Shown: one piece after another, positions 1 to 64,000 of the stretch | Layout: each line of letters starts with the position of its first letter | Position numbering within the stretch: the first letter of the stretch is position 1 | NCBI RefSeq assembly: GCF_000419585.1 | Contig: NZ_ATTH01000001.1 | Location: forward strand, 3,015,001-3,079,000 | Direction of reading: 5' to 3' | DNA length: 64,000 nt | Source: Salisaeta longa DSM 21114 | GTDB lineage: Bacteria > Bacteroidota > Rhodothermia > Rhodothermales > Salinibacteraceae | Notes under the pieces: model-generated | The model's input: only the letters and a program-made list of their open reading frames with translations | Database searches by the model: none | What the model was told of the DNA's origin: nothing | Translations under genes and position numbers: made by a program

Positions 1-823
1 GCGGGTCCATCGTCTTGTAGACGCGGTGGCCGAAGCCCATGATGCGCTCCTTATTGGCCAGGCGCTCTCTCACGTAGTCCGCCGGGTCGGCGCCTTGTTC
101 GTCGATGTCGAGCAGCATGCGCATGACCTCGCGGTTGGCACCGCCGTGCAGCGGGCCTTTCAGCGCGCCGATGGCGCCCGTGACGGCCGAGTACATGTCC
201 GAGAGCGTAGAGCCGATGACGCGGCTGGTGAACGTGGAGGCGTTCAGGCCGTGGTCGGCATGCAGCACGAGGCACACGTCGAAGGTGCGCTCGGCGGCCT
301 CGCCCGGGGCCTCGCCGTTCAGCATGTAGAGAAAGTTGTAGGCCGTCGAGTGGGTGTCGAGCGGTTCCACCGGTTCGTGGCCCGAGCGGATGCGCGAGAA
401 CGCCGCAATGATGGTCGGAATTTGGGCGAGCAGGCGGCTGGCCTTGCGGCGGTTGGCCTCGGGCGTGGCGGTGTCGGCCTCGTCGTCGTACAGGCCAAGG
501 GCCGATACGGCCGTGCGCACAACGGCCATGGGGTGGGCGGTGTCGGGCGTGGCGCGGAGGAGGTCGAGCACCGGGGCCGGCAGGGCGCGTTCGCTCTGCA
601 AGCGTTCGGTGAGCGTGTCGAGCTGCGCCTCGGTTGGCAATTCGCCGTTCCACAGCAGGTACACAACCTCCTCGAACGAGGCGTTTGCCGCCAAGTCGTT
701 GATGTTGTAGCCGCGATAGACCAGCTCGCCTTGCTGGCCGTCGATGGAGGAAAGTTCAGACTCGAGAGCAATGACCCCCTCAAGACCTCGGGCCTTAATG
801 GGCGTATCGGATTGGTCAGCCAT
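1..823 (-). CDS. gltA: Citrate synthase, N-terminal part (gene runs off the left edge)
   Basis: Condenses acetyl-CoA with oxaloacetate to citrate, the entry step of the TCA cycle. The reading frame starts MADQSDTPIKARGLEGV and shows typical citrate synthase landmarks: the early VYRGYNINDLA strand, LLWNGELP, the LHADHGLNASTF motif carrying a catalytic histidine, GALHGGANREV, and MGFGHRVYKTMDP, where the window ends. About 274 residues are present, so roughly the last 100 (including the catalytic Asp) lie outside. The start is the ATG at 821-823; no strong Shine-Dalgarno is visible. It is divergent from RNase G, with about 900 bp between them. Confidence 0.96.
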   Translation of the reverse strand, partial: MADQSDTPIKARGLEGVIALESELSSIDGQQGELVYRGYNINDLAANASFEEVVYLLWNGELPTEAQLDTLTERLQSERALPAPVLDLLRATPDTAHPMAVVRTAVSALGLYDDEADTATPEANRRKASRLLAQIPTIIAAFSRIRSGHEPVEPLDTHSTAYNFLYMLNGEAPGEAAERTFDVCLVLHADHGLNASTFTSRVIGSTLSDMYSAVTGAIGALKGPLHGGANREVMRMLLDIDEQGADPADYVRERLANKERIMGFGHRVYKTMDP

Positions 824-1348
824 GATGAGATGTCGCGGATGTCTGTTGGAAAATCAATGCGGTGTCGCGCCAGTGGCGCCGGCGGCCCTGCGGCTATAGC
901 ACCATGCGTGCTGCACGAAACCGTGCGAACCGGCCGTCTGCGCAAGCATCGCGTGGAGCGTACGGCGTGCGTGGGTGTGCGATCCTTCCAATGTACCGCG
1001 CCAGCCGCGAAGCGCCCGTGTGCGTGCCTGAAAGCCCTTTCAGCCACGTGCCGCCTAAAACAGCCTGTGCGTTATCGTGTGGGCTGCCGGTCTGTATCGG
1101 CAAATACATCCATGATATGCACAAGCGTAGCGGGATATGCAAGAATTTCTATTAAAGCGGTCTGCTGGGGGGTAAACGGCTGCGCCCCCACCCGCGGGCC
1201 GCGCGTGTCCATGCGCCTCCTGGGGCAGGCCGTGGGCGCCTGTCGATACCGCAAGCTGCCGGCAACGCCGGGCACAGGAGATTGGGATCATTTGGTGCAA
1301 TTCGGAGATACCTTACGTTGTAATGCCATACATGCGCTGTTGCGCTCC

Positions 1349-1372
1349 ATCCGCTTGCCCCTTCAAGCGGAT
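1349..1372 (+). other. Perfect 9-bp hairpin in the region upstream of RNase E/G
   Basis: ATCCGCTTG and CAAGCGGAT flank a CCCCTT loop. The hairpin is followed by TCCTCC rather than a T-run, so it is not a standard terminator. It lies about 350 bp before the rng start. Role unknown. Confidence 0.4.
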
Positions 1373-1531
1373 TCCTCCTGTGCACAGGGCGCCCGATTCG
1401 CTCGGGGGCCGCGTGCGCGCCGAGGGGGCGCCTCAGCGACCCGGGCCACCGACGGACCCCCGGCCCTTCATCCATTGAATCGTTTTTGTTCACAAAATAG
1501 AGCGAGCGTCCGGTTTCGGATCGTTCCCGCA

Positions 1532-1548
1532 GAGCTGCACGGCAGCTC
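1532..1548 (+). other. Compact 7-bp hairpin upstream of RNase E/G
   Basis: GAGCTGC-ACG-GCAGCTC forms a tight stem-loop about 180 bp before the rng start codon. It could be part of a structured 5' leader; no function is shown by the sequence. Confidence 0.35.
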
Positions 1549-1725
1549 GCATCATTCCGCTTCCTACTGTTTGTGTTTACCCATCGAGTTTCGTTGCGCG
1601 TAATGATGCCCGTACATCGCCCGAAAGCTCAACGCGTCATTCACCTTCCCATAAAAAACCACGGCGGATGATCGTTTACAGGGACCTGCACCATCGAACG
1701 GATTGCGCTGGCTCTTCAACCGCAT

Positions 1726-3603
1726 ATGTCAAAAGAAATTGTTGTCAACGTTGCCAATGAGCAAACCCGCATTGCGATCGTCGAGGACGACACGCTCGCC
1801 GAGCTGTACATCGAAAACGCGGATCACAAGCGCACCATTGGTAACATCTATCTGGGCCGCATCCGCAAGGTGATGCCCAGCATCCAAGCGGCGTTCGTCG
1901 ACATCGGTCAGGAGCAGGATGCGTTCCTGCACTTTTCAGATCTCTCGGAAAATGTGCCGTACCAGCTGCAGTTTTTGCAGCAGAATGAGCCACAGGTGCA
2001 GGTGGTTGATTTGCCCGAAGATGGGGACATGAAGAAGGGCGACCCGCCGTCGTCGAAGCTGCGCCACGGGCAGTCGTTGCTCGTGCAAGTAACCAAAGAG
2101 CCCATCGCCAACAAGGGCAGCCGCATCACCACCGACCTGTCGCTCGCGGGCCGCTTTTTGGTGCTGGTGCCGCTGCAAAACTATGTAGCCATCTCGCGCA
2201 AAATTGACGACAACAAAGAGCGCCGCCGCCTGAAGGCCCTGGCCGGCAGCCTGGTGCCCGAAGGGTTTGGCGTGATTGTGCGCACGGTGGCCGAGGGCCG
2301 CGATGCAAAGTCGCTCGACAAAGACCTGAAGCTGCTGCGCGAGCGCTGGCGCCGCGTAGAAAAGCGCCTTGCCGGCGACCCGCAGCCGCCGCTGCTGGTG
2401 CACGAAGATGTCGACATGGCGTCGTCCATCATCCGCGATCAGTTCTCGGAAGAGTACGACCGGATCCTCGTCGACCACAAGGCCCTCTTCCACAGCATCC
2501 GCAGCTACGTGCGGGCCGTGGCGCCGTCGATGGTCGACCGGGTGGAGCTGCACGACAGCAACGCCCCGGTTTTCGAAGCAGCGGGCATCCAGCGAGGGGC
2601 CGACCGCGCCTTTCGCGACCGCGTGGAGCTGCCCTCGGGCGGCTACCTCTTCATCGAGCGGACGGAGGCGATGCACGTGATCGACGTGAACTCGGGCCGG
2701 TCCGGGCGCGGGCTGTCGCAGGCCGAAAACTCGCTGAAGGTGAACCTGGAAGCAGCCCGCGTGGTGGCGCACCAAATCCGGCTGCGCGACCTGGGCGGCA
2801 TCATTGTCGTCGACTTCATCGACATGTACGACGAGAAGGACCGCAAGAAAATCTACGATGAGCTGAAGACGTGCTTCAAGGAAGACCGGGCCATCACGAA
2901 GCTCCTGCCCATGAGCGACTTTGGCTTGGTGGAAATTACGCGGCAGCGCCTGCGGCCAAGCATCACCACCACGTTCTCTTCGGCATCGGGCGGCGGTGCG
3001 TCGGCGAGTGATGAGGAGGGCGGCGACCAAGCGGCCCTTGAGCGCCACCGCCGCGCGGCCGACCGGTTTGAGCAGAAGGCCAAAAAGCTGGAGGCGAAGG
3101 TCGCGGATTTGCAGAAGGCCCTTGAGGAAGCCCGCGACGAGGCCCGCGAGCCGAAGCGCGAGGCGCAGCGCCTCCGCTTTCAGGTGGAGCAGCTCCGTAA
3201 GGAGGCCGAAGCAGCCCGCGCCGACGCCGAAAAGGCCCGGCAGTCCGGCGATGCGCCCGAGGCCGTTCCCTCAAGCGACGGCGCCCCGCCCGAAGCCCGC
3301 GACTCGACGCCGGCCATGACGCAGGCCCCTGCCAACGTGCAGCCGTTTGCCCCCGATGCCCTGGTCGATCGCATCAGCGCGTGGGTGGCCGACCACAAAG
3401 ACGCCCACCGCACCATCACCGTGCGGGTGCATCCGTTTACCGCGGCCTACCTCACCAAGCCGGTGCCCAGCTGGCCCACGCAGTGGTTCATGGATCACAT
3501 GGTGCGGGTGCATCTCGTGGCCGATGCCGACGTGGCCCCCAACGCCTTTCGCGTTGAGCAGACGGATGGCGGCGAGGTGCTCACCGAAGATGCCCTCACC
3601 TGA
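1726..3603 (+). CDS. rng: Ribonuclease E/G family endoribonuclease with coiled-coil insert
   Basis: Single-strand-specific endoribonuclease for rRNA and tRNA maturation and mRNA decay. Of 625 residues, 1-400 are a standard RNase E/G catalytic core: S1 domain at about 35-145, and the Mg-binding aspartates D320 in HVIDVNSGR and D363 in VVDFIDM. After ITRQRLRPS (404-412) the usual zinc-link CPxC is absent; instead there is a low-complexity linker and a charged coiled coil at about 435-508, then a conserved C-terminal domain (about 545-625, HPFTAAYL). The family's zinc-link joins protomers, so the coiled coil may replace it. Start ATG at 1726. Confidence 0.93.
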   Translation: MSKEIVVNVANEQTRIAIVEDDTLAELYIENADHKRTIGNIYLGRIRKVMPSIQAAFVDIGQEQDAFLHFSDLSENVPYQLQFLQQNEPQVQVVDLPEDGDMKKGDPPSSKLRHGQSLLVQVTKEPIANKGSRITTDLSLAGRFLVLVPLQNYVAISRKIDDNKERRRLKALAGSLVPEGFGVIVRTVAEGRDAKSLDKDLKLLRERWRRVEKRLAGDPQPPLLVHEDVDMASSIIRDQFSEEYDRILVDHKALFHSIRSYVRAVAPSMVDRVELHDSNAPVFEAAGIQRGADRAFRDRVELPSGGYLFIERTEAMHVIDVNSGRSGRGLSQAENSLKVNLEAARVVAHQIRLRDLGGIIVVDFIDMYDEKDRKKIYDELKTCFKEDRAITKLLPMSDFGLVEITRQRLRPSITTTFSSASGGGASASDEEGGDQAALERHRRAADRFEQKAKKLEAKVADLQKALEEARDEAREPKREAQRLRFQVEQLRKEAEAARADAEKARQSGDAPEAVPSSDGAPPEARDSTPAMTQAPANVQPFAPDALVDRISAWVADHKDAHRTITVRVHPFTAAYLTKPVPSWPTQWFMDHMVRVHLVADADVAPNAFRVEQTDGGEVLTEDALT

Positions 3604-3673
3604 GATCCGCTCTTAAAACGCTCCGCGTGTTGGCCGCGTGCCCTACCGGGGCAGCCTGCAGCACCCATCGCAT

Positions 3674-3719
3674 ACGCCCCACCCCGCGCAGTCCATGCGT
3701 CGGTTGGGGCGTTTGTGTT
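3674..3719 (+). terminator. Possible terminator after RNase E/G
   Basis: ACGCCCCA (3674-3681) pairs perfectly with TGGGGCGT (3705-3712) across a 23-nt loop, followed by a modest TTTGTGTT tract. It sits 70 bp after the rng stop and before glgC. The long loop and broken T-run lower confidence. Confidence 0.4.
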
Positions 3720-3844
3720 GGGGCGTGGTGCTTGGAGCGGCATACCGGGGGCGGCAGAAAAAAGGTTGCATCAGCGCGGGGCAATCGCTTTCTTGTAGCC
3801 ACGGTCCGTGCGCTCCTCCTCCATCGAAGCCCGCTCTCCCGCTT

Positions 3845-5116
3845 ATGAACTCTGATATCCTCACCATCATTTTGGGCGGCGGCGCCGGGACGCGCCTGTT
3901 CCCGCTCACCAAGCTGCGCGCCAAGCCCGCCGTGCCACTCGCGGGCCGCTACCGCCTGATCGACGTGCCGGTGTCCAACAGCATCAACTCGGACATCACG
4001 CGCATCTTTGTGCTTACGCAGTTCAACTCGGCAAGCCTCAACCGCCACCTCATGCAAACCTACCGGTTCGACCGGTTCAACAACGGGTTTGTCACGGTGC
4101 TGGCCGCCGAGCAGACACCCTCGTCCAACGACTGGTTTCAGGGAACCGCCGATGCGGTGCGCCGCAGCTTTTCGCACATCGAGGGCTATCGCCACGAGAA
4201 GGTGCTGATCTTGTCCGGCGATCAGCTCTACTCGATGGATTACCAGAAGATGCTGGACCACCACGAGGCGTGCGGCGCCGACGTGACCATTGCCACCATC
4301 CCGGTGACGGCCGACAAGGCTTCGGCGTTTGGCATCTTGAAGACCGATGCCGACCACGTCATCACCGAGTTTCATGAGAAGCCGCCGCAGGATCAGCTCG
4401 ACGGCAAAGAGAGTCCGGTAACCGAAGCGCTCGAAGCCGAGGGCCGCGTGTATCTGGCGTCGATGGGCATCTACATCTTTGATCGGACGGTGCTGCGCGA
4501 CCTGCTCGACGCCGATCCCGATGCGCACGACTTCGGGAAGCAGATCATCCCGAAGGCCATCGACGAGTTGAAGGTGGTTAGCTATCCGTTTACGGATTAC
4601 TGGAGCGACATCGGGACGATCGACTCGTTCTACCGCGCCAACCTGATGCTTACAGAGCCGGAGCCGCCGTTTAGCCTCTACAATACCGAGCGGCCGCTGT
4701 ACACCAACGCGCGCATCCTGCCGCCGGCGAAGGTGCAAAGCTCGTACGTGCAGGAGTCGCTCATTGCGGAGGGGAGCCTGGTGGTGAATGCGCAGATCTC
4801 GCACTCGGTGGTGGGTATCCGGTCGTACATTGGCCCCAGCACCACCCTCAAGAACACCGTGATGATGGGGGCCGATCACTTCCGGTGGGACACGCGCGAG
4901 CGCCGCGGTTACATGGAGGGCCCCGATCAGCCGGGCATTGGCGCCGAGTCGTACGTAGAGGGCGCCATCATCGACAAGAACGTGTCCATCGGCAAGCGGT
5001 GCATCATCAAAAACCGCGACAACATTCAGGAGGCCGAGGAAGACACGCACTACATCCGCGATGGTATCGTGGTCATTCCCAAAAACACCGTCATCCCCGA
5101 CGACACGATCATTTAA
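3845..5116 (+). CDS. glgC: Glucose-1-phosphate adenylyltransferase
   Basis: Makes ADP-glucose from ATP and glucose-1-phosphate, the committed step of bacterial glycogen synthesis. The 423-residue length is normal for the family. The N-terminus has the nucleotide-binding loop LGGGAGTRLFPLT followed by RAKPAVPLAGRYRLIDVPVSN; further on come WFQGTADAVR, SGDQLY and the sugar-binding region, then a C-terminal left-handed beta-helix. I chose the ATG at 3845 because it starts at the conserved N-terminus (MNSDILTIILGGGAG); the upstream extension of the frame is not conserved-looking. The next gene is a glycogen synthase 62 bp downstream, so the two probably form one unit. Confidence 0.96.
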   Translation: MNSDILTIILGGGAGTRLFPLTKLRAKPAVPLAGRYRLIDVPVSNSINSDITRIFVLTQFNSASLNRHLMQTYRFDRFNNGFVTVLAAEQTPSSNDWFQGTADAVRRSFSHIEGYRHEKVLILSGDQLYSMDYQKMLDHHEACGADVTIATIPVTADKASAFGILKTDADHVITEFHEKPPQDQLDGKESPVTEALEAEGRVYLASMGIYIFDRTVLRDLLDADPDAHDFGKQIIPKAIDELKVVSYPFTDYWSDIGTIDSFYRANLMLTEPEPPFSLYNTERPLYTNARILPPAKVQSSYVQESLIAEGSLVVNAQISHSVVGIRSYIGPSTTLKNTVMMGADHFRWDTRERRGYMEGPDQPGIGAESYVEGAIIDKNVSIGKRCIIKNRDNIQEAEEDTHYIRDGIVVIPKNTVIPDDTII

Positions 5117-5178
5117 GCGCTCGTTGGCTCCCCCCGTGCGGACTGTTCTGTTGGCCCTCACCCAATTTCCCCTAAGCG

Positions 5179-6402
5179 ATGAAAATTGTTCTGTTAACCA
5201 ACGAGTACCCGCCCAACGTGTACGGCGGCGCAGGGGTGCACGTGGAGTATTTGACGCGCGAGATGGCTGCGCTCGATGACGGTGCCCACGACATTACCGT
5301 GTTGTGTTTTGGCGATCAGGAGGTCGACGCGGGCAATGTGCACGTGCGGGGGGTACAGCCGCCGGCGCCGCTGCCGCATCAGGAAGCGCGCCACAAGAAA
5401 TTTTTCGATACGATGGGCCGCGATGTGGTTATGGCGGGATCGATTGCCGCGGCCGATATTGTGCACGGGCACACGTGGTACGCGCATTTGGCCGGGTGCC
5501 TGGCGAAGCAGCTGACCGGTGGCAAGCTGGTGCTCACCACGCATTCGCTAGAGCCGCATCGTCCGTGGAAAGAAGAGCAACTGGGCACGGCATACCACGG
5601 CAGCCGCTGGGTGGAGCGCACGGCTTATGAGAACGCCGACGGCGTGATTGCCGTGTCGAGCGCGATGAAAGACGACGTGCAAGCCTTGTACGACGTCTCG
5701 GCGGCCACCGTGCAAACGATTTACAACGGCATCGACATTGCGCAGTACCGGCCCACCACAAACGAGGCGGTGCTGCGCGCGCATGGGGTAGACCCTGCGC
5801 AGCCGTACGTGCTGTTTGTGGGGCGCATCACGCGGCAGAAAGGCATCCTGCACCTGGTGGAGGCGATCCATCACATGAACGACGACGTGCAGGTGGTGCT
5901 GTGCGCGGGCGCGCCCGATACCGAAGCCATTGGCGCGGAGATGACCGCGCGCGTTGAGCGGGCACGGACCGAGACGCCCAACCGCATTGTGTGGATCGAC
6001 GAGATGCTGTCCAAGGACGACGTGATTGCGCTGTACAGCCACGCGGCCGTGTTTGTGTGCCCGTCGGTCTACGAGCCGTTTGGCATCATCAACCTGGAGG
6101 CGATGGCGTGCGAGACGCCGGTGGTGGCGTCGGCGGTGGGCGGCATCCCCGAGGTGGTGGTAGACGGCACGACCGGCGTGCTGGTGCCGTGCGAATCCTC
6201 GACCCCCGAGACGTTTGCGCCCGACGATCCGGCGGCGTTTGCGCAGGACCTGGCGGCGGCCGTCAACGGACTCATGGCCGATCCGGAGCAGCGCGCTGCG
6301 ATGGCCCGCGCGGCCCGCGCACGGGTGGAGGCCACCTTCAGCTGGCGCGCCATTGCCCGGCAGACGGTTGACTTTTACGAGCAACTGCTACAGACCGCGT
6401 AA
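5179..6402 (+). CDS. glgA: Glycogen synthase / maltose-1-phosphate synthase, actinobacterial (GT4) type
   Basis: GT-B fold glycosyltransferase of 407 residues using ADP-glucose. The N-terminus NEYPPNVYGGAGVHVEYLTREM, the central VLFVGRITRQKGILHLVEAI and the E-x7-E region YEPFGIINLEAMACETPVV match the short, actinobacterial-type enzymes (TIGR02149 group) rather than the longer GT5 E. coli GlgA. Mycobacterial members of this group (GlgM) make maltose-1-phosphate, so the product could be that instead of an alpha-glucan. It lies directly behind glgC, its ADP-glucose supplier. The exact substrate cannot be decided from sequence. Confidence 0.9.
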   Translation: MKIVLLTNEYPPNVYGGAGVHVEYLTREMAALDDGAHDITVLCFGDQEVDAGNVHVRGVQPPAPLPHQEARHKKFFDTMGRDVVMAGSIAAADIVHGHTWYAHLAGCLAKQLTGGKLVLTTHSLEPHRPWKEEQLGTAYHGSRWVERTAYENADGVIAVSSAMKDDVQALYDVSAATVQTIYNGIDIAQYRPTTNEAVLRAHGVDPAQPYVLFVGRITRQKGILHLVEAIHHMNDDVQVVLCAGAPDTEAIGAEMTARVERARTETPNRIVWIDEMLSKDDVIALYSHAAVFVCPSVYEPFGIINLEAMACETPVVASAVGGIPEVVVDGTTGVLVPCESSTPETFAPDDPAAFAQDLAAAVNGLMADPEQRAAMARAARARVEATFSWRAIARQTVDFYEQLLQTA

Positions 6403-6410
6403 GGCGTTGC

Positions 6411-6716
6411 CTATTCCCGGCGTATGTCTAAAATCCGCACAATGGGCCCTACCATGTAAATATCAGCGGCGTTTTCCAATTGGTCGGCGCGGCCACTAAC
6501 GCGGAGCCCTTCTTCTTGAAACGCGGATGGCAAGTTGGTTGGACGGTAGGTTGTACCGTCATCCGATTCTAAAACCCATACGCCGCCCTCTACTTGTACG
6601 AACTGAACGGTGGCTTCAAACGAAAAGGGGCCGGTCGATGCCTTCTCGCCAGTAGCATCGCAGCCGGCGAGCAGAAGCATGAGCACTAAGGGAAGGTAAC
6701 ACAGACGTCGACGCAT
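6411..6716 (-). CDS. Small lipoprotein of unknown function
   Basis: About 101 residues. The N-terminus MRRRLCYLPLVLMLLLAGC is a lipoprotein signal with lipobox LLAGC; the mature part (about 80 residues) resembles a small beta-barrel/OB-like domain (ATVQFVQVEGGVWVLESDDG) but I do not recognise a family. The ATG at 6714-6716 is preferred over one 30 nt upstream because GAGG lies 7 nt before it. Its 3' end meets glgA convergently. Confidence 0.75.
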   Translation of the reverse strand: MRRRLCYLPLVLMLLLAGCDATGEKASTGPFSFEATVQFVQVEGGVWVLESDDGTTYRPTNLPSAFQEEGLRVSGRADQLENAADIYMVGPIVRILDIRRE

Positions 6717-6876
6717 GATAAACCTCGTCTTTGTCTTAATATGCAACGTACAGGGTTCTCGATAAGAAGCCTAAATGATGCGATTATGAAGAGCAAATTC
6801 AATTTGGGAGTTCCGGTTCCACATCTAAAGCGCATGGCAGGTCGTGGCAAACAGTGCAACCGCTTTGGCCCAGAGC

Positions 6877-6902
6877 AAAAAAGAGGGCTGGTGCAAGCCC
6901 TC
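6877..6902 (-). terminator. Intrinsic terminator for the CRISPR transcript (minus strand)
   Basis: Read on the minus strand: GAGGGCT, loop TGCACC, AGCCCTC, then six Ts. A perfect 7-bp GC-rich stem with an immediate T-run is a textbook rho-independent terminator. The only minus-strand transcription unit just upstream is the CRISPR array (and anything reading through from 8711-10708). Confidence 0.75.
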
Positions 6903-7034
6903 ACCCTTCAGGTCGGGGGCTACCCATACCCCGATACCGGAATATTAGACGCGGCACCAAACGCTTGAAACCGGACGTGGAAGAGTTTGGGCCTGAAGGA
7001 TTGCAAAAACTTTTTAGAGGACGAGCGGTCTCCG

Positions 7035-7256
7035 ATGAACGGGAGTCTAATACCGACCCACTTGGGTAGCACGACGAGGCGGTTGCGGCGGCTGACCGAT
7101 CGGCTGGAGCGTACCAGCCCGCTGATGCGGGACCTGGCCGAGGTGATGCTTGAGGGCGTAGGGGACAACCTGAGACGCGAGGCGGAGGCCGGCGTGAGTA
7201 ACAACAAGCCCTACGCGGCGCTCATGCACGGTCTATTGGGGCCATCGTCTCTTTAG
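7035..7256 (+). pseudogene. Possible remnant of a phage virion morphogenesis (tail-completion) gene
   Basis: A 73-residue frame reads MNGSLIPTHLG then RRLTDRLERTSPLMRDLAEVML, which recalls the N-terminal part of phage virion morphogenesis proteins (Mu gpG / P2 gpS group, PF05069). Its last ten codons run through the degenerate CRISPR repeat at 7230-7246, so the natural C-terminus is missing. It is short, has no phage neighbours, and the match rests on my memory of the family pattern. It could be a chance ORF. Confidence 0.3.
7230..7246 (-). repeat. Degenerate trailer-end CRISPR repeat
   Basis: Plus-strand GGTCTATTGGGGCCATC matches both ends of the 28-nt repeat but lacks 11 nt from the hairpin centre and has one extra mismatch. 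It ends exactly 33 nt before the first perfect repeat, the same spacer length as all others, so it is a decayed repeat and not a chance match. Confidence 0.8.
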
Positions 7257-7279
7257 TGACGGACTTCGCCTGCGCTTTC

Positions 7280-8527
7280 GGTCTATCCCCGCGTGTGCGG
7301 GGTCATCTTTTTTTTCTCTAAACCGCCAAAACCCATGGACGGTCTATCCCCGCGTGTGCGGGGTCATCGTCGAAGAGGTACGCGCGTGCTGCCGGCGCTG
7401 CGGTCTATCCCCGCGTGTGCGGGGTCATCTTTTTTTTCTCTAAACCGCCAAAACCCATGGACGGTCTATCCCCGCGTGTGCGGGGTCATCGCGACGGCTG
7501 AGCGCGTGGTGGCGTACATCTACGGTCTATCCCCGCGTGTGCGGGGTCATCGTGTGCCGGTTGCGGCGCTTGTTCGTGTACTCGGGTCTATCCCCGCGTG
7601 TGCGGGGTCATCATTTTCTTCGGCCCACAGGTCAACTTCGCCATCGGTCTATCCCCGCGTGTGCGGGGTCATCGCCTGCATGTCTCGAAGCTCAAACAAA
7701 ATCATGGGTCTATCCCCGCGTGTGCGGGGTCATCATCACGGAGGTGCTGGGCGACGAGGTGAGCCGCGGTCTATCCCCGCGTGTGCGGGGTCATCACACA
7801 AAAAGACTTCGCTTCTTCGTCGATGCACGGTCTATCCCCGCGTGTGCGGGGTCATCCCGCTTACGTCCTCGGGTCGCTGCACGATCTTCGGTCTATCCCC
7901 GCGTGTGCGGGGTCATCGGGTCTATCGTTACGGATTCGTCCGGCGTGCGAGGTCTATCCCCGCGTGTGCGGGGTCATCGCACCACCCAATTACACACAAA
8001 CGCCGAACGTCGGTCTATCCCCGCGTGTGCGGGGTCATCAGGCGGCGCTTCTTCTTGGGCTCACTGGCCCAGGGTCTATCCCCGCGTGTGCGGGGTCATC
8101 GTGTCCAAGCGGGGGCGAGGGTGGTGACTGAGCGGTCTATCCCCGCGTGTGCGGGGTCATCGCAGCCGCGCGAAAAGGTCGGCGCCAGCTTCGAGGTCTA
8201 TCCCCGCGTGTGCGGGGTCATCGCACGCCGACAAGGGAAAACTCCGTCATGTCGCGGTCTATCCCCGCGTGTGCGGGGTCATCGTTTTTGCGAACCTGTC
8301 CACGACGGTGGACGGCGGTCTATCCCCGCGTGTGCGGGGTCATCCCAACGTCAAGCCTGCGGCGGTTTCGGCGGCAGGGTCTATCCCCGCGTGTGCGGGG
8401 TCATCCTGCCATGACTGTCCCTCTACTTGTTCGTTACCGGTCTATCCCCGCGTGTGCGGGGTCATCACGGAGCGCCGCAGGCCGATCCGTCGCCCGGAAG
8501 GTCTATCCCCGCGTGTGCGGGGTCATC
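7280..8527 (-). CRISPR. Type I-E-like CRISPR array, 21 perfect repeats and 20 spacers
   Basis: Twenty-one copies of a 28-nt repeat (plus strand: starts GGTCTATCCCC, ends GCGGGGTCATC, with a CCCCGC/GCGGGG stem) start at 7280, 7341, 7402 and then every 61 nt to 8500. All 20 spacers are 33 nt. The reverse complement (GATGACCCCGC...GCGGGGATAGACC) matches the E. coli type I-E repeat family and sets transcription on the minus strand, leader at the right. The spacer base next to the repeat is mostly C on the plus strand (G in the transcript), as expected for a PAM-derived 29th base. The first and third spacers from the trailer (7308-7340 and 7430-7462) are identical. No cas gene is in the window. 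Confidence 0.98.
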
Positions 8528-8710
8528 CCTGCGCCGATATGTCACGGCACAGGTGTTTCGATCCCAGTATATCAAAGAACATCTGCGAATGCAAGCTCGC
8601 CTTCTGTCATTCCGGCAGCTTATACAAGATGTTGAGTGGTGCGTTCTCTTGCAAGTGCCACGCGCTGGCGTGGATGTCTCTACGATTCTTTAGTGGCGAT
8701 CGGCCGCGCC
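8528..8710 (-). promoter_or_regulatory. CRISPR leader region
   Basis: The 183 bp between the last repeat and the decarboxylase stop contain no gene. They hold the array promoter (8566-8594) and a small GC hairpin CCACGC-GCTG-GCGTGG (8658-8673) without a T-run, which could weakly end the decarboxylase transcript. Confidence 0.6.
8566..8594 (-). promoter_or_regulatory. sigma70-like promoter of the CRISPR array
   Basis: On the minus strand, TTGCAT (8594-8589), a 17-bp spacer and TATACT (8571-8566) form a near-consensus promoter. Transcription would begin about 30 nt before the leader-proximal repeat (ends 8527). Position and direction agree with the repeat orientation. Confidence 0.75.
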
Positions 8711-10708
8711 TTACGGTGCCACATCGTGGGCGATCGTGTAGATGTAATCGGCCACGCGGGTGGCAAACGGCGGGTCGGCGGCGTTCCAATCGGCCTGGAA
8801 GGGGTTCATCAGGCAGGTGCGGAGCAGCTGAAGCGACGGCGCGGTGGCGCGGGCGTCGTGCAGGAGCGGCGCGGGGAGCCGGTCGGCCAGCACATGATCG
8901 TAGGCCGCGGCATCGACTTCCGTCTTAGAGATCAACAGGTCGTACTGGTTGATGTCTTCCCGCCCGTCGACGGTCATGCGTTGCCAGATGCGCTGGCTGT
9001 AGGCGTTGAGGGCGTCCATGCTCCGGCAGGAGGCTGGGATCAGCAGGAAGCAGAAGGCCACTGTTTCGGGGGGATGGAACGGGACCAGCCGGATCGAGCT
9101 GTCGGCGAAGCGCTGCGTGAGTGCGTCGTGCACGCGCTGGTTGGTGGCGATGCAGGCGCGCAGCATGCGTCCGTGGCCCGCGGGCGTGAGCGGCACCAGC
9201 TCTTGCGAGAGGTAGCAGCTCACCGCCGCCGCGCCGGGCCGCGAGCCCTCAAGCGTCCACTGCCCCAAGAAGCCATCAAAGCCGGCCGTGGGGTCGTCGT
9301 GCAGGTAGGGCGCCGCGTAGGCAATGGCTTCGCGCACGTGGTAGTCCCGAAAGAGCACCGCCCCGCTCGGGTAGGGCACGTAGCCAAACTTGTGCGGGTC
9401 GATGGTGAGGGAGTCGGTGGTCGACAGGCCGGCTAGGGCCGCGGCATTGTCGGTGCGGAGCAGCCCCTCGGGACCGGCCAGGTCGGCCGGAAGATCGTCC
9501 GGCGCCACAAACGCGCCGGTGTCGGTTTTGGGCAGCATCGCGGCAAAGAAGCCCCCAAAGGCCGCGTCGGCGTGGTGCCAGAAGGTGAGGCCCTCGGCGG
9601 CCAGGGCCGAGCGGACGGCGTGCACGGTGTGCATCGGGTCGATGGCGCCTTCCTCGGTGGTGCCGCAGATGGAGACGACGCCGAGCACGGGCTGCCGCTC
9701 GCGGACGCACGTGTGCAGGCGCTCGGCGAGCGCGTCGGTGTCGAGGCGGATGCGCTGATCCACCGGCACGGTGTGCAGGGCATCGGCACCGAGGCCGATC
9801 AGGTCCATGTTTTTCTCCCAGCAGTAATGCGCGGCCTGCGAGATGAGGACGATGGGCAGGCGGGCGGGGTCTTTGGGGAAGGCTTCGTTGTAGCGCAGCA
9901 GAAAACCGGCCAGGCCGGCCTTGCGCACGTTGGGCAGCGCCTCCTCAAAGGCCGTGCGGCGCGTGGGGGCGGCCGCATCGAGGCGGGCGGTGATGCGCAG
10001 GTGCAGGTCGGTGATGGTGTCGATGGGGAGGTTCGACAGGGCAAAGGTGGAGAGCGCGTCGAGCGGGGCGGTATCGCCCGCAGCGGTTGCTACCGACAGG
10101 CGGCCCATCGCAGCGAAGCGGTCGTCGGTGGCCGCCAGAAGACGCACGGCCAGCGGATACAGCCGGATGTTGCGGGCAATCCACAGGGCCTCCAGGTTGG
10201 CGGTGGTGCCGCCGCTGCACAGGTGGCCCCAGCTGAAGGGGGTACGCTCGGCGCGCGCGTCGTCGGGGAGCGTCTGCGGCACAAACGTTGGGTAGTTCAC
10301 CATCCGCGCCAGGGCGGCCATGTAGGCTTGCTCCTCGCGCACCGTCTCGGGGGATACCTCCGCCACCACGTTGTTCTGGTTGTACAGCATCCCGGCAAAA
10401 TAGCCGATCAGGGCGGGCAGCGAGGGGTCGCTGACGATGTGCGCGGCCTGGCGGGGCGAGTAGATGGGCGCGGCGCGCTTCAGCTCGGCCAAGATCTGGA
10501 AGAGGCGGTCGCGCAGGTGGGCCATCTGCTCGTTGTAGGCCGCCGAGCGTTTTTCGCGTTCGCCGATCAGGCGCGGGTCGCTGGGGTGAAAGTTGCGCCG
10601 CCAAAATACATGGTCGCGCAATACCTCCAGCAGCAGGCGCTCCAGCTCGTCGGCGTTTTCGCCTTTGGGACCGAGAAAGGTGGCGTGGTGCAGGGCGTCG
10701 GTGGCCAT
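8711..10708 (-). CDS. PLP-dependent (group II) decarboxylase, long form
   Basis: 665-residue fold-type I PLP enzyme related to glutamate/aromatic amino-acid decarboxylases; substrate unknown. Visible landmarks are CSGGTTANLEAL (about 164-175), QAAHYCWEKN with the cofactor-stacking His (about 294), HADAAFGGF with the PLP-nitrogen-binding Asp (about 381), and DPHKFGYVPYPSGA with Schiff-base Lys440. It is longer than the usual 480-500 residues, with extra sequence between about 200 and 280 and a long C-terminal part. Start ATG at 10706-10708, MATDALHHATFLGP; the longer upstream frame is the antisense-like extension over thpR. It ends 183 bp from the CRISPR array. Confidence 0.88.
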   Translation of the reverse strand: MATDALHHATFLGPKGENADELERLLLEVLRDHVFWRRNFHPSDPRLIGEREKRSAAYNEQMAHLRDRLFQILAELKRAAPIYSPRQAAHIVSDPSLPALIGYFAGMLYNQNNVVAEVSPETVREEQAYMAALARMVNYPTFVPQTLPDDARAERTPFSWGHLCSGGTTANLEALWIARNIRLYPLAVRLLAATDDRFAAMGRLSVATAAGDTAPLDALSTFALSNLPIDTITDLHLRITARLDAAAPTRRTAFEEALPNVRKAGLAGFLLRYNEAFPKDPARLPIVLISQAAHYCWEKNMDLIGLGADALHTVPVDQRIRLDTDALAERLHTCVRERQPVLGVVSICGTTEEGAIDPMHTVHAVRSALAAEGLTFWHHADAAFGGFFAAMLPKTDTGAFVAPDDLPADLAGPEGLLRTDNAAALAGLSTTDSLTIDPHKFGYVPYPSGAVLFRDYHVREAIAYAAPYLHDDPTAGFDGFLGQWTLEGSRPGAAAVSCYLSQELVPLTPAGHGRMLRACIATNQRVHDALTQRFADSSIRLVPFHPPETVAFCFLLIPASCRSMDALNAYSQRIWQRMTVDGREDINQYDLLISKTEVDAAAYDHVLADRLPAPLLHDARATAPSLQLLRTCLMNPFQADWNAADPPFATRVADYIYTIAHDVAP

Positions 10709-10775
10709 GGGCAGGCGGGTTGGTGAGGGGCAGTTGCGGGGCTGCACGCCGCGGGGCGCGGTCTGTTTCGTGGCG

Positions 10776-11312
10776 CTACGGGCCCAGCGGATGCGTAGTA
10801 ACGGCGTCGTAGCGGGCGCCGTCGGCGGTTCGGGTGCTTCGGTATAGCGTGAGGGCCGAGACGGTGGCCGCGGGCCAGGCGGCGGCCTGGGCGCGGATGA
10901 AGCGGTGCACGGCGCGGGCGTCGGGATCGTTGAGGCGCGCCAGCGTGATATGCGGACGAAAGGGGCGGTCGTCGGGCGAGACGCCGCATGCGGCCAGGGC
11001 GTCGGTGACGGCTGTGTGCACGGCGACCAGCGATTCGGTGCGCTCCAAGCCCACGGTGAGCACCCGCGGCGCGCGACGGGAGGGGAGCGCATCGAGGCCG
11101 TACGGCACCAGGCGGGCCGGCGGGGCGCCGATCTGGGCGAGCGCCTCCCCGTACGCGGCCCGCTCATCGTCGGTGGCCGCGCCGATAAATGCGAGGGTGA
11201 CGTGGTACTGCGCCGGGTCGACCCAGCGGCCGGGCACGGCGTCCGGATGGCGGTGGGCGGCCGCGGCGGTGCGCAGCGTCCCGGGAAGGTCCAGCGCAAC
11301 AAAGAGGCGCAT
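10776..11312 (-). CDS. thpR: RNA 2',3'-cyclic phosphodiesterase (2'-5' RNA ligase family)
   Basis: 2H phosphoesterase that opens 2',3'-cyclic phosphate ends on RNA. The 178-residue protein starts MRLFVALDLP and has both HxT motifs: H37-V-T39 (YHVTLAFIG) and H121-I-T123 (FRPHITLARL). The length is normal. It lies 67 bp upstream of the decarboxylase on the same strand. An RNA ligase (RtcB) sits elsewhere in the window, but no direct link is shown. Confidence 0.9.
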   Translation of the reverse strand: MRLFVALDLPGTLRTAAAAHRHPDAVPGRWVDPAQYHVTLAFIGAATDDERAAYGEALAQIGAPPARLVPYGLDALPSRRAPRVLTVGLERTESLVAVHTAVTDALAACGVSPDDRPFRPHITLARLNDPDARAVHRFIRAQAAAWPAATVSALTLYRSTRTADGARYDAVTTHPLGP

Positions 11313-11414
11313 CACAGCGGGCGGGTATGGGCAGGAAAGACGCGGATGAACCATAACCCGCGGCGCCGCAACAGATCCCGCACCGGCGCGAGCGGAACGC
11401 CCGACCGCCGCCCA

Positions 11415-11450
11415 CAAAAAAGCGAGGCCGCCCGTTGGGGCGCCCCCGCT
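11415..11450 (-). terminator. Terminator of the groES-groEL operon
   Basis: On the minus strand, AAGCGGGGGCGCC and GGCGGCCTCGCTT form a long GC-rich stem (one mismatch, one G-T pair) around a short loop, followed directly by TTTTTT. It lies 29 bp after the groEL stop. Confidence 0.75.
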
Positions 11451-11478
11451 TGGTACATCGACCCGAGCGACCGAGCCG

Positions 11479-13122
<1,644 letters not shown>

Positions 13123-13156
13123 TCAGTCGTGTCGTTATATGTGGTAGAAACAGGAG

Positions 13157-13447
13157 CTAATCGTCAATGCGACCAAGCAGGTCGGACTCTTTCATGATGA
13201 GCAGCTCGTCGCCGTCAAGCGTCACTTCGGTGCCGGCATACTTGCCGTACAGCACGTGATCGCCCGCTTGCACGGACATCTCGATGCGCTGCCCGTTTTC
13301 AACCTTGCCAGGGCCTACCGAGACCACGGTGCCCTTTTGCGGCTTCTCTTTGGCCGTGTCGGGGATGTAGAGTCCGCTTTCGGTTTGCTCCTCCGCGGGC
13401 TCGGGGCGCACGGCAACGCGATCGGACAATGGGGTAAACGTAGCCAT
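13157..13447 (-). CDS. groES: 10-kDa co-chaperonin GroES
   Basis: Heptameric lid of the GroEL chamber. The 96 residues start [15 protein letters not shown], with the mobile loop near [19 protein letters not shown] and the conserved [14 protein letters not shown]. It is first in the groESL operon. No CIRCE inverted repeat (TTAGCACTC-N9-GAGTGCTAA) is present upstream, so HrcA control of the classical kind is not supported. Confidence 0.98.
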
Positions 13448-13474
13448 AAGAATATCAGGTTGTTAAACCAAAGA

Positions 13475-13504
13475 ATCGTAAGAAAAGGGAAGCGCTTCAT
13501 ACAA
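13475..13504 (-). promoter_or_regulatory. Candidate groESL promoter with palindrome between -35 and -10
   Basis: On the minus strand TTGTAT (13504-13499), 18 bp, then TACGAT (13480-13475), ending 28 bp before the groES start. The perfect palindrome GAAGCGCTTC (13489-13498) abuts the -35 inside the spacer, a good place for a repressor. The hexamers match the consensus only in part. Confidence 0.4.
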
Positions 13505-13568
13505 CGCGCTTCTACCGCGCCGCTCATCAAACCGTGTGCCGGCCTAGGCGCCGACGTGCTCGTTCACT

Positions 13569-13593
13569 TTTTCTCCACAATTAATGGAGAAAA
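13569..13593. promoter_or_regulatory. Inverted repeat upstream of groESL
   Basis: TTTTCTCCA (13569-13577) and TGGAGAAAA (13585-13593) form a perfect 9-bp inverted repeat around CAATTAA, in the 313-bp gap between divergent groES and the propeller-like gene. It could be an operator for either gene. Confidence 0.35.
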
Positions 13594-13760
13594 GACGGGC
13601 CGCTGCACGTCATACGGGCCCTGTGCGTGAGGCATCGGACAAGGTGGCAGAAGCGCCGGCTGTCAGGGCAGCGTTATTTCTGGCAGAAGGGTTTGACATC
13701 TTGGCAGCGCGTCCCCGACCATGTGGGCAACCGTTCTGCCCATTGCCGCAACGATCCGCC

Positions 13761-14789
13761 ATGAGCCAGTCCATTGCCCGCCGTTCCATGACGCATGACC
13801 CGGCGCTCGCGTGCCACATCGTGCGCTCCACGCCGCTCGTGTACGCCGACGACCCCGACGACACGGTCGACGACCGGCCGGCCCATGTGCGCGCCGCCTC
13901 GGGGCTGGTGTACCTGATTGATCGGATGGCACTTGTGCAGGACGATGCTAACTTTTTGGGCCTCGTGGACCCGTCCTCGCATGCCGTGACGAGCGTGCCG
14001 CTGCCGCCGGCGCCCGATGGCCGCCGCGCGCACGACTACGACAAAGGAACCGGCCACAACAAGCTCGATCTGGAGGCCTGCGTGGCGGTGCCCGGCACCG
14101 ACAACCGGCTTCTGATTGCGTTTGGCTCGGGCTCCAACGAAAAGCGCGAATGGGTGGTGCTTGTGGATTGGCGGACGGACGGCGATCGGCCGCAGACGTA
14201 CCTGCACCACGCGCCTGCGTTCTATGCCACGCTGCGTGAGGCGGAGCACTTTGCCGGCGCGGGCCTGAACATCGAAGGGGCGGTGTTTGTGGACGACGAT
14301 ACGCTGCGCCTCTACCAGCGCGGCAATGCCGACCCCACCGACGAATTTCCGGCCATCGATGCCACCGCCGACGTTTCGTGGAAGGCCCTGCGCGCGCACA
14401 TCCAGGACCCGGAGGACGCCGCCCCGCCCACGCCGTCGCGGGTCATCCACTACGACATTGGCGAACTGCACGGCGTGCGGCTTACGTTTTCGGACGCCGA
14501 ATGGCTGGGCGACGGGCGGGCGCTCTTCTCGGCGTCGGCCGAGCGCGGGACGACCGGCGAAGTGACCGGCTCGGTGCTCGGGATCATTGACGGATCTGAT
14601 GACGAACAGGCGCGGTGGGCGGAGCTCATCGACGAAGACGGCACGGCCTTCGAGGGAAAGATTGAGGGTATCACGGTGCTTCCCGATCAGCCCCATCGCA
14701 TCGCGTTCGTCATTGACGCCGATGATGCAACTGAGCCCTCACGCATCTACGAGGCCGAGCTGTCGGGCGACTGGTTCCCGGCGGGCTGA
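13761..14789 (+). CDS. Predicted beta-propeller-like protein (DUF6929-like)
   Basis: 342 residues, no signal peptide or membrane segment, strongly acidic. Motifs such as GHNKLDLEACVAVPG, LLIAFGSGSNEKRE, GLNIEGAVF and FEGKIEGITVL recur in a repeat-like layout and recall the DUF6929 / phytase-esterase-like propeller proteins. No enzymatic role can be assigned. The ATG at 13761 (MSQSIARRSM) is chosen because the frame before it is not conserved-looking and overlaps the groES upstream region. Confidence 0.72.
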   Translation: MSQSIARRSMTHDPALACHIVRSTPLVYADDPDDTVDDRPAHVRAASGLVYLIDRMALVQDDANFLGLVDPSSHAVTSVPLPPAPDGRRAHDYDKGTGHNKLDLEACVAVPGTDNRLLIAFGSGSNEKREWVVLVDWRTDGDRPQTYLHHAPAFYATLREAEHFAGAGLNIEGAVFVDDDTLRLYQRGNADPTDEFPAIDATADVSWKALRAHIQDPEDAAPPTPSRVIHYDIGELHGVRLTFSDAEWLGDGRALFSASAERGTTGEVTGSVLGIIDGSDDEQARWAELIDEDGTAFEGKIEGITVLPDQPHRIAFVIDADDATEPSRIYEAELSGDWFPAG

Positions 14790-14799
14790 GAACCTGTTG

Positions 14800-14962
14800 T
14801 AGGCTGTGTTTAAAAACACCTCGCGGACTGCGCCCGGTTGGAGAGCCGCTGCTGCTGCGTTGTTCTGCATCGCGGTAGGCCCGCTACAGCTGCTTCGAAC
14901 GCCGTGCAGCTTCGGCTTCCCCCTCGGGCTCGCGCTCACGTTGATTTTTCAAACACAGCCTA
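14800..14962. mobile_element. MITE-like element with terminal inverted repeats
   Basis: TAGGCTGTGTTT at 14800-14811 is matched perfectly in inverse by AAACACAGCCTA at 14951-14962; the similarity continues inward (AAAAACA versus GAAAAAT). The 163-bp unit carries no ORF and is bounded by TA, which would fit an IS630/Tc1-type target duplication. A further partial copy, TAGGCTACGTTTGAA, lies immediately downstream at 14961-14975. No transposase is present. Confidence 0.55.
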
Positions 14963-15160
14963 GGCTACGTTTGAACTCCTCCACCGTCTGATGTAACATC
15001 ACAACAAGTTCTGAAGCGTGTGCGGCGGGGGCTTCACTGCGGAGATTGCCTGACGGCCCGCTCCATGCGCAAAGGCCCCTGGGCGTTGCAGGGAACGGAT
15101 CCGCGGGTGCGGCATGGGATGCCCCGAGGCCCGCTTTTCGCCCCAACCGATTGCCCCCGC

Positions 15161-15778
15161 ATGTCTGCTGAGTTTTGGAACGACCGCTTCGCCCACGACA
15201 CGTTCGTCTATGGCACCGCGCCCAACACGTTCATTGCCGAAGCCACCGACGCGTGGCTGCCGCCCGGCTGCTCGGTGCTCGATGTGGGCGCCGGGGAAGG
15301 GCGCAACGCGGTGGCCCTGGCGCGCCGCGGCCACGCCGTGACGGCGCTCGACTATTCCGATGAGGGGCTGGTGAAGGCCGAAACGCTCGCCATGCGGCAC
15401 GGCCTGACGCTGGATACGATACAAGCCGACGTGACGACCTGGACCCCCGAGCGGACGTGGGACGCCCTCGTGTGCACGTTCTTGCACCTGCCCGCCCCCG
15501 ACCGCCCGCGCTTCTACGAAACGCTACAGGCGGCACTCGCGCCTGGCGGCTGGCTAGTCGCCGAGTGGTTCCGGCCCGAGCAAATCACCGAGGGCTACGA
15601 CAGCGGCGGCCCGCCCGACGTCACGATGATGGTCACCCCCCAGGAGCTGCGCGACGCCTTCGATCCGGCGGGGCTGCAGGTGCTGCGCGACGCGACGCCC
15701 ACGCTCGACGAGGGGCCGCACCACCAGGGCCCGGCGGCCACGGTGCAGTGCGTGTGGCACAAGCCCGACGCCGCATAG
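15161..15778 (+). CDS. Class I SAM-dependent methyltransferase
   Basis: 205 residues starting MSAEFWNDRFAHDTFVYG. The SAM-binding motif VLDVGAGEGRNAVALA sits near residue 45, followed by VTALDYSDEGL (acidic ribose-binding residue) and WDALVCTFLHLP. The layout resembles the TehB/thiopurine methyltransferase-like group, but the substrate is unknown. The ATG at 15161 matches the start of the conserved fold; the longer frame upstream is not supported. Confidence 0.82.
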   Translation: MSAEFWNDRFAHDTFVYGTAPNTFIAEATDAWLPPGCSVLDVGAGEGRNAVALARRGHAVTALDYSDEGLVKAETLAMRHGLTLDTIQADVTTWTPERTWDALVCTFLHLPAPDRPRFYETLQAALAPGGWLVAEWFRPEQITEGYDSGGPPDVTMMVTPQELRDAFDPAGLQVLRDATPTLDEGPHHQGPAATVQCVWHKPDAA

Positions 15779-15886
15779 GGCGCACCGCGCGAAAACCTGT
15801 CGAAACGTCGCCCGCGCCTCTTTCGGAAGCGCGCGCCGGGTGGTAGGTTACTTCTCCTTCGCCCCGCCGACGAACCCTTGCGACCC

Positions 15887-17575
15887 ATGCGCGACTACCT
15901 CCGGCAGCAGCTCCGCACCGTTCTGGATGCGCTCGATGCCGTGCCCGACGACTTTGAGATCGAACTGGAGGCCCCGGCGCGTCCGGAGCACGGCGACCTG
16001 AGCACCAACACGGCGCTTCGGCTGGCCGGGGTGCTGCAGGACAACCCGCGGTCTATTGCCGAGACGTTGGCCGAGCGGCTGCGCGCGGCGGTCGATCCGC
16101 ACCGGGTGGCCGCGGTGGAAGTGGCCGGGCCGGGGTTCATCAACTTTCGCTTTGCGACGGACTACCTGTATGACGAGCTGGCCGACCTGCTGGCGGCGGG
16201 CGCGGCCTTCGGGCGGAGCGACGAAGGAGAGGGCCAGCGCGCGCTGGTTGAGTACGTAAGCGCCAACCCCACCGGTCCGCTCACGGTGGGCCACGGCCGT
16301 AACGCCGTGCTGGGCGACACCGTAGCCAACCTGCTGCAATGGGCGGGCTACGACGTGACCCGTGAGTACTACTACAACGACGCCGGCCGGCAGATGCGCG
16401 TGCTGGCGCAGTCGGTGCGGGCGCGCTACGAAGAACTGACGGGCGCCGTGGCGCGCGAGCAGCGCACCCTCGACGACGGCACCGTCGTTACGGTGGGCGA
16501 AACGTTTCCGGACGACGGCTACCTGGGCGACTACATCACCGACATTGCCCGATCGCTGCAGGACGAACACGGCGACGCGCTCCTCGACGAAGATACCCTG
16601 CGCCCGTTTCAGGACGCCGCTGAGGAGGTCATCTTTGCCGAGATAGAAGCCACGCTCGAGCGCCTCAACATCTCGATGGATACGTTCTTCAACGAGCGGT
16701 CGCTCTATAGTGACCACCGGGTGGAGCGCGTGGTGGAACGGCTCAAGGCCGCCGGCTACACCTACGAATCCGATGACGCCCTCTGGTTTGAGACCACGCG
16801 GTTTGGGAAAGACAGCGACACGGTGCTCATCAAAAGCACCGGCGAGCCCACCTACCGCACGCCCGACATTGCGTACCACGCCGACAAGTTCGACCGCGGC
16901 TTCGATGTGATCATCGACGTGCTGGGCGCCGATCACATCGCCACGTACCCCGATGTCATCAGCGCGCTGGAGGTGCTGGGCTACGATGCCGACCGCGTAG
17001 AGGTGCTGCTCTATCAGTTTGTGACGCTGGTGCGCGGCGGCGAGCCGGTAAAGATGAGCACGCGCCGGGCCAACTACGTCACCCTCGACGAGCTCATCGA
17101 TGAAGTAGGCGCCGATGTGACGCGGTTCTTCTTCTTGATGCGCGCCGCGAGCACGCACCTTGACTTCGACCTCGACCTGGCCGCCGAGGCGAGCGATAAA
17201 AACCCCGTGTTTTACTTGCAGTACGCCCATGCACGCATCTGCTCGATCTTCGACAAGGCCGTTGCCGAGGGGCTGTCGCTCGACGACGCGCCCGATCTGT
17301 CGGTGCTCACCCACGACGCCGAGACGGATCTCATCAAGGAGCTGTTGCGCTTTCCGACGGTGATTCAGCGGGCGGCCGAAGCGCGCGCGCCGCACTACGT
17401 GGCCACGTACCTGCGCGACGTCGCTACCGCGTTCTCGCAGTTCTACGGGCACTGCCACATCATCGGCGAAGCGGAGGCGCTGGGCACCGCCCGGCTGCAC
17501 CTGGCGCACGCCACGCGCACCGTGCTGGCCAACGGCCTGACCGTGCTGGGCATCAGCGCGCCGGAGTCGATGTAG
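15887..17575 (+). CDS. argS: Arginyl-tRNA synthetase
   Basis: Charges tRNA-Arg. 562 residues with the N-terminal Add-1 domain (about 1-95), then the class Ia catalytic domain. The HIGH-like element reads PLTVGHGRNAVLGDT, with Thr133 where the first His of HxGH is expected and His136 kept. Later come YYYNDAGRQM and the KMSK-like KMSTRRANYVTLDEL, followed by the DALR anticodon-binding domain to the C-terminus. ATG at 15887 is preferred to the TTG nine bases upstream. ileS follows about 210 bp downstream on the same strand. Confidence 0.95.
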   Translation: MRDYLRQQLRTVLDALDAVPDDFEIELEAPARPEHGDLSTNTALRLAGVLQDNPRSIAETLAERLRAAVDPHRVAAVEVAGPGFINFRFATDYLYDELADLLAAGAAFGRSDEGEGQRALVEYVSANPTGPLTVGHGRNAVLGDTVANLLQWAGYDVTREYYYNDAGRQMRVLAQSVRARYEELTGAVAREQRTLDDGTVVTVGETFPDDGYLGDYITDIARSLQDEHGDALLDEDTLRPFQDAAEEVIFAEIEATLERLNISMDTFFNERSLYSDHRVERVVERLKAAGYTYESDDALWFETTRFGKDSDTVLIKSTGEPTYRTPDIAYHADKFDRGFDVIIDVLGADHIATYPDVISALEVLGYDADRVEVLLYQFVTLVRGGEPVKMSTRRANYVTLDELIDEVGADVTRFFFLMRAASTHLDFDLDLAAEASDKNPVFYLQYAHARICSIFDKAVAEGLSLDDAPDLSVLTHDAETDLIKELLRFPTVIQRAAEARAPHYVATYLRDVATAFSQFYGHCHIIGEAEALGTARLHLAHATRTVLANGLTVLGISAPESM

Positions 17576-17784
17576 CAGCACGCCGTGCCGGTCTGCAAGC
17601 CCGCCCTCCCAACCGCCTGCCGCTGCGCTTCTGTCGTGGGGTGCAGCGTGCGAGGGCGTGGGGCCGCCTCCGCAGCGCCTGGTACCGGCCGCGCAAGAAC
17701 ACCGCGTGGCACGTGCCGTACCGACAACGCACGCGCCCCGGCGCAGCGCATCACCCATTGTTAGACTCACCAACGCATCGCTTC

Positions 17785-20700
17785 ATGGCCCCGTTTACGA
17801 CCGTCAAGCACTTCGACCTCCCGGCGCTCGAAGAGGAGATTTTGGACTGGTGGTCCGACCATAACATCTTTGAGCGGAGCGTCGCCTCGCGGGCCGACGC
17901 CCCGGCGTTCACGTTCTACGAAGGCCCGCCCACGGCCAACGGGCAGCCCGGCATTCACCACGTCATGGCGCGGTCGATCAAAGACCTGTTTTGCCGCTAC
18001 AAGACCATGCAGGGCTATCAGGTGGCGCGCAAGGCCGGGTGGGATACCCACGGGCTGCCGGTAGAGATTGAGGTGGAAAAGGAGCTGGGCCTCGAAAGCC
18101 GCGCAGACGTCGAGGATTACGGCCTGGAGAAATACAACGCCGCCTGCCGCGAGAGCGTGCTGCGGTACAAAGACCGGTGGGACACGCTCACCGAACGGAT
18201 GGCCTACTGGGTGGACCTCGACGATCCGTACGTCACCTTCGAGACCGACTACATGGAGACGGTCTGGTGGCTGCTGAAGCAGATCTACGATCAGGACCTG
18301 CTGTACAAAGGCTACAAGGTGCAGTGGTACAGCCCCGGCTCGCACACGGTGCTGTCGAGCCACGAGGTGAGCCTCGGCTACGAGGAAACCCAAGACCCCA
18401 GCGTCTACATCCGCTTTCCGGTGCACGGCCACGACGATACGTACTTCCTGGCCTGGACGACGACGCCCTGGACGCTCATCTCCAACACGGCGCTCGCGGT
18501 GGGCGAAACCATCGACTACGTCAAGATCCGCCACGACGACCCGCACCAGGGCCCCGAGTTTTTGGTCCTGGCCGAGGCGCTGGTGGGCGACGTGATCGAC
18601 GAAGACTACGAGATCGTGGAGCGCTACACCGGCGCCGACCTCGTGGGCCACACCTACGATCCGGTGTTCGACTACTTCACCGACCGCCCCGCGGCCGAAG
18701 GCACCAAGGCCTGGCACGTGGTGCCGGCCGACATCGTATCGACCGAAGACGGCACCGGCATTGTGCACATGGCCCCGGCATACGGCGCCGAGGACGATGC
18801 CGTAGCCAAAGACATAGGATTGCCGCTGTTCAACCCCGTCGACCTCGACGGCCGCTTCACAGACGAAGCGCCCCTGGTATCCGGCGAGTGGTTTAAGGAC
18901 GCCGACAAAACCATCACCACCGATCTGAAACAGCGCGGGCTGCTGTACAAGCACGAGACGTACCTGCACAACTACCCGTTCGACTGGCGCAAGGGCACGC
19001 CCCTGATGAGCTACCCGGTGGAGAGCTGGTTCATCAAGACGACGGCGCTGAAAGACCGGATGGTGGAACTCAACGAAACCATCAACTGGCAGCCCGACGG
19101 CATTGGCACCGGCCGCTTTGGCGAATGGCTCGAAAACAACGTCGACTGGGCCCTCAGCCGCCGCCGCTACTGGGGCACCCCGCTGCCCATCTGGGTCAAC
19201 GACGAAGACCCCGACGACCACTTCATCGTGGGTTCCATCGAGGAGCTGCGCGAGCGGTTTGGCGATCAGGTGCCCGACGACGATGATGCCATCGACCTGC
19301 ACCGCCCGTACGTTGACGAGTGGACGGCGCCCGCGCCCAAGGGCGGCACCTACCGCCGCGTGCCCGACCTCATCGACGTGTGGTTCGACTCCGGCGCCAT
19401 GCCCTTTGCGCAATGGCACTACCCGTTTGAGAACGAAGAGGCATTCGCGCGCAACTTCCCGGCGAACTTCATCGCCGAGGGGGTCGACCAAACGCGCGGC
19501 TGGTTTTACACGCTGCACGCCATCGCGGCCCTCGTGATGGACGACGTAGCGTACGAGAACGTGGTGGTAAATGGCCTGGTGCTCGACGCCGACGGCGCCA
19601 AGATGTCGAAGTCGAAGGGCAACACGCTGGAGCCGTTTGAGGTCATCGAGGAGTACGGCGCAGATGTGGTGCGCTGGTACATGATGAGCAACACGCCGCC
19701 GTGGGAAAACATCAAGTTTAGCCTGCGCGGGCTGCGCGACCTGCGCCGGAAGTTTTTTGGCACGCTGGAGAACGTGTACAGCTTCTTTGCCACCTACGCC
19801 AACATTGATGGCTTCGACCCGCAGGCCGAGGCCCCGTCGCTAGACGCGCGCCCCGAGCTCGACCGCTGGATCATCAGCCGGCTGCACACCACCATTGCCA
19901 CGGTGGAAGACGCGATGGACGCGTACGACCCCACCGACGCCGCCCGCGCGGTGGAGGCGTTCGTCGAGGAGCTCTCCAACTGGTACCTGCGCCGCTCGCG
20001 CCGCCGCTTTTGGGCCGCAAAGAAAAACGGCACCGACGCCGCCACGCACAAAGCCGCCGCGTACCATACCGTGTACGAGTGCCTGCGCGCCACCGCGCAC
20101 CTGATGGCGCCCATCGCGCCGTTCTTTGGGGAGTGGCTGTACCGGGCGCTCACCGACGCCGACGCGTCGGCCGCCGACAGCGTGCACCTGGCGTACTTCC
20201 CCGAAGCCGATGCCGCCGCGCGCGATGCAGACCTGGAGCACCGCATGGGCCTGGCCCGCGAGATCTCGTCGATGGCGCTGTCGCTCCGCAACGAGGAAGA
20301 AATCAACGTGCGGCAGCCGCTGGGCCGCCTGCTGGTGGTGACGGGCACCGGGGTGGCGCAGGCCGACGTGGCGCACGTCGAGGCGATCATCAAAGACGAG
20401 GTGAACGTCAAGTCCATCGAATATGTCGACGCCTCCGAGAGCACGGTCGTGCAGCGGTCGGCCAAGCCGAACTTTAGCCGCCTCGGGCCGCGCCTGGGGT
20501 CGCTCATGAAGCCCGTGAACCAGCGCATCCGGCAGCTCACCGACGACGAAATCACCGATGTCATCGAAACCGGTGGCCTCGTGCTCACCATCGACGGCGA
20601 AGAGGTGAAGCTGAGCCGCGAGGACCTGGAGATCACGAGCGAAGCCATTGAGGGATGGCTCGTGGAGCAGCGCGGCGGCCTGACCGTGGCGCTCGACCCG

Positions 20701-20985
20701 ACCATCACCGACGCGTTGCGCACCGAGGGCCTGGCCCGCGAAAGCGTAAAGCGCATCCAGAACCTCCGCAAAGAAGCGGGCTTCGAGGTGACCGACCGCA
20801 TTGAGGTGGCCTACACCGGCAGCGACGCCATGCAAGACGCCATTGCGGCGTACGACGCCTACATCCGGAACGAGACATTGGCCCTGGAGTTGGCTTCGTC
20901 CAATCAGCCGACGGGCGACGCGGTGGCCTCGTTTGAGATTGGCGACGAGCAGCTCACGATCGCCGTGCGCCGCGTGACGTCGTAA
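17785..20985 (+). CDS. ileS: Isoleucyl-tRNA synthetase
   Basis: Charges tRNA-Ile and edits valine. 1066 residues. The HIGH region is ANGQPGIHHVMARSIKDLF (about 51-69), the CP1 editing domain contains TTTPWTLISNTALAVG, and the catalytic loop is AKMSKSKGN. The motif region usually reading CPxCxTxLSSHEV is here SPGSHTVLSSHEV, so both cysteines are absent. The size and motifs fit the large IleRS type found in Bacteroidota. The ATG at 17785 gives MAPFTTVKHFDLPALEEE; the upstream frame is spacer. Very acidic throughout, as in halophiles. Confidence 0.97.
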   Translation: MAPFTTVKHFDLPALEEEILDWWSDHNIFERSVASRADAPAFTFYEGPPTANGQPGIHHVMARSIKDLFCRYKTMQGYQVARKAGWDTHGLPVEIEVEKELGLESRADVEDYGLEKYNAACRESVLRYKDRWDTLTERMAYWVDLDDPYVTFETDYMETVWWLLKQIYDQDLLYKGYKVQWYSPGSHTVLSSHEVSLGYEETQDPSVYIRFPVHGHDDTYFLAWTTTPWTLISNTALAVGETIDYVKIRHDDPHQGPEFLVLAEALVGDVIDEDYEIVERYTGADLVGHTYDPVFDYFTDRPAAEGTKAWHVVPADIVSTEDGTGIVHMAPAYGAEDDAVAKDIGLPLFNPVDLDGRFTDEAPLVSGEWFKDADKTITTDLKQRGLLYKHETYLHNYPFDWRKGTPLMSYPVESWFIKTTALKDRMVELNETINWQPDGIGTGRFGEWLENNVDWALSRRRYWGTPLPIWVNDEDPDDHFIVGSIEELRERFGDQVPDDDDAIDLHRPYVDEWTAPAPKGGTYRRVPDLIDVWFDSGAMPFAQWHYPFENEEAFARNFPANFIAEGVDQTRGWFYTLHAIAALVMDDVAYENVVVNGLVLDADGAKMSKSKGNTLEPFEVIEEYGADVVRWYMMSNTPPWENIKFSLRGLRDLRRKFFGTLENVYSFFATYANIDGFDPQAEAPSLDARPELDRWIISRLHTTIATVEDAMDAYDPTDAARAVEAFVEELSNWYLRRSRRRFWAAKKNGTDAATHKAAAYHTVYECLRATAHLMAPIAPFFGEWLYRALTDADASAADSVHLAYFPEADAAARDADLEHRMGLAREISSMALSLRNEEEINVRQPLGRLLVVTGTGVAQADVAHVEAIIKDEVNVKSIEYVDASESTVVQRSAKPNFSRLGPRLGSLMKPVNQRIRQLTDDEITDVIETGGLVLTIDGEEVKLSREDLEITSEAIEGWLVEQRGGLTVALDPTITDALRTEGLARESVKRIQNLRKEAGFEVTDRIEVAYTGSDAMQDAIAAYDAYIRNETLALELASSNQPTGDAVASFEIGDEQLTIAVRRVTS

Positions 20986-21028
20986 CCCCGCCCCTGCGCG
21001 ATTATTTCCTAGCAGTATTCTTTGCATT

Positions 21029-21541
21029 ATGGCCGATAAGCAGCCCGAACATCTCGAAAGTCAGAACGCCGCGGTTCCGCTGCACAGCGAATCGACCATT
21101 GAAGGCGTGGAAGGGGCATCGCCCCAGGACGAGATCGACAAGGAAACGCCGTTCTCGGACGAGGAGCTCGAACACTTCAAGGAGCTGATCCTGAAGCGCC
21201 GCAAAGCGGCCCGCGACGACATTGAGCGCATGCGCGACCAGGTGCAGGAAGCGAAGGAGCAGGCCAACGACAACTCGGCCTACAGCTTTCATATGGCCGA
21301 TGCCGGCACCGACGCCATGGAGCGCGAAAAGCTGCACCTGATGATTGCCCGCCAGCAGAAGTACATCGGGTACCTCGACCGGGCCCTTGAGCGCATCAAG
21401 AACAACACCTACGGCATCTGCCGCGTGACGGGCAAGCCCATTGCAAAAGAGCGGCTCGAAGCGGTGCCCCACACCGAAATTTCCATTGAAGCAAAGAAAG
21501 AACAGAAGCGCCGCAAGAAGCAAAACGATAACGATAGCTAG
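21029..21541 (+). CDS. DksA/TraR-family RNA polymerase-binding protein, zinc-less
   Basis: 170 residues with an N-terminal acidic tail (1-50), a coiled-coil hairpin (about 50-110) and the zinc-finger-like tip region YGICRVTGKPIAKERLEAVPHTEISIEAK. Of the four zinc cysteines only one remains (C, T, S, A), a form I know as common in Bacteroidota. DksA homologs bind the RNA polymerase secondary channel and modulate transcription initiation. It is followed 45 bp later by lspA; this pairing is frequent in Bacteroidota. Confidence 0.88.
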   Translation: MADKQPEHLESQNAAVPLHSESTIEGVEGASPQDEIDKETPFSDEELEHFKELILKRRKAARDDIERMRDQVQEAKEQANDNSAYSFHMADAGTDAMEREKLHLMIARQQKYIGYLDRALERIKNNTYGICRVTGKPIAKERLEAVPHTEISIEAKKEQKRRKKQNDNDS

Positions 21542-21586
21542 ACGCGGGCGCGTTGCTTCCGCGAGCCTCGGATTTACGTTGGTACC

Positions 21587-22249
21587 ATGCGTATTTTTTG
21601 GATCTCTGCCCTTGTTGTGTGTGTCGATCAGCTGACAAAGGCAGCGGTTGTGCAGCTTATGGTGAAGTACGAGTCGATCCCCCTGCTGGGCAACTGGCTC
21701 AAATTCACCTACACCGAAAATCCGGGTATGGCTTTTGGGATACAGTTTGGCCCGCCGGGCACCATCACGGTGCTCGCGCTCATTGCAACGGCGCTGCTGG
21801 TGGCCTACTGCTGGCACGTGCGCAACGGATACACGCCGTACGTGGCCAGCCTGGCCTTTGTGATGGGCGGCGCCCTTGGCAACATGATTGACCGTGTCTT
21901 TTACGGCGTCATCATGGGCTACAACGATTTGTTTTTGGGCCGCGTGGTGGACTTTGTCCACGTGAGCCTGTGGCGCGGCTTCATTCCGGAAGTGGTGCCC
22001 TTTATTGGCGGAGCCTACATGGAGCTCTTTCCGATCTGGAACGTGGCGGACATGGCCATTGTGCTGGGCGTGGTGGGCGTGCTTACGTTCCACCATACGT
22101 ACCACCGCCGCCTGTACGCCCAGCAGCAGCGTGCCGTTGCGCTCGATGCCGAAGGCACGCCCCGGCCCGAGGCGATGCCCGCGCGCCCTGGGGCGTCGTC
22201 GTCTGCGCCCCTCCTTGACGATGCCTCGGCCGCAGAATCGAGCGCTTAG
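21587..22249 (+). CDS. lspA: Lipoprotein signal peptidase (signal peptidase II)
   Basis: Inner-membrane aspartyl protease that removes signal peptides from diacylglyceryl-prolipoproteins; the window encodes several lipoproteins. 220 residues with four membrane segments, the DQLTK motif near the N-terminus, [15 protein letters not shown], and the catalytic aspartates D122 (RVVDFVHV) and D155 ([10 protein letters not shown]). The C-terminal 45 residues are a soluble Pro/Ala/Ser-rich tail beyond the usual end. Confidence 0.95.
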
Positions 22250-22296
22250 CCGCGCGTCTCGCCGTCTTTGTTTGTTTGCCTTGCGCGCCCTTGCCT

Positions 22297-24108
22297 ATGC
22301 CTGATCAGTCGCACATCCGCAACTTTTGCATAATCGCCCACATCGACCACGGGAAGAGCACCCTGGCCGACCGGCTGCTGGAGCGCACCGGCACGATTAC
22401 CGAGCGCGAGATGCAGGAGCAGACGCTCGACGACATGGACCTGGAGCGCGAGCGGGGCATCACCATCAAGAGCCATGCGGTGCGCATGCGCCACACGGCC
22501 GCTGATGGCGAGGAATACGTGCTGAACCTGATCGACACGCCCGGGCACGTCGACTTTACCTACGAGGTGTCGCGGGCGCTGAAGGCCTGCGAGGGGGCGC
22601 TGTTGGTGGTGGACGCCGCGCAGGGCATCGAAGCGCAGACCATCTCGAACGTCTACCTGGCCATGGAGCAGGACTTGGAGATCATCCCGGTCCTGAACAA
22701 GGTGGATCTGCCCGTGGCGCGCCCCGATGAAGTGGCCATGTCGCTGGAGGAGCTGCTGGGCGAGCCGGCCGAAGACATCCGCAAGATCAGCGCCAAAACC
22801 GGCACGGGCGTCGACGAACTGATCGATCTCATCATCGACCGCGTGCCGCCGCCTGCGGGCGACCCGGACGCCCCCCTGCGCGCCCTCATTTTCGACTCCA
22901 TCTACGACGCGTACCGCGGCTCGGTGGTGTACGCGCGCATCCTGGACGGCGCCCTCGAACAGGGCGACACCATGGAGTTTATGTCGAACCACAAGCGCTA
23001 CGACGCCGAAGAGCTGGGCGTGTTGCGCCTGGGGCGTAAGCCGGTCGACCGGCTGGTGGCGGGCGACGTGGGCTACATCATCGGGTCGGTGAAAGATGTG
23101 CAGGACACCCGCGTGGGCGATACCATCACGCATGCGCACAACGGCGCCTCCACGCCCATCCCGGGCTTTAAGGAGGTGAAGCCGATGGTGTTTAGCGGCG
23201 TCTACCCCACCGACTCCGAAGACTTCGAGGACCTGCGCAGCGCGCTCGACAAGCTGCAGCTCAACGACGCGTCGCTGACGTACGTGCCCGAGACGAGCGC
23301 GGCCCTCGGGTTTGGCTTTCGGGTGGGCTTTTTGGGGCTGCTGCACATGGAAATTATCCAGGAGCGCCTCGACCGCGAGTTTGGGCTCGACATCATCACC
23401 ACGGTGCCCAACGTGGAGTACCGCGTTGACGTGGACACCGGCAAGGGTATGGAGCGGGTGGTGGTCGACAATCCGGAAGACATGCCGCACTACGGCGACA
23501 TCGAAACGGTCTACGAGCCGTTTGTAAAGGCCGACATCATCACGCCGACGGAGTACATTGGCAACCTCATGCAGCTGTGCGAAGAGCGGCGCGGCGTGTA
23601 CGTGAACCAGCAATACCTCGATACCGAGCGCGTCAACCTGCAGTACGAGCTGCCCCTGGCCGAAATTGTGTTCGATTTCTACGATACGCTCAAAAGCGTG
23701 AGCCGCGGGTACGCCTCCTTCGACTACGAATTCCTGGAGTACCGCGCCAGCGACCTCGTGAAGCTCACAATCCTCATCAACGAGGACCCGGTCGACGCCC
23801 TCTCCACCATCGTGCACCGCGACAAGGCGTACGGCGTCGGCCGCAAGCTCACGAAGCGCCTGAAGGAGCTCATCCCGCAGCAAATGTTTGAGGTGCCCGT
23901 GCAGGCCTCCATCGGGCGCCGCATCGTGGCTCGCGAGACCGTGCGCGCGCAGCGCAAGAACGTAACCGCGAAGTGCTACGGCGGCGACATCACCCGGAAG
24001 CGCAAGCTGCTGGAGAAACAGAAAGAAGGCAAGAAGCGCATGAAGCAGGTCGGCTCGGTTGACGTGCCGCAGGAGGCGTTTCTCGCAATTCTTTCGATGG
24101 ATGAGTAG
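22297..24108 (+). CDS. lepA: Elongation factor 4 (LepA)
   Basis: Ribosome-bound translational GTPase. 603 residues: G1 [10 protein letters not shown]2 ERGITIK, G3 DTPGHVDF, G4 NKVDLP, domains II and III, and the LepA-specific C-terminal domain ending with [22 protein letters not shown]. Start ATG at 22297 gives [22 protein letters not shown], the canonical N-terminus. The next gene starts only 9 bp after its stop. Confidence 0.98.
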
Positions 24109-24117
24109 CGGAGGGCG

Positions 24118-24897
24118 ATGAAACGTGCAATCTGTGGACTGCTGGTGTGGAGCGCGGTCTTCTGCGGGAGCGCGGCGGGGCAGGCCCCGTCGATTGTAGA
24201 GCGGTACCAGCACGTCCGTCGCCATCAACTGGCCGTGCAGGTGTTGCATGGCGGCCTTCCCGCACTTCCACCCGCTCGGCTTCCGGTGGCTGGCGATACG
24301 CTACGGACGGGCGCGGCCGCCGACGCGTCGGCGACAGACGCATCGGCGGGTCTGCCGTTTGCCATCACCGAGCAGCACAAGGTGAGCAAGCTGGGGCGCT
24401 CGTGGTTCACCAAGAAGTTTGAAGGCACGCCGTGGGCGTTTTTGGGGCGCAGCGACGCGCTGACGCTGCTCGACACCACCCGCACCGCCGTGCTGCGCGC
24501 GCGCCTGCAAGCCCAGTTTGGCGACCCCACCCAAACGCTCGGCGACTTCAACCTGCGCCGCCCGCGCGATAGCTACGTGCAGTTCGAATACTGGTTTGTG
24601 GTGAACGACAGCATCCCCGTGAAGGTAAGCGACGTGGGTGGGCCGGGCGATCGCGGGCTGATCTTTGCCACGCATGCGCGCTACCGCCCCGTTCTTCATG
24701 CGCTTCGCGACAGCGTGCTGGCCCCCGTGCGGCACCATGCGGCCCGCGCGGTGTATGTGGACTACTGGTTTGAGGCGGACGCCCGCCGCTGGTACCGGGT
24801 GGGTTACGACGGCGCACGCTTCTTCCGGGAGCGCGTCTATCGCTACCAGCTTACGCCGGGCCGCCGCCCGTGGATTGACGGCGCTGCCACGCCCTGA
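24118..24897 (+). CDS. Secreted protein of unknown function
   Basis: 259 residues with a Sec signal peptide (MKRAICGLLVWSAVFCGSAAGQA; cleavage likely after AGQA). The mature part has a low-complexity Ala/Asp stretch around 62-80 and a conserved-looking core (SKLGRSWFTKKFEGTPWAFLG; YVQFEYWFVVND; RAVYVDYWFEAD). No family is recognised. A strong Shine-Dalgarno (GGAGGG) precedes the ATG, 9 bp behind lepA and 41 bp before lepB, so it is probably co-transcribed with both. Confidence 0.72.
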   Translation: MKRAICGLLVWSAVFCGSAAGQAPSIVERYQHVRRHQLAVQVLHGGLPALPPARLPVAGDTLRTGAAADASATDASAGLPFAITEQHKVSKLGRSWFTKKFEGTPWAFLGRSDALTLLDTTRTAVLRARLQAQFGDPTQTLGDFNLRRPRDSYVQFEYWFVVNDSIPVKVSDVGGPGDRGLIFATHARYRPVLHALRDSVLAPVRHHAARAVYVDYWFEADARRWYRVGYDGARFFRERVYRYQLTPGRRPWIDGAATP

Positions 24898-24938
24898 TCC
24901 CTCATTGCTTCGACCATTGCCCTAACGCTTGTTTCGCC

Positions 24939-26093
24939 GTGGCTGATACCCAAACGTCGCATCGCTCCTCCCGTACGGCCCGCCAGCGCGGGCGGCGCAC
25001 GCACCGCAACGGGCGCGACGAGCACCCCACCAAGGGGCCGCTTCGCCAGTGGGCCGAGGCGTTTATCTTTGCCGCCGTGGTGGTGCTCATCGTGCGCACC
25101 CTCTTCTTCGACCTGTATCGCATTCCCACCCCGTCGATGGAGAAGAATCTCCTCGTCGGCGACTACCTGTTTGTCTCGAAGGTGCATTACGGCACGCGCC
25201 TGCCCATGACGCTGGGCATTCCGTTTACGTCGATCTACTGGCCCGGCATGGAGCTTCCGGCGGTTCGACTGCCGGGCTTTAGCCGCGTGGAGCGCGGCGA
25301 TGCGATCGTGTTCAATTGGCCCGCGAGTGAAAAGCCCATAGACCGCAAGATGCACTACATCAAGCGGGTGATTGGCCTGCCGGGCGAAAGCATCAGCGTG
25401 CGGGACAAGGTGGTGCACATCAACGGCAACCCACTGCCGCTGGGCCGGGGGATGCAGCAGTTTTGGCGTGTGACCAAGAACGATGCAAGCTATCGGCTGC
25501 CGCTTCAACGCCTGGAATCCATTGGCATCGAAACCATTCGGCCCACGCAAAGCGCGCGAACGGTACGCATGTTGGCAACGCCCCAGGCCATTGAAACGGT
25601 GCGATCGTGGCCGTGGGTGGCAAACGTCGAGCCATTCATCTTGCGCAACAGCAACTACAGCGCGCTCATGTACCCGGCCGGACGCGGCTACACCCCCGAC
25701 AACTACGGTCCGATTCACATACCCCAGAAGGGCGAAACGATTACGCTCACCGACAAAAACTGGCCGGTGTATCGGCCCGTTATCGTTCGCTACGAGGGCC
25801 ACGCCGCCCGCCAGATGAGTGATAGCACGTTTGCCATTGATGGAGAGCAGACCACCACGTACACCTTTGCGCAAAACTACTACTTTGCGATGGGGGACAA
25901 CCGCGACAATTCGGAGGACAGTCGCTTTTGGGGGTTCGTGCCCATGAACCACGTCGTGGGGGAGGCGCTGTTTACCTACTTCTCATGGGATGCCGAGGCC
26001 TTCACGCCGCGCTTCGGGCGCATCTTCAATCCCATCGAAGGCGCGTCGGTCTTCCCGGAAGATCAAACCAAGGTGCCCCTGCCGAGCGACTGA
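24939..26093 (+). CDS. lepB: Signal peptidase I
   Basis: Membrane-bound Ser/Lys protease removing Sec signal peptides. 384 residues with a basic N-terminal cytoplasmic part, one membrane segment (about 41-57), catalytic Ser66 in TPSMEKNLLVGDY, Lys142 in HYIKRVIGLPGES, and the C-terminal box GDNRDNSEDSRFWGFVP. Between the Lys box and the last box is a long insertion (about 155-275), as in other Bacteroidota enzymes. The start is GTG at 24939. It ends 23 bp from the convergent histidine kinase. Confidence 0.95.
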   Translation: MADTQTSHRSSRTARQRGRRTHRNGRDEHPTKGPLRQWAEAFIFAAVVVLIVRTLFFDLYRIPTPSMEKNLLVGDYLFVSKVHYGTRLPMTLGIPFTSIYWPGMELPAVRLPGFSRVERGDAIVFNWPASEKPIDRKMHYIKRVIGLPGESISVRDKVVHINGNPLPLGRGMQQFWRVTKNDASYRLPLQRLESIGIETIRPTQSARTVRMLATPQAIETVRSWPWVANVEPFILRNSNYSALMYPAGRGYTPDNYGPIHIPQKGETITLTDKNWPVYRPVIVRYEGHAARQMSDSTFAIDGEQTTTYTFAQNYYFAMGDNRDNSEDSRFWGFVPMNHVVGEALFTYFSWDAEAFTPRFGRIFNPIEGASVFPEDQTKVPLPSD

Positions 26094-26116
26094 TGTTTGC
26101 CGGGCGGCGGGTGAAA

Positions 26117-29100
26117 TTAAGCGGGCCGCGGTAGGAAAATGGCGAACCGGGTGCCCATACCGGGGCTCGACTCCACTTCGATGGAGCCGTCGAGCATGGC
26201 GACAAGCTTTTGCACGATGGCCAGCCCAAGCCCCGAGCCCTCGTGCGTTCGGTCGAGGCCGTCCGACTCTTGCGTGAAGGCATCAAACATGCGTGCTTGA
26301 AATGCGCGCGTCATGCCGATGCCGGTGTCCTCCACTTCTATAAGCACGCCGCGGGCGCCATCGGCCATGCGTACCATCACCCGGCCGTTGGCCTCGGTGT
26401 ACTTCAGTGCATTGCTCAGTACATTGCTCAAGATGCGCTGCACGGCCCCGCGGTCGGTGGATAGCACGATGGGAGCGTCCGTCGATTCCAGCTCAAGGGT
26501 AATGGCGTGCTGGCGCGCCTGGATCGATTCTTCAGCAATCAAGTGGCGGGCGAGCTTCGACAGGTTGACGGGTTCGTAGTGGAGGCCCTGGGTGCCTGCT
26601 TCCAGTTGCGACAGGTGCAGTACCGAGTCGAGCGTCGTGAGCAGGCGCCGGCCGCTCCGCAGAATGAGCGATGCGAAGTGTTGGGGCAACGCGTCCGTTT
26701 CCTCGGTGAGCACCTCTGCAAATCCGATGATGGCTGTGAGCGGGGTGCGCACCTCGTGGCTCATGTTGGCAAGCATCGACGACTTAAGGCGCGCGGCTTC
26801 TTCGGCCTTCTGCTTTGCGGTGCGAAGCATGGCCTCGGCCCGGGCCGCTTCGGTGATATTCTGGGATACGGCCATGCCGGCATACACGAGGCCATCGGGA
26901 AGCTGTAGCGGAACGGTTTGGATGCGGTACGTGGCCCCCTGATAGTTTTGTTTGAAGGTGCCCGCTTGGCCGCGGAGGGCACGCCGGTAGTACTGCTCCG
27001 TTTCGTTGGCGATGGGCGGCGGGAAGAGGTCGCTGGGCGTGCGGCCATGAAAATCCTCAGGCGACATGCCGAGCGCCTCAATCCCAGCGCCGCCGGCCAG
27101 CACGTACTCCAGGTCCTCGTTGAAAAGAAAAACGCCGCCCGGAAAGTGGTTCACGAGCGCCTGATAGCGCATCCGGCTCTGGCGCAGCCTGGCATCCTGC
27201 TCGCGTTGCGCCGTGACGTCGTTCAGCACCAGTACGGCGCCCGCTGTTTCCTGTGCAGATCGCAGCGGCGCGGCGTTGATGGATACGATGCGGCGCGGAT
27301 GGTTGGGCCACTGGATGATCGACTCCAGCTCGTAGATCGGCTCCGAGGCCGTAAGCGCCTGGGTGAAGGGGTGATGCGCGGTGGAGAGCACGCCGCCCGA
27401 GATGTCCTCGAAGCGGCCGGCAAGGTCGGTGTACGTACGCCCGATGAGGTCGGCTACCGGCTCGCGCAGCAGCGCTGCCGCGCGGGCGTTTGCTTTGGTG
27501 ATGCGGCCGTCGGCGTCCAACACCAGAATGGCCGCCGGGCTGGTATTGAAGATGCTTGCAAGCACGTCGCGCTCGGTGCGCAGCGCGTCTTCGGCCGCAC
27601 GGCGTTCGGTGATATCGACCGCCATGCCAATGCACCCGATGATGGCACGATCGGGCGCGTAGATGGGCGCGTACCACACGTCGAGCACGCGATCGTCAAG
27701 CTCGACGAGGCCGCTGATGGTATGGCCTGCCAGCGCGCGCTCGATGTCGCCCAGCACCGAAGGGGCGTCGGCAAAGAGGTCGTAAACGGACTGCCCGACG
27801 ACCTCGCCGGGGCGCAGGCCCAGCGCCTGCAGGTCGCGGCCCTCGCTTACGAGAAACGTTCCATCGTTGTCGATCACGAAGACGATGGGCTGCGCATGGT
27901 CCAGTAGCTTGCGCAGGCGCTGCTGGCGGACGTGCAACTGTTCTTCGAGGCGGCGCTGCGCTGTTACGTCGCGCACAATCGTTTGGGCCGACGGCTTCCC
28001 CTTGTACTCGATGGGCACCGAGCGCACCTCAACGATACGCTGTTTGCCATCGAGGCGCTCAATGGTAAACTCGCGCGGCGGGGTGGGCTCGCCCGCGTCG
28101 TACAGCCGGGCGGCTCGTTCGTGCGTGGCCGCCGTGTCGTCTGCATGCACCATGAACGCGTCGATGGGCCGTCCAATGATTTCATCGGCCGAGGAGGCGC
28201 CGTATACCGCGACGCCGGCCGGATTCACATACTGGATGATGCCGTCGGTCGAGACGTGGATGGGATCGGGGTGCGTGTCGACGAGCCGTTCCCAGCGCTC
28301 GGCCGTTTGGCGCAGCGCGTCCCGGGCCTCCTTTTCTGCCGTTATGTTGGTCAAAACGCCGTCATAATACCGGATGGCGCCGCTGTCGTCGCGGACGGCC
28401 GTGGTGCTCAGGCGGCCCCAGAAGGTTGTGCCATCGGCCCGGCGAAACTTCACCTCGAAGCCCTCAACAGTCGACGCGTGCTGCAAGCGCGTTTGCAGCA
28501 CGTGGCGGTCGGCGGGCGTTGCGTACAATGCATCCGCCGTGATGCGTTGGAACGCATGGGGCGCGTCGTAGCCAAACAGTGCAGCCATCGCGGCATTGGC
28601 GTACAGGATGGTGCCGTCGGGGCGGCTCCGGTAGATGCCTTCCGTGATATTTTGGGGGATCGGCGCGGCGGCCGCGTGAGGAGAGGCAGCGTCGGCGTCT
28701 GCGGACGTGGGGGCGAGCAAAGAAGCAGATATGTCGGCCAGGTCGCGCAGCCGGCTGTGCGTGCGCTCCGAGGGACGGGTTGCCGTTACAATCGACAGTA
28801 TGCCGCCGCCTGAAGACGTGTGAAACGGCAGGCCGAGGCAATGCCGCACCGTAGCGGGGGCATCGGATGGCCCGTTGTGTACGGTTTGGGTGTCAGCCAG
28901 CGGCGCATCGGGCAACGCCTCGTGGCGCGCCAGCAGCTGATGGACCCACGGCAGATGGTCGGTGTTGCCCTGCGCGGCCTGTGGCGCCGAGGCGTGGAGC
29001 GGAAGCGTATGGAGGCAGGCGAGCGACGCGTCGCATACGTCCAGGGCAAGCTGCAAGAGGCGGTCGAGGGCATCCAACGAGCGAGCACTTGGCGGAACGT

Positions 29101-29155
29101 GATCTGTTCGGCAGGACGCCTCCGCTTCCGAAGAAGGGGTTCGGTCGGATGGCAT
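26117..29155 (-). CDS. Soluble multi-PAS sensor histidine kinase
   Basis: 1012 residues, no membrane segment, so a cytoplasmic sensor. Order: GAF-like region (about 25-150), five PAS domains (about 168-280, 290-400, 410-518, 528-650, 662-770), HisKA with phospho-acceptor His800 in MLANMSHEVRTPL, then HATPase_c with N-box NVLSNALKYT, G1 VEDTGIGM and G2 GSGLGLAIVQKL. It follows an OmpR-type response regulator by 159 bp on the same strand; the two are the probable pair. The signal is unknown. PAS2, PAS3 and PAS4 lack obvious heme/flavin motifs. Confidence 0.93.
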   Translation of the reverse strand: MPSDRTPSSEAEASCRTDHVPPSARSLDALDRLLQLALDVCDASLACLHTLPLHASAPQAAQGNTDHLPWVHQLLARHEALPDAPLADTQTVHNGPSDAPATVRHCLGLPFHTSSGGGILSIVTATRPSERTHSRLRDLADISASLLAPTSADADAASPHAAAAPIPQNITEGIYRSRPDGTILYANAAMAALFGYDAPHAFQRITADALYATPADRHVLQTRLQHASTVEGFEVKFRRADGTTFWGRLSTTAVRDDSGAIRYYDGVLTNITAEKEARDALRQTAERWERLVDTHPDPIHVSTDGIIQYVNPAGVAVYGASSADEIIGRPIDAFMVHADDTAATHERAARLYDAGEPTPPREFTIERLDGKQRIVEVRSVPIEYKGKPSAQTIVRDVTAQRRLEEQLHVRQQRLRKLLDHAQPIVFVIDNDGTFLVSEGRDLQALGLRPGEVVGQSVYDLFADAPSVLGDIERALAGHTISGLVELDDRVLDVWYAPIYAPDRAIIGCIGMAVDITERRAAEDALRTERDVLASIFNTSPAAILVLDADGRITKANARAAALLREPVADLIGRTYTDLAGRFEDISGGVLSTAHHPFTQALTASEPIYELESIIQWPNHPRRIVSINAAPLRSAQETAGAVLVLNDVTAQREQDARLRQSRMRYQALVNHFPGGVFLFNEDLEYVLAGGAGIEALGMSPEDFHGRTPSDLFPPPIANETEQYYRRALRGQAGTFKQNYQGATYRIQTVPLQLPDGLVYAGMAVSQNITEAARAEAMLRTAKQKAEEAARLKSSMLANMSHEVRTPLTAIIGFAEVLTEETDALPQHFASLILRSGRRLLTTLDSVLHLSQLEAGTQGLHYEPVNLSKLARHLIAEESIQARQHAITLELESTDAPIVLSTDRGAVQRILSNVLSNALKYTEANGRVMVRMADGARGVLIEVEDTGIGMTRAFQARMFDAFTQESDGLDRTHEGSGLGLAIVQKLVAMLDGSIEVESSPGMGTRFAIFLPRPA

Positions 29156-29314
29156 GCAGCGCTCGCAAACGGCTGGAGGGATGGACGGTCAAAGGTCTAC
29201 CGGCTTGCACGGCAGGCCTCACGCACAGTTTCTTGCGCTCAGTCCGTCGGGTCCGTAAGCGCAGAGGGGCCAGCCGAGCAGCCATCTGCGCAGGGCGCAT
29301 CCGTCAGCGTTGCG

Positions 29315-30052
29315 CTACGCGTTTGCGGCCGATTGCACAGGGTCGGCGCCGACGAGCTTGTAGCCGATGCCGTACACGCTCTGAATGGCCCAGGACTGCT
29401 CGTCTGTGCCGTCCATCACGTCGCGGAGGGCGTTCACGTGGCGGTCGATGGTGCGCGTTTCCACTTCGGCGGGCAGGTCCCACACATCACGAAGGATTTG
29501 CTCGCGCGTGGCCGTGCGCCCGCGACGCCGCAGCAGGTATTCCAGCAGCGCGTACTCCAGATCTGTCAGCTGCACCGGTTCGCCGTCGCGCGTAACGGTC
29601 TGTTGGGCCAGGTCGATGGTGAGGCCGCCTACGTTAAAGACGCCATCTTCCGGGATGGCTTGCGCCTCGCGCCGCAAGAGGGCCTCGATGCGGGCAAGCA
29701 GCTCCTCGGTGGCAAACGGTTTTGTCAGGTAATCGTCGGCCCCCATCTCAAAACCGCGCATCCGATGCTCGTGATCGCCCAAACCGGTAAGCATAAGAAC
29801 CGGGGTGCGCACACCTTCGGCACGGGCTTGCCGTAAGATCTGAAAGCCGCTGCGGTCGGGCAGGCGGGCGTCGAGGACAATCAGGTCGTAGCCGGGCAGG
29901 CGGGTGGCTTCTTCCAGCCCCGACGTACCGTCCGTCGCGAGCTCCACATCGTAACCTTCAGACTCTAGGTAGAGCATCAGGCTCGTGCTGAGTTCGCTAT
30001 CGTCTTCTACGACAAGCAGGGAGGGTGCGTTTACAGATTGAGCATCTCTCAT
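29315..30052 (-). CDS. OmpR/PhoB-family response regulator
   Basis: 245 residues. Receiver domain with acidic pocket EDD (16-18), phospho-acceptor Asp61 (LIVLDARLPD), switch Thr89 and Lys111 (DYLTKPF), then a winged-helix DNA-binding domain (about 150-235, LTDLEYALLEYLLRRRGR ... RTIDRHVNALR ... YGIGYKL). The ATG at 30050-30052 gives MRDAQSVNAPSLLVVED; the longer frame adds 19 unconserved residues. First gene of the two-component unit, upstream of the kinase. Confidence 0.94.
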   Translation of the reverse strand: MRDAQSVNAPSLLVVEDDSELSTSLMLYLESEGYDVELATDGTSGLEEATRLPGYDLIVLDARLPDRSGFQILRQARAEGVRTPVLMLTGLGDHEHRMRGFEMGADDYLTKPFATEELLARIEALLRREAQAIPEDGVFNVGGLTIDLAQQTVTRDGEPVQLTDLEYALLEYLLRRRGRTATREQILRDVWDLPAEVETRTIDRHVNALRDVMDGTDEQSWAIQSVYGIGYKLVGADPVQSAANA

Positions 30053-30312
30053 CGGGATATGCACCTTGCGGGCGGCCGTGCAGAAAAAGTGAGTGTCGTT
30101 GTCTCCCAACCCACGCTAGGGTTGTAAGTGCCCCGCTTCGCCGCATGGGCTGTAAAGGTTATGAAACAACCGCACGGCACCCGTCATGCGCACGTCACAG
30201 GCGCTACACAAACGTAATCATCGGGTCTAGCAGCCGGCGCGGGCCCAACGGAGCCCCGGATGGGTCGTCAGCGGTGGGGCTTGAGTGGGCCGCGAAGGAT
30301 GGGGTGGTGCGC

Positions 30313-31731
30313 TTAGCCGTGAATGACAACCAGGGGCTTGAGGCGCGCAACGCGGCTGGCAAGCTTGGCGCCTGCGGCCGTGTCGACCACCGCGTCTACA
30401 GTTTCCTTCAGTTGTACGCCGCCACCTGCGGTCACATTCTCGCCGCGCACTTCCACGTTTTCGCTCACGGGCACTTCGCTGTGATAGCTGGCCTCGTGGC
30501 GGCTCATGGTTCGTCCGGCCCCGTGACAGGCCGAGCCAAAGCTCTTGGCCATGCCTTCGCGGGTGGCAAGCATAACCCAGGAGGGGCCGCCCATGCTGCC
30601 GGGCACCAGCACGGGCTGTCCGAGGGCGCGGTACGGCAGCGAAATGCCGGGCGTACCGGGGCCAAAGGCGCGAGCGGCTCCCTTGCGGTGGACATAGCAG
30701 CGCATGTGCTTGCCATCCACATCGTGCATCTCTACCTGCCCGAGGTTGTGTGCCACGTCGTACACCGTCTTAAACTGGTCGCCCACGCCGTCCAAGACGT
30801 CATCGAAAACCTCGCGCACCCGGTGGGCAAGCACCTGACGGTTGGCGTACGCATAGTTGGCAGCGGCTCGCATCGCGCCCATGTAGTCGCTGGCTTCCGA
30901 GGCATCAAGGGGCACGCAGGCTAGGTCCGGGTGCGGCGGATCAATGTCGTACTTCGGCGCAGCCTCCTGAAACTTCGTGATGTAGTCGGCACATACCTGG
31001 CGGCCATAGTCCCGAGAGCCGCAGTGGATTTGCACCGCGAGGCGTTTTTTGCGCAGCCCCATGGTAATCGCGGCCGCGCGGTTGTATACCTCCTCAACCA
31101 CGCTCACCTCAATGAAGTGCTGGCCGCCGCCGAGCGTGCCCAGTTGCTTTGCGCCCAACTTGCGGGCCGCCGCGCTCACCTTGGCCGGATCGGCATCGTT
31201 GAGGCGCCCGCCCTCCTCGGCGCGTACCAGGTCGTCCTGGTGGGCCATGTCGCGGCGCAGGGCCCACTGCGCGCCGGACTGTGCGACGTGGTCAATCTCA
31301 CTCGACGTCAGGCTCATATCGCTCTGCGCATCGGCGCCGCACGGAATCCGTTCGTAGAGGGCATTGGCGAGCGGGTCGATCAGTTCGTCGATCTCAGAAG
31401 CGCGCACCCGCGACCCCAACAGCCGTACGCCCGAGTTGATGTCGTGCCCAATGGCCCCGGGCGCGATGGCCCCGGCCGGATACTTCGAGGCGGCGACAAT
31501 GCCCATCGGGGCGCCCTGACCGCTGTGTACGTCGGGCATCACGATGAGGGAACCGACGAGACCGGGCAGCATCGCCGTCCGCACGGCTTGCTCCAGGGCG
31601 GGGCGTTCAAGAATCTCATCGATCAGATCCTCGTTCGCAAGGATTCGGACGGGCACCCGCATCGCTTCGTGAAATGACGTGGGCAATTCCCACGTGTAGT
31701 CGTCGATGCGCGTCAAGTCCGTACGGTCCAT
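30313..31731 (-). CDS. rtcB: RtcB-family RNA ligase, atypical metal site
   Basis: RtcB joins RNA 3'-phosphate or 2',3'-cyclic phosphate ends to 5'-OH ends with GTP and Mn. 472 residues with family motifs MPDVHSGQGAPMGIVAA, GHDINSGVRLL, QIHCGSRDYG, AHNLGQVE, LVPGSMGGPSWVM and the guanylylated-His motif CHGAGRTMSR (His403). Compared with the archaeal enzyme the metal ligands are D97, H205, H236 and H328, but the usual Cys of DINCG is Ser100 and the Asn before H205 is Gln204. No archease gene is adjacent. The ATG at 31729-31731 is used; a TTG lies 6 nt upstream. Confidence 0.92.
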   Translation of the reverse strand: MDRTDLTRIDDYTWELPTSFHEAMRVPVRILANEDLIDEILERPALEQAVRTAMLPGLVGSLIVMPDVHSGQGAPMGIVAASKYPAGAIAPGAIGHDINSGVRLLGSRVRASEIDELIDPLANALYERIPCGADAQSDMSLTSSEIDHVAQSGAQWALRRDMAHQDDLVRAEEGGRLNDADPAKVSAAARKLGAKQLGTLGGGQHFIEVSVVEEVYNRAAAITMGLRKKRLAVQIHCGSRDYGRQVCADYITKFQEAAPKYDIDPPHPDLACVPLDASEASDYMGAMRAAANYAYANRQVLAHRVREVFDDVLDGVGDQFKTVYDVAHNLGQVEMHDVDGKHMRCYVHRKGAARAFGPGTPGISLPYRALGQPVLVPGSMGGPSWVMLATREGMAKSFGSACHGAGRTMSRHEASYHSEVPVSENVEVRGENVTAGGGVQLKETVDAVVDTAAGAKLASRVARLKPLVVIHG

Positions 31732-31884
31732 AAGCAATCTACGCGAAGGCGTAGAGCCTCAATTAAATGATCAGCGGGTGACTTCTCCGTTGAGTTTAAT
31801 CATTGCGGCAAATTAGGTGTTCCAGAATCGGATGCCAACGCTAGGCCGCGCGACGTGTTTTCCACGCATTTGTTTGTTTTGTCG

Positions 31885-32880
31885 ATGACGCCTCCTGATC
31901 GCTTTTCGGACGCTACGTTTGCCACGTATCAGCCGTCATCGCCCCACCAAGCCGCGGCCCTCGCGCGTGTGGAGGGATTTGCGGACGCGCTCGCGGCGCA
32001 CTATGCGTCCTGGCGGCATCGCCTGCCCCAGTGGATGCCCGGCGTCTCCGCGCCGCCGGCAGGGCTGTATTTGGTGGGGCCGGTGGGGACGGGCAAAACG
32101 CACTTGATGGCCGCGCTCTACCAGGCGTTGCATCCGCAGGTGCCCTGCGCCTACCTGCACAGCCGCCGGCTCTTTCAGCTCACCGAGCCGCCGGTCGCGT
32201 TTGCGAAGCGGTTGGCGGCATCGTACCGCGTGTGCTGTCTCGACGAGCTGGAGATCGACGGTCCGGCCAACGAAGCGCGGGTCGCCCACGTGCTTCGTAC
32301 GCTGGCGGCGCAGCGCGTCACGCTCGTGGCCACCAGCAACGTATCCCCCGATAATTTTTTGGCACACAAGGTGGGGCCGGGCCGGTTTCAGCGCTTTCTG
32401 CAGGAAACGTTTGCTTCGCAGTACGTGGTGGTGCCGGTGCTGGGCGACGACTACCGGACGGGCGCGGCCGTGGAGCGGTCGGGGATTGGGTGGATTGGCC
32501 CGGCGGCCGATCAGCAGCTCGAGGCGCACTACCACGCGTACGGCGGCCACTTTCTGACGTTTGCGGAGATGCAGCAGGCGGCGACGCATACCGCGCACGA
32601 AGCGCTCATGCAGCGCTGGCTGGCCGCTGAACGCCTCTACCTGGCCAACATTTCCATCCCGTCGACCGATGCGGCGCTTCGCTTGTTGCGCATCGTAGAC
32701 GACCTGTACACCCGCCCCGAAGCGCCGGCGCTGTTTTTCTCGGCGCCGCAGCCGCCCGAAGCGTGGTTCGCGCCCGAGGCCCACGCGGGCGTCGCGGGGG
32801 CGATCGCCGCAAAGTTTACGCGTACCGTCTCACGCCTCCGCGCTTTATGCACCATCCAATCCACGACCTCGCATGCCTGA
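31885..32880 (+). CDS. zapE: AFG1/ZapE-type AAA ATPase
   Basis: 331 residues of an AFG1-like ATPase. Walker A is VGPVGTGKTHLM (about 60-71), Walker B is CCLDELEIDGP, followed by VTLVATSNVSPDNF (sensor 1) and the family-typical FLTFAEM region. In E. coli ZapE is linked to Z-ring function under stress; the role here is not known. The ATG at 31885 gives MTPPDRFSDATFATYQ; a GTG 30 nt upstream is less likely. The last 8 nt overlap prmA, so translation is probably coupled. Confidence 0.85.
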   Translation: MTPPDRFSDATFATYQPSSPHQAAALARVEGFADALAAHYASWRHRLPQWMPGVSAPPAGLYLVGPVGTGKTHLMAALYQALHPQVPCAYLHSRRLFQLTEPPVAFAKRLAASYRVCCLDELEIDGPANEARVAHVLRTLAAQRVTLVATSNVSPDNFLAHKVGPGRFQRFLQETFASQYVVVPVLGDDYRTGAAVERSGIGWIGPAADQQLEAHYHAYGGHFLTFAEMQQAATHTAHEALMQRWLAAERLYLANISIPSTDAALRLLRIVDDLYTRPEAPALFFSAPQPPEAWFAPEAHAGVAGAIAAKFTRTVSRLRALCTIQSTTSHA

Positions 32881-33721
32881 TACGCCGCCCACGATCCATC
32901 TCACCCTGAACCTGCCGGCGGTTGTGCACGATGCTGCCGTCGGGCAACTGGAATCCGTGGCCCTCGGGTTTCAGTCGATGGGCGACGAGCTGCACGCGTA
33001 CATCCCGGCGCCCCGGTGGAATGAGGCCCTGCGCCGCGGGCTTCGTACGTGGCTGCGCGCGCACGGGGCAACGGCGACGTGGCAGGAAACCGAGGTGCCG
33101 CCCCAAAACTGGAACGCAACGTGGGAGGCTACCCATGCGCCGCGCACCGTGGGTCCGTTTCTGATTGCCCCCCACGGGGCCGACGTGCACCCAACCGACG
33201 CGCAAACCCTGGTGCGCATCGATCCGAAGATGAGCTTTGGCACCGGCGCGCACGCCACCACACAGCTGGTGCTTCAGCTCATGGCGCCATTGGATCTGAC
33301 GGATGCGCGCGTGCTGGATGCGGGCACCGGGACGGGCGTGCTGGGTATTGCCGCGGCGCTGCGGGGGGCGCGCACGGTGCAGGCGTTCGATACCGACGCC
33401 TGGGCCATCGCCAACGCGCGCGAGAACGTGGCCGCCAATCGTGTGGCTGACCGCGTGCACCTTTATCAGGGGGCCATTGGGGATGTGCCTGCGCACCCGG
33501 CCGACGTGGTGTGTGCGAACATCACGCGGGATGTGCTCTTGGCACTCCTGCCGGCATTCAGCGCGCGCACCGCGCCGGGGGCGGTGATGCTGCTAGCGGG
33601 CGTGCTTACCGCCGACCGCCCGCGTATGCTCGCGGCCGCTGCGGACACCGGATGGGAGCTTGCGGAGGAGGCAACGCGCGATGGCTGGTGGGGCGCACAC
33701 TTCCACCGAACCGCTGCCTAA
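32873..33721 (+). CDS. prmA: Ribosomal protein L11 methyltransferase
   Basis: Trimethylates ribosomal protein L11. 282 residues: an N-terminal substrate-recognition domain (about 1-95), then DPKMSFGTGAHATTQL, the SAM motif VLDAGTGTGVLGIAAAL, VQAFDTDAWAI, and ANITRDVLLALLPA in place of the usual ANIL. The start codon sits inside the end of the upstream ATPase gene (ATGCCTGA overlap). Confidence 0.93.
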   Translation: MPDTPPTIHLTLNLPAVVHDAAVGQLESVALGFQSMGDELHAYIPAPRWNEALRRGLRTWLRAHGATATWQETEVPPQNWNATWEATHAPRTVGPFLIAPHGADVHPTDAQTLVRIDPKMSFGTGAHATTQLVLQLMAPLDLTDARVLDAGTGTGVLGIAAALRGARTVQAFDTDAWAIANARENVAANRVADRVHLYQGAIGDVPAHPADVVCANITRDVLLALLPAFSARTAPGAVMLLAGVLTADRPRMLAAAADTGWELAEEATRDGWWGAHFHRTAA

Positions 33722-33734
33722 CGGCGCCGCGCGG

Positions 33735-34019
33735 CTATAGCTTCGACAGCTTGTCCTGCGGAATCCGAATCAGGTAACGCTGGTCCATGATCTCCTCGTG
33801 CACGCCAAACGTTCCTGTGCCGCGAAAATCAACGGCAATGTTGGATCCGTTGACGCGCTTGACTTCGCCAATGCCGTAGTACGTGGGGTGCGGGCCGTAG
33901 TACACCAGCTGCCCCTTGCGCAACTGCTTGTCGTGCCGGGCCGCCCGGTGAAACGCGGGCACCGGACGCAGCAGCTCCAGTCGGTAGGCCGTTGCGGAAG
34001 ATGATTGCTGCGAGTTCAT
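33735..34019 (-). CDS. Small conserved-looking protein of unknown function
   Basis: 94 residues. The sequence has a beta-rich stretch, KGQLVYYGPHPTYYGIGEVKRVNGSNIAVDFRGTG, reminiscent of an SH3/KOW-like small barrel, then GVHEEIMDQRYLIRIP. The ATG at 34017-34019 (MNSQQSSSATAY) is the sensible start; the upstream frame is intergenic. It is divergent from the DUF4290-like gene 140 bp away and convergent with prmA. No function assigned. Confidence 0.68.
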   Translation of the reverse strand: MNSQQSSSATAYRLELLRPVPAFHRAARHDKQLRKGQLVYYGPHPTYYGIGEVKRVNGSNIAVDFRGTGTFGVHEEIMDQRYLIRIPQDKLSKL

Positions 34020-34160
34020 GAGCCTATGCTGCTTGGAGTGTTCAATGCACGTACGATGCGTGCTGTAAGGAGTTGCGTGGCGAGGGGCAACCATTTGCCA
34101 GGCGGTGCGTTGCGTAAGCGTCCGATCCGATACCCTGTCTTGCTTTTTTGATCTGCTACT

Positions 34161-34442
34161 ATGCCCTACGCCAACGAAATGGTTGACCGCCAGGTCGGCC
34201 GCAACGCCGAATTGTTTGCGGAAGCCATTGCGGACATTGACACGCCGCGTGAGCGCTATCCCTACCTTCGTATTCTTGTGAGCCTCGTGGACCAGGCGCA
34301 TCCCGAGTGGCGCCAGGCGCCCAACAAAGACGAACAGATCGTGTCGCTCGTCGATGAGCTCAGCAAGGGGACGCTCGATACGGAAGAAGTGACCGAGGTG
34401 GTGCAGGTGCGCGAGCAGGAGCTCAAGCAAGGCATGCTGTAG
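34161..34442 (+). CDS. DUF4290-like small protein
   Basis: 93 residues, helical and acidic. The pattern MVDRQVGRNAELFAEAIADIDTPRERYPYLRILVSLV resembles the start of DUF4290 proteins of Bacteroidota (EYGRNIQ...), but this protein is about half their usual length, so it may be a short form. Function unknown. Confidence 0.7.
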   Translation: MPYANEMVDRQVGRNAELFAEAIADIDTPRERYPYLRILVSLVDQAHPEWRQAPNKDEQIVSLVDELSKGTLDTEEVTEVVQVREQELKQGML

Positions 34443-34454
34443 AATAGAGGGCGC

Positions 34455-34481
34455 AGCCGCTGTCGCGAATGCGCGGCGGCT
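34455..34481 (+). terminator. Hairpin after the DUF4290-like gene
   Basis: AGCCGC-TGT-CGCG pairs with CGCG-GCGGCT around AATG: 10 base pairs with a 3-nt bulge, 13 nt after the stop. No clear T-run follows, so termination is only possible. The rest of the gap to 34687 shows nothing else. Confidence 0.4.
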
Positions 34482-34687
34482 CAGATTCGTTGCTACTTCG
34501 GCTTTCGATCACGGACGTGGAGACACGTTCCCTTCGACGGGCTACCGAATGCGCAGCTGATTACCGATCTGTAAGGCTGGGCCGTCCATGACGCAGCGTT
34601 CCCGGCCGGATGTTTCCCCGTTGACTGGAAGAAATGCTTGCGCAGGCATGAATGGAAACAGGTTCCTAACGTTTGTGTGGTGCCGCC

Positions 34688-35800
34688 TCACGTTCGCTCC
34701 AGCGCATCCTGGGCGAGCGCGCGCCCGTCGTCGGTGAGCGCGAGGTACGGGCCGCGCCGCTCCACCGTCCCCCGCCGCGTCCCGCGATTCACCACCTTCT
34801 CAGCGAAGGGCGCGTCCCAGTTCAAGTGCTCCTGCAGGTGTGCGACGCGGCACTCGCGCTGCGCCTGGGGGGTATTCTCGTGCTGGAGGAGGTGGATCGT
34901 CAGCATCTGCTCAGCAAAGCGCCACGTCTGCCGATTACGCAGGCGGACCCGCGCGACGACCCCCCGCCCCGGTGCGAAGAGCACCGCCGCCCCGAAGATG
35001 AGCCCGGTGGCCGTCGCCATCGCGCCGGCGATTGACGCGTCTAGCGCGTGCGCCAACCAGTAGCCGCCGACGGCCCCGAGGGCGCCCACGCCCGCGCTGA
35101 TCCCAATCATCCAGTTCAGGCGATCCGTAAGCAGGTAGGCGGTGGCAGGTGGCCCCACCATGAGAGCGACGACGAGGATGGAGCCGACAGCGTCGAAGGC
35201 GCTCACAGCAGTGAGCGAGACGAGGCCCATCAGCGCGTAGTGCAGCAGGCCAGGCAGGAAGCCAAGCGTAGCGGCGAGCCCAGCATCGAAGGTGGCCAGC
35301 TTGAGCTCCTTGTAGAAGAGCAGGAGGAACAGCGCATTGAGCCCCAGCGCGGCGCCCATCACCCACAGCGCACGCGGGCCAAGATCGAGCCCGAAGGCCG
35401 TGAACCGGTCGAACGGCGCAAAGGCCAGTTCGCCGAGCAGCACAGCATCGGTGTCGAGGTGCACGTCGCCGGCGTAGCGCGCGATGAGGATGACGCCAAT
35501 GCTGAACAGCACGGGGAAGACGATCCCGATCGCGGCATCCTCCTTGACGAGCTTGGTGCGCTCGATGAGCTCAACGAGCGCCACGGTGAGCAGCCCGGTG
35601 AGCCCCGCGGCCACGATCAGCAACGGCGAGCCGAGGCTTTCGGTGATGAAGAAGCCCACCACAATCCCCGGCAGGATGGCGTGGCTGATGGCGTCGCTCA
35701 TCATGGCCATGCGGCGCAGGATGAGAAACACGCCAGGCAACGCGCAGGCCACAGCCACCACAATGGCGACCAGTTGGATTTCGAGCTGGAGGGCGGTCAT
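34688..35800 (-). CDS. Metal ABC transporter permease fused to a DtxR-like winged helix (second permease)
   Basis: 370 residues. Residues 1-285 are a ZnuB/MntB/TroC-type permease with about eight membrane segments and family motifs (MMSDAISHAILPGIVVGF; AVLLGELAF). Residues about 292-370 form a soluble domain, AEQMLTIHLLQHENTP ... RVAHLQEHLNWDAPFAEKVV ... YLALTDDGRALAQ, that fits the DtxR/MntR N-terminal winged helix. Chlamydia YtgCR is a known permease-repressor fusion of this kind. Start ATG at 35798-35800; last gene of the four-gene operon. Confidence 0.9.
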   Translation of the reverse strand: MTALQLEIQLVAIVVAVACALPGVFLILRRMAMMSDAISHAILPGIVVGFFITESLGSPLLIVAAGLTGLLTVALVELIERTKLVKEDAAIGIVFPVLFSIGVILIARYAGDVHLDTDAVLLGELAFAPFDRFTAFGLDLGPRALWVMGAALGLNALFLLLFYKELKLATFDAGLAATLGFLPGLLHYALMGLVSLTAVSAFDAVGSILVVALMVGPPATAYLLTDRLNWMIGISAGVGALGAVGGYWLAHALDASIAGAMATATGLIFGAAVLFAPGRGVVARVRLRNRQTWRFAEQMLTIHLLQHENTPQAQRECRVAHLQEHLNWDAPFAEKVVNRGTRRGTVERRGPYLALTDDGRALAQDALERT

Positions 35801-35898
35801 GCCTTGCGTGTTTTGCGTTGGTGGGTGTAGAGACGGTTTGGTGTACGAGAGAGCAAAACACGAGCCGTCCAACGATCACAGCAGTCGGCGGGTGCCGT

Positions 35899-37029
35899 TT
35901 ATGTGGACAGGCGCCGTTCTTCAGCGAGGGTGCGGGCGTGGCGGGCGCCCGCGTCGGTGAGGCGCCAGCGTTGGGCGTTTTCCCGCGCCACGAAGCCTTC
36001 TTGCTCCAGTTGCGCAAGCGCGCGATGGGTGCGGCCCGCCCAAGCGTTCATGGCATCGAGGACGGATTCCGCATGGGCATACGTCGGGTCGTCGTGTTTC
36101 AGGGCGAGGGCGTAGAGGTCGAGCAATACCGTTTCACGGCGGAGGCGGCGCGCGTTCCGCCGGTCGCGCCACCACTGCCACAGCAAGCCCCGGTTCGGTG
36201 CGCCCAGGAGCGACACGGTCACAAGAATACCCATCCACAGCACGATGGTGGGACCGGTCGGCAGGTTTGGGATGGATGCGCTTGCCACGGCCCCACCCAC
36301 GCCGCTTACCGCACCGAACGTTGCGGCTAGGCCCGTCATCACGCCAAGGCGGTCGGTCCACTGCCGGGCGGCGGCCGCTGGGGCGATGATAACAGCGCTC
36401 ATTAGCACCACGCCCACCGTCTGCAATCCAATGACAATGGCGATGACGAGCAGCGTGGTGAGCAAGATGTCGAGCGTGCGCATCGGGAGGCCGAGGCTCG
36501 CCCCAAAGGCGCGGTCGAAGGCCAGTAGCTTGAACTCCTTCCAGAACAGGCCCATGACGAGCAGCGCTGTGCCGCCGAGCAGGGCCATCGTGACGACATC
36601 GCGTTCGATGAGGGCAGCGGCCTGGCCGAACAAAAAGGCATCCAGCCCGGCCTGGCTGGCGCCCGCGTGCCGCTGGATGTAGGTGAGCAGCACGAGCCCA
36701 AAACCAAAAAAGACGGCCAGCATGAGGGCGAGCGCGCTGTCGTACTTCACACGCGTTGTCTCGGTAACGCCGAGGATGGCAAGCGTGGCGATGACGCCCG
36801 CCGCACCGGCGCCCAGCATCAACACGATGGGCGCCTTGCTTCCCGTCAGTAGAAAGGCGAGCGCGATACCGGGCAGCGCGGCGTGGGAGATAGCATCGCC
36901 CAGCAAGCTCTGCCCGCGCAGCACGGCGTACGTGCCCAGCCCGCCCCCCACGATGCCGAGCGTGGCCGCGCCGAGCGCCACGGTGCGCAGCGTGTAGTTG
37001 AACAGCAGTTCGTGGAGAAGGTCGAGCAT
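35899..37029 (-). CDS. Metal ABC transporter permease with C-terminal winged-helix domain (first permease)
   Basis: 376 residues. Residues 1-280 form the membrane permease (GQSLLGDAISHAALPGIALAFLL; LQTVGVVLMSAVIIAPAAAARQWTDRL). The cytoplasmic tail, about 295-376, reads VLLDLYALALKHDDP ... HRALAQLEQEGFVAREN ... WRLTDAGARHARTL, again a winged-helix-like pattern but without obvious metal-binding residues. It lies 77 bp after the ATPase and 98 bp before the second permease; a two-permease composition (MntC/MntD-like) is typical of manganese/iron/zinc importers. Confidence 0.9.
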   Translation of the reverse strand: MLDLLHELLFNYTLRTVALGAATLGIVGGGLGTYAVLRGQSLLGDAISHAALPGIALAFLLTGSKAPIVLMLGAGAAGVIATLAILGVTETTRVKYDSALALMLAVFFGFGLVLLTYIQRHAGASQAGLDAFLFGQAAALIERDVVTMALLGGTALLVMGLFWKEFKLLAFDRAFGASLGLPMRTLDILLTTLLVIAIVIGLQTVGVVLMSAVIIAPAAAARQWTDRLGVMTGLAATFGAVSGVGGAVASASIPNLPTGPTIVLWMGILVTVSLLGAPNRGLLWQWWRDRRNARRLRRETVLLDLYALALKHDDPTYAHAESVLDAMNAWAGRTHRALAQLEQEGFVARENAQRWRLTDAGARHARTLAEERRLST

Positions 37030-37106
37030 TTATCTGCGATGGTTTCTGTACCGCCGAGGGTTCGAACACGCTCGGCTATCGGAATTCGTCACCCCAGCGG
37101 CCCGCG

Positions 37107-37892
37107 TCACGCCGCGGCCTCGGAAGACGGATCGGAGGCGACTTCGCCCTGCTGCTGGCGCAGGAAGCCGACGCGTCCGCCGTAGGTGAGGCGCAGGTTG
37201 TCTTCGGTGAAGACGTCCTCGACCGGCCCGCTGGCAATACGCCGCACGTTCAGCAGCATCACGTGATCGAAGTACTCCGCCACCGTTTGCAGGTCGTGGT
37301 GGACGACGATGACGGTGCAGCCGCGCTCGCGGAGTTCGCGGAGCAGGTCGATGATGGCGCGCTCGGTGGTAGCATCGACGCCCTGCAGGGGCTCGTCCAT
37401 GAAGTAGAGATCGGCATCCTGAACGAGGGCGCGGGCGAGGAAGACGCGCTGCTGCTGCCCGCCGGACAGCTGACTGATCTGCCGGTCGGCGTAGTCGAGC
37501 ATCCCCACTTTGTCGAGCGCAGCGCGGGCCTGCTCGCGTTCCTTGCTGCCGGGCCGGCGGAACCACCCGAGCCGACCGTAGAGGCCCATCATCACGACGT
37601 CGAGGGCGTGCGTGGGGAAGTCCCAATCCACGCTGCCACGCTGCGGGACGTAGCCCACGCGGTCGCGCTGCGTGGCGTATGGAGCGCCGAAGATGCGCAC
37701 CTGCCCGGCCGCGGGCTCCACGAGACCAAGGATCGTCTGGATGAGTGTGGTCTTCCCGGCGCCGTTGGGGCCCACGATGCCCATCAGCGTGCTGGCAGGC
37801 ACGTCCAGGTCAATATCCCACAGCACAGGATCCTCGCGGTAGGCCACGGTGAGGTCACGGACGGCGAGGGCGGGTTCGGTGCGCTCGCTCAT
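37107..37892 (-). CDS. Metal ABC transporter ATP-binding protein
   Basis: 261 residues. Walker A GPNGAGKTTL, Q-loop region GYVPQRG, signature LSGGQQQRVFLARAL, Walker B LYFMDEPLQGVD and switch His in VVHHDLQ. The EPLQGVD variant is typical of the Zn/Mn family. Its ATG overlaps the stop of the binding-protein gene by 4 nt (ATGA), so the two are coupled. Confidence 0.95.
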   Translation of the reverse strand: MSERTEPALAVRDLTVAYREDPVLWDIDLDVPASTLMGIVGPNGAGKTTLIQTILGLVEPAAGQVRIFGAPYATQRDRVGYVPQRGSVDWDFPTHALDVVMMGLYGRLGWFRRPGSKEREQARAALDKVGMLDYADRQISQLSGGQQQRVFLARALVQDADLYFMDEPLQGVDATTERAIIDLLRELRERGCTVIVVHHDLQTVAEYFDHVMLLNVRRIASGPVEDVFTEDNLRLTYGGRVGFLRQQQGEVASDPSSEAAA

Positions 37893-38887
37893 AGGTGCGT
37901 CGGGGTCGATGCATGAGGGGCCGCAGCGGAGGGGGCGGGCGTCGCCAGCAGGCCGCTGACGATCGTGTCGATGTTGTGCCGCACCGCGCCGATGTAGGTA
38001 CCTTCGGGCGTCCCGCGGTTGCCCAGCGCATCGCCGTAGAGCGTGCCGCCCACCTCTACCTGAAAGCCTTTGGCCGCCACCGCTTCCTGCACGGCCTGGA
38101 TGCCGCGCGGCGAGACGGAGGTCTCCACAAAAATCGCGGGGATCCTGCGCTCCGCAACAAACTGGGCGAGGGCCTGCACGTCGGCGGCGCCGGCCTCGGT
38201 GGCTGTGGAGATGCCCTGCAAGCCGCGGACTTCGATGTCGTACGCGCGCCCAAGGTAGCTAAAGGCATCGTGCGAGGTGATGAGGACGCGGCGCTCGGAG
38301 GGAATGTGCTGCACCTGCCGGGTCACGTACTGGTCGAGGCTGTCGAGGCGCTGGGCATACGCTGCAGCGCGGGCGCGGTAGGCCGCGGCGCGGGCGGTAT
38401 CTTTCGCGGCCAGCACCGCGCCTACATGCCGCGCCGCACGCGCCCAGAGCTCTACGTCAAACCACACATGCGGATCATGATTGCCAACATACTCTTCGGA
38501 TCCGATGCGCAGCGACTCCGGCACGGCGTCATCGGCAATCGCGGAGGTTGTGAGGCCGCGCTGCTGCATCTGCGCGAAGACCTCCGTCATCTTGCCTTCG
38601 AGGTCGAGCCCGTTGTAGAGCACCACGTCGGCCTGGGCCATGCGTTGGACGTCGCCCTCGCTGGCTTTGTAGAGATGAGGGTCGACGCCTGGCCCCATCA
38701 GCGTGGTGAGCTCCACGCGGTCGCCGGCGATCTGCCGGACGAGGTCGCCAATGATGTTGGTCGTCGCCACCACCTGCATTTTGCGCTCGGAGAAGTCGGC
38801 GGGCCCCTGCTCAGACGCGGGCTGCGCGCATCCGGTTAGTAGCAGGACGAGGGCGCTCGCCGTGCACCATCGACGCAAAAAAGACAT
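37889..38887 (-). CDS. Metal ABC transporter substrate-binding lipoprotein (TroA/MntA-like)
   Basis: Cluster A-I binding protein for Mn, Zn or Fe. 332 residues with a lipoprotein signal (lipobox LLTGC, Cys20). Metal ligands are recognisable: His in GVDPHLYKAS, His in NHDPHVWFD, Glu in IFVETSVSPRG and Asp in GDALG. The long His-rich loop of ZnuA is absent, favouring Mn/Fe over Zn. ATG at 38885-38887; a GTG lies 6 nt upstream. First gene of the operon, behind the operator at 38968-38983. Confidence 0.93.
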   Translation of the reverse strand: MSFLRRWCTASALVLLLTGCAQPASEQGPADFSERKMQVVATTNIIGDLVRQIAGDRVELTTLMGPGVDPHLYKASEGDVQRMAQADVVLYNGLDLEGKMTEVFAQMQQRGLTTSAIADDAVPESLRIGSEEYVGNHDPHVWFDVELWARAARHVGAVLAAKDTARAAAYRARAAAYAQRLDSLDQYVTRQVQHIPSERRVLITSHDAFSYLGRAYDIEVRGLQGISTATEAGAADVQALAQFVAERRIPAIFVETSVSPRGIQAVQEAVAAKGFQVEVGGTLYGDALGNRGTPEGTYIGAVRHNIDTIVSGLLATPAPSAAAPHASTPTHL

Positions 38888-38967
38888 AGACACGATTTAG
38901 ACTTTAGTTGCCGGAGGACAATGCGCAGGCGGCGCCGTTGGGTTGCTTGGGCAACACAGCGCGATGC

Positions 38968-38983
38968 TTTAGCCTACGCTAAA
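38968..38983. promoter_or_regulatory. DtxR/MntR-family operator upstream of the metal ABC operon
   Basis: TTTAGCCTACGCTAAA is an inverted repeat with perfect 6-bp arms (TTTAGC/GCTAAA). On the minus strand it reads TTTAGCGTAGGCTAAA, close to the DtxR/IdeR half-site TTAGG..AGGCTAA. It lies about 80 bp upstream of the binding-protein start, where a metal-dependent repressor would act. Confidence 0.6.
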
Positions 38984-39417
38984 TTAAAGCGCATGGGCAC
39001 AGGTACAGACCCGTCTGGGGTTTTGTTCGGGCCGGTGCGTATGGCGTAGCACCTTCGAAGCGGAGCGCCGGATGGTAGGATGAGCGTCATGTTTCCTCAA
39101 CGCTTCGTTTCCGCATGTATCCGAGTGCGGATCCGCTTCCGACATGGAACCGAAATTAGACGCTCCCTCAAAACCCTTCGCGGGCCGCGCTGGGTGGAGG
39201 AGCCGGTGCGGCTGGGATGTTGCAGTGCTGTCTGCTGCAGCTGCCTAAAGCCCCGCGCCGCCGCAGATCGCGCGCAGCACGCACTCGTAACCGCTACGGC
39301 CACTCCCCGCTTTACAGGCTTTCGCCTTGATGCCAGCGACGGGGCCTATCTAGACGGTGCCTGGTTACCGCTGAGTCTCGGGCGAGAGGCGGGCACCAGC
39401 GTACGCTTTTTGATCGG
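38984..39417. other. Intergenic stretch between the metal operon and metH
   Basis: About 430 bp with no convincing gene; a plus-strand ORF at 39080 has no recognisable features and crosses into metH antisense. I looked for a cobalamin riboswitch and saw none. The promoter of the metal operon should lie near 38888-39000. Confidence 0.5.
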
Positions 39418-43179
<3,762 letters not shown>

Positions 43180-43272
43180 GCGTGCAGCAGTAAGGTGATG
43201 AAGCAAAAAGGACAGAAAGGGGGAGCCGTTGGCGCGCAGCGGTCTTCACCGCATGTCCCCTTCGGCAGGGAG

Positions 43273-43767
43273 TTAACGCTGCGGCGTATCGGCAAAGCGG
43301 GCGCCCAGCATTCGGCAGAGGTCTTCCAGCGCCTCTTGGTCGTCCGTATCAAACGCGGCGAGGTCGTCGGAGTCGATGTCGAGCACCGCGAGCAACTCGT
43401 CGTTTGGCGTAAGCACCGGCACCACCAGTTCCGACTGGGTGGACGACGAGCACGCGATGTGGTCCGGAACGGCCGTCACATCGGGCACAAGTTGCGTGCG
43501 CCGCGTGCGAGCCGCCGCGCCGCACACCCCGCGGTCGAACGGGATCTCAAGGCAGCCGTGGCCGCCCTGGTACGGGCCTACGAGCAGCCGTTCATGGCCC
43601 ACGTTGCGATAGAAGCCCGTCCAGTGAAAGCGATCGAAGGCATGGTGCAGCTCACACGCCACCGTAGCCATGGCGGCGATCCAGTCGGTGGAGTCATCGA
43701 GAAGGGCCTCGATGCGAGCGCGCACGTCGCTGTAGGATGCAACAGAATCCGGGGCAGTAGTCGCCAT
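43273..43767 (-). CDS. msrC: Free methionine-(R)-sulfoxide reductase (GAF domain)
   Basis: Reduces free methionine-R-sulfoxide to methionine. 164-residue GAF-domain protein with the three family cysteines: C72 in GPYQGGHGCLEIPF, C82 in RGVCGAAA and C106 in HIACSSSTQSELVVPV. Start ATG at 43765-43767 (MATTAPDSVASYS). It is directly upstream of metH, so both genes restore the methionine pool, one by repair and one by synthesis. Co-transcription is inferred from the same strand and the short gap. Confidence 0.9.
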   Translation of the reverse strand: MATTAPDSVASYSDVRARIEALLDDSTDWIAAMATVACELHHAFDRFHWTGFYRNVGHERLLVGPYQGGHGCLEIPFDRGVCGAAARTRRTQLVPDVTAVPDHIACSSSTQSELVVPVLTPNDELLAVLDIDSDDLAAFDTDDQEALEDLCRMLGARFADTPQR

Positions 43768-43862
43768 AACGACAGAAAAGGGGAAGAAAGATCGCAAGCA
43801 GCGTACGGCGCGCCCAGGTGCGACGCGCCGTACGCTCCATGATCGGGCACGTCCAGCGCGGT

Positions 43863-44414
43863 TTAGATGCGGCTGTAGTGCTCATCGTCGTCCTCATCCG
43901 ACGAGTCAATCATGTACTCATCGGTGGGCACCTCCAGGTAGTCCATGAGCCAGTCCAGCGCCCATACCTGGTTCTCCACGCCGCTCCACGGATAGCCGTG
44001 CTCCACGACATCAGCCACCGCTTCCCAGTCCACCGTCCAGTCTTTGTAGACGTGGAAGGAAAACTGCATGTTTTCGTCGGTGTTGAGCTCAAAGTAGAGC
44101 GCGCCCTCCTCGGGGTCATAAATCGACTCGGCACCGCCATCCTCGCGGGCCATTTCGGCGGCCATAACGATCAGTGGGACTTTGAACCGGTAGTCCATCC
44201 GCTCGACGCGTTTTGCCTGGCTGTTGAGGTAGTTTGCCAGCACCACGCAGCCGTCGCTGTATTCGAGGGCGGCCTCGGCCGCTTCGCGGGTGGGCTCGTC
44301 GGCGTCGATTTTGTCGAGCGCCGCCTCCACGAGGGCGCTTACGTCTACGGGGTCGTTGCTGGTCGTCGTATTTTCTTTGCGCGGAATGACGACGGTGTGC
44401 TCTTCGATGCTCAC
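43863..44414 (-). CDS. Acidic protein of unknown function
   Basis: About 183 residues if the GTG at 44412-44414 is the start (VSIEEHTVVIPRKEN); a TTG 54 nt upstream is possible. The protein is strongly acidic and ends in a DSSDEDDDEH tail. Features include ALEYSDGCVVLANYLNSQ, YRFKVPLIVMAAEMA and WTVDWEAVADVVEHGYPWSGVE. I recognise no family. It is separated from fRMsr by about 95 bp on the same strand. Confidence 0.65.
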   Translation of the reverse strand: MSIEEHTVVIPRKENTTTSNDPVDVSALVEAALDKIDADEPTREAAEAALEYSDGCVVLANYLNSQAKRVERMDYRFKVPLIVMAAEMAREDGGAESIYDPEEGALYFELNTDENMQFSFHVYKDWTVDWEAVADVVEHGYPWSGVENQVWALDWLMDYLEVPTDEYMIDSSDEDDDEHYSRI

Positions 44415-44560
44415 TGGTCTGATCTGTGGGTAAACGGTAGATGATGCACCTCGCGGTGCCTGAAGCAATGTGCAGCGGTAGATGCTGACATGTTAAAAGC
44501 TACAACCGGCAGCTTTCCCATCAGGTTCGGGGCGCGTGCGCGTCGCACAAATATTACAAT

Positions 44561-45865
44561 TTAGGGCGTCGATGATTGGCGCTCGGGGGCCTGCTCGTGT
44601 TCGGCCTGAATGTCGAGGGCCGCATCGACGAGCTCGTCGGCGAGGGGCGCGAGCTCATCGTGCTGTTGGATGTACTGGCGCAGGGCCGATGCGAGGTCGT
44701 CGTCGCGCTTCACGTGGGTTCGGCGTTTGCGCTCGGTGGCCTCTACCTGCCGCTCGATGGCCGCGATGGTATGGGCCGGGGCAAGGGCCTCCCGGAGCCG
44801 CTGATGATCGATGGCGGTAAGCTGCGATTCGTCGACGCGGTACCGAACGCGCACAATGGCGTCGGCAATGTCGCGGGCCGCGATGGCGCGCACGATGGCA
44901 TCGGTCGGGTCGGGCGTATCGGTGGCATCCACCCTGAGGGCCACAAACGGCCGGGCCGGGGTTTCGACATGCGTGCACGTCGCCGCAGGGGTACGGCCGG
45001 GGGCCAGGTCAACCATGTAGAAGCCCTTCGGGTCGTCGCGCTCTTTAAACGTCACCCGTTCAATGCTTCCGCTATACACCACCGGCACGGTGCCGTGCGC
45101 ATTCCGGTTTTGGGCATGGTGGATGTGCCCAAGCGCCACGTAGTCGATGGGCGGCACCGCCAGCTGGCTGACGGCAAACTTGGGTTCTTGCGCAATCAGG
45201 CTGGTGCGCTCGGAGCCGGCCATCGTGGCGCCCTGCACCGTCACGTGGCCCACAAGAATCGTGGGGCGGGTGGGCGAGAGCGCGACCGGCGAGCCATCGG
45301 CGCGCACGCCCTCGGCCTCGTTTTGGATGTCGGCGGCGCGGCGCTGCACGTACGCCACGTACTGCTCCTCGATGAAGGCGCGCACGTCATCGGCGCTCAT
45401 GGCGCGGTACTGCTCGCGCGAGAGGATGCGGCTGCGCACCGGCCACGGCAGCGGAATGACCTGCAGCGGGCCGCCGGGCGTATCGATGACCTGCACGGCC
45501 TCCGTGGGCGTGCGGTAGAAGTGCACGCGGCCCTCGATGTGCTCGAAGATGTCGAGCGACGAGGCGCGCCCGAAGGTCACGGGATGGTCGTGGTTGCCAA
45601 TGACCATCACAATCGGGATGGCGGCCGCCGAGAGCGGTTGCAGGCACTCCGCCAGAATCTTTTGCTGCGTGGGCGTGGGGTCGACGGTGTGGTAGGCATC
45701 CCCCGCAAACACGAAGCAGTCGACCGACGCGTCGATGGCGTGTTGCACGGTGGCCTCCAGCGCGGCCCGCGTGTCCAGCAGGCGCGTGTTGAGGCCCGTC
45801 GCGCTGTCGCGGCGGCCGTACGTCTTCACGCCCAAATGCCAGTCGGCCGTGTGGAGAATGGTCAT
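44561..45865 (-). CDS. sbcD: SbcD-type DNA repair exonuclease (metallophosphoesterase)
   Basis: 434 residues. The Mre11/SbcD phosphoesterase motifs are all present: I ADWHLG, II FAGDAYH, III IGNHDHP, then ILVGHVTV and LGHIHHAQ. The C-terminal third (about 300-434) is the capping/SbcC-binding region. Its partner ATPase SbcC is not in the window, which is unusual because sbcC and sbcD are generally adjacent. I chose ATG at 45863-45865 (MTILHTADWHLG) since it matches the usual N-terminus; another ATG lies 15 nt upstream. Confidence 0.88.
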   Translation of the reverse strand: MTILHTADWHLGVKTYGRRDSATGLNTRLLDTRAALEATVQHAIDASVDCFVFAGDAYHTVDPTPTQQKILAECLQPLSAAAIPIVMVIGNHDHPVTFGRASSLDIFEHIEGRVHFYRTPTEAVQVIDTPGGPLQVIPLPWPVRSRILSREQYRAMSADDVRAFIEEQYVAYVQRRAADIQNEAEGVRADGSPVALSPTRPTILVGHVTVQGATMAGSERTSLIAQEPKFAVSQLAVPPIDYVALGHIHHAQNRNAHGTVPVVYSGSIERVTFKERDDPKGFYMVDLAPGRTPAATCTHVETPARPFVALRVDATDTPDPTDAIVRAIAARDIADAIVRVRYRVDESQLTAIDHQRLREALAPAHTIAAIERQVEATERKRRTHVKRDDDLASALRQYIQQHDELAPLADELVDAALDIQAEHEQAPERQSSTP

Positions 45866-46050
45866 AGGAGAAGCAGGCATCAAACCAAACGATTGGGATA
45901 TGCAGCACGTTTGAGGCGCGCGCTGGATTCGGAGGCCACGTGCCCCCGCACCAGATCGTTGCCCTCCACCGGCTGAATGTGACAAACGCGTGCGCCGGTG
46001 CGGCGTAGTAGCGCGTGGTTTGCCTCGTTTTTATGGACTGCCTGTGTGCT

Positions 46051-48591
46051 ATGGATCGTCTCTTTCAGTCGCTTCGCCCGCTCATTCGCGCCGTCGTTCG
46101 CCATGCCGGATGGGTGGTGCTCGCCGCGCTTCTTCTCACGGCGGCCAGCTACCAGTTTGGCGCGCGCCACTTGCGCATCAACACCGACCTGGCCGAGCTG
46201 CTGCCCGATAGCTACCCGAGCGTGCAGGCGCTAGACACCCTGCGGGCCACAGTGGGCGGCGAGAGCGACGTCGCCGTGGGCATCAGTAGTCCGTCGTTTC
46301 AGGCAAACAAGCAGTTCGCCGAGGATCTCATTCCGCAGGCGCTCGCCCTGAAAGGCCCCGACGGGCGGCCGTTCTTGACGCGGGTGGAGTACACGCGCAA
46401 CGTCGACTTTCTGAAAGACAATGCGCTGTACTTTGCGTCCTACCAGGAGCTGAACGAGACCGAGCAGTACCTGCGCGATCAGATCGAACAGGCGAAGCTT
46501 GAGGCCAACCCGTTCTATTTTTCGGTAGAAGAGGACGACGCCTCCGCCGATTCAACGGGCGAGGCCCTGCTGCAGTCGTACGAGCGCCTCGTGGGCACGC
46601 GCTACCCGGTGTCGGAGGATAGCACGACGATGGTGCTGCGCCTTTACCCGAGCGGCTCGCAAACCAACATCGGATACATCGACCGGCTGTACACCGCGCT
46701 CGACAGCCTCATCGCTCAGATGGAGCCGTCGTCGTATCATCCCCAAATGGAGGTGACCACCGCCGGGCGTATGCTGCGGCAGATGGTGGAGGTGCGCACC
46801 ATCATCAACGACGTAACCGGTACGTTTGGGCTGGGTGCGCTGGCCGTGCTGCTGTTTGTCGTGTCGTACTTTCTGTACAAATCGTACACGGCGCGGGTGG
46901 GGCGTACCTGGACTGCCTCGGTGCTGCTGCGCGAGCTTTTTCGGGCGCCCATCATGGCGCTGGTTATCGCGGTGCCCCTGCTGATGAGCTTGCTGTGGGC
47001 GGGCGGCGTGGCGTACGCCTTGTTCGAGACGCTCAACCTCATGACGTCTACGCTTGGGCTGGTGTTGTTTGGACTGGGCATCGACTTCGGGATTCACTTC
47101 TACGGGCGCTACACCGAGGAGCGGGCCGAAGGGGCTCCGGTGACGGATGCCGCCGAGACGACCTTCGTGGCCACCGGACAGGCCATCGTCACGGGCGGGC
47201 TGACGACCGCGGCGGCGCTGTTCGTCCTCACGTTTGCCGACTTCAAAGGGTTTAGCCAGTTTGGGGCCGTCGCCAGTGCGGGCATTCTGTTCGCGCTGGT
47301 CACCATGACGCTCGTGATGCCGGCGCTCCTGGCGCTGTTTGAGCGCACCGGGTTGCTGAACCTGGAGACGGAGGCTGTGCGCGCCGTCCACAAGAACACC
47401 ACCACACGATTTCCGGCCGCACGGCCCGTGGTGGTGGGCAGCCTGCTGGCCGTCGTTGCGGCGCTCGTGCTGCTGCCCCGGCTTGGCTTCCAGTACGACT
47501 TTGGGGCGCTGGAGCCGACGTACACGGCGTACGAGAAGCGATCGGCGCCTATCGATCGGGCGTTTAAGGACGACGGAAAGCGCAACCCGGCGTACATTGT
47601 GGCGGATAGCGCTGCGGCCGTCCCGGAGATTGTGGAGGCCGTGCGCGAGAAGATGCGCGCCGACACCACCTCGCCCACCATCCTGTCCGTCGAGAGCCTG
47701 CAAGAGCGCTTCCCGATCAGCGACGCGGCCCAGGCCCGCAAGCTGGCCCGCATCGACAGCATTCGCGCCCTGCTCAACAGCAAGTACCTGCAGGGCGAAG
47801 AGGGCGAGGCCATCCGTAAGTTGCGGCGCGCTGCGCAGACGCAAGCACCGATTGCGTTGAATCAGTTGCCCGCGTTTCTGCGCAAGCAGTTTACCACGAA
47901 GCAAGGCACGGTGGGCACGTTTGTGATGATCTACCCGTCGGTTGGCCTGTCCGACGGCCGAAAGTCTATTGCCTTTGCCAAGGACGTAGGCACCATCACA
48001 ACCGACGCCGGCGCCACGTATCACGCAGCGTCCACCTCCATTGTGGCTGCGAACATGCTCATGCTGCTGCAAGACGAAGCGCCGTGGATGGTGGCCGCGG
48101 CCTTCGGGCTGGTAGCGCTCTTGATGCTGCTCAACTTCCGATCGTGGAAATGGGCGGGCCTGGCGCTCGTGCCGCTGGTGATTGGGCTCCTCTGGATGAC
48201 GCTGGCGATGGAGGTGTTTGGCCTGATGCTGAATTTCTACAACATGATCGTGCTGCCGGCGGTGCTAGGAATTGGCAACGACGCGGGCGTGCACCTGGTG
48301 CACCGATACCATGAGGAGGGCTGGGGATCGATTCGTGCCGTGATTCGGTCGACCGGCGAGCACGTAACCATGAGCTCGCTGACAACCATGATGGGCTTTG
48401 GCGGGCTCATCCTCAGCTTCCACCCGGGGCTGCGCTCCATCGGGTTGCTGGCCGTTACCGGCATTGGAGCCACGCTGCTGGCTGCGGTTCTCTTTCTGCC
48501 GGCGCTCTTGCAATGGTTGGAAGACCGCGGGGCGAGTCCGCACGCGCCGCCCACAGAGAACGCGTCGGAGGCGGCGGCACGGGCGGCTTAG
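46051..48591 (+). CDS. RND/MMPL superfamily exporter
   Basis: 846 residues with the two-repeat MMPL layout: a first membrane segment (about 18-40), a periplasmic domain (about 41-255), a block of five membrane segments, a second segment (about 455-472), a second periplasmic domain and a final block of five segments ending near 825. Internal signatures include GLGIDFGIHFYGRY and LGIGNDAGVHLVHRY. Members export lipids or hydrophobic molecules; the substrate is unknown. The ATG at 46051 is chosen (MDRLFQSLRPLIRAVVRH) over an upstream in-frame GTG. Confidence 0.88.
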   Translation: MDRLFQSLRPLIRAVVRHAGWVVLAALLLTAASYQFGARHLRINTDLAELLPDSYPSVQALDTLRATVGGESDVAVGISSPSFQANKQFAEDLIPQALALKGPDGRPFLTRVEYTRNVDFLKDNALYFASYQELNETEQYLRDQIEQAKLEANPFYFSVEEDDASADSTGEALLQSYERLVGTRYPVSEDSTTMVLRLYPSGSQTNIGYIDRLYTALDSLIAQMEPSSYHPQMEVTTAGRMLRQMVEVRTIINDVTGTFGLGALAVLLFVVSYFLYKSYTARVGRTWTASVLLRELFRAPIMALVIAVPLLMSLLWAGGVAYALFETLNLMTSTLGLVLFGLGIDFGIHFYGRYTEERAEGAPVTDAAETTFVATGQAIVTGGLTTAAALFVLTFADFKGFSQFGAVASAGILFALVTMTLVMPALLALFERTGLLNLETEAVRAVHKNTTTRFPAARPVVVGSLLAVVAALVLLPRLGFQYDFGALEPTYTAYEKRSAPIDRAFKDDGKRNPAYIVADSAAAVPEIVEAVREKMRADTTSPTILSVESLQERFPISDAAQARKLARIDSIRALLNSKYLQGEEGEAIRKLRRAAQTQAPIALNQLPAFLRKQFTTKQGTVGTFVMIYPSVGLSDGRKSIAFAKDVGTITTDAGATYHAASTSIVAANMLMLLQDEAPWMVAAAFGLVALLMLLNFRSWKWAGLALVPLVIGLLWMTLAMEVFGLMLNFYNMIVLPAVLGIGNDAGVHLVHRYHEEGWGSIRAVIRSTGEHVTMSSLTTMMGFGGLILSFHPGLRSIGLLAVTGIGATLLAAVLFLPALLQWLEDRGASPHAPPTENASEAAARAA

Positions 48592-48651
48592 GCGCTGTTT
48601 GGCAGAACATGCTGGCGCTGGGTGCGGCCGCTTCCGCTCGCTTTTCCGCGC

Positions 48652-49098
48652 TCAGCGCGGCGGGACGACGTGCAGCGCGTCGAGGCGCCAGGTGCGGTCG
48701 CGTTTCTGGAAGCGCAGGTAGAACGTAAGCGGCGGGCCGCGCCGCCGCTCGTAACGGGCCACGAGCAGGCCGCGGGCGTCCATCCAGCGCACCGTTTGCA
48801 CGACCACCTGCTGCGCCGGGTGACGATCTACAAAGGCCTGCAGGACGTGCGTGGCTTGCTGCCGGCTGTAGACGCTGTGCGATCCGTTCACGCTCACGTT
48901 TACCCGATCGGCGGCCCGGTTGAGCACAGCCGCCATGTTCTCTTGCGCGAGCGCCGCGGTGAGGGTGTTCACGAAGGAGGGCGGCGGGGCATCGGCAGAC
49001 TGCGCGTGCCCGGGCGGCAGGGTAGCGCTCAGCCAGAACATCAGACAACATGCCCACCGCATAGCGCGCATCAATTCTGCCAAAGTAGCCCGTGACAT
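48652..49098 (-). CDS. DUF4783-like exported protein
   Basis: 148 residues with an N-terminal signal (about 1-33, ending GHAQS). The mature domain (FVNTLTAALAQENMAAVLN ... VNVSVNGSHSVYSRQQATHVLQAF ... KRDRTWRLDALHV) has the small NTF2-like pattern of DUF4783 proteins from Bacteroidota. Function unknown. Convergent with the exporter 60 bp away. Confidence 0.75.
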   Translation of the reverse strand: MSRATLAELMRAMRWACCLMFWLSATLPPGHAQSADAPPPSFVNTLTAALAQENMAAVLNRAADRVNVSVNGSHSVYSRQQATHVLQAFVDRHPAQQVVVQTVRWMDARGLLVARYERRRGPPLTFYLRFQKRDRTWRLDALHVVPPR

Positions 49099-49233
49099 AT
49101 GCCCTCCCCCGCGGTGCCGGTGTGGCGATACGGCGGGGCTTGCTCACAGGATGCGCAAGAAGTAGGCCATGCCCGCTGCGTTCACCACGCGGCCCGCGCT
49201 GTCCTTGAAACGATACAGCCGGTGTGTAGCGCG

Positions 49234-50418
49234 TCACACAGGCAGGAACGGCGTGCCGGGTACAGCATCCGCGGGAAGGTCGAAGTAGCGGGCGACGGTT
49301 GCCGCGTGATCGTTGAACGAGGCGCGAAGCCCCAGGTCCGCGCCGTTGCCTTCAATGCGGTGATGGTAAGCGAGCAGCGGCACAAACTCGCGGCTATGGT
49401 CGGTGCTGCCGGTGGTGGGGTCGTTGCCGTGGTCGGCCGTGATGACGAGCACGCCGGACTCCGGCAGCGCCCGTATGATGTCGGGCAGCGCCGCATCGAA
49501 CGCTTCCAGCGCGGTGGCAAACCCGGCCGGGTCGTTGCGGTGGCCGTAGGCCTGATCGAAGTCGATGAGGTTGGCCCAGAGGAAGGTGGGCGCGGGGTCT
49601 GCCGCATAGGCGTGCAGGCAATTCGTGATGACCTCGATGCCGTGCGCATTTGACGTGGTTTTGAGCATTTCATCGAAGCCCTCGCGCGCGAAGAGGTCGG
49701 CAATTTTCCCGATCGAAACGGTGTGCACGCCGGCCGCTTGCAGATGCTCGTGCAGCGGGGTGTCCTCGGGGCGGCGGGCGAAGTCGCGGCGCTCGGACGA
49801 GATGCGCTCATAGTTGCCGGGCGAACCGACGAAGGGGCGGGCAATGACGCGGCCCACGGCGTGGGGCCCCACGCACACCTCGCGGCGCGCGATCCGGCAC
49901 AGCTCGTACAGCCGATCCAGCGGGATCACGTCTTTGTGCGCGGCGATCTGAAAGACGCTATCGGCCGAAGTGTACACGATGGGCTGCCCGGTGGCCGCGT
50001 GCTCGGGCCCCAGCTCCTCAATGATGACCGTGCCCGAGGCCGCCTTATTCCCGAGCACGCCATCGCAGCCCGTGGCGTCTGTAAAGGCGTCAATGACGGC
50101 GGGTGGAAAGCCCTCGGGGTACGTAGGAAAGGGCGCGTCGAGTTGCAAGCCGGCCAGCTCCCAGTGGCCGGTGGTGCTGTCCTTCCCGGCCGACACTTCC
50201 CGCATGCGGCCAACATGCGCCTGCGGGCGCTCGGCGGCCGGAACGCCCGCAAGGGGGGCAATGCGCCCAAGGCCCAGGGCTGTCAGATGCGGAAGATGGG
50301 GCTCCTGCTCGGCGCATACGTGCGCCAGCGTGTTGCTGCCGGCATCGCCGTACTCATCGGCGTCGGGTTGGGCGCCAATGCCTACACCGTCCAGTACAAT
50401 CGTAAGAAATACGCTCAT
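49234..50418 (-). CDS. deoB: Phosphopentomutase
   Basis: Interconverts ribose/deoxyribose 1- and 5-phosphates in nucleoside salvage. 394 residues of the alkaline-phosphatase superfamily: metal/active-site motifs VLDGVGIGAQPDADEYGDAGSNTLAH with the phospho-threonine, KDSTTGHWEL, NLIDFDQAYGHRND, and ITADHGNDPTT. The length equals the family's. ATG at 50416-50418 (MSVFLTIVLDGVGIG). Confidence 0.95.
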   Translation of the reverse strand: MSVFLTIVLDGVGIGAQPDADEYGDAGSNTLAHVCAEQEPHLPHLTALGLGRIAPLAGVPAAERPQAHVGRMREVSAGKDSTTGHWELAGLQLDAPFPTYPEGFPPAVIDAFTDATGCDGVLGNKAASGTVIIEELGPEHAATGQPIVYTSADSVFQIAAHKDVIPLDRLYELCRIARREVCVGPHAVGRVIARPFVGSPGNYERISSERRDFARRPEDTPLHEHLQAAGVHTVSIGKIADLFAREGFDEMLKTTSNAHGIEVITNCLHAYAADPAPTFLWANLIDFDQAYGHRNDPAGFATALEAFDAALPDIIRALPESGVLVITADHGNDPTTGSTDHSREFVPLLAYHHRIEGNGADLGLRASFNDHAATVARYFDLPADAVPGTPFLPV

Positions 50419-50684
50419 GCAGTCCGTTGATGGATGAAAGAAGCACGTCGAACCGAACGCTGCGCGCAGCCGCTGAAGCACGTTCTGGTAGCTCCGCGGC
50501 CCGAGGCAGCGCGAAAAGTAAAAAGGGAACCCTCATACCCACGGCTTGAACGTGCGTTCGGCAACAAAACCGATACGCCGTGCAACAAAAAAACCGGGCG
50601 CTGCTTATTAAACAGGCAATAAAGCACCGGTGCACGGTCGAAAAACACTGCACCACCCCTTTTTACCGATTGCGTCTGCCGTCT

Positions 50685-52361
50685 ATGAAGCGTCTCAGCA
50701 AGTACTACATCCTTCCGGCCATCGCACTCGTGCTCCTCGGTGCGGTGCTTGGGGTACAGATGGAGAGTTACCTCTCCGACGATGATGCCTACAAATACCT
50801 CAAGAAGCTGGAGCAAGCATTCATCATCATCAACCGGAAGTACGTCGAACCGGTCCCGTCAAAGCAAATGGCGGCTTCGGGCATTGAAGGGATGCTCAAC
50901 GAGCTCGACCCGCACTCCAGCTACATTCCGGCCGAAGAGGTGAAGGCGCTACGGCAAAGCTACCAGGGATCGTTTGGCGGCATCGGCATCATGTTCGAGA
51001 TGGTGCGCGACACGGCGCGCGTCATTACGCCCATCGCCGGCGGGCCCAGCGAACGCCTCGGCATTCAGTCGGGCGATCGCATCGTTCAGATTGAAGACTC
51101 AACGGCCGTGGGGCTCTCGTCCACCGGCATCCAAAAGCGCTTGAAAGGGCCTATCGGGAGCGACGTAGAGATGACCGTGCTGCGCCCGAGCACCGAAAAC
51201 ACGATTGAGTTTACCATTGAGCGGGAAAAGATTCCGCTGTATTCGATCAACTCGTCGTACATGGTTGATGCTACCACCGGTTACATCAAGATTGACCGGT
51301 TTGCGATGACCACGCATAAGGAGTTCATGGAGAAGATGCAGGCGCTGCGAGACCAGGGCATGGAGCGCCTGCTGCTCGACCTGCGCGGCAACCCGGGCGG
51401 CATCATGCGGTCGGCGGTCGAAATTGCCGACGAAATGCTGGGGGCCGGCATGACGATTGTCGCTACGCGGGGCCGCGAAGATAGCATGGACCGGAGGTAC
51501 CGCGCGAGCCCCGGCGGCGCCATTGAAGATATGCCCGTCATTGCGCTGGTGAATGAGGGCTCGGCATCGGCAAGTGAAATCCTGGCCGGGGCGCTGCAAG
51601 ATCACGACCGGGCCCTGCTGGTGGGCCAGCGTACCTTTGGCAAAGCGCTGGTACAGAAGCAGTTCGAACTGTCGGACGGTAGCTTGCTGCAAATGACGGT
51701 GGGCCGGTACTACACGCCGGTGGGTCGTCTCATCCAGACGCCGTACAATGACGGCGATATGAAAGATTACTACAAGGAGAAGTTTGCCTCGTACGACGAG
51801 GCAACGTTCCACCCGGCCGAGTACCGCGAGAGCATCCCCGACTCGCTGGCCTACACCACCGATCACGGCCGTACGGTGTTTGGCGGTGGCGGCATCTTGC
51901 CTGACGTGGTGGTGCAGCCCGATACTGCATCGCTGGAGCGCTTCGTTGCCTCTACGAGTCTCGACTTTGCCTTTGTGCGTGAGTGGTTCCCCGAAAACGA
52001 GTTGGCGCTCCGCGAGACGTGGGGCGAGCGCGAAACGGCGTTCCTGAACACGTACGAAGTCCCGGCGCCCGTTTTGAACGACTTCTGGACGTTTGCAAAA
52101 GAGAACGGCCTGAAGCTCACGGCCGACTCGTCGAAGGCGGATGCCAGCGAGGGCGTCTTTTTGGCCTCGAAGGTGGAGGTGAGCGAGGCGTACGTGTCGG
52201 CCCGGCTGAAGGGCTACATTGGCCGTCAGCTCTTTGGAAGCCACCTTACCTATCGCATCTTTAACAAGGTGAATCCCACCTTCCAGAAAGCCATAACGCT
52301 GTGGCCGCGTGCCGAGAAGTTGTCTACCTACCACACGGCGGCGGCGATGCCACAACGCTGA
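50685..52361 (+). CDS. ctpA: C-terminal processing protease (S41 family)
   Basis: Periplasmic serine protease that trims C-termini. 558 residues: N-terminal membrane anchor/signal (about 7-24), helical region, PDZ domain (about 94-170; SYQGSFGGIGIMFE), then the S41 domain with Ser295 (NEGSASASEI) and Lys320 (TFGKALVQ) as the catalytic dyad. The C-terminal 150 residues are extra relative to short CtpA. Its ATG at 50685 starts the signal peptide. The leader contains GGTGCA/TGCACC (50629-50654) followed by TTTTT, which could be a weak attenuator. Confidence 0.94.
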   Translation: MKRLSKYYILPAIALVLLGAVLGVQMESYLSDDDAYKYLKKLEQAFIIINRKYVEPVPSKQMAASGIEGMLNELDPHSSYIPAEEVKALRQSYQGSFGGIGIMFEMVRDTARVITPIAGGPSERLGIQSGDRIVQIEDSTAVGLSSTGIQKRLKGPIGSDVEMTVLRPSTENTIEFTIEREKIPLYSINSSYMVDATTGYIKIDRFAMTTHKEFMEKMQALRDQGMERLLLDLRGNPGGIMRSAVEIADEMLGAGMTIVATRGREDSMDRRYRASPGGAIEDMPVIALVNEGSASASEILAGALQDHDRALLVGQRTFGKALVQKQFELSDGSLLQMTVGRYYTPVGRLIQTPYNDGDMKDYYKEKFASYDEATFHPAEYRESIPDSLAYTTDHGRTVFGGGGILPDVVVQPDTASLERFVASTSLDFAFVREWFPENELALRETWGERETAFLNTYEVPAPVLNDFWTFAKENGLKLTADSSKADASEGVFLASKVEVSEAYVSARLKGYIGRQLFGSHLTYRIFNKVNPTFQKAITLWPRAEKLSTYHTAAAMPQR

Positions 52362-52503
52362 CGCGCATACTGTGCTGGTACTGCGTTGAAACGAGCGCCT
52401 GGGCGGCCCTGTGTTGCGTGGGCGCTCGACTATGTTAGGGAACCATTGGCCGCGGCGGACGCTTCGCAGATACGCCGTTTTCTGTTCATGTGCTCGCGTG
52501 CCG

Positions 52504-54519
52504 ATGCGTCGTTTCCTGTGGTCGTTTCCACTCGTTTTTGTGCTGCTCGTTGGGTGTCGTTCGATGCCCCAAGCGGCGCAGCAAACCCAAATTCCCACGC
52601 CGCCCGCGGCTGCGTCGGCCGTCGAGGTCTCGCCCGATACCGGGGCCGCCCCCGCGGTGCGCCCGCCGGTGCCCGCGCCGGGGTTTCGGGAGGCCGTAGC
52701 CGCCGGAACCCGCACGACTACCGGGCGGCCGGGGCCCAACTACTGGCAGCAGCGGGCCGCCTACGATCTCACGGCGCGCCTCTATCCGTCCGAACACCGC
52801 CTGGACGGCACGGCACGCATCACGTACACGAACAACGCGCCCGACACGCTCAACACGCTGCTGCTGGAGCTGACGCTCAACCACCACAAGGCGGGCGTGG
52901 TGCGCAACGAGCCCGCCGCGCGTACCGGCGGGGTGCAGCTCCACAGCGTAGCCGTCAACGGCCAGCGCCTATCCGCCGATTCCGTGGAGGGGCCGCGCTA
53001 CCGCGTGCAAAACACCAACCTCATCGTTGTGCCGCCGTCGCCGGTGCTGCCGGGGGCCACTACCGAGCTCACGGTGCGGTGGACGCTTCCTATCCCGCAA
53101 CAGGGCGCGGGCGGCCGGATGGGCTACAGCCGGGACAACCTGTTCTTTTTGGCCTACTGGTATCCCATCATGGCGGTGTACGATGACGTCACGGGCTGGA
53201 TGACCGATCCTTTTCGCGGCACGGCCGAGTTCTACTCCGATTTTGCCTCGTACGACATCACCGTTCACGCGCCCGAGGGGTGGGTGGTGCAAAGCACCGG
53301 CACGCTGCAGAATCCGGCGGCTGTATTCCCCCCGTCGGTGCGCGCGCGTCGGCAGCAGGCCTATGCCAGCGACATGCCGGTGCGTATCCTAACGCCCGAT
53401 CAGCAGGCCACGGTGGATGCACCTTCCGATACGCTGCGGTGGCAGTTTGCCGCACAAAACGTGCGCGACGTCGCGTTTAGCCTCACGCGCGACGCGTTCT
53501 GGGATGCCGCCCGTACGCCGGTGGGCGACCGCGACGGCGACGGGCTTGTCGACTCGACACGCATCAATACCTTCTACCGCGAAACGGCTCCCAAGTGGAC
53601 CGAGGTGACGCGCTATCAGCAGCACAGCATCACGCAGCATTCGGCGTACACCGGTATTCCCTACCCGTGGCCGCACATGACGGCGGTGGAGGGCGCAGGC
53701 ATCATTGGCGGCGGCATGGAGTTTCCGATGATGACCCTCATGGGCGATTACAACGAACGCTCGGCCCGTGATCTGTATGCCGTTACGGCGCACGAGCTGG
53801 CCCACATGTGGGTGCCCATGATGGTGAGTACGAACGAGCGGCGTTACAGCTGGATCGACGAGGGCACCACCTCCTTCAGCGAAAATGTGGCGCGCAAGGA
53901 TTTTTATGCGCAGAGCGATGCGTATGCCGCCGACCGTGCCGATTACGTGGCGTGGGCCACGAACGGTCACGAGGGCCCGCTCATGCGGTGGTCGGACTAT
54001 CACTACAGCGGATCGGCCTTTGTTATCGCCTCCTACCGCAAGCCGGCGACGCTTTACGTGGCGCTGCGCGCGCTCCTGGGCACGGAGACGTTCAACGCGG
54101 CGTTTCAGGCCTTTCACCGGACGTGGGCGTACAAGCACCCGTACCCGAGCGATTTCTTTCACACGTTTGAGCGGGTAGCGGGCCGCGCGCTGGACTGGTT
54201 CTGGCGCAGCTGGTACTACGAAACGTGGACGCTTGACCATGCCATTGCCGGCGTGGAGCGCTCGGGGGGACAGGTGCGCGTGCAGCTGGAGGATCGCGGG
54301 CAAGCCTTCATGCCCACCCGCGTCACGCTCACGCTGCGTGATGGTACGACCCTGCAGCGCACGCTGCCGGTGCGTGTGTGGCTCTCGGGGCGCGATGCTG
54401 CAGCGCTTGTGGTGCAGGATGTCGACGCCTCGGCGGTAACCCGCGTGGAAATTGACGCGGCCCACGTCTTTCCCGACGTGGACCGCTCCAACAACGTGTG
54501 GACCGCCGCAAACGAGTGA
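52504..54519 (+). CDS. M1-family metallopeptidase lipoprotein
   Basis: 671 residues. Lipoprotein signal MRRFLWSFPLVFVLLVGC (lipobox LVGC), a Pro/Ala-rich spacer to about 75, an N-terminal beta-sandwich, and the M1 catalytic domain with HELAH (430-434), 18 residues and Glu453 in WIDEGTT, the exact M1 spacing. GGGMEFPMM is the variant of the exopeptidase GXMEN motif and lacks the Asn, so aminopeptidase activity may be altered. Likely a periplasmic or outer-membrane peptidase. Confidence 0.93.
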   Translation: MRRFLWSFPLVFVLLVGCRSMPQAAQQTQIPTPPAAASAVEVSPDTGAAPAVRPPVPAPGFREAVAAGTRTTTGRPGPNYWQQRAAYDLTARLYPSEHRLDGTARITYTNNAPDTLNTLLLELTLNHHKAGVVRNEPAARTGGVQLHSVAVNGQRLSADSVEGPRYRVQNTNLIVVPPSPVLPGATTELTVRWTLPIPQQGAGGRMGYSRDNLFFLAYWYPIMAVYDDVTGWMTDPFRGTAEFYSDFASYDITVHAPEGWVVQSTGTLQNPAAVFPPSVRARRQQAYASDMPVRILTPDQQATVDAPSDTLRWQFAAQNVRDVAFSLTRDAFWDAARTPVGDRDGDGLVDSTRINTFYRETAPKWTEVTRYQQHSITQHSAYTGIPYPWPHMTAVEGAGIIGGGMEFPMMTLMGDYNERSARDLYAVTAHELAHMWVPMMVSTNERRYSWIDEGTTSFSENVARKDFYAQSDAYAADRADYVAWATNGHEGPLMRWSDYHYSGSAFVIASYRKPATLYVALRALLGTETFNAAFQAFHRTWAYKHPYPSDFFHTFERVAGRALDWFWRSWYYETWTLDHAIAGVERSGGQVRVQLEDRGQAFMPTRVTLTLRDGTTLQRTLPVRVWLSGRDAAALVVQDVDASAVTRVEIDAAHVFPDVDRSNNVWTAANE

Positions 54520-54546
54520 TCGCGGTCTGATGGACTGAAACGCAGC

Positions 54547-55575
54547 CTACGCCGTGTGGGCCTGTGCCGATGGAGCCGCTAGCGCAGGCACGTCGGTGGC
54601 CAGGTCTACGATGGCCGCGGCCCACGTAAGGCCCGCGCCAAATGCAACCAGGGCGAGGGTGTCGCCCGGCGCGATGCGTCCGCTCTGGAAGGCCTCCGAG
54701 AGGGCAATGGGCACCGTAGCGGCCGAGGTGTTGCCGTAGCGGTCGACGTTGATCATGACCTTCTCTTCGGGCAGGCCAAGCTCGGCGGCCGCGTAATCGA
54801 TGATGCGCTTATTGGCCTGGTGCGGAACGAACAGGTCGATGTCGTCGGCGCTGCGGCCGGCCTTGTCGAGCGCCTGGGTTAGGGCCTCGCCCATGATGCG
54901 CGTGGCAAACTTGAAGACCTCGCGGCCATTCATCTTCACGTTCTGAAGGTTTGCATCGAGCGCTTCGTGCGACGTAGGTTGGGCCACGCCGCCGGCAGGC
55001 ACAATGATGTGCTCGGCCCCCGATCCATCAGAGCCCAGCACGTGCGACTGCAGGCCGCAGGGTTCGCGCGTCGCCTGCACCACCACCGCGCCGGCGCCAT
55101 CGCCGAAGAGAACGGCCGTGTCGCGGTTCTCCCAACTGAGCCACCGGCTGATGAGCTCGGCACCCACGACAAGGATCGTATCGTACGCGCCGGTCGAGAT
55201 GAACTGCTGGGCCGTTACGAGGGCATAGATGAAGCCGGTGCACCCCACGGTAAGCTGCATGGCCCCCGCGTGGATGCCCAGGCCGTGCTGCACCTGGCTC
55301 GACACCGGCGGCGTCAGGTAATCGGGCGAAGAGGAGGCCACGAGCACCAAGTCGACGGCCGACGCGTCGACCCCGGCACAATCGAGCGCGCGCTGCCCGG
55401 CGGCTATGGACATGGTGGCGGTCGTTTCGTCGTCGCCAGCAAAGCGGCGCTCGCGAATCCCCGAGCGCGAGCGAATCCACTCGTCGCTGGTGTCCATGTG
55501 GGCGGCGAGGTCGTCATTGGTGACGACGTTGGGCGGGGCATAATGCCCCCAGCCGGTGATGCTTGCGTGCGGCAT
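54547..55575 (-). CDS. fabH: 3-oxoacyl-[acyl-carrier-protein] synthase III
   Basis: Starts fatty acid synthesis by condensing acetyl-CoA (or branched primers) with malonyl-ACP. 342 residues with the catalytic triad C112 (TVGCTGFIY), H252 (VPHQANKRI) and N282 (RYGNTSAA). The length is normal. ATG at 55573-55575 (MPHASITGWGHYAPP). It lies 90 bp after tpiA on the same strand and is convergent with the peptidase gene. Its product supplies the first condensation but other fab genes are absent from the window. Confidence 0.95.
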   Translation of the reverse strand: MPHASITGWGHYAPPNVVTNDDLAAHMDTSDEWIRSRSGIRERRFAGDDETTATMSIAAGQRALDCAGVDASAVDLVLVASSSPDYLTPPVSSQVQHGLGIHAGAMQLTVGCTGFIYALVTAQQFISTGAYDTILVVGAELISRWLSWENRDTAVLFGDGAGAVVVQATREPCGLQSHVLGSDGSGAEHIIVPAGGVAQPTSHEALDANLQNVKMNGREVFKFATRIMGEALTQALDKAGRSADDIDLFVPHQANKRIIDYAAAELGLPEEKVMINVDRYGNTSAATVPIALSEAFQSGRIAPGDTLALVAFGAGLTWAAAIVDLATDVPALAAPSAQAHTA

Positions 55576-55664
55576 GGGATTGAAGTGTCGTGCGTGCAAA
55601 AACAAAGATGGAAGCGGTTCCAGCAGCGATGCCCCAGCGCAGCGTCGCTGGAGGCTGGCGCGGG

Positions 55665-56432
55665 CTAGGCGGCCTGCGCCGCGCCGATTTGCGCAATCGC
55701 GCCAAACGAATCGGCTTGCAGGCTAGCACCGCCAATGAGGCCGCCGTCTACATCGGGTTGCGAGAGCAGCGCTTCGGCGTTGTGGGGCTTCATGCTCCCG
55801 CCGTACAGCAGGTGCACATCCGCCGCCCCGTCGCCCACGAGGTCGTGCAGCAGGCTGCGGATGAACGCGTGCATCGCCTGCGCTTGCTCGGGCGTTGCGC
55901 TGTCGCCGGTGCCAATGGCCCACACCGGCTCGTAGGCAACCACCAGGTCGGTGGGGGCTGCACCCTGGGCTTCGGCGAGGGCGCCGCGCACCTGTTGTTC
56001 GACGATGGCTTCGGCATCGCCGGCATCGCGCTGGGCTTTCGTTTCGCCCACGCACACAATGGGAATGAGGCTGTGCGCATGCGCCTGGGCGACCTTTGCG
56101 CCCACATCGGCATCCGTCTCGCCGAAGTATTTGCGGCGCTCCGAGTGGCCCACGATCACGTAGGTGCACCCCGCGGCGCGCAACATAGGCGCCGACGTTT
56201 CGCCGGTGTAAGAGCCCGCATCGGCGGTGTGCATCGTTTGGCCGCCCACGGCAACGTCGGTATCGGCGAGGGCGCGGGCCGTGGCTTCCAGATTTACAAA
56301 CGGGGGGCACACGGCCATATGGGTGGCCGCGAGCGCGTCGGCGTGTTCATGCACATACGCAGCCAGGTCCTCCGCAAGCGCGGTGGCTTCGGGGAGGGTG
56401 GTGTTCATCTTCCAGTTTCCAGCAATAAGCAT
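55665..56432 (-). CDS. tpiA: Triosephosphate isomerase
   Basis: Interconverts dihydroxyacetone phosphate and glyceraldehyde-3-phosphate. 255 residues with Lys8 (GNWKMN), His96 (VGHSERR), catalytic Glu168 (AYEPVWAIGTG) and the phosphate-binding YGGSMKP. Normal length. It follows the methyltransferase gene by 39 bp on the same strand. Confidence 0.97.
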   Translation of the reverse strand: MLIAGNWKMNTTLPEATALAEDLAAYVHEHADALAATHMAVCPPFVNLEATARALADTDVAVGGQTMHTADAGSYTGETSAPMLRAAGCTYVIVGHSERRKYFGETDADVGAKVAQAHAHSLIPIVCVGETKAQRDAGDAEAIVEQQVRGALAEAQGAAPTDLVVAYEPVWAIGTGDSATPEQAQAMHAFIRSLLHDLVGDGAADVHLLYGGSMKPHNAEALLSQPDVDGGLIGGASLQADSFGAIAQIGAAQAA

Positions 56433-56471
56433 GAGCGGTAGGGTCAGATGAGAGAGGGTACAGGCGCAGCG

Positions 56472-57029
56472 TTATGGCTTGAGGGCTTCGTACGCAAACA
56501 TAGGCGGAATATTGCGCAGCTCGTATTCCTTCGACGCCAGGTTAAAGTGCTGGCGCAGCGGGTCTTCCATGTGATTGTAATTCTGATACACCAAAAACTT
56601 GCCCGTGTCCGCAAGCGCGCGGCGGGTGTGCACGAGGAGTTCGTCTTTTACGTCGTCGTCGAGAAAAGAGAAGGGAATGCCCGAGATGATGTAGTCGGCC
56701 GCGTCAATGGTGAGGCGGTCGAGGATCGTCTCGATATTTTCGACGCGGTCGTGCACAACGGTAGCGCGCGGATCGCCGTCGGTGAGGGCTTCGAGCTCCT
56801 CTACGAAGTTGCGATTCCCCTCAATGAGGACGAGCGTCGAGTCATCGTGCATCTCCTCTAGAATGTACCGGCTAAAGACGCCGGTGCCGGGCCCATACTC
56901 CACAATGATGTTGGGCGCCGAAAAGTCGATCCAGCGACAGACCCGCTTTACGAGAAACTTCGAGGACGGTGTGATAGCAGCCACGTCCCGGTCCTTGATG
57001 AAGTTTTTGATGTAGGCGAGCGTTCCCAT
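56472..57029 (-). CDS. SAM-dependent methyltransferase (rRNA dimethylase/PmtA-like)
   Basis: 185 residues. The fold shows IVEYGPGTGVFSRYIL (motif I, about 43-58), LVLIEGNRNF and AADYIISGIPFSFL, a pattern shared by phospholipid N-methyltransferases and KsgA-like enzymes. The N-terminal AAITPSSKFLVKRV also occurs in PmtA-like proteins. The substrate, lipid or RNA, cannot be decided. Confidence 0.8.
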   Translation of the reverse strand: MGTLAYIKNFIKDRDVAAITPSSKFLVKRVCRWIDFSAPNIIVEYGPGTGVFSRYILEEMHDDSTLVLIEGNRNFVEELEALTDGDPRATVVHDRVENIETILDRLTIDAADYIISGIPFSFLDDDVKDELLVHTRRALADTGKFLVYQNYNHMEDPLRQHFNLASKEYELRNIPPMFAYEALKP

Positions 57030-57065
57030 ACAAAGCTATACGGTCTGTTGAGCAAAGCGTAGTAG

Positions 57066-57103
57066 AAAATAAAGCGGACGGCTGCCTTCTGCAATGCAGC
57101 CGA
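57066..57103 (-). terminator. Possible terminator after the thioredoxin-fold gene
   Basis: On the minus strand CGGCTGC and GCAGCCG (57103-57080) form a perfect 7-bp stem with a 10-nt loop, followed by TCCGCTTTATTTTCT. It lies 30 bp after the stop at 57133 and before the methyltransferase gene. Confidence 0.45.
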
Positions 57104-57132
57104 TAGCTTGTTACATCGGTGGTGCGAATGGT

Positions 57133-58548
57133 TTAGGGCGTGCGCTGCGCGGTGGCCGGCGGGCGCCGTTCCACTTGAATGCCCAGGTCGTTAAGGAGCC
57201 GCATGATGCCAACGCCCACGTAGCGCTCCACGATGCGCCCGTCGGCGTCGATGAGGAAGCGCGTGGGCACGGTGGCTACGTTGTACGTTTGGGCGAGCGG
57301 GGCATCGTAGCCGCTGGGCAGGATGATGTGCTGGCCGGGGAGCGAGCGGCCCTCGCGGAAGGCCTTGTTGAGCAGCGTGTCGGGCTCTAGCGAGATGGAG
57401 AGCAGCGCGAGGTTTTGAGGGCGCGTGGCCCGGTAAATGGCGTTGCGCATGGCCACCTGCTGCTGGTAGACGCGATCGCCGGGCTTGTAGAACTCCAGCA
57501 AGATGGGGCGTCCGCTAAGGGCGCTGAGTGAAAGCGTGTCGCCGGTTACGTCGCGCACAGTAAACGACGGCGCCTTCATGTTGGGCATCAGGTTGTTCAT
57601 CTCGTAGAGCGCGCGCTCGGCCCAGGCGGCCCACTGCGTGTCCTCGTATTCGGTTTGAAGCACGCGGGCGGCGGCTTTGGCCTTGCTGGTTTGCATGCTG
57701 TCGAGGTGCGCACGCACGCGCTCGGCCTGGATCGCGGCCTTCTCCGGCGCGCGGCTCGTCGCTTGTTGGGCGCTGTCCAAAAAGGCCAGGGCCTGCGGCT
57801 GTCCGTGCAGGCGGGCAATGGCGCGGCGGCCTACCCGCACGGCTTCCACGTAACGCGGGTTGGCAGGGGAAATTTCGCGCACGTATTCAACGGCCAGCGA
57901 GTCGTTCCACCCTTCAAGGAGGGCAATGGCTTCCACCGAGGCCAGCTGTGTTGCGTACGCGTCGGGGTAGGTGCGCCGCAGGCTCCACAAGATGCTGCTC
58001 GTTTGTCGCACGCTCTGGCCCATACCACCAGAGAGCGCCTGGCCGGTACGTACGTTTCGGATGGCCATCTGCCGGTGCAGGGCCATGGTGTTTCGATAGG
58101 CCAGGAGCGCTGCATTTTCTTCCGACTGAATGCGTACCAGGCCGCGATGGGGTAGCTCCAGGTCGAGGGTCGCGCTGTCGCCATCGGTCACCACCAGCTC
58201 GGCGCGCGCCAGGGTGTTGCCCCGGCGGCGCACCAGCAGCGGGTAGATGCCAGCGCTCGGGGCCCGCACGGCCGTCGCAAAGTCGCCGTTGATGTCGGTG
58301 GTGGCCAGCGCGAGCGTGTCAATGGCGCGCCCGTTGGCGTTAGCCACCAGCACGTTGAACCCGCTGTAGTTGCGCACCGAGTCGATGGCGGCCGACACGG
58401 TAATGCGCCCCGAGAGGTGGCTGCGCACCCGCGTTTCGGGGGCCGACTGGCAGCCCAGCGCAAGGCTGGCCAGAAAGACAAACGCCGCGATGCGTGCAAA
58501 CACCGGCCGAAGGGCGCAAAAAGGCGGGGCGACAGAAGGGGAAGGCAT
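57133..58548 (-). CDS. Thioredoxin-fold lipoprotein without a CxxC motif
   Basis: 471 residues. N-terminal export signal with lipobox LALGC, an early carboxypeptidase-regulatory-like beta domain (about 45-135), a helical middle and a TlpA/AhpC-like thioredoxin domain at about 340-465 (MKAPSFTVRDVTGDTLSLSALSGRPILLEFYKPGD ... VPTRFLIDADGRIV). Where the redox CxxC should be the sequence reads YKPGDRVYQ, so it is not a disulfide reductase. The family cis-Pro (VPTRF) is kept. Gap of only 14 bp from gatB. Confidence 0.83.
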   Translation of the reverse strand: MPSPSVAPPFCALRPVFARIAAFVFLASLALGCQSAPETRVRSHLSGRITVSAAIDSVRNYSGFNVLVANANGRAIDTLALATTDINGDFATAVRAPSAGIYPLLVRRRGNTLARAELVVTDGDSATLDLELPHRGLVRIQSEENAALLAYRNTMALHRQMAIRNVRTGQALSGGMGQSVRQTSSILWSLRRTYPDAYATQLASVEAIALLEGWNDSLAVEYVREISPANPRYVEAVRVGRRAIARLHGQPQALAFLDSAQQATSRAPEKAAIQAERVRAHLDSMQTSKAKAAARVLQTEYEDTQWAAWAERALYEMNNLMPNMKAPSFTVRDVTGDTLSLSALSGRPILLEFYKPGDRVYQQQVAMRNAIYRATRPQNLALLSISLEPDTLLNKAFREGRSLPGQHIILPSGYDAPLAQTYNVATVPTRFLIDADGRIVERYVGVGIMRLLNDLGIQVERRPPATAQRTP

Positions 58549-58562
58549 GAAAGCGGGGGTTC

Positions 58563-60053
58563 TTAAGCGTCGAGGGTTTCTTTGAGCAAACGCCGTACCA
58601 CCTGCGGGTCGGGCGATCCGTCGAAGCGATCCATGACCCGGCCAATGAAGAAGCCCAGCAGGCCTTGCTTGCCGTTGCGGTACGTGGTCACCTTATCGGA
58701 ATGATCGGCTACTACAGCGTCAACGACCGGCCGGATGGCGTCGGCATCGGACACCTGCAGCAGGTTGCGTTCCTCGGCAATGGCTTCGGCCGAGCGGTTG
58801 GGCGTTTCGAGCAGCGCCGTAAAGATGTCCTGTGCACCGCTTGAACTGACGCGCGCGTCGAGCCGCAAGTACACGAGCTCCGCAAGCCGTTCGGGCGACA
58901 CGCCAAGGGCATCGATGGACGTGTTGCGTTCGTTTCGTTCACGCAGCACGTTGGTCATGATGAAGTTGGCGACGGCCTGGGCCTGCGCGGTGGTGTCGCC
59001 GCCTTTGGTGTGCTTGAAGAGGGCGCGCAAGGTGTCCTCAAAGTAATCGGCCACGCTGCGTTCCTCTACCAGCACGCCGGCCGCGTAGGGCGACAGCCCA
59101 ATGTCGTTGATGAAGCGTTCGCGGCGGGCGTCGGGCATCTCGGGCAGGGCTTCGCGCTGGGCGGTGCGCATCGCCTCGTCCACCACAACGGGCGGCAAGT
59201 CGGGATCCGGCATGTAGCGGTAATCGGGCGCATCTTCCTTCGTGCGCAGCACGCGCGTCTGCCCGGCGGCCGCGTCCCATCGCAGCGTGGCCTGCGTAAC
59301 CGGCGCGCCGCGGATGTGGCACCGCATGTGGCGCAGGGCCTCGTAGGTGAGCGCATCGGCGACGTGGCGGATCGAGTTGAGGTTCTTTACCTCGGTGCGC
59401 GTGCCAAGCGCCGTGTGGCCGCGGCGGCGCACGCTGATGTTGGCATCGCAGCGCAGCGAGCCGTCCGCCAGGGTGCCGTCGCTAATGCCCAGGTAGCGAA
59501 CGATCCGGCGAATCGTTTGCAAGCAGCGAGACGCCTCGCGCGGGTGGCGCACATCCGGGGCAGTTACAATCTCGATGAGCGGCACGCCGCACCGGTTGTA
59601 GTCGACGCGCGTATGCCCTGCGCTGTGCATCGACTTGCCCGCGTCCTCCTCTAGGTGGATTCGCGTGATGTGCACGCGCCGCGTAGGGGCCGCCGGGTCG
59701 TCGCCGGCTGCGGCGCCCGCTGGCACGTCAAGGTAGCCGTCGTAGCACAGCGGCATGTCGTGCTGCGAGATCTGGTACCCCTTGGGCAAATCCGGGTAGA
59801 AGTAGTGCTTGCGCGCGAACGTCGAGTGTTCGGCGATCGAGCAATGGGTAGCCAGCCCCATGCGCACCGCATACGCCACGGCTTTTTTGTTAAGGACGGG
59901 GAGCGTGCCGGGATGCCCCAGGCTTACCGGGTCTACCTGCGTGTTGGGGGCGCCGTCGCCCTGCGCGGCCTCTGGGCTAAACAGTTTGGAAGACGTGCGG
60001 AGTTGACAGTGCACCTCCAGCCCGATGACCGGCTCGTACTCGTCGTGAAGCAT
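58563..60053 (-). CDS. gatB: Aspartyl/glutamyl-tRNA(Asn/Gln) amidotransferase subunit B
   Basis: Kinase-like subunit of GatCAB, converting misacylated Glu-tRNA-Gln or Asp-tRNA-Asn. 496 residues: VIGLEVHCQLRTSSKLFSPE, GHPGTLPVLNKKAVAYA, FYPDLPKGYQISQ, GKSMHSAGHTRVDYNRCGVPLIEIVT, and the C-terminal helical/YqeY-like tail ending MDRFDGSPDPQVVRRLLKE. ATG at 60051-60053. GatA and GatC are not in the window. Confidence 0.96.
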   Translation of the reverse strand: MLHDEYEPVIGLEVHCQLRTSSKLFSPEAAQGDGAPNTQVDPVSLGHPGTLPVLNKKAVAYAVRMGLATHCSIAEHSTFARKHYFYPDLPKGYQISQHDMPLCYDGYLDVPAGAAAGDDPAAPTRRVHITRIHLEEDAGKSMHSAGHTRVDYNRCGVPLIEIVTAPDVRHPREASRCLQTIRRIVRYLGISDGTLADGSLRCDANISVRRRGHTALGTRTEVKNLNSIRHVADALTYEALRHMRCHIRGAPVTQATLRWDAAAGQTRVLRTKEDAPDYRYMPDPDLPPVVVDEAMRTAQREALPEMPDARRERFINDIGLSPYAAGVLVEERSVADYFEDTLRALFKHTKGGDTTAQAQAVANFIMTNVLRERNERNTSIDALGVSPERLAELVYLRLDARVSSSGAQDIFTALLETPNRSAEAIAEERNLLQVSDADAIRPVVDAVVADHSDKVTTYRNGKQGLLGFFIGRVMDRFDGSPDPQVVRRLLKETLDA

Positions 60054-60260
60054 GGACAGGCGATGGTTACAGAAATCCACGGGCGATCGCGCGCGGCACA
60101 TATCTACAGACTCTATCTACCGCACGTATGCCCAAATGTTCGGTGCAAGGCGCCGGGCGTGCGTCCAGCATTGATGAAAGATGGCGGGACCGCTCCCGGA
60201 TGCGCGGTGCGCGCTACGGGGCGGCGATGGCAGTAGTCCTGTGGCGTTATTGTTGCATAT

Positions 60261-60274
60261 CCAACAATTGTTGG
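60261..60274. promoter_or_regulatory. Perfect 14-bp palindrome in the gatB / lipoprotein divergent region
   Basis: CCAACAATTGTTGG is fully self-complementary and lies 18 bp before the -35 of the lipoprotein promoter and about 200 bp before gatB. It looks like an operator; the regulator is unknown. Confidence 0.45.
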
Positions 60275-60292
60275 CTCTGCGCCGCGTGTCTC

Positions 60293-60321
60293 TTGCACCC
60301 GCCCGCTGTGCCATCTATACT
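60293..60321 (+). promoter_or_regulatory. sigma70-like promoter of the large lipoprotein gene
   Basis: TTGCAC (60293-60298), 17 bp, TATACT (60316-60321), then the ATG 36 bp downstream. The same hexamer style occurs in the CRISPR leader promoter. Remaining bases of the 304-bp gap 60054-60357 show only the palindrome at 60261-60274. Confidence 0.65.
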
Positions 60322-60357
60322 AACCCGTACGTACTCCTTCCGGATAGCCCAACCTTC

Positions 60358-62358
60358 ATGCTTTCACTCACGCGTTCTGTGTTGTATGCCGTAGGAGCAA
60401 CCCTCCTTCTCCTGGCCGGATGCCAGGCGAGTGCGCCGGTGGCGCCAACGTACGATCGTCCCCATTATCCCATCCGCGGGCAGGTGGATGAGGCGCGCAC
60501 CGGGCAGGCGCTGGATAGCGCGACGGTGGTGCTGCGCACCCGCCCCGATACCTTCCTGACGTACCAGGGGGCGTTTTCGGCAGGCCCTCAGCCCATTGGG
60601 TTGCACCTGTTCGAGATCAGCAAGCGCGGGTACTTTACGCGTCGCAACACCTCCGTGCTGTCGCTGCCCGACGGCCGTGCCGATACGCTGAGCACCGTAC
60701 TGCGCCGGAAGCAGCTTGCCGTCATGTGCGCGTCGGTAGACTCCACCGTTGCGGAGGAGCGCGGGCTGCGGTTTGTGATCTTGGATGCCTTCGTGCGGCA
60801 GGATACGCTCAGCGTAGATATTGGCATGACGAGCGAGCGCCTGCAGCCGTGGTTTGTGCCCGACAACTACGGGTACTACGGGCACTACCGCGTCATTGCT
60901 GTCACGCCCCAGGGCGACACGCTACAATTTACGCACGCCAATGCCCCGGCGGGCAATCCTGGCTACCCCAACCGGATCTACCGGGAGGAAAACATTCTGC
61001 CAATCATCTCGACGCGCTTTCGCCGGCTGGAGCCCATTGTGGGCACGATCACACCGGTCCCACCCAAAGGCACGCCCATCCGGGTGGAGGTGGCCTACCA
61101 CACGCCCATTGGCGATACGTTGAAGACGTCGCCCGTATCCGACTTTCCCGCGGTGCCGGGGCTCGACTCACTCTACACCACCACCTACGATACGATGACG
61201 GTGCGCGGCGACCTGCTCGTGCCCGACAGCCTCTTGCTGGAGCGCGACACCCTCAGCATCTGGCCCGGCGACCTGAAGCTCGACACGTCGACCGTGGCGC
61301 TGTACACCCCGCCCGATTCCCTGGTGCCCGACTCCACCATGCGCGCCCTGGTACAGGCCCTGGCGGCCACCGTACCTACCACAACGCCCGACAGCATCCT
61401 CTCCGACTCGGTCAAGAACATTTTCCGCTCGGTGGATTGGGGGGAGGGGCTAACGCTACAGCGGCGGGTCGATTCGTTGCAGTCTGCCGTTGGCGATTCG
61501 GCATATGCTGCGGCGTTGCGGCGCCTGCGCACCTCCACCGCGGGGCGCGTGCTCCGCCGCCAGGCCCGCGTGCGAACAGCCGCCATCGACTCCCTCGTGG
61601 CGCTAACCTTTTTGGCGGCCGATCCCACGCCGCGCGCGCCGCTCCCCGAGCGCCTCGCCTCGCTCGACAGCGTGCGCGTGGATACGTTGCGCAGTGGACG
61701 CTTCAACGCTGTAGTGCAGGCGCTCACCCAAGACACCGTCCGCACCATCGAGGTCGTTTCGCAGCCGGATACCGTGGCGGCAGACACGGCCGCGGTCGAT
61801 TCGATGATGACGGCGCAGGGACCGCCTGGCGCTCGCCCCATGCCGTCCGACAGCCTCGCGCCCGCGGCCGACAGCGTCCAAACCGATAGCCTTCGGGTGG
61901 GGCCCCCGGCCGACACTGTGCAGACATCTACCGTGCGCATGGTGCCCGATACGGTGCGCACCATCACCATCGTACGCGATACGGTGTTCATCGATTCGGT
62001 GCGCGTGGTCTCAGATGTCGATCAGGCGGCGGCCGTGCGCGCGCTCCTGCAGCGGCGGCGCTTGCCCACCGACACCCTCGGACAGCGCATTGCCCCGGCC
62101 CGCCTGGATCTGCAGCTTACGCTCACGCAGCGTCCCCTCATGGCCCTCGTGCCCGACTCGTCGGTTGCAATTACAACGCAGCCGCTGGTGCGCCCCCGGT
62201 CGGTTATCGAGCAAGACCTGCTGCGGCCCATCAACCGCTACCCGCAGCGTTACCTCGAGGCCTGGAAGCAACAGCAAGCGTGGCGCCTGATGCCGCGGTA
62301 CTGCAAACTGTATCCGCAAACGCTTAAAACCGATCCGCAAACGACCACCATCCGCTAG
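60358..62358 (+). CDS. Large lipoprotein of unknown function
   Basis: 666 residues with a clear lipoprotein signal (MLSLTRSVLYAVGATLLLLAGC). The first 200 residues hold a carboxypeptidase-regulatory-like beta domain (YPIRGQVDEARTGQALDSATVVL), the middle has repeated Pro-Asp-Ser/Thr-rich linkers with VPDS and ADTV motifs, and the C-terminus is basic with several RPL/RYP motifs. I recognise no overall family. It is driven by its own promoter and precedes the ABC-F gene by 63 bp. Confidence 0.72.
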   Translation: MLSLTRSVLYAVGATLLLLAGCQASAPVAPTYDRPHYPIRGQVDEARTGQALDSATVVLRTRPDTFLTYQGAFSAGPQPIGLHLFEISKRGYFTRRNTSVLSLPDGRADTLSTVLRRKQLAVMCASVDSTVAEERGLRFVILDAFVRQDTLSVDIGMTSERLQPWFVPDNYGYYGHYRVIAVTPQGDTLQFTHANAPAGNPGYPNRIYREENILPIISTRFRRLEPIVGTITPVPPKGTPIRVEVAYHTPIGDTLKTSPVSDFPAVPGLDSLYTTTYDTMTVRGDLLVPDSLLLERDTLSIWPGDLKLDTSTVALYTPPDSLVPDSTMRALVQALAATVPTTTPDSILSDSVKNIFRSVDWGEGLTLQRRVDSLQSAVGDSAYAAALRRLRTSTAGRVLRRQARVRTAAIDSLVALTFLAADPTPRAPLPERLASLDSVRVDTLRSGRFNAVVQALTQDTVRTIEVVSQPDTVAADTAAVDSMMTAQGPPGARPMPSDSLAPAADSVQTDSLRVGPPADTVQTSTVRMVPDTVRTITIVRDTVFIDSVRVVSDVDQAAAVRALLQRRRLPTDTLGQRIAPARLDLQLTLTQRPLMALVPDSSVAITTQPLVRPRSVIEQDLLRPINRYPQRYLEAWKQQQAWRLMPRYCKLYPQTLKTDPQTTTIR

Positions 62359-62421
62359 CGTAGCAATGCCTCCACGCCCGTAACGGCGTGCGCTGTTCTT
62401 CCGAGATACTGTGCTGCAGGT

Positions 62422-64000
<1,579 letters not shown>

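Follow-up and report, generated by a model that had tools for sequence, protein, structure and literature searches.

A remote CRISPR array of Salisaeta longa is very probably the second array of one type I-E system

CRISPR arrays can lie far from the cas genes that serve them. In the type I-F system of Zymomonas mobilis, isolated arrays share their repeat with a distant cas locus (PMC5294841). For orphan arrays in other species, regulatory or anti-cas roles have been proposed (PMC8616872). Here we describe an array of Salisaeta longa DSM 21114, found in a stretch of 64,000 nucleotides (the window, C1:3015001-3079000) of a 3.4 Mb genome. The initial annotation took it for a self-contained orphan type I-E unit, which either uses cas proteins encoded elsewhere, has lost its own, or serves a regulatory role. 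Positions without a contig prefix are those of the window.

The array locates at 7280-8527 on the minus strand and consists of 21 identical 28-nt repeats (GGTCTATCCCCGCGTGTGCGGGGTCATC) and 20 spacers of 33 nt. Direct repeats, unique spacers, a constant period of 61 nt and a repeat that folds into the expected hairpin (-12.7 kcal/mol, z -4.5) characterize it as a type I-E array. Nineteen of the 20 spacers are distinct. The exception is W18, which equals W20; the two copies (7308-7340 and 7430-7462) are one spacer apart, a pair on which the initial annotation was silent. The crRNA strand is the minus strand, and the leader starts at 8528. The 21 perfect repeats, the minus direction and the type I-E assignment given by the initial annotation are all supported.

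At the trailer end, a decayed repeat (GGTCTATTGGGGCCATC, 7230-7246, minus strand) matches the full one at 15 of its 17 bases and has an internal deletion of 11 nt. Exactly 33 nt separate it from the first full repeat, and among about 20,000 random positions of the window not one reached its score. The 33 nt in between (7247-7279) are probably a 21st and oldest spacer. Further along the minus strand, a hairpin followed by a T run (GAGGGCT-TGCACC-AGCCCTC-TTTTTT, 6902-6883) resembles an intrinsic terminator. Both the decayed repeat and the terminator had been proposed before. We also notice an 89-codon open frame on the plus strand (6987-7256), which crosses the decayed repeat and stops within the oldest spacer. 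Its likeness to phage tail-completion proteins is weak and not significant (PHROG 26, E 0.023; Pfam PF05069, E 0.18; tblastn, E 0.6), and we do not assign it a phage origin.

The leader (8528-8618, minus strand) is 84% identical to that of a cas-linked array elsewhere in the genome over about 91 nt, while the sequences beyond the far edge of the two leaders are unrelated. Similarity confined to the leader is expected of a functional leader rather than of a general duplication. Inside it, we observed the promoter-like pair TTGCAT-17-TATACT (8565-8593, minus strand); the sister leader has the pair as TTGCAT-17-TATAAT, at an unchanged spacing of 17 nt. The pair had been called a near-consensus promoter. 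It is present, but this wording is overstated: TTGCAT and TTGACA have 3 of 6 positions in common, and a promoter scan with a threshold of 9/12 reported no promoter. The window array has a leader, together with a probable promoter and a probable terminator.

The leader ends in a palindrome (CCTGTGCCG-TGACATAT-CGGCGCAGG, 8528-8553, minus strand) that abuts the first repeat and is identical in the sister leader. It is possibly an integration site or a regulator site. In several relatives, the leader end of the array carries a variant such as CCTGTGACACAATGTCGCAGG; the leaders of other relatives retain only TGACA...TGT.GCAGG. By a simple stem count, the palindrome is clear in about half of the leaders and absent in others, and we do not regard it as common to the whole family.

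When the window was searched with the genome's 13 type I-E cas proteins, no match was better than E = 0.02, and whole-genome family searches (Cas1, Cas5, Cas7e, Cas3 HD) gave no match inside it. As first noted, no cas gene is found over the roughly 7 kb left and 55 kb right of the array. The initial annotation had named a complete type I-E operon directly beyond the window as a finding that would speak against it; the same 13 proteins found nothing convincing in the 10 kb to the left. With no cas genes within 10 kb (the window plus 10 kb beyond its left end), the array is an isolated, or remote, one.

Elsewhere on the same contig, however, 1.44 Mb from the window array, a complete type I-E operon adjoins one further array with the same repeat (C1:1577747-1579611); both lie at about 1.578-1.589 Mb. 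This sister array has 31 repeat copies, 29 of which are exact and two of which carry a mismatch; further copies within 3 mismatches were found nowhere else in the genome. Next to it follow cas2e, cas1e, cas6e, cas5e, cas7e, cse2, cas8e and cas3, all of them open reading frames on the minus strand. Cas2e, Cas1e, Cas6e, Cas5e, Cas7e and Cse2 pass their NCBIfam cut-offs, Cas8e is recognized by the PADLOC Cas8e profile (3.5e-91), and Cas3 retains the HD, GSGKT, DEVH and SAT motifs. Of the options first offered, cas proteins encoded elsewhere is the right one, and a loss of the array's own cas genes is without support. The term 'orphan' is misleading given the operon at 1.58 Mb; in the strict sense, it denotes an array without a matching cas operon anywhere in the genome. 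'Self-contained' misleads as well: despite the leader and the probable promoter and terminator, the cas genes are needed in trans. Two other CRISPR loci are present in this genome: a type III-like locus (C1:930000-949000) with a Csm3-like gene, its own Cas1 and the repeat GTTTCAATCCTCTTGGAATGGAGGCAAGACTTCCGAC, and a type I-B-like locus (C1:988000-1007000) with Cas6, Cas8b, Cas7, Cas5, Cas3 and the repeat ATTTCAATACCTCAAAGGTGCGATTAAAAG.

We conclude that one type I-E system very probably has two arrays, of which the window array is the second; it would be transcribed where it lies, and its RNA would be processed and used in trans. The repeat is identical to that of the cas-linked array, the leader is common to both, and the orientation relative to the leader and the spacer length agree as well. 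With no spacer in common, each array has its own history. Across both arrays, the first spacer base is A in 0 of 50 spacers, while A makes up 20% of the spacer bodies; the type I-E arrays of relatives have A at this position in 2 of 232. This rule, which both arrays and the relatives follow, suggests that acquisition is PAM-linked in the same way. Taking the window array by itself, chance would leave first-base A absent with a probability of 0.01, which supports the reading of one system and does not decide it.

Transcription, Cas6e cleavage, Cascade loading, Cas3 recruitment and Cas1e-Cas2e acquisition make up the established type I-E scheme. Applied to the window array, the leader would give rise to a minus-strand precursor RNA, and Cas6e of the distant operon would cut each repeat hairpin, yielding 61-nt crRNAs. 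These would load into Cascade (Cas8e, Cse2, Cas7e, Cas5e, Cas6e), which would then find invading DNA and recruit Cas3. New spacers would be inserted by Cas1e-Cas2e at the leader end of the window array, as at the sister array.

As to the targets, window-array protospacers were found neither in phage and plasmid collections nor in genomes of the order. In viral contigs, the exact 23-24-nt cores of six window-array spacers had no match, and the repeat itself had no exact match. One sister spacer, A23 (C1:1578202-1578234), agrees at 32 of 33 bases with Salisaeta icosahedral phage 1 (NC_017983.1, 6540-6572), at the start of ORF 10 and with GAAA directly upstream. All other spacers of both arrays scored no better against this phage than shuffled controls. 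Matches to mobile elements amount to one of the 30 sister-array spacers, to the phage, and none found for the window array.

The lack of found targets, together with the one duplicated spacer pair and the decayed trailer repeat, might point to a relic, that is, an array once used and now silent or no longer acquiring spacers. Decay of the trailer-end repeat, however, is usual in active arrays. Moreover, all 21 repeats of the window array are identical, in contrast to the less uniform cas-linked array, and its leader is conserved, including the -10-like element and the palindrome beside the first repeat. The uniform repeats bear out the earlier argument against long disuse, and we consider a relic improbable. 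A regulatory or anti-cas array, with crRNAs directed at host genes or at cas operons entering the cell, has precedent in the proposals for orphan arrays mentioned above (PMC8616872), but we regard this option of the initial annotation as very improbable here, because the 20 window-array spacers match the chromosome no better than chance (best E 0.04, 24 nt at 92%), none matches in the type I-E cas locus, and the best of the weak partial matches in related genomes (E 2e-4) belongs to a sister-array spacer.

Returning to the system with two arrays, we notice an additional feature at the distant locus, outside the window. A second set of cas3, cas8e, cse2, cas7e and cas5e, without cas6e, cas1 and cas2, is placed immediately upstream of the complete operon. 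The region C1:1579707-1595986 therefore combines a tandem pair of diverged type I-E interference modules, 33-51% identical to each other, with a single cas6e-cas1e-cas2e. A relative (G079:C48) has the same double layout, orthologous module by module at about 54-71%. The second type alone, joined to cas6e-cas1e-cas2e, is present in G012 and G003, and the first type alone, as judged by Cas5e, in G018 and G008. A Cas5e tree, which includes one long-branch row, splits the two module types with 98/99 support. Cas7e occurs in 35 of 394 sampled genomes of the phylum; among the matches listed, which do not include G079, two copies within 10 kb are seen in this genome only. No description of such a tandem arrangement came up in a literature search, but this is weak evidence.

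The frames of both modules are open and the two Cas3 proteins retain their motifs, so that either module, judging from its genes, could use guides from the window array. We tentatively suggest, as a possibility somewhat short of even, that the single Cas6e cuts the crRNAs of both arrays and that these load into two tandem diverged type I-E Cascades, each with its own Cas3. If this is true, the retained double Cascade might widen the PAM range or resist anti-CRISPR proteins. The tandem modules with their common processing and acquisition set are a less usual feature than the window array, and the locus would lend itself to a test of guide sharing between paralogous Cascades. The window array alone matters little: the immune memory to which its 19 distinct spacers contribute is of a known kind, and once its cas genes are located, the orphan unit is no longer a puzzle.

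A like separation is seen among relatives: G012 has a short array of the same type near 33 kb of its contig and type I-E genes near 1.12 Mb. The left and the right flank of the window array both occur in relatives, though at separate places. For a neighbouring protein, the closest named relatives come from Salinivenus (71%).

Remote arrays with the repeat of a complete cas locus far away are already known, and the Salisaeta array is a further case. As in Zymomonas mobilis (PMC5294841), scattered arrays have the same repeat and varied spacers, with a complete cas locus at a distance; unlike there, the system is of type I-E and one array adjoins the cas operon. With the second system compared, the Salisaeta arrays have in common the 61-nt period, the CCCCGC...GCGGGG repeat hairpin and one cas operon for more than one array. 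They differ from it in the base beside the 28-nt core, which is G, C or T here and a fixed G there, in the palindrome at the leader end, and in the far greater distance between array and cas genes.
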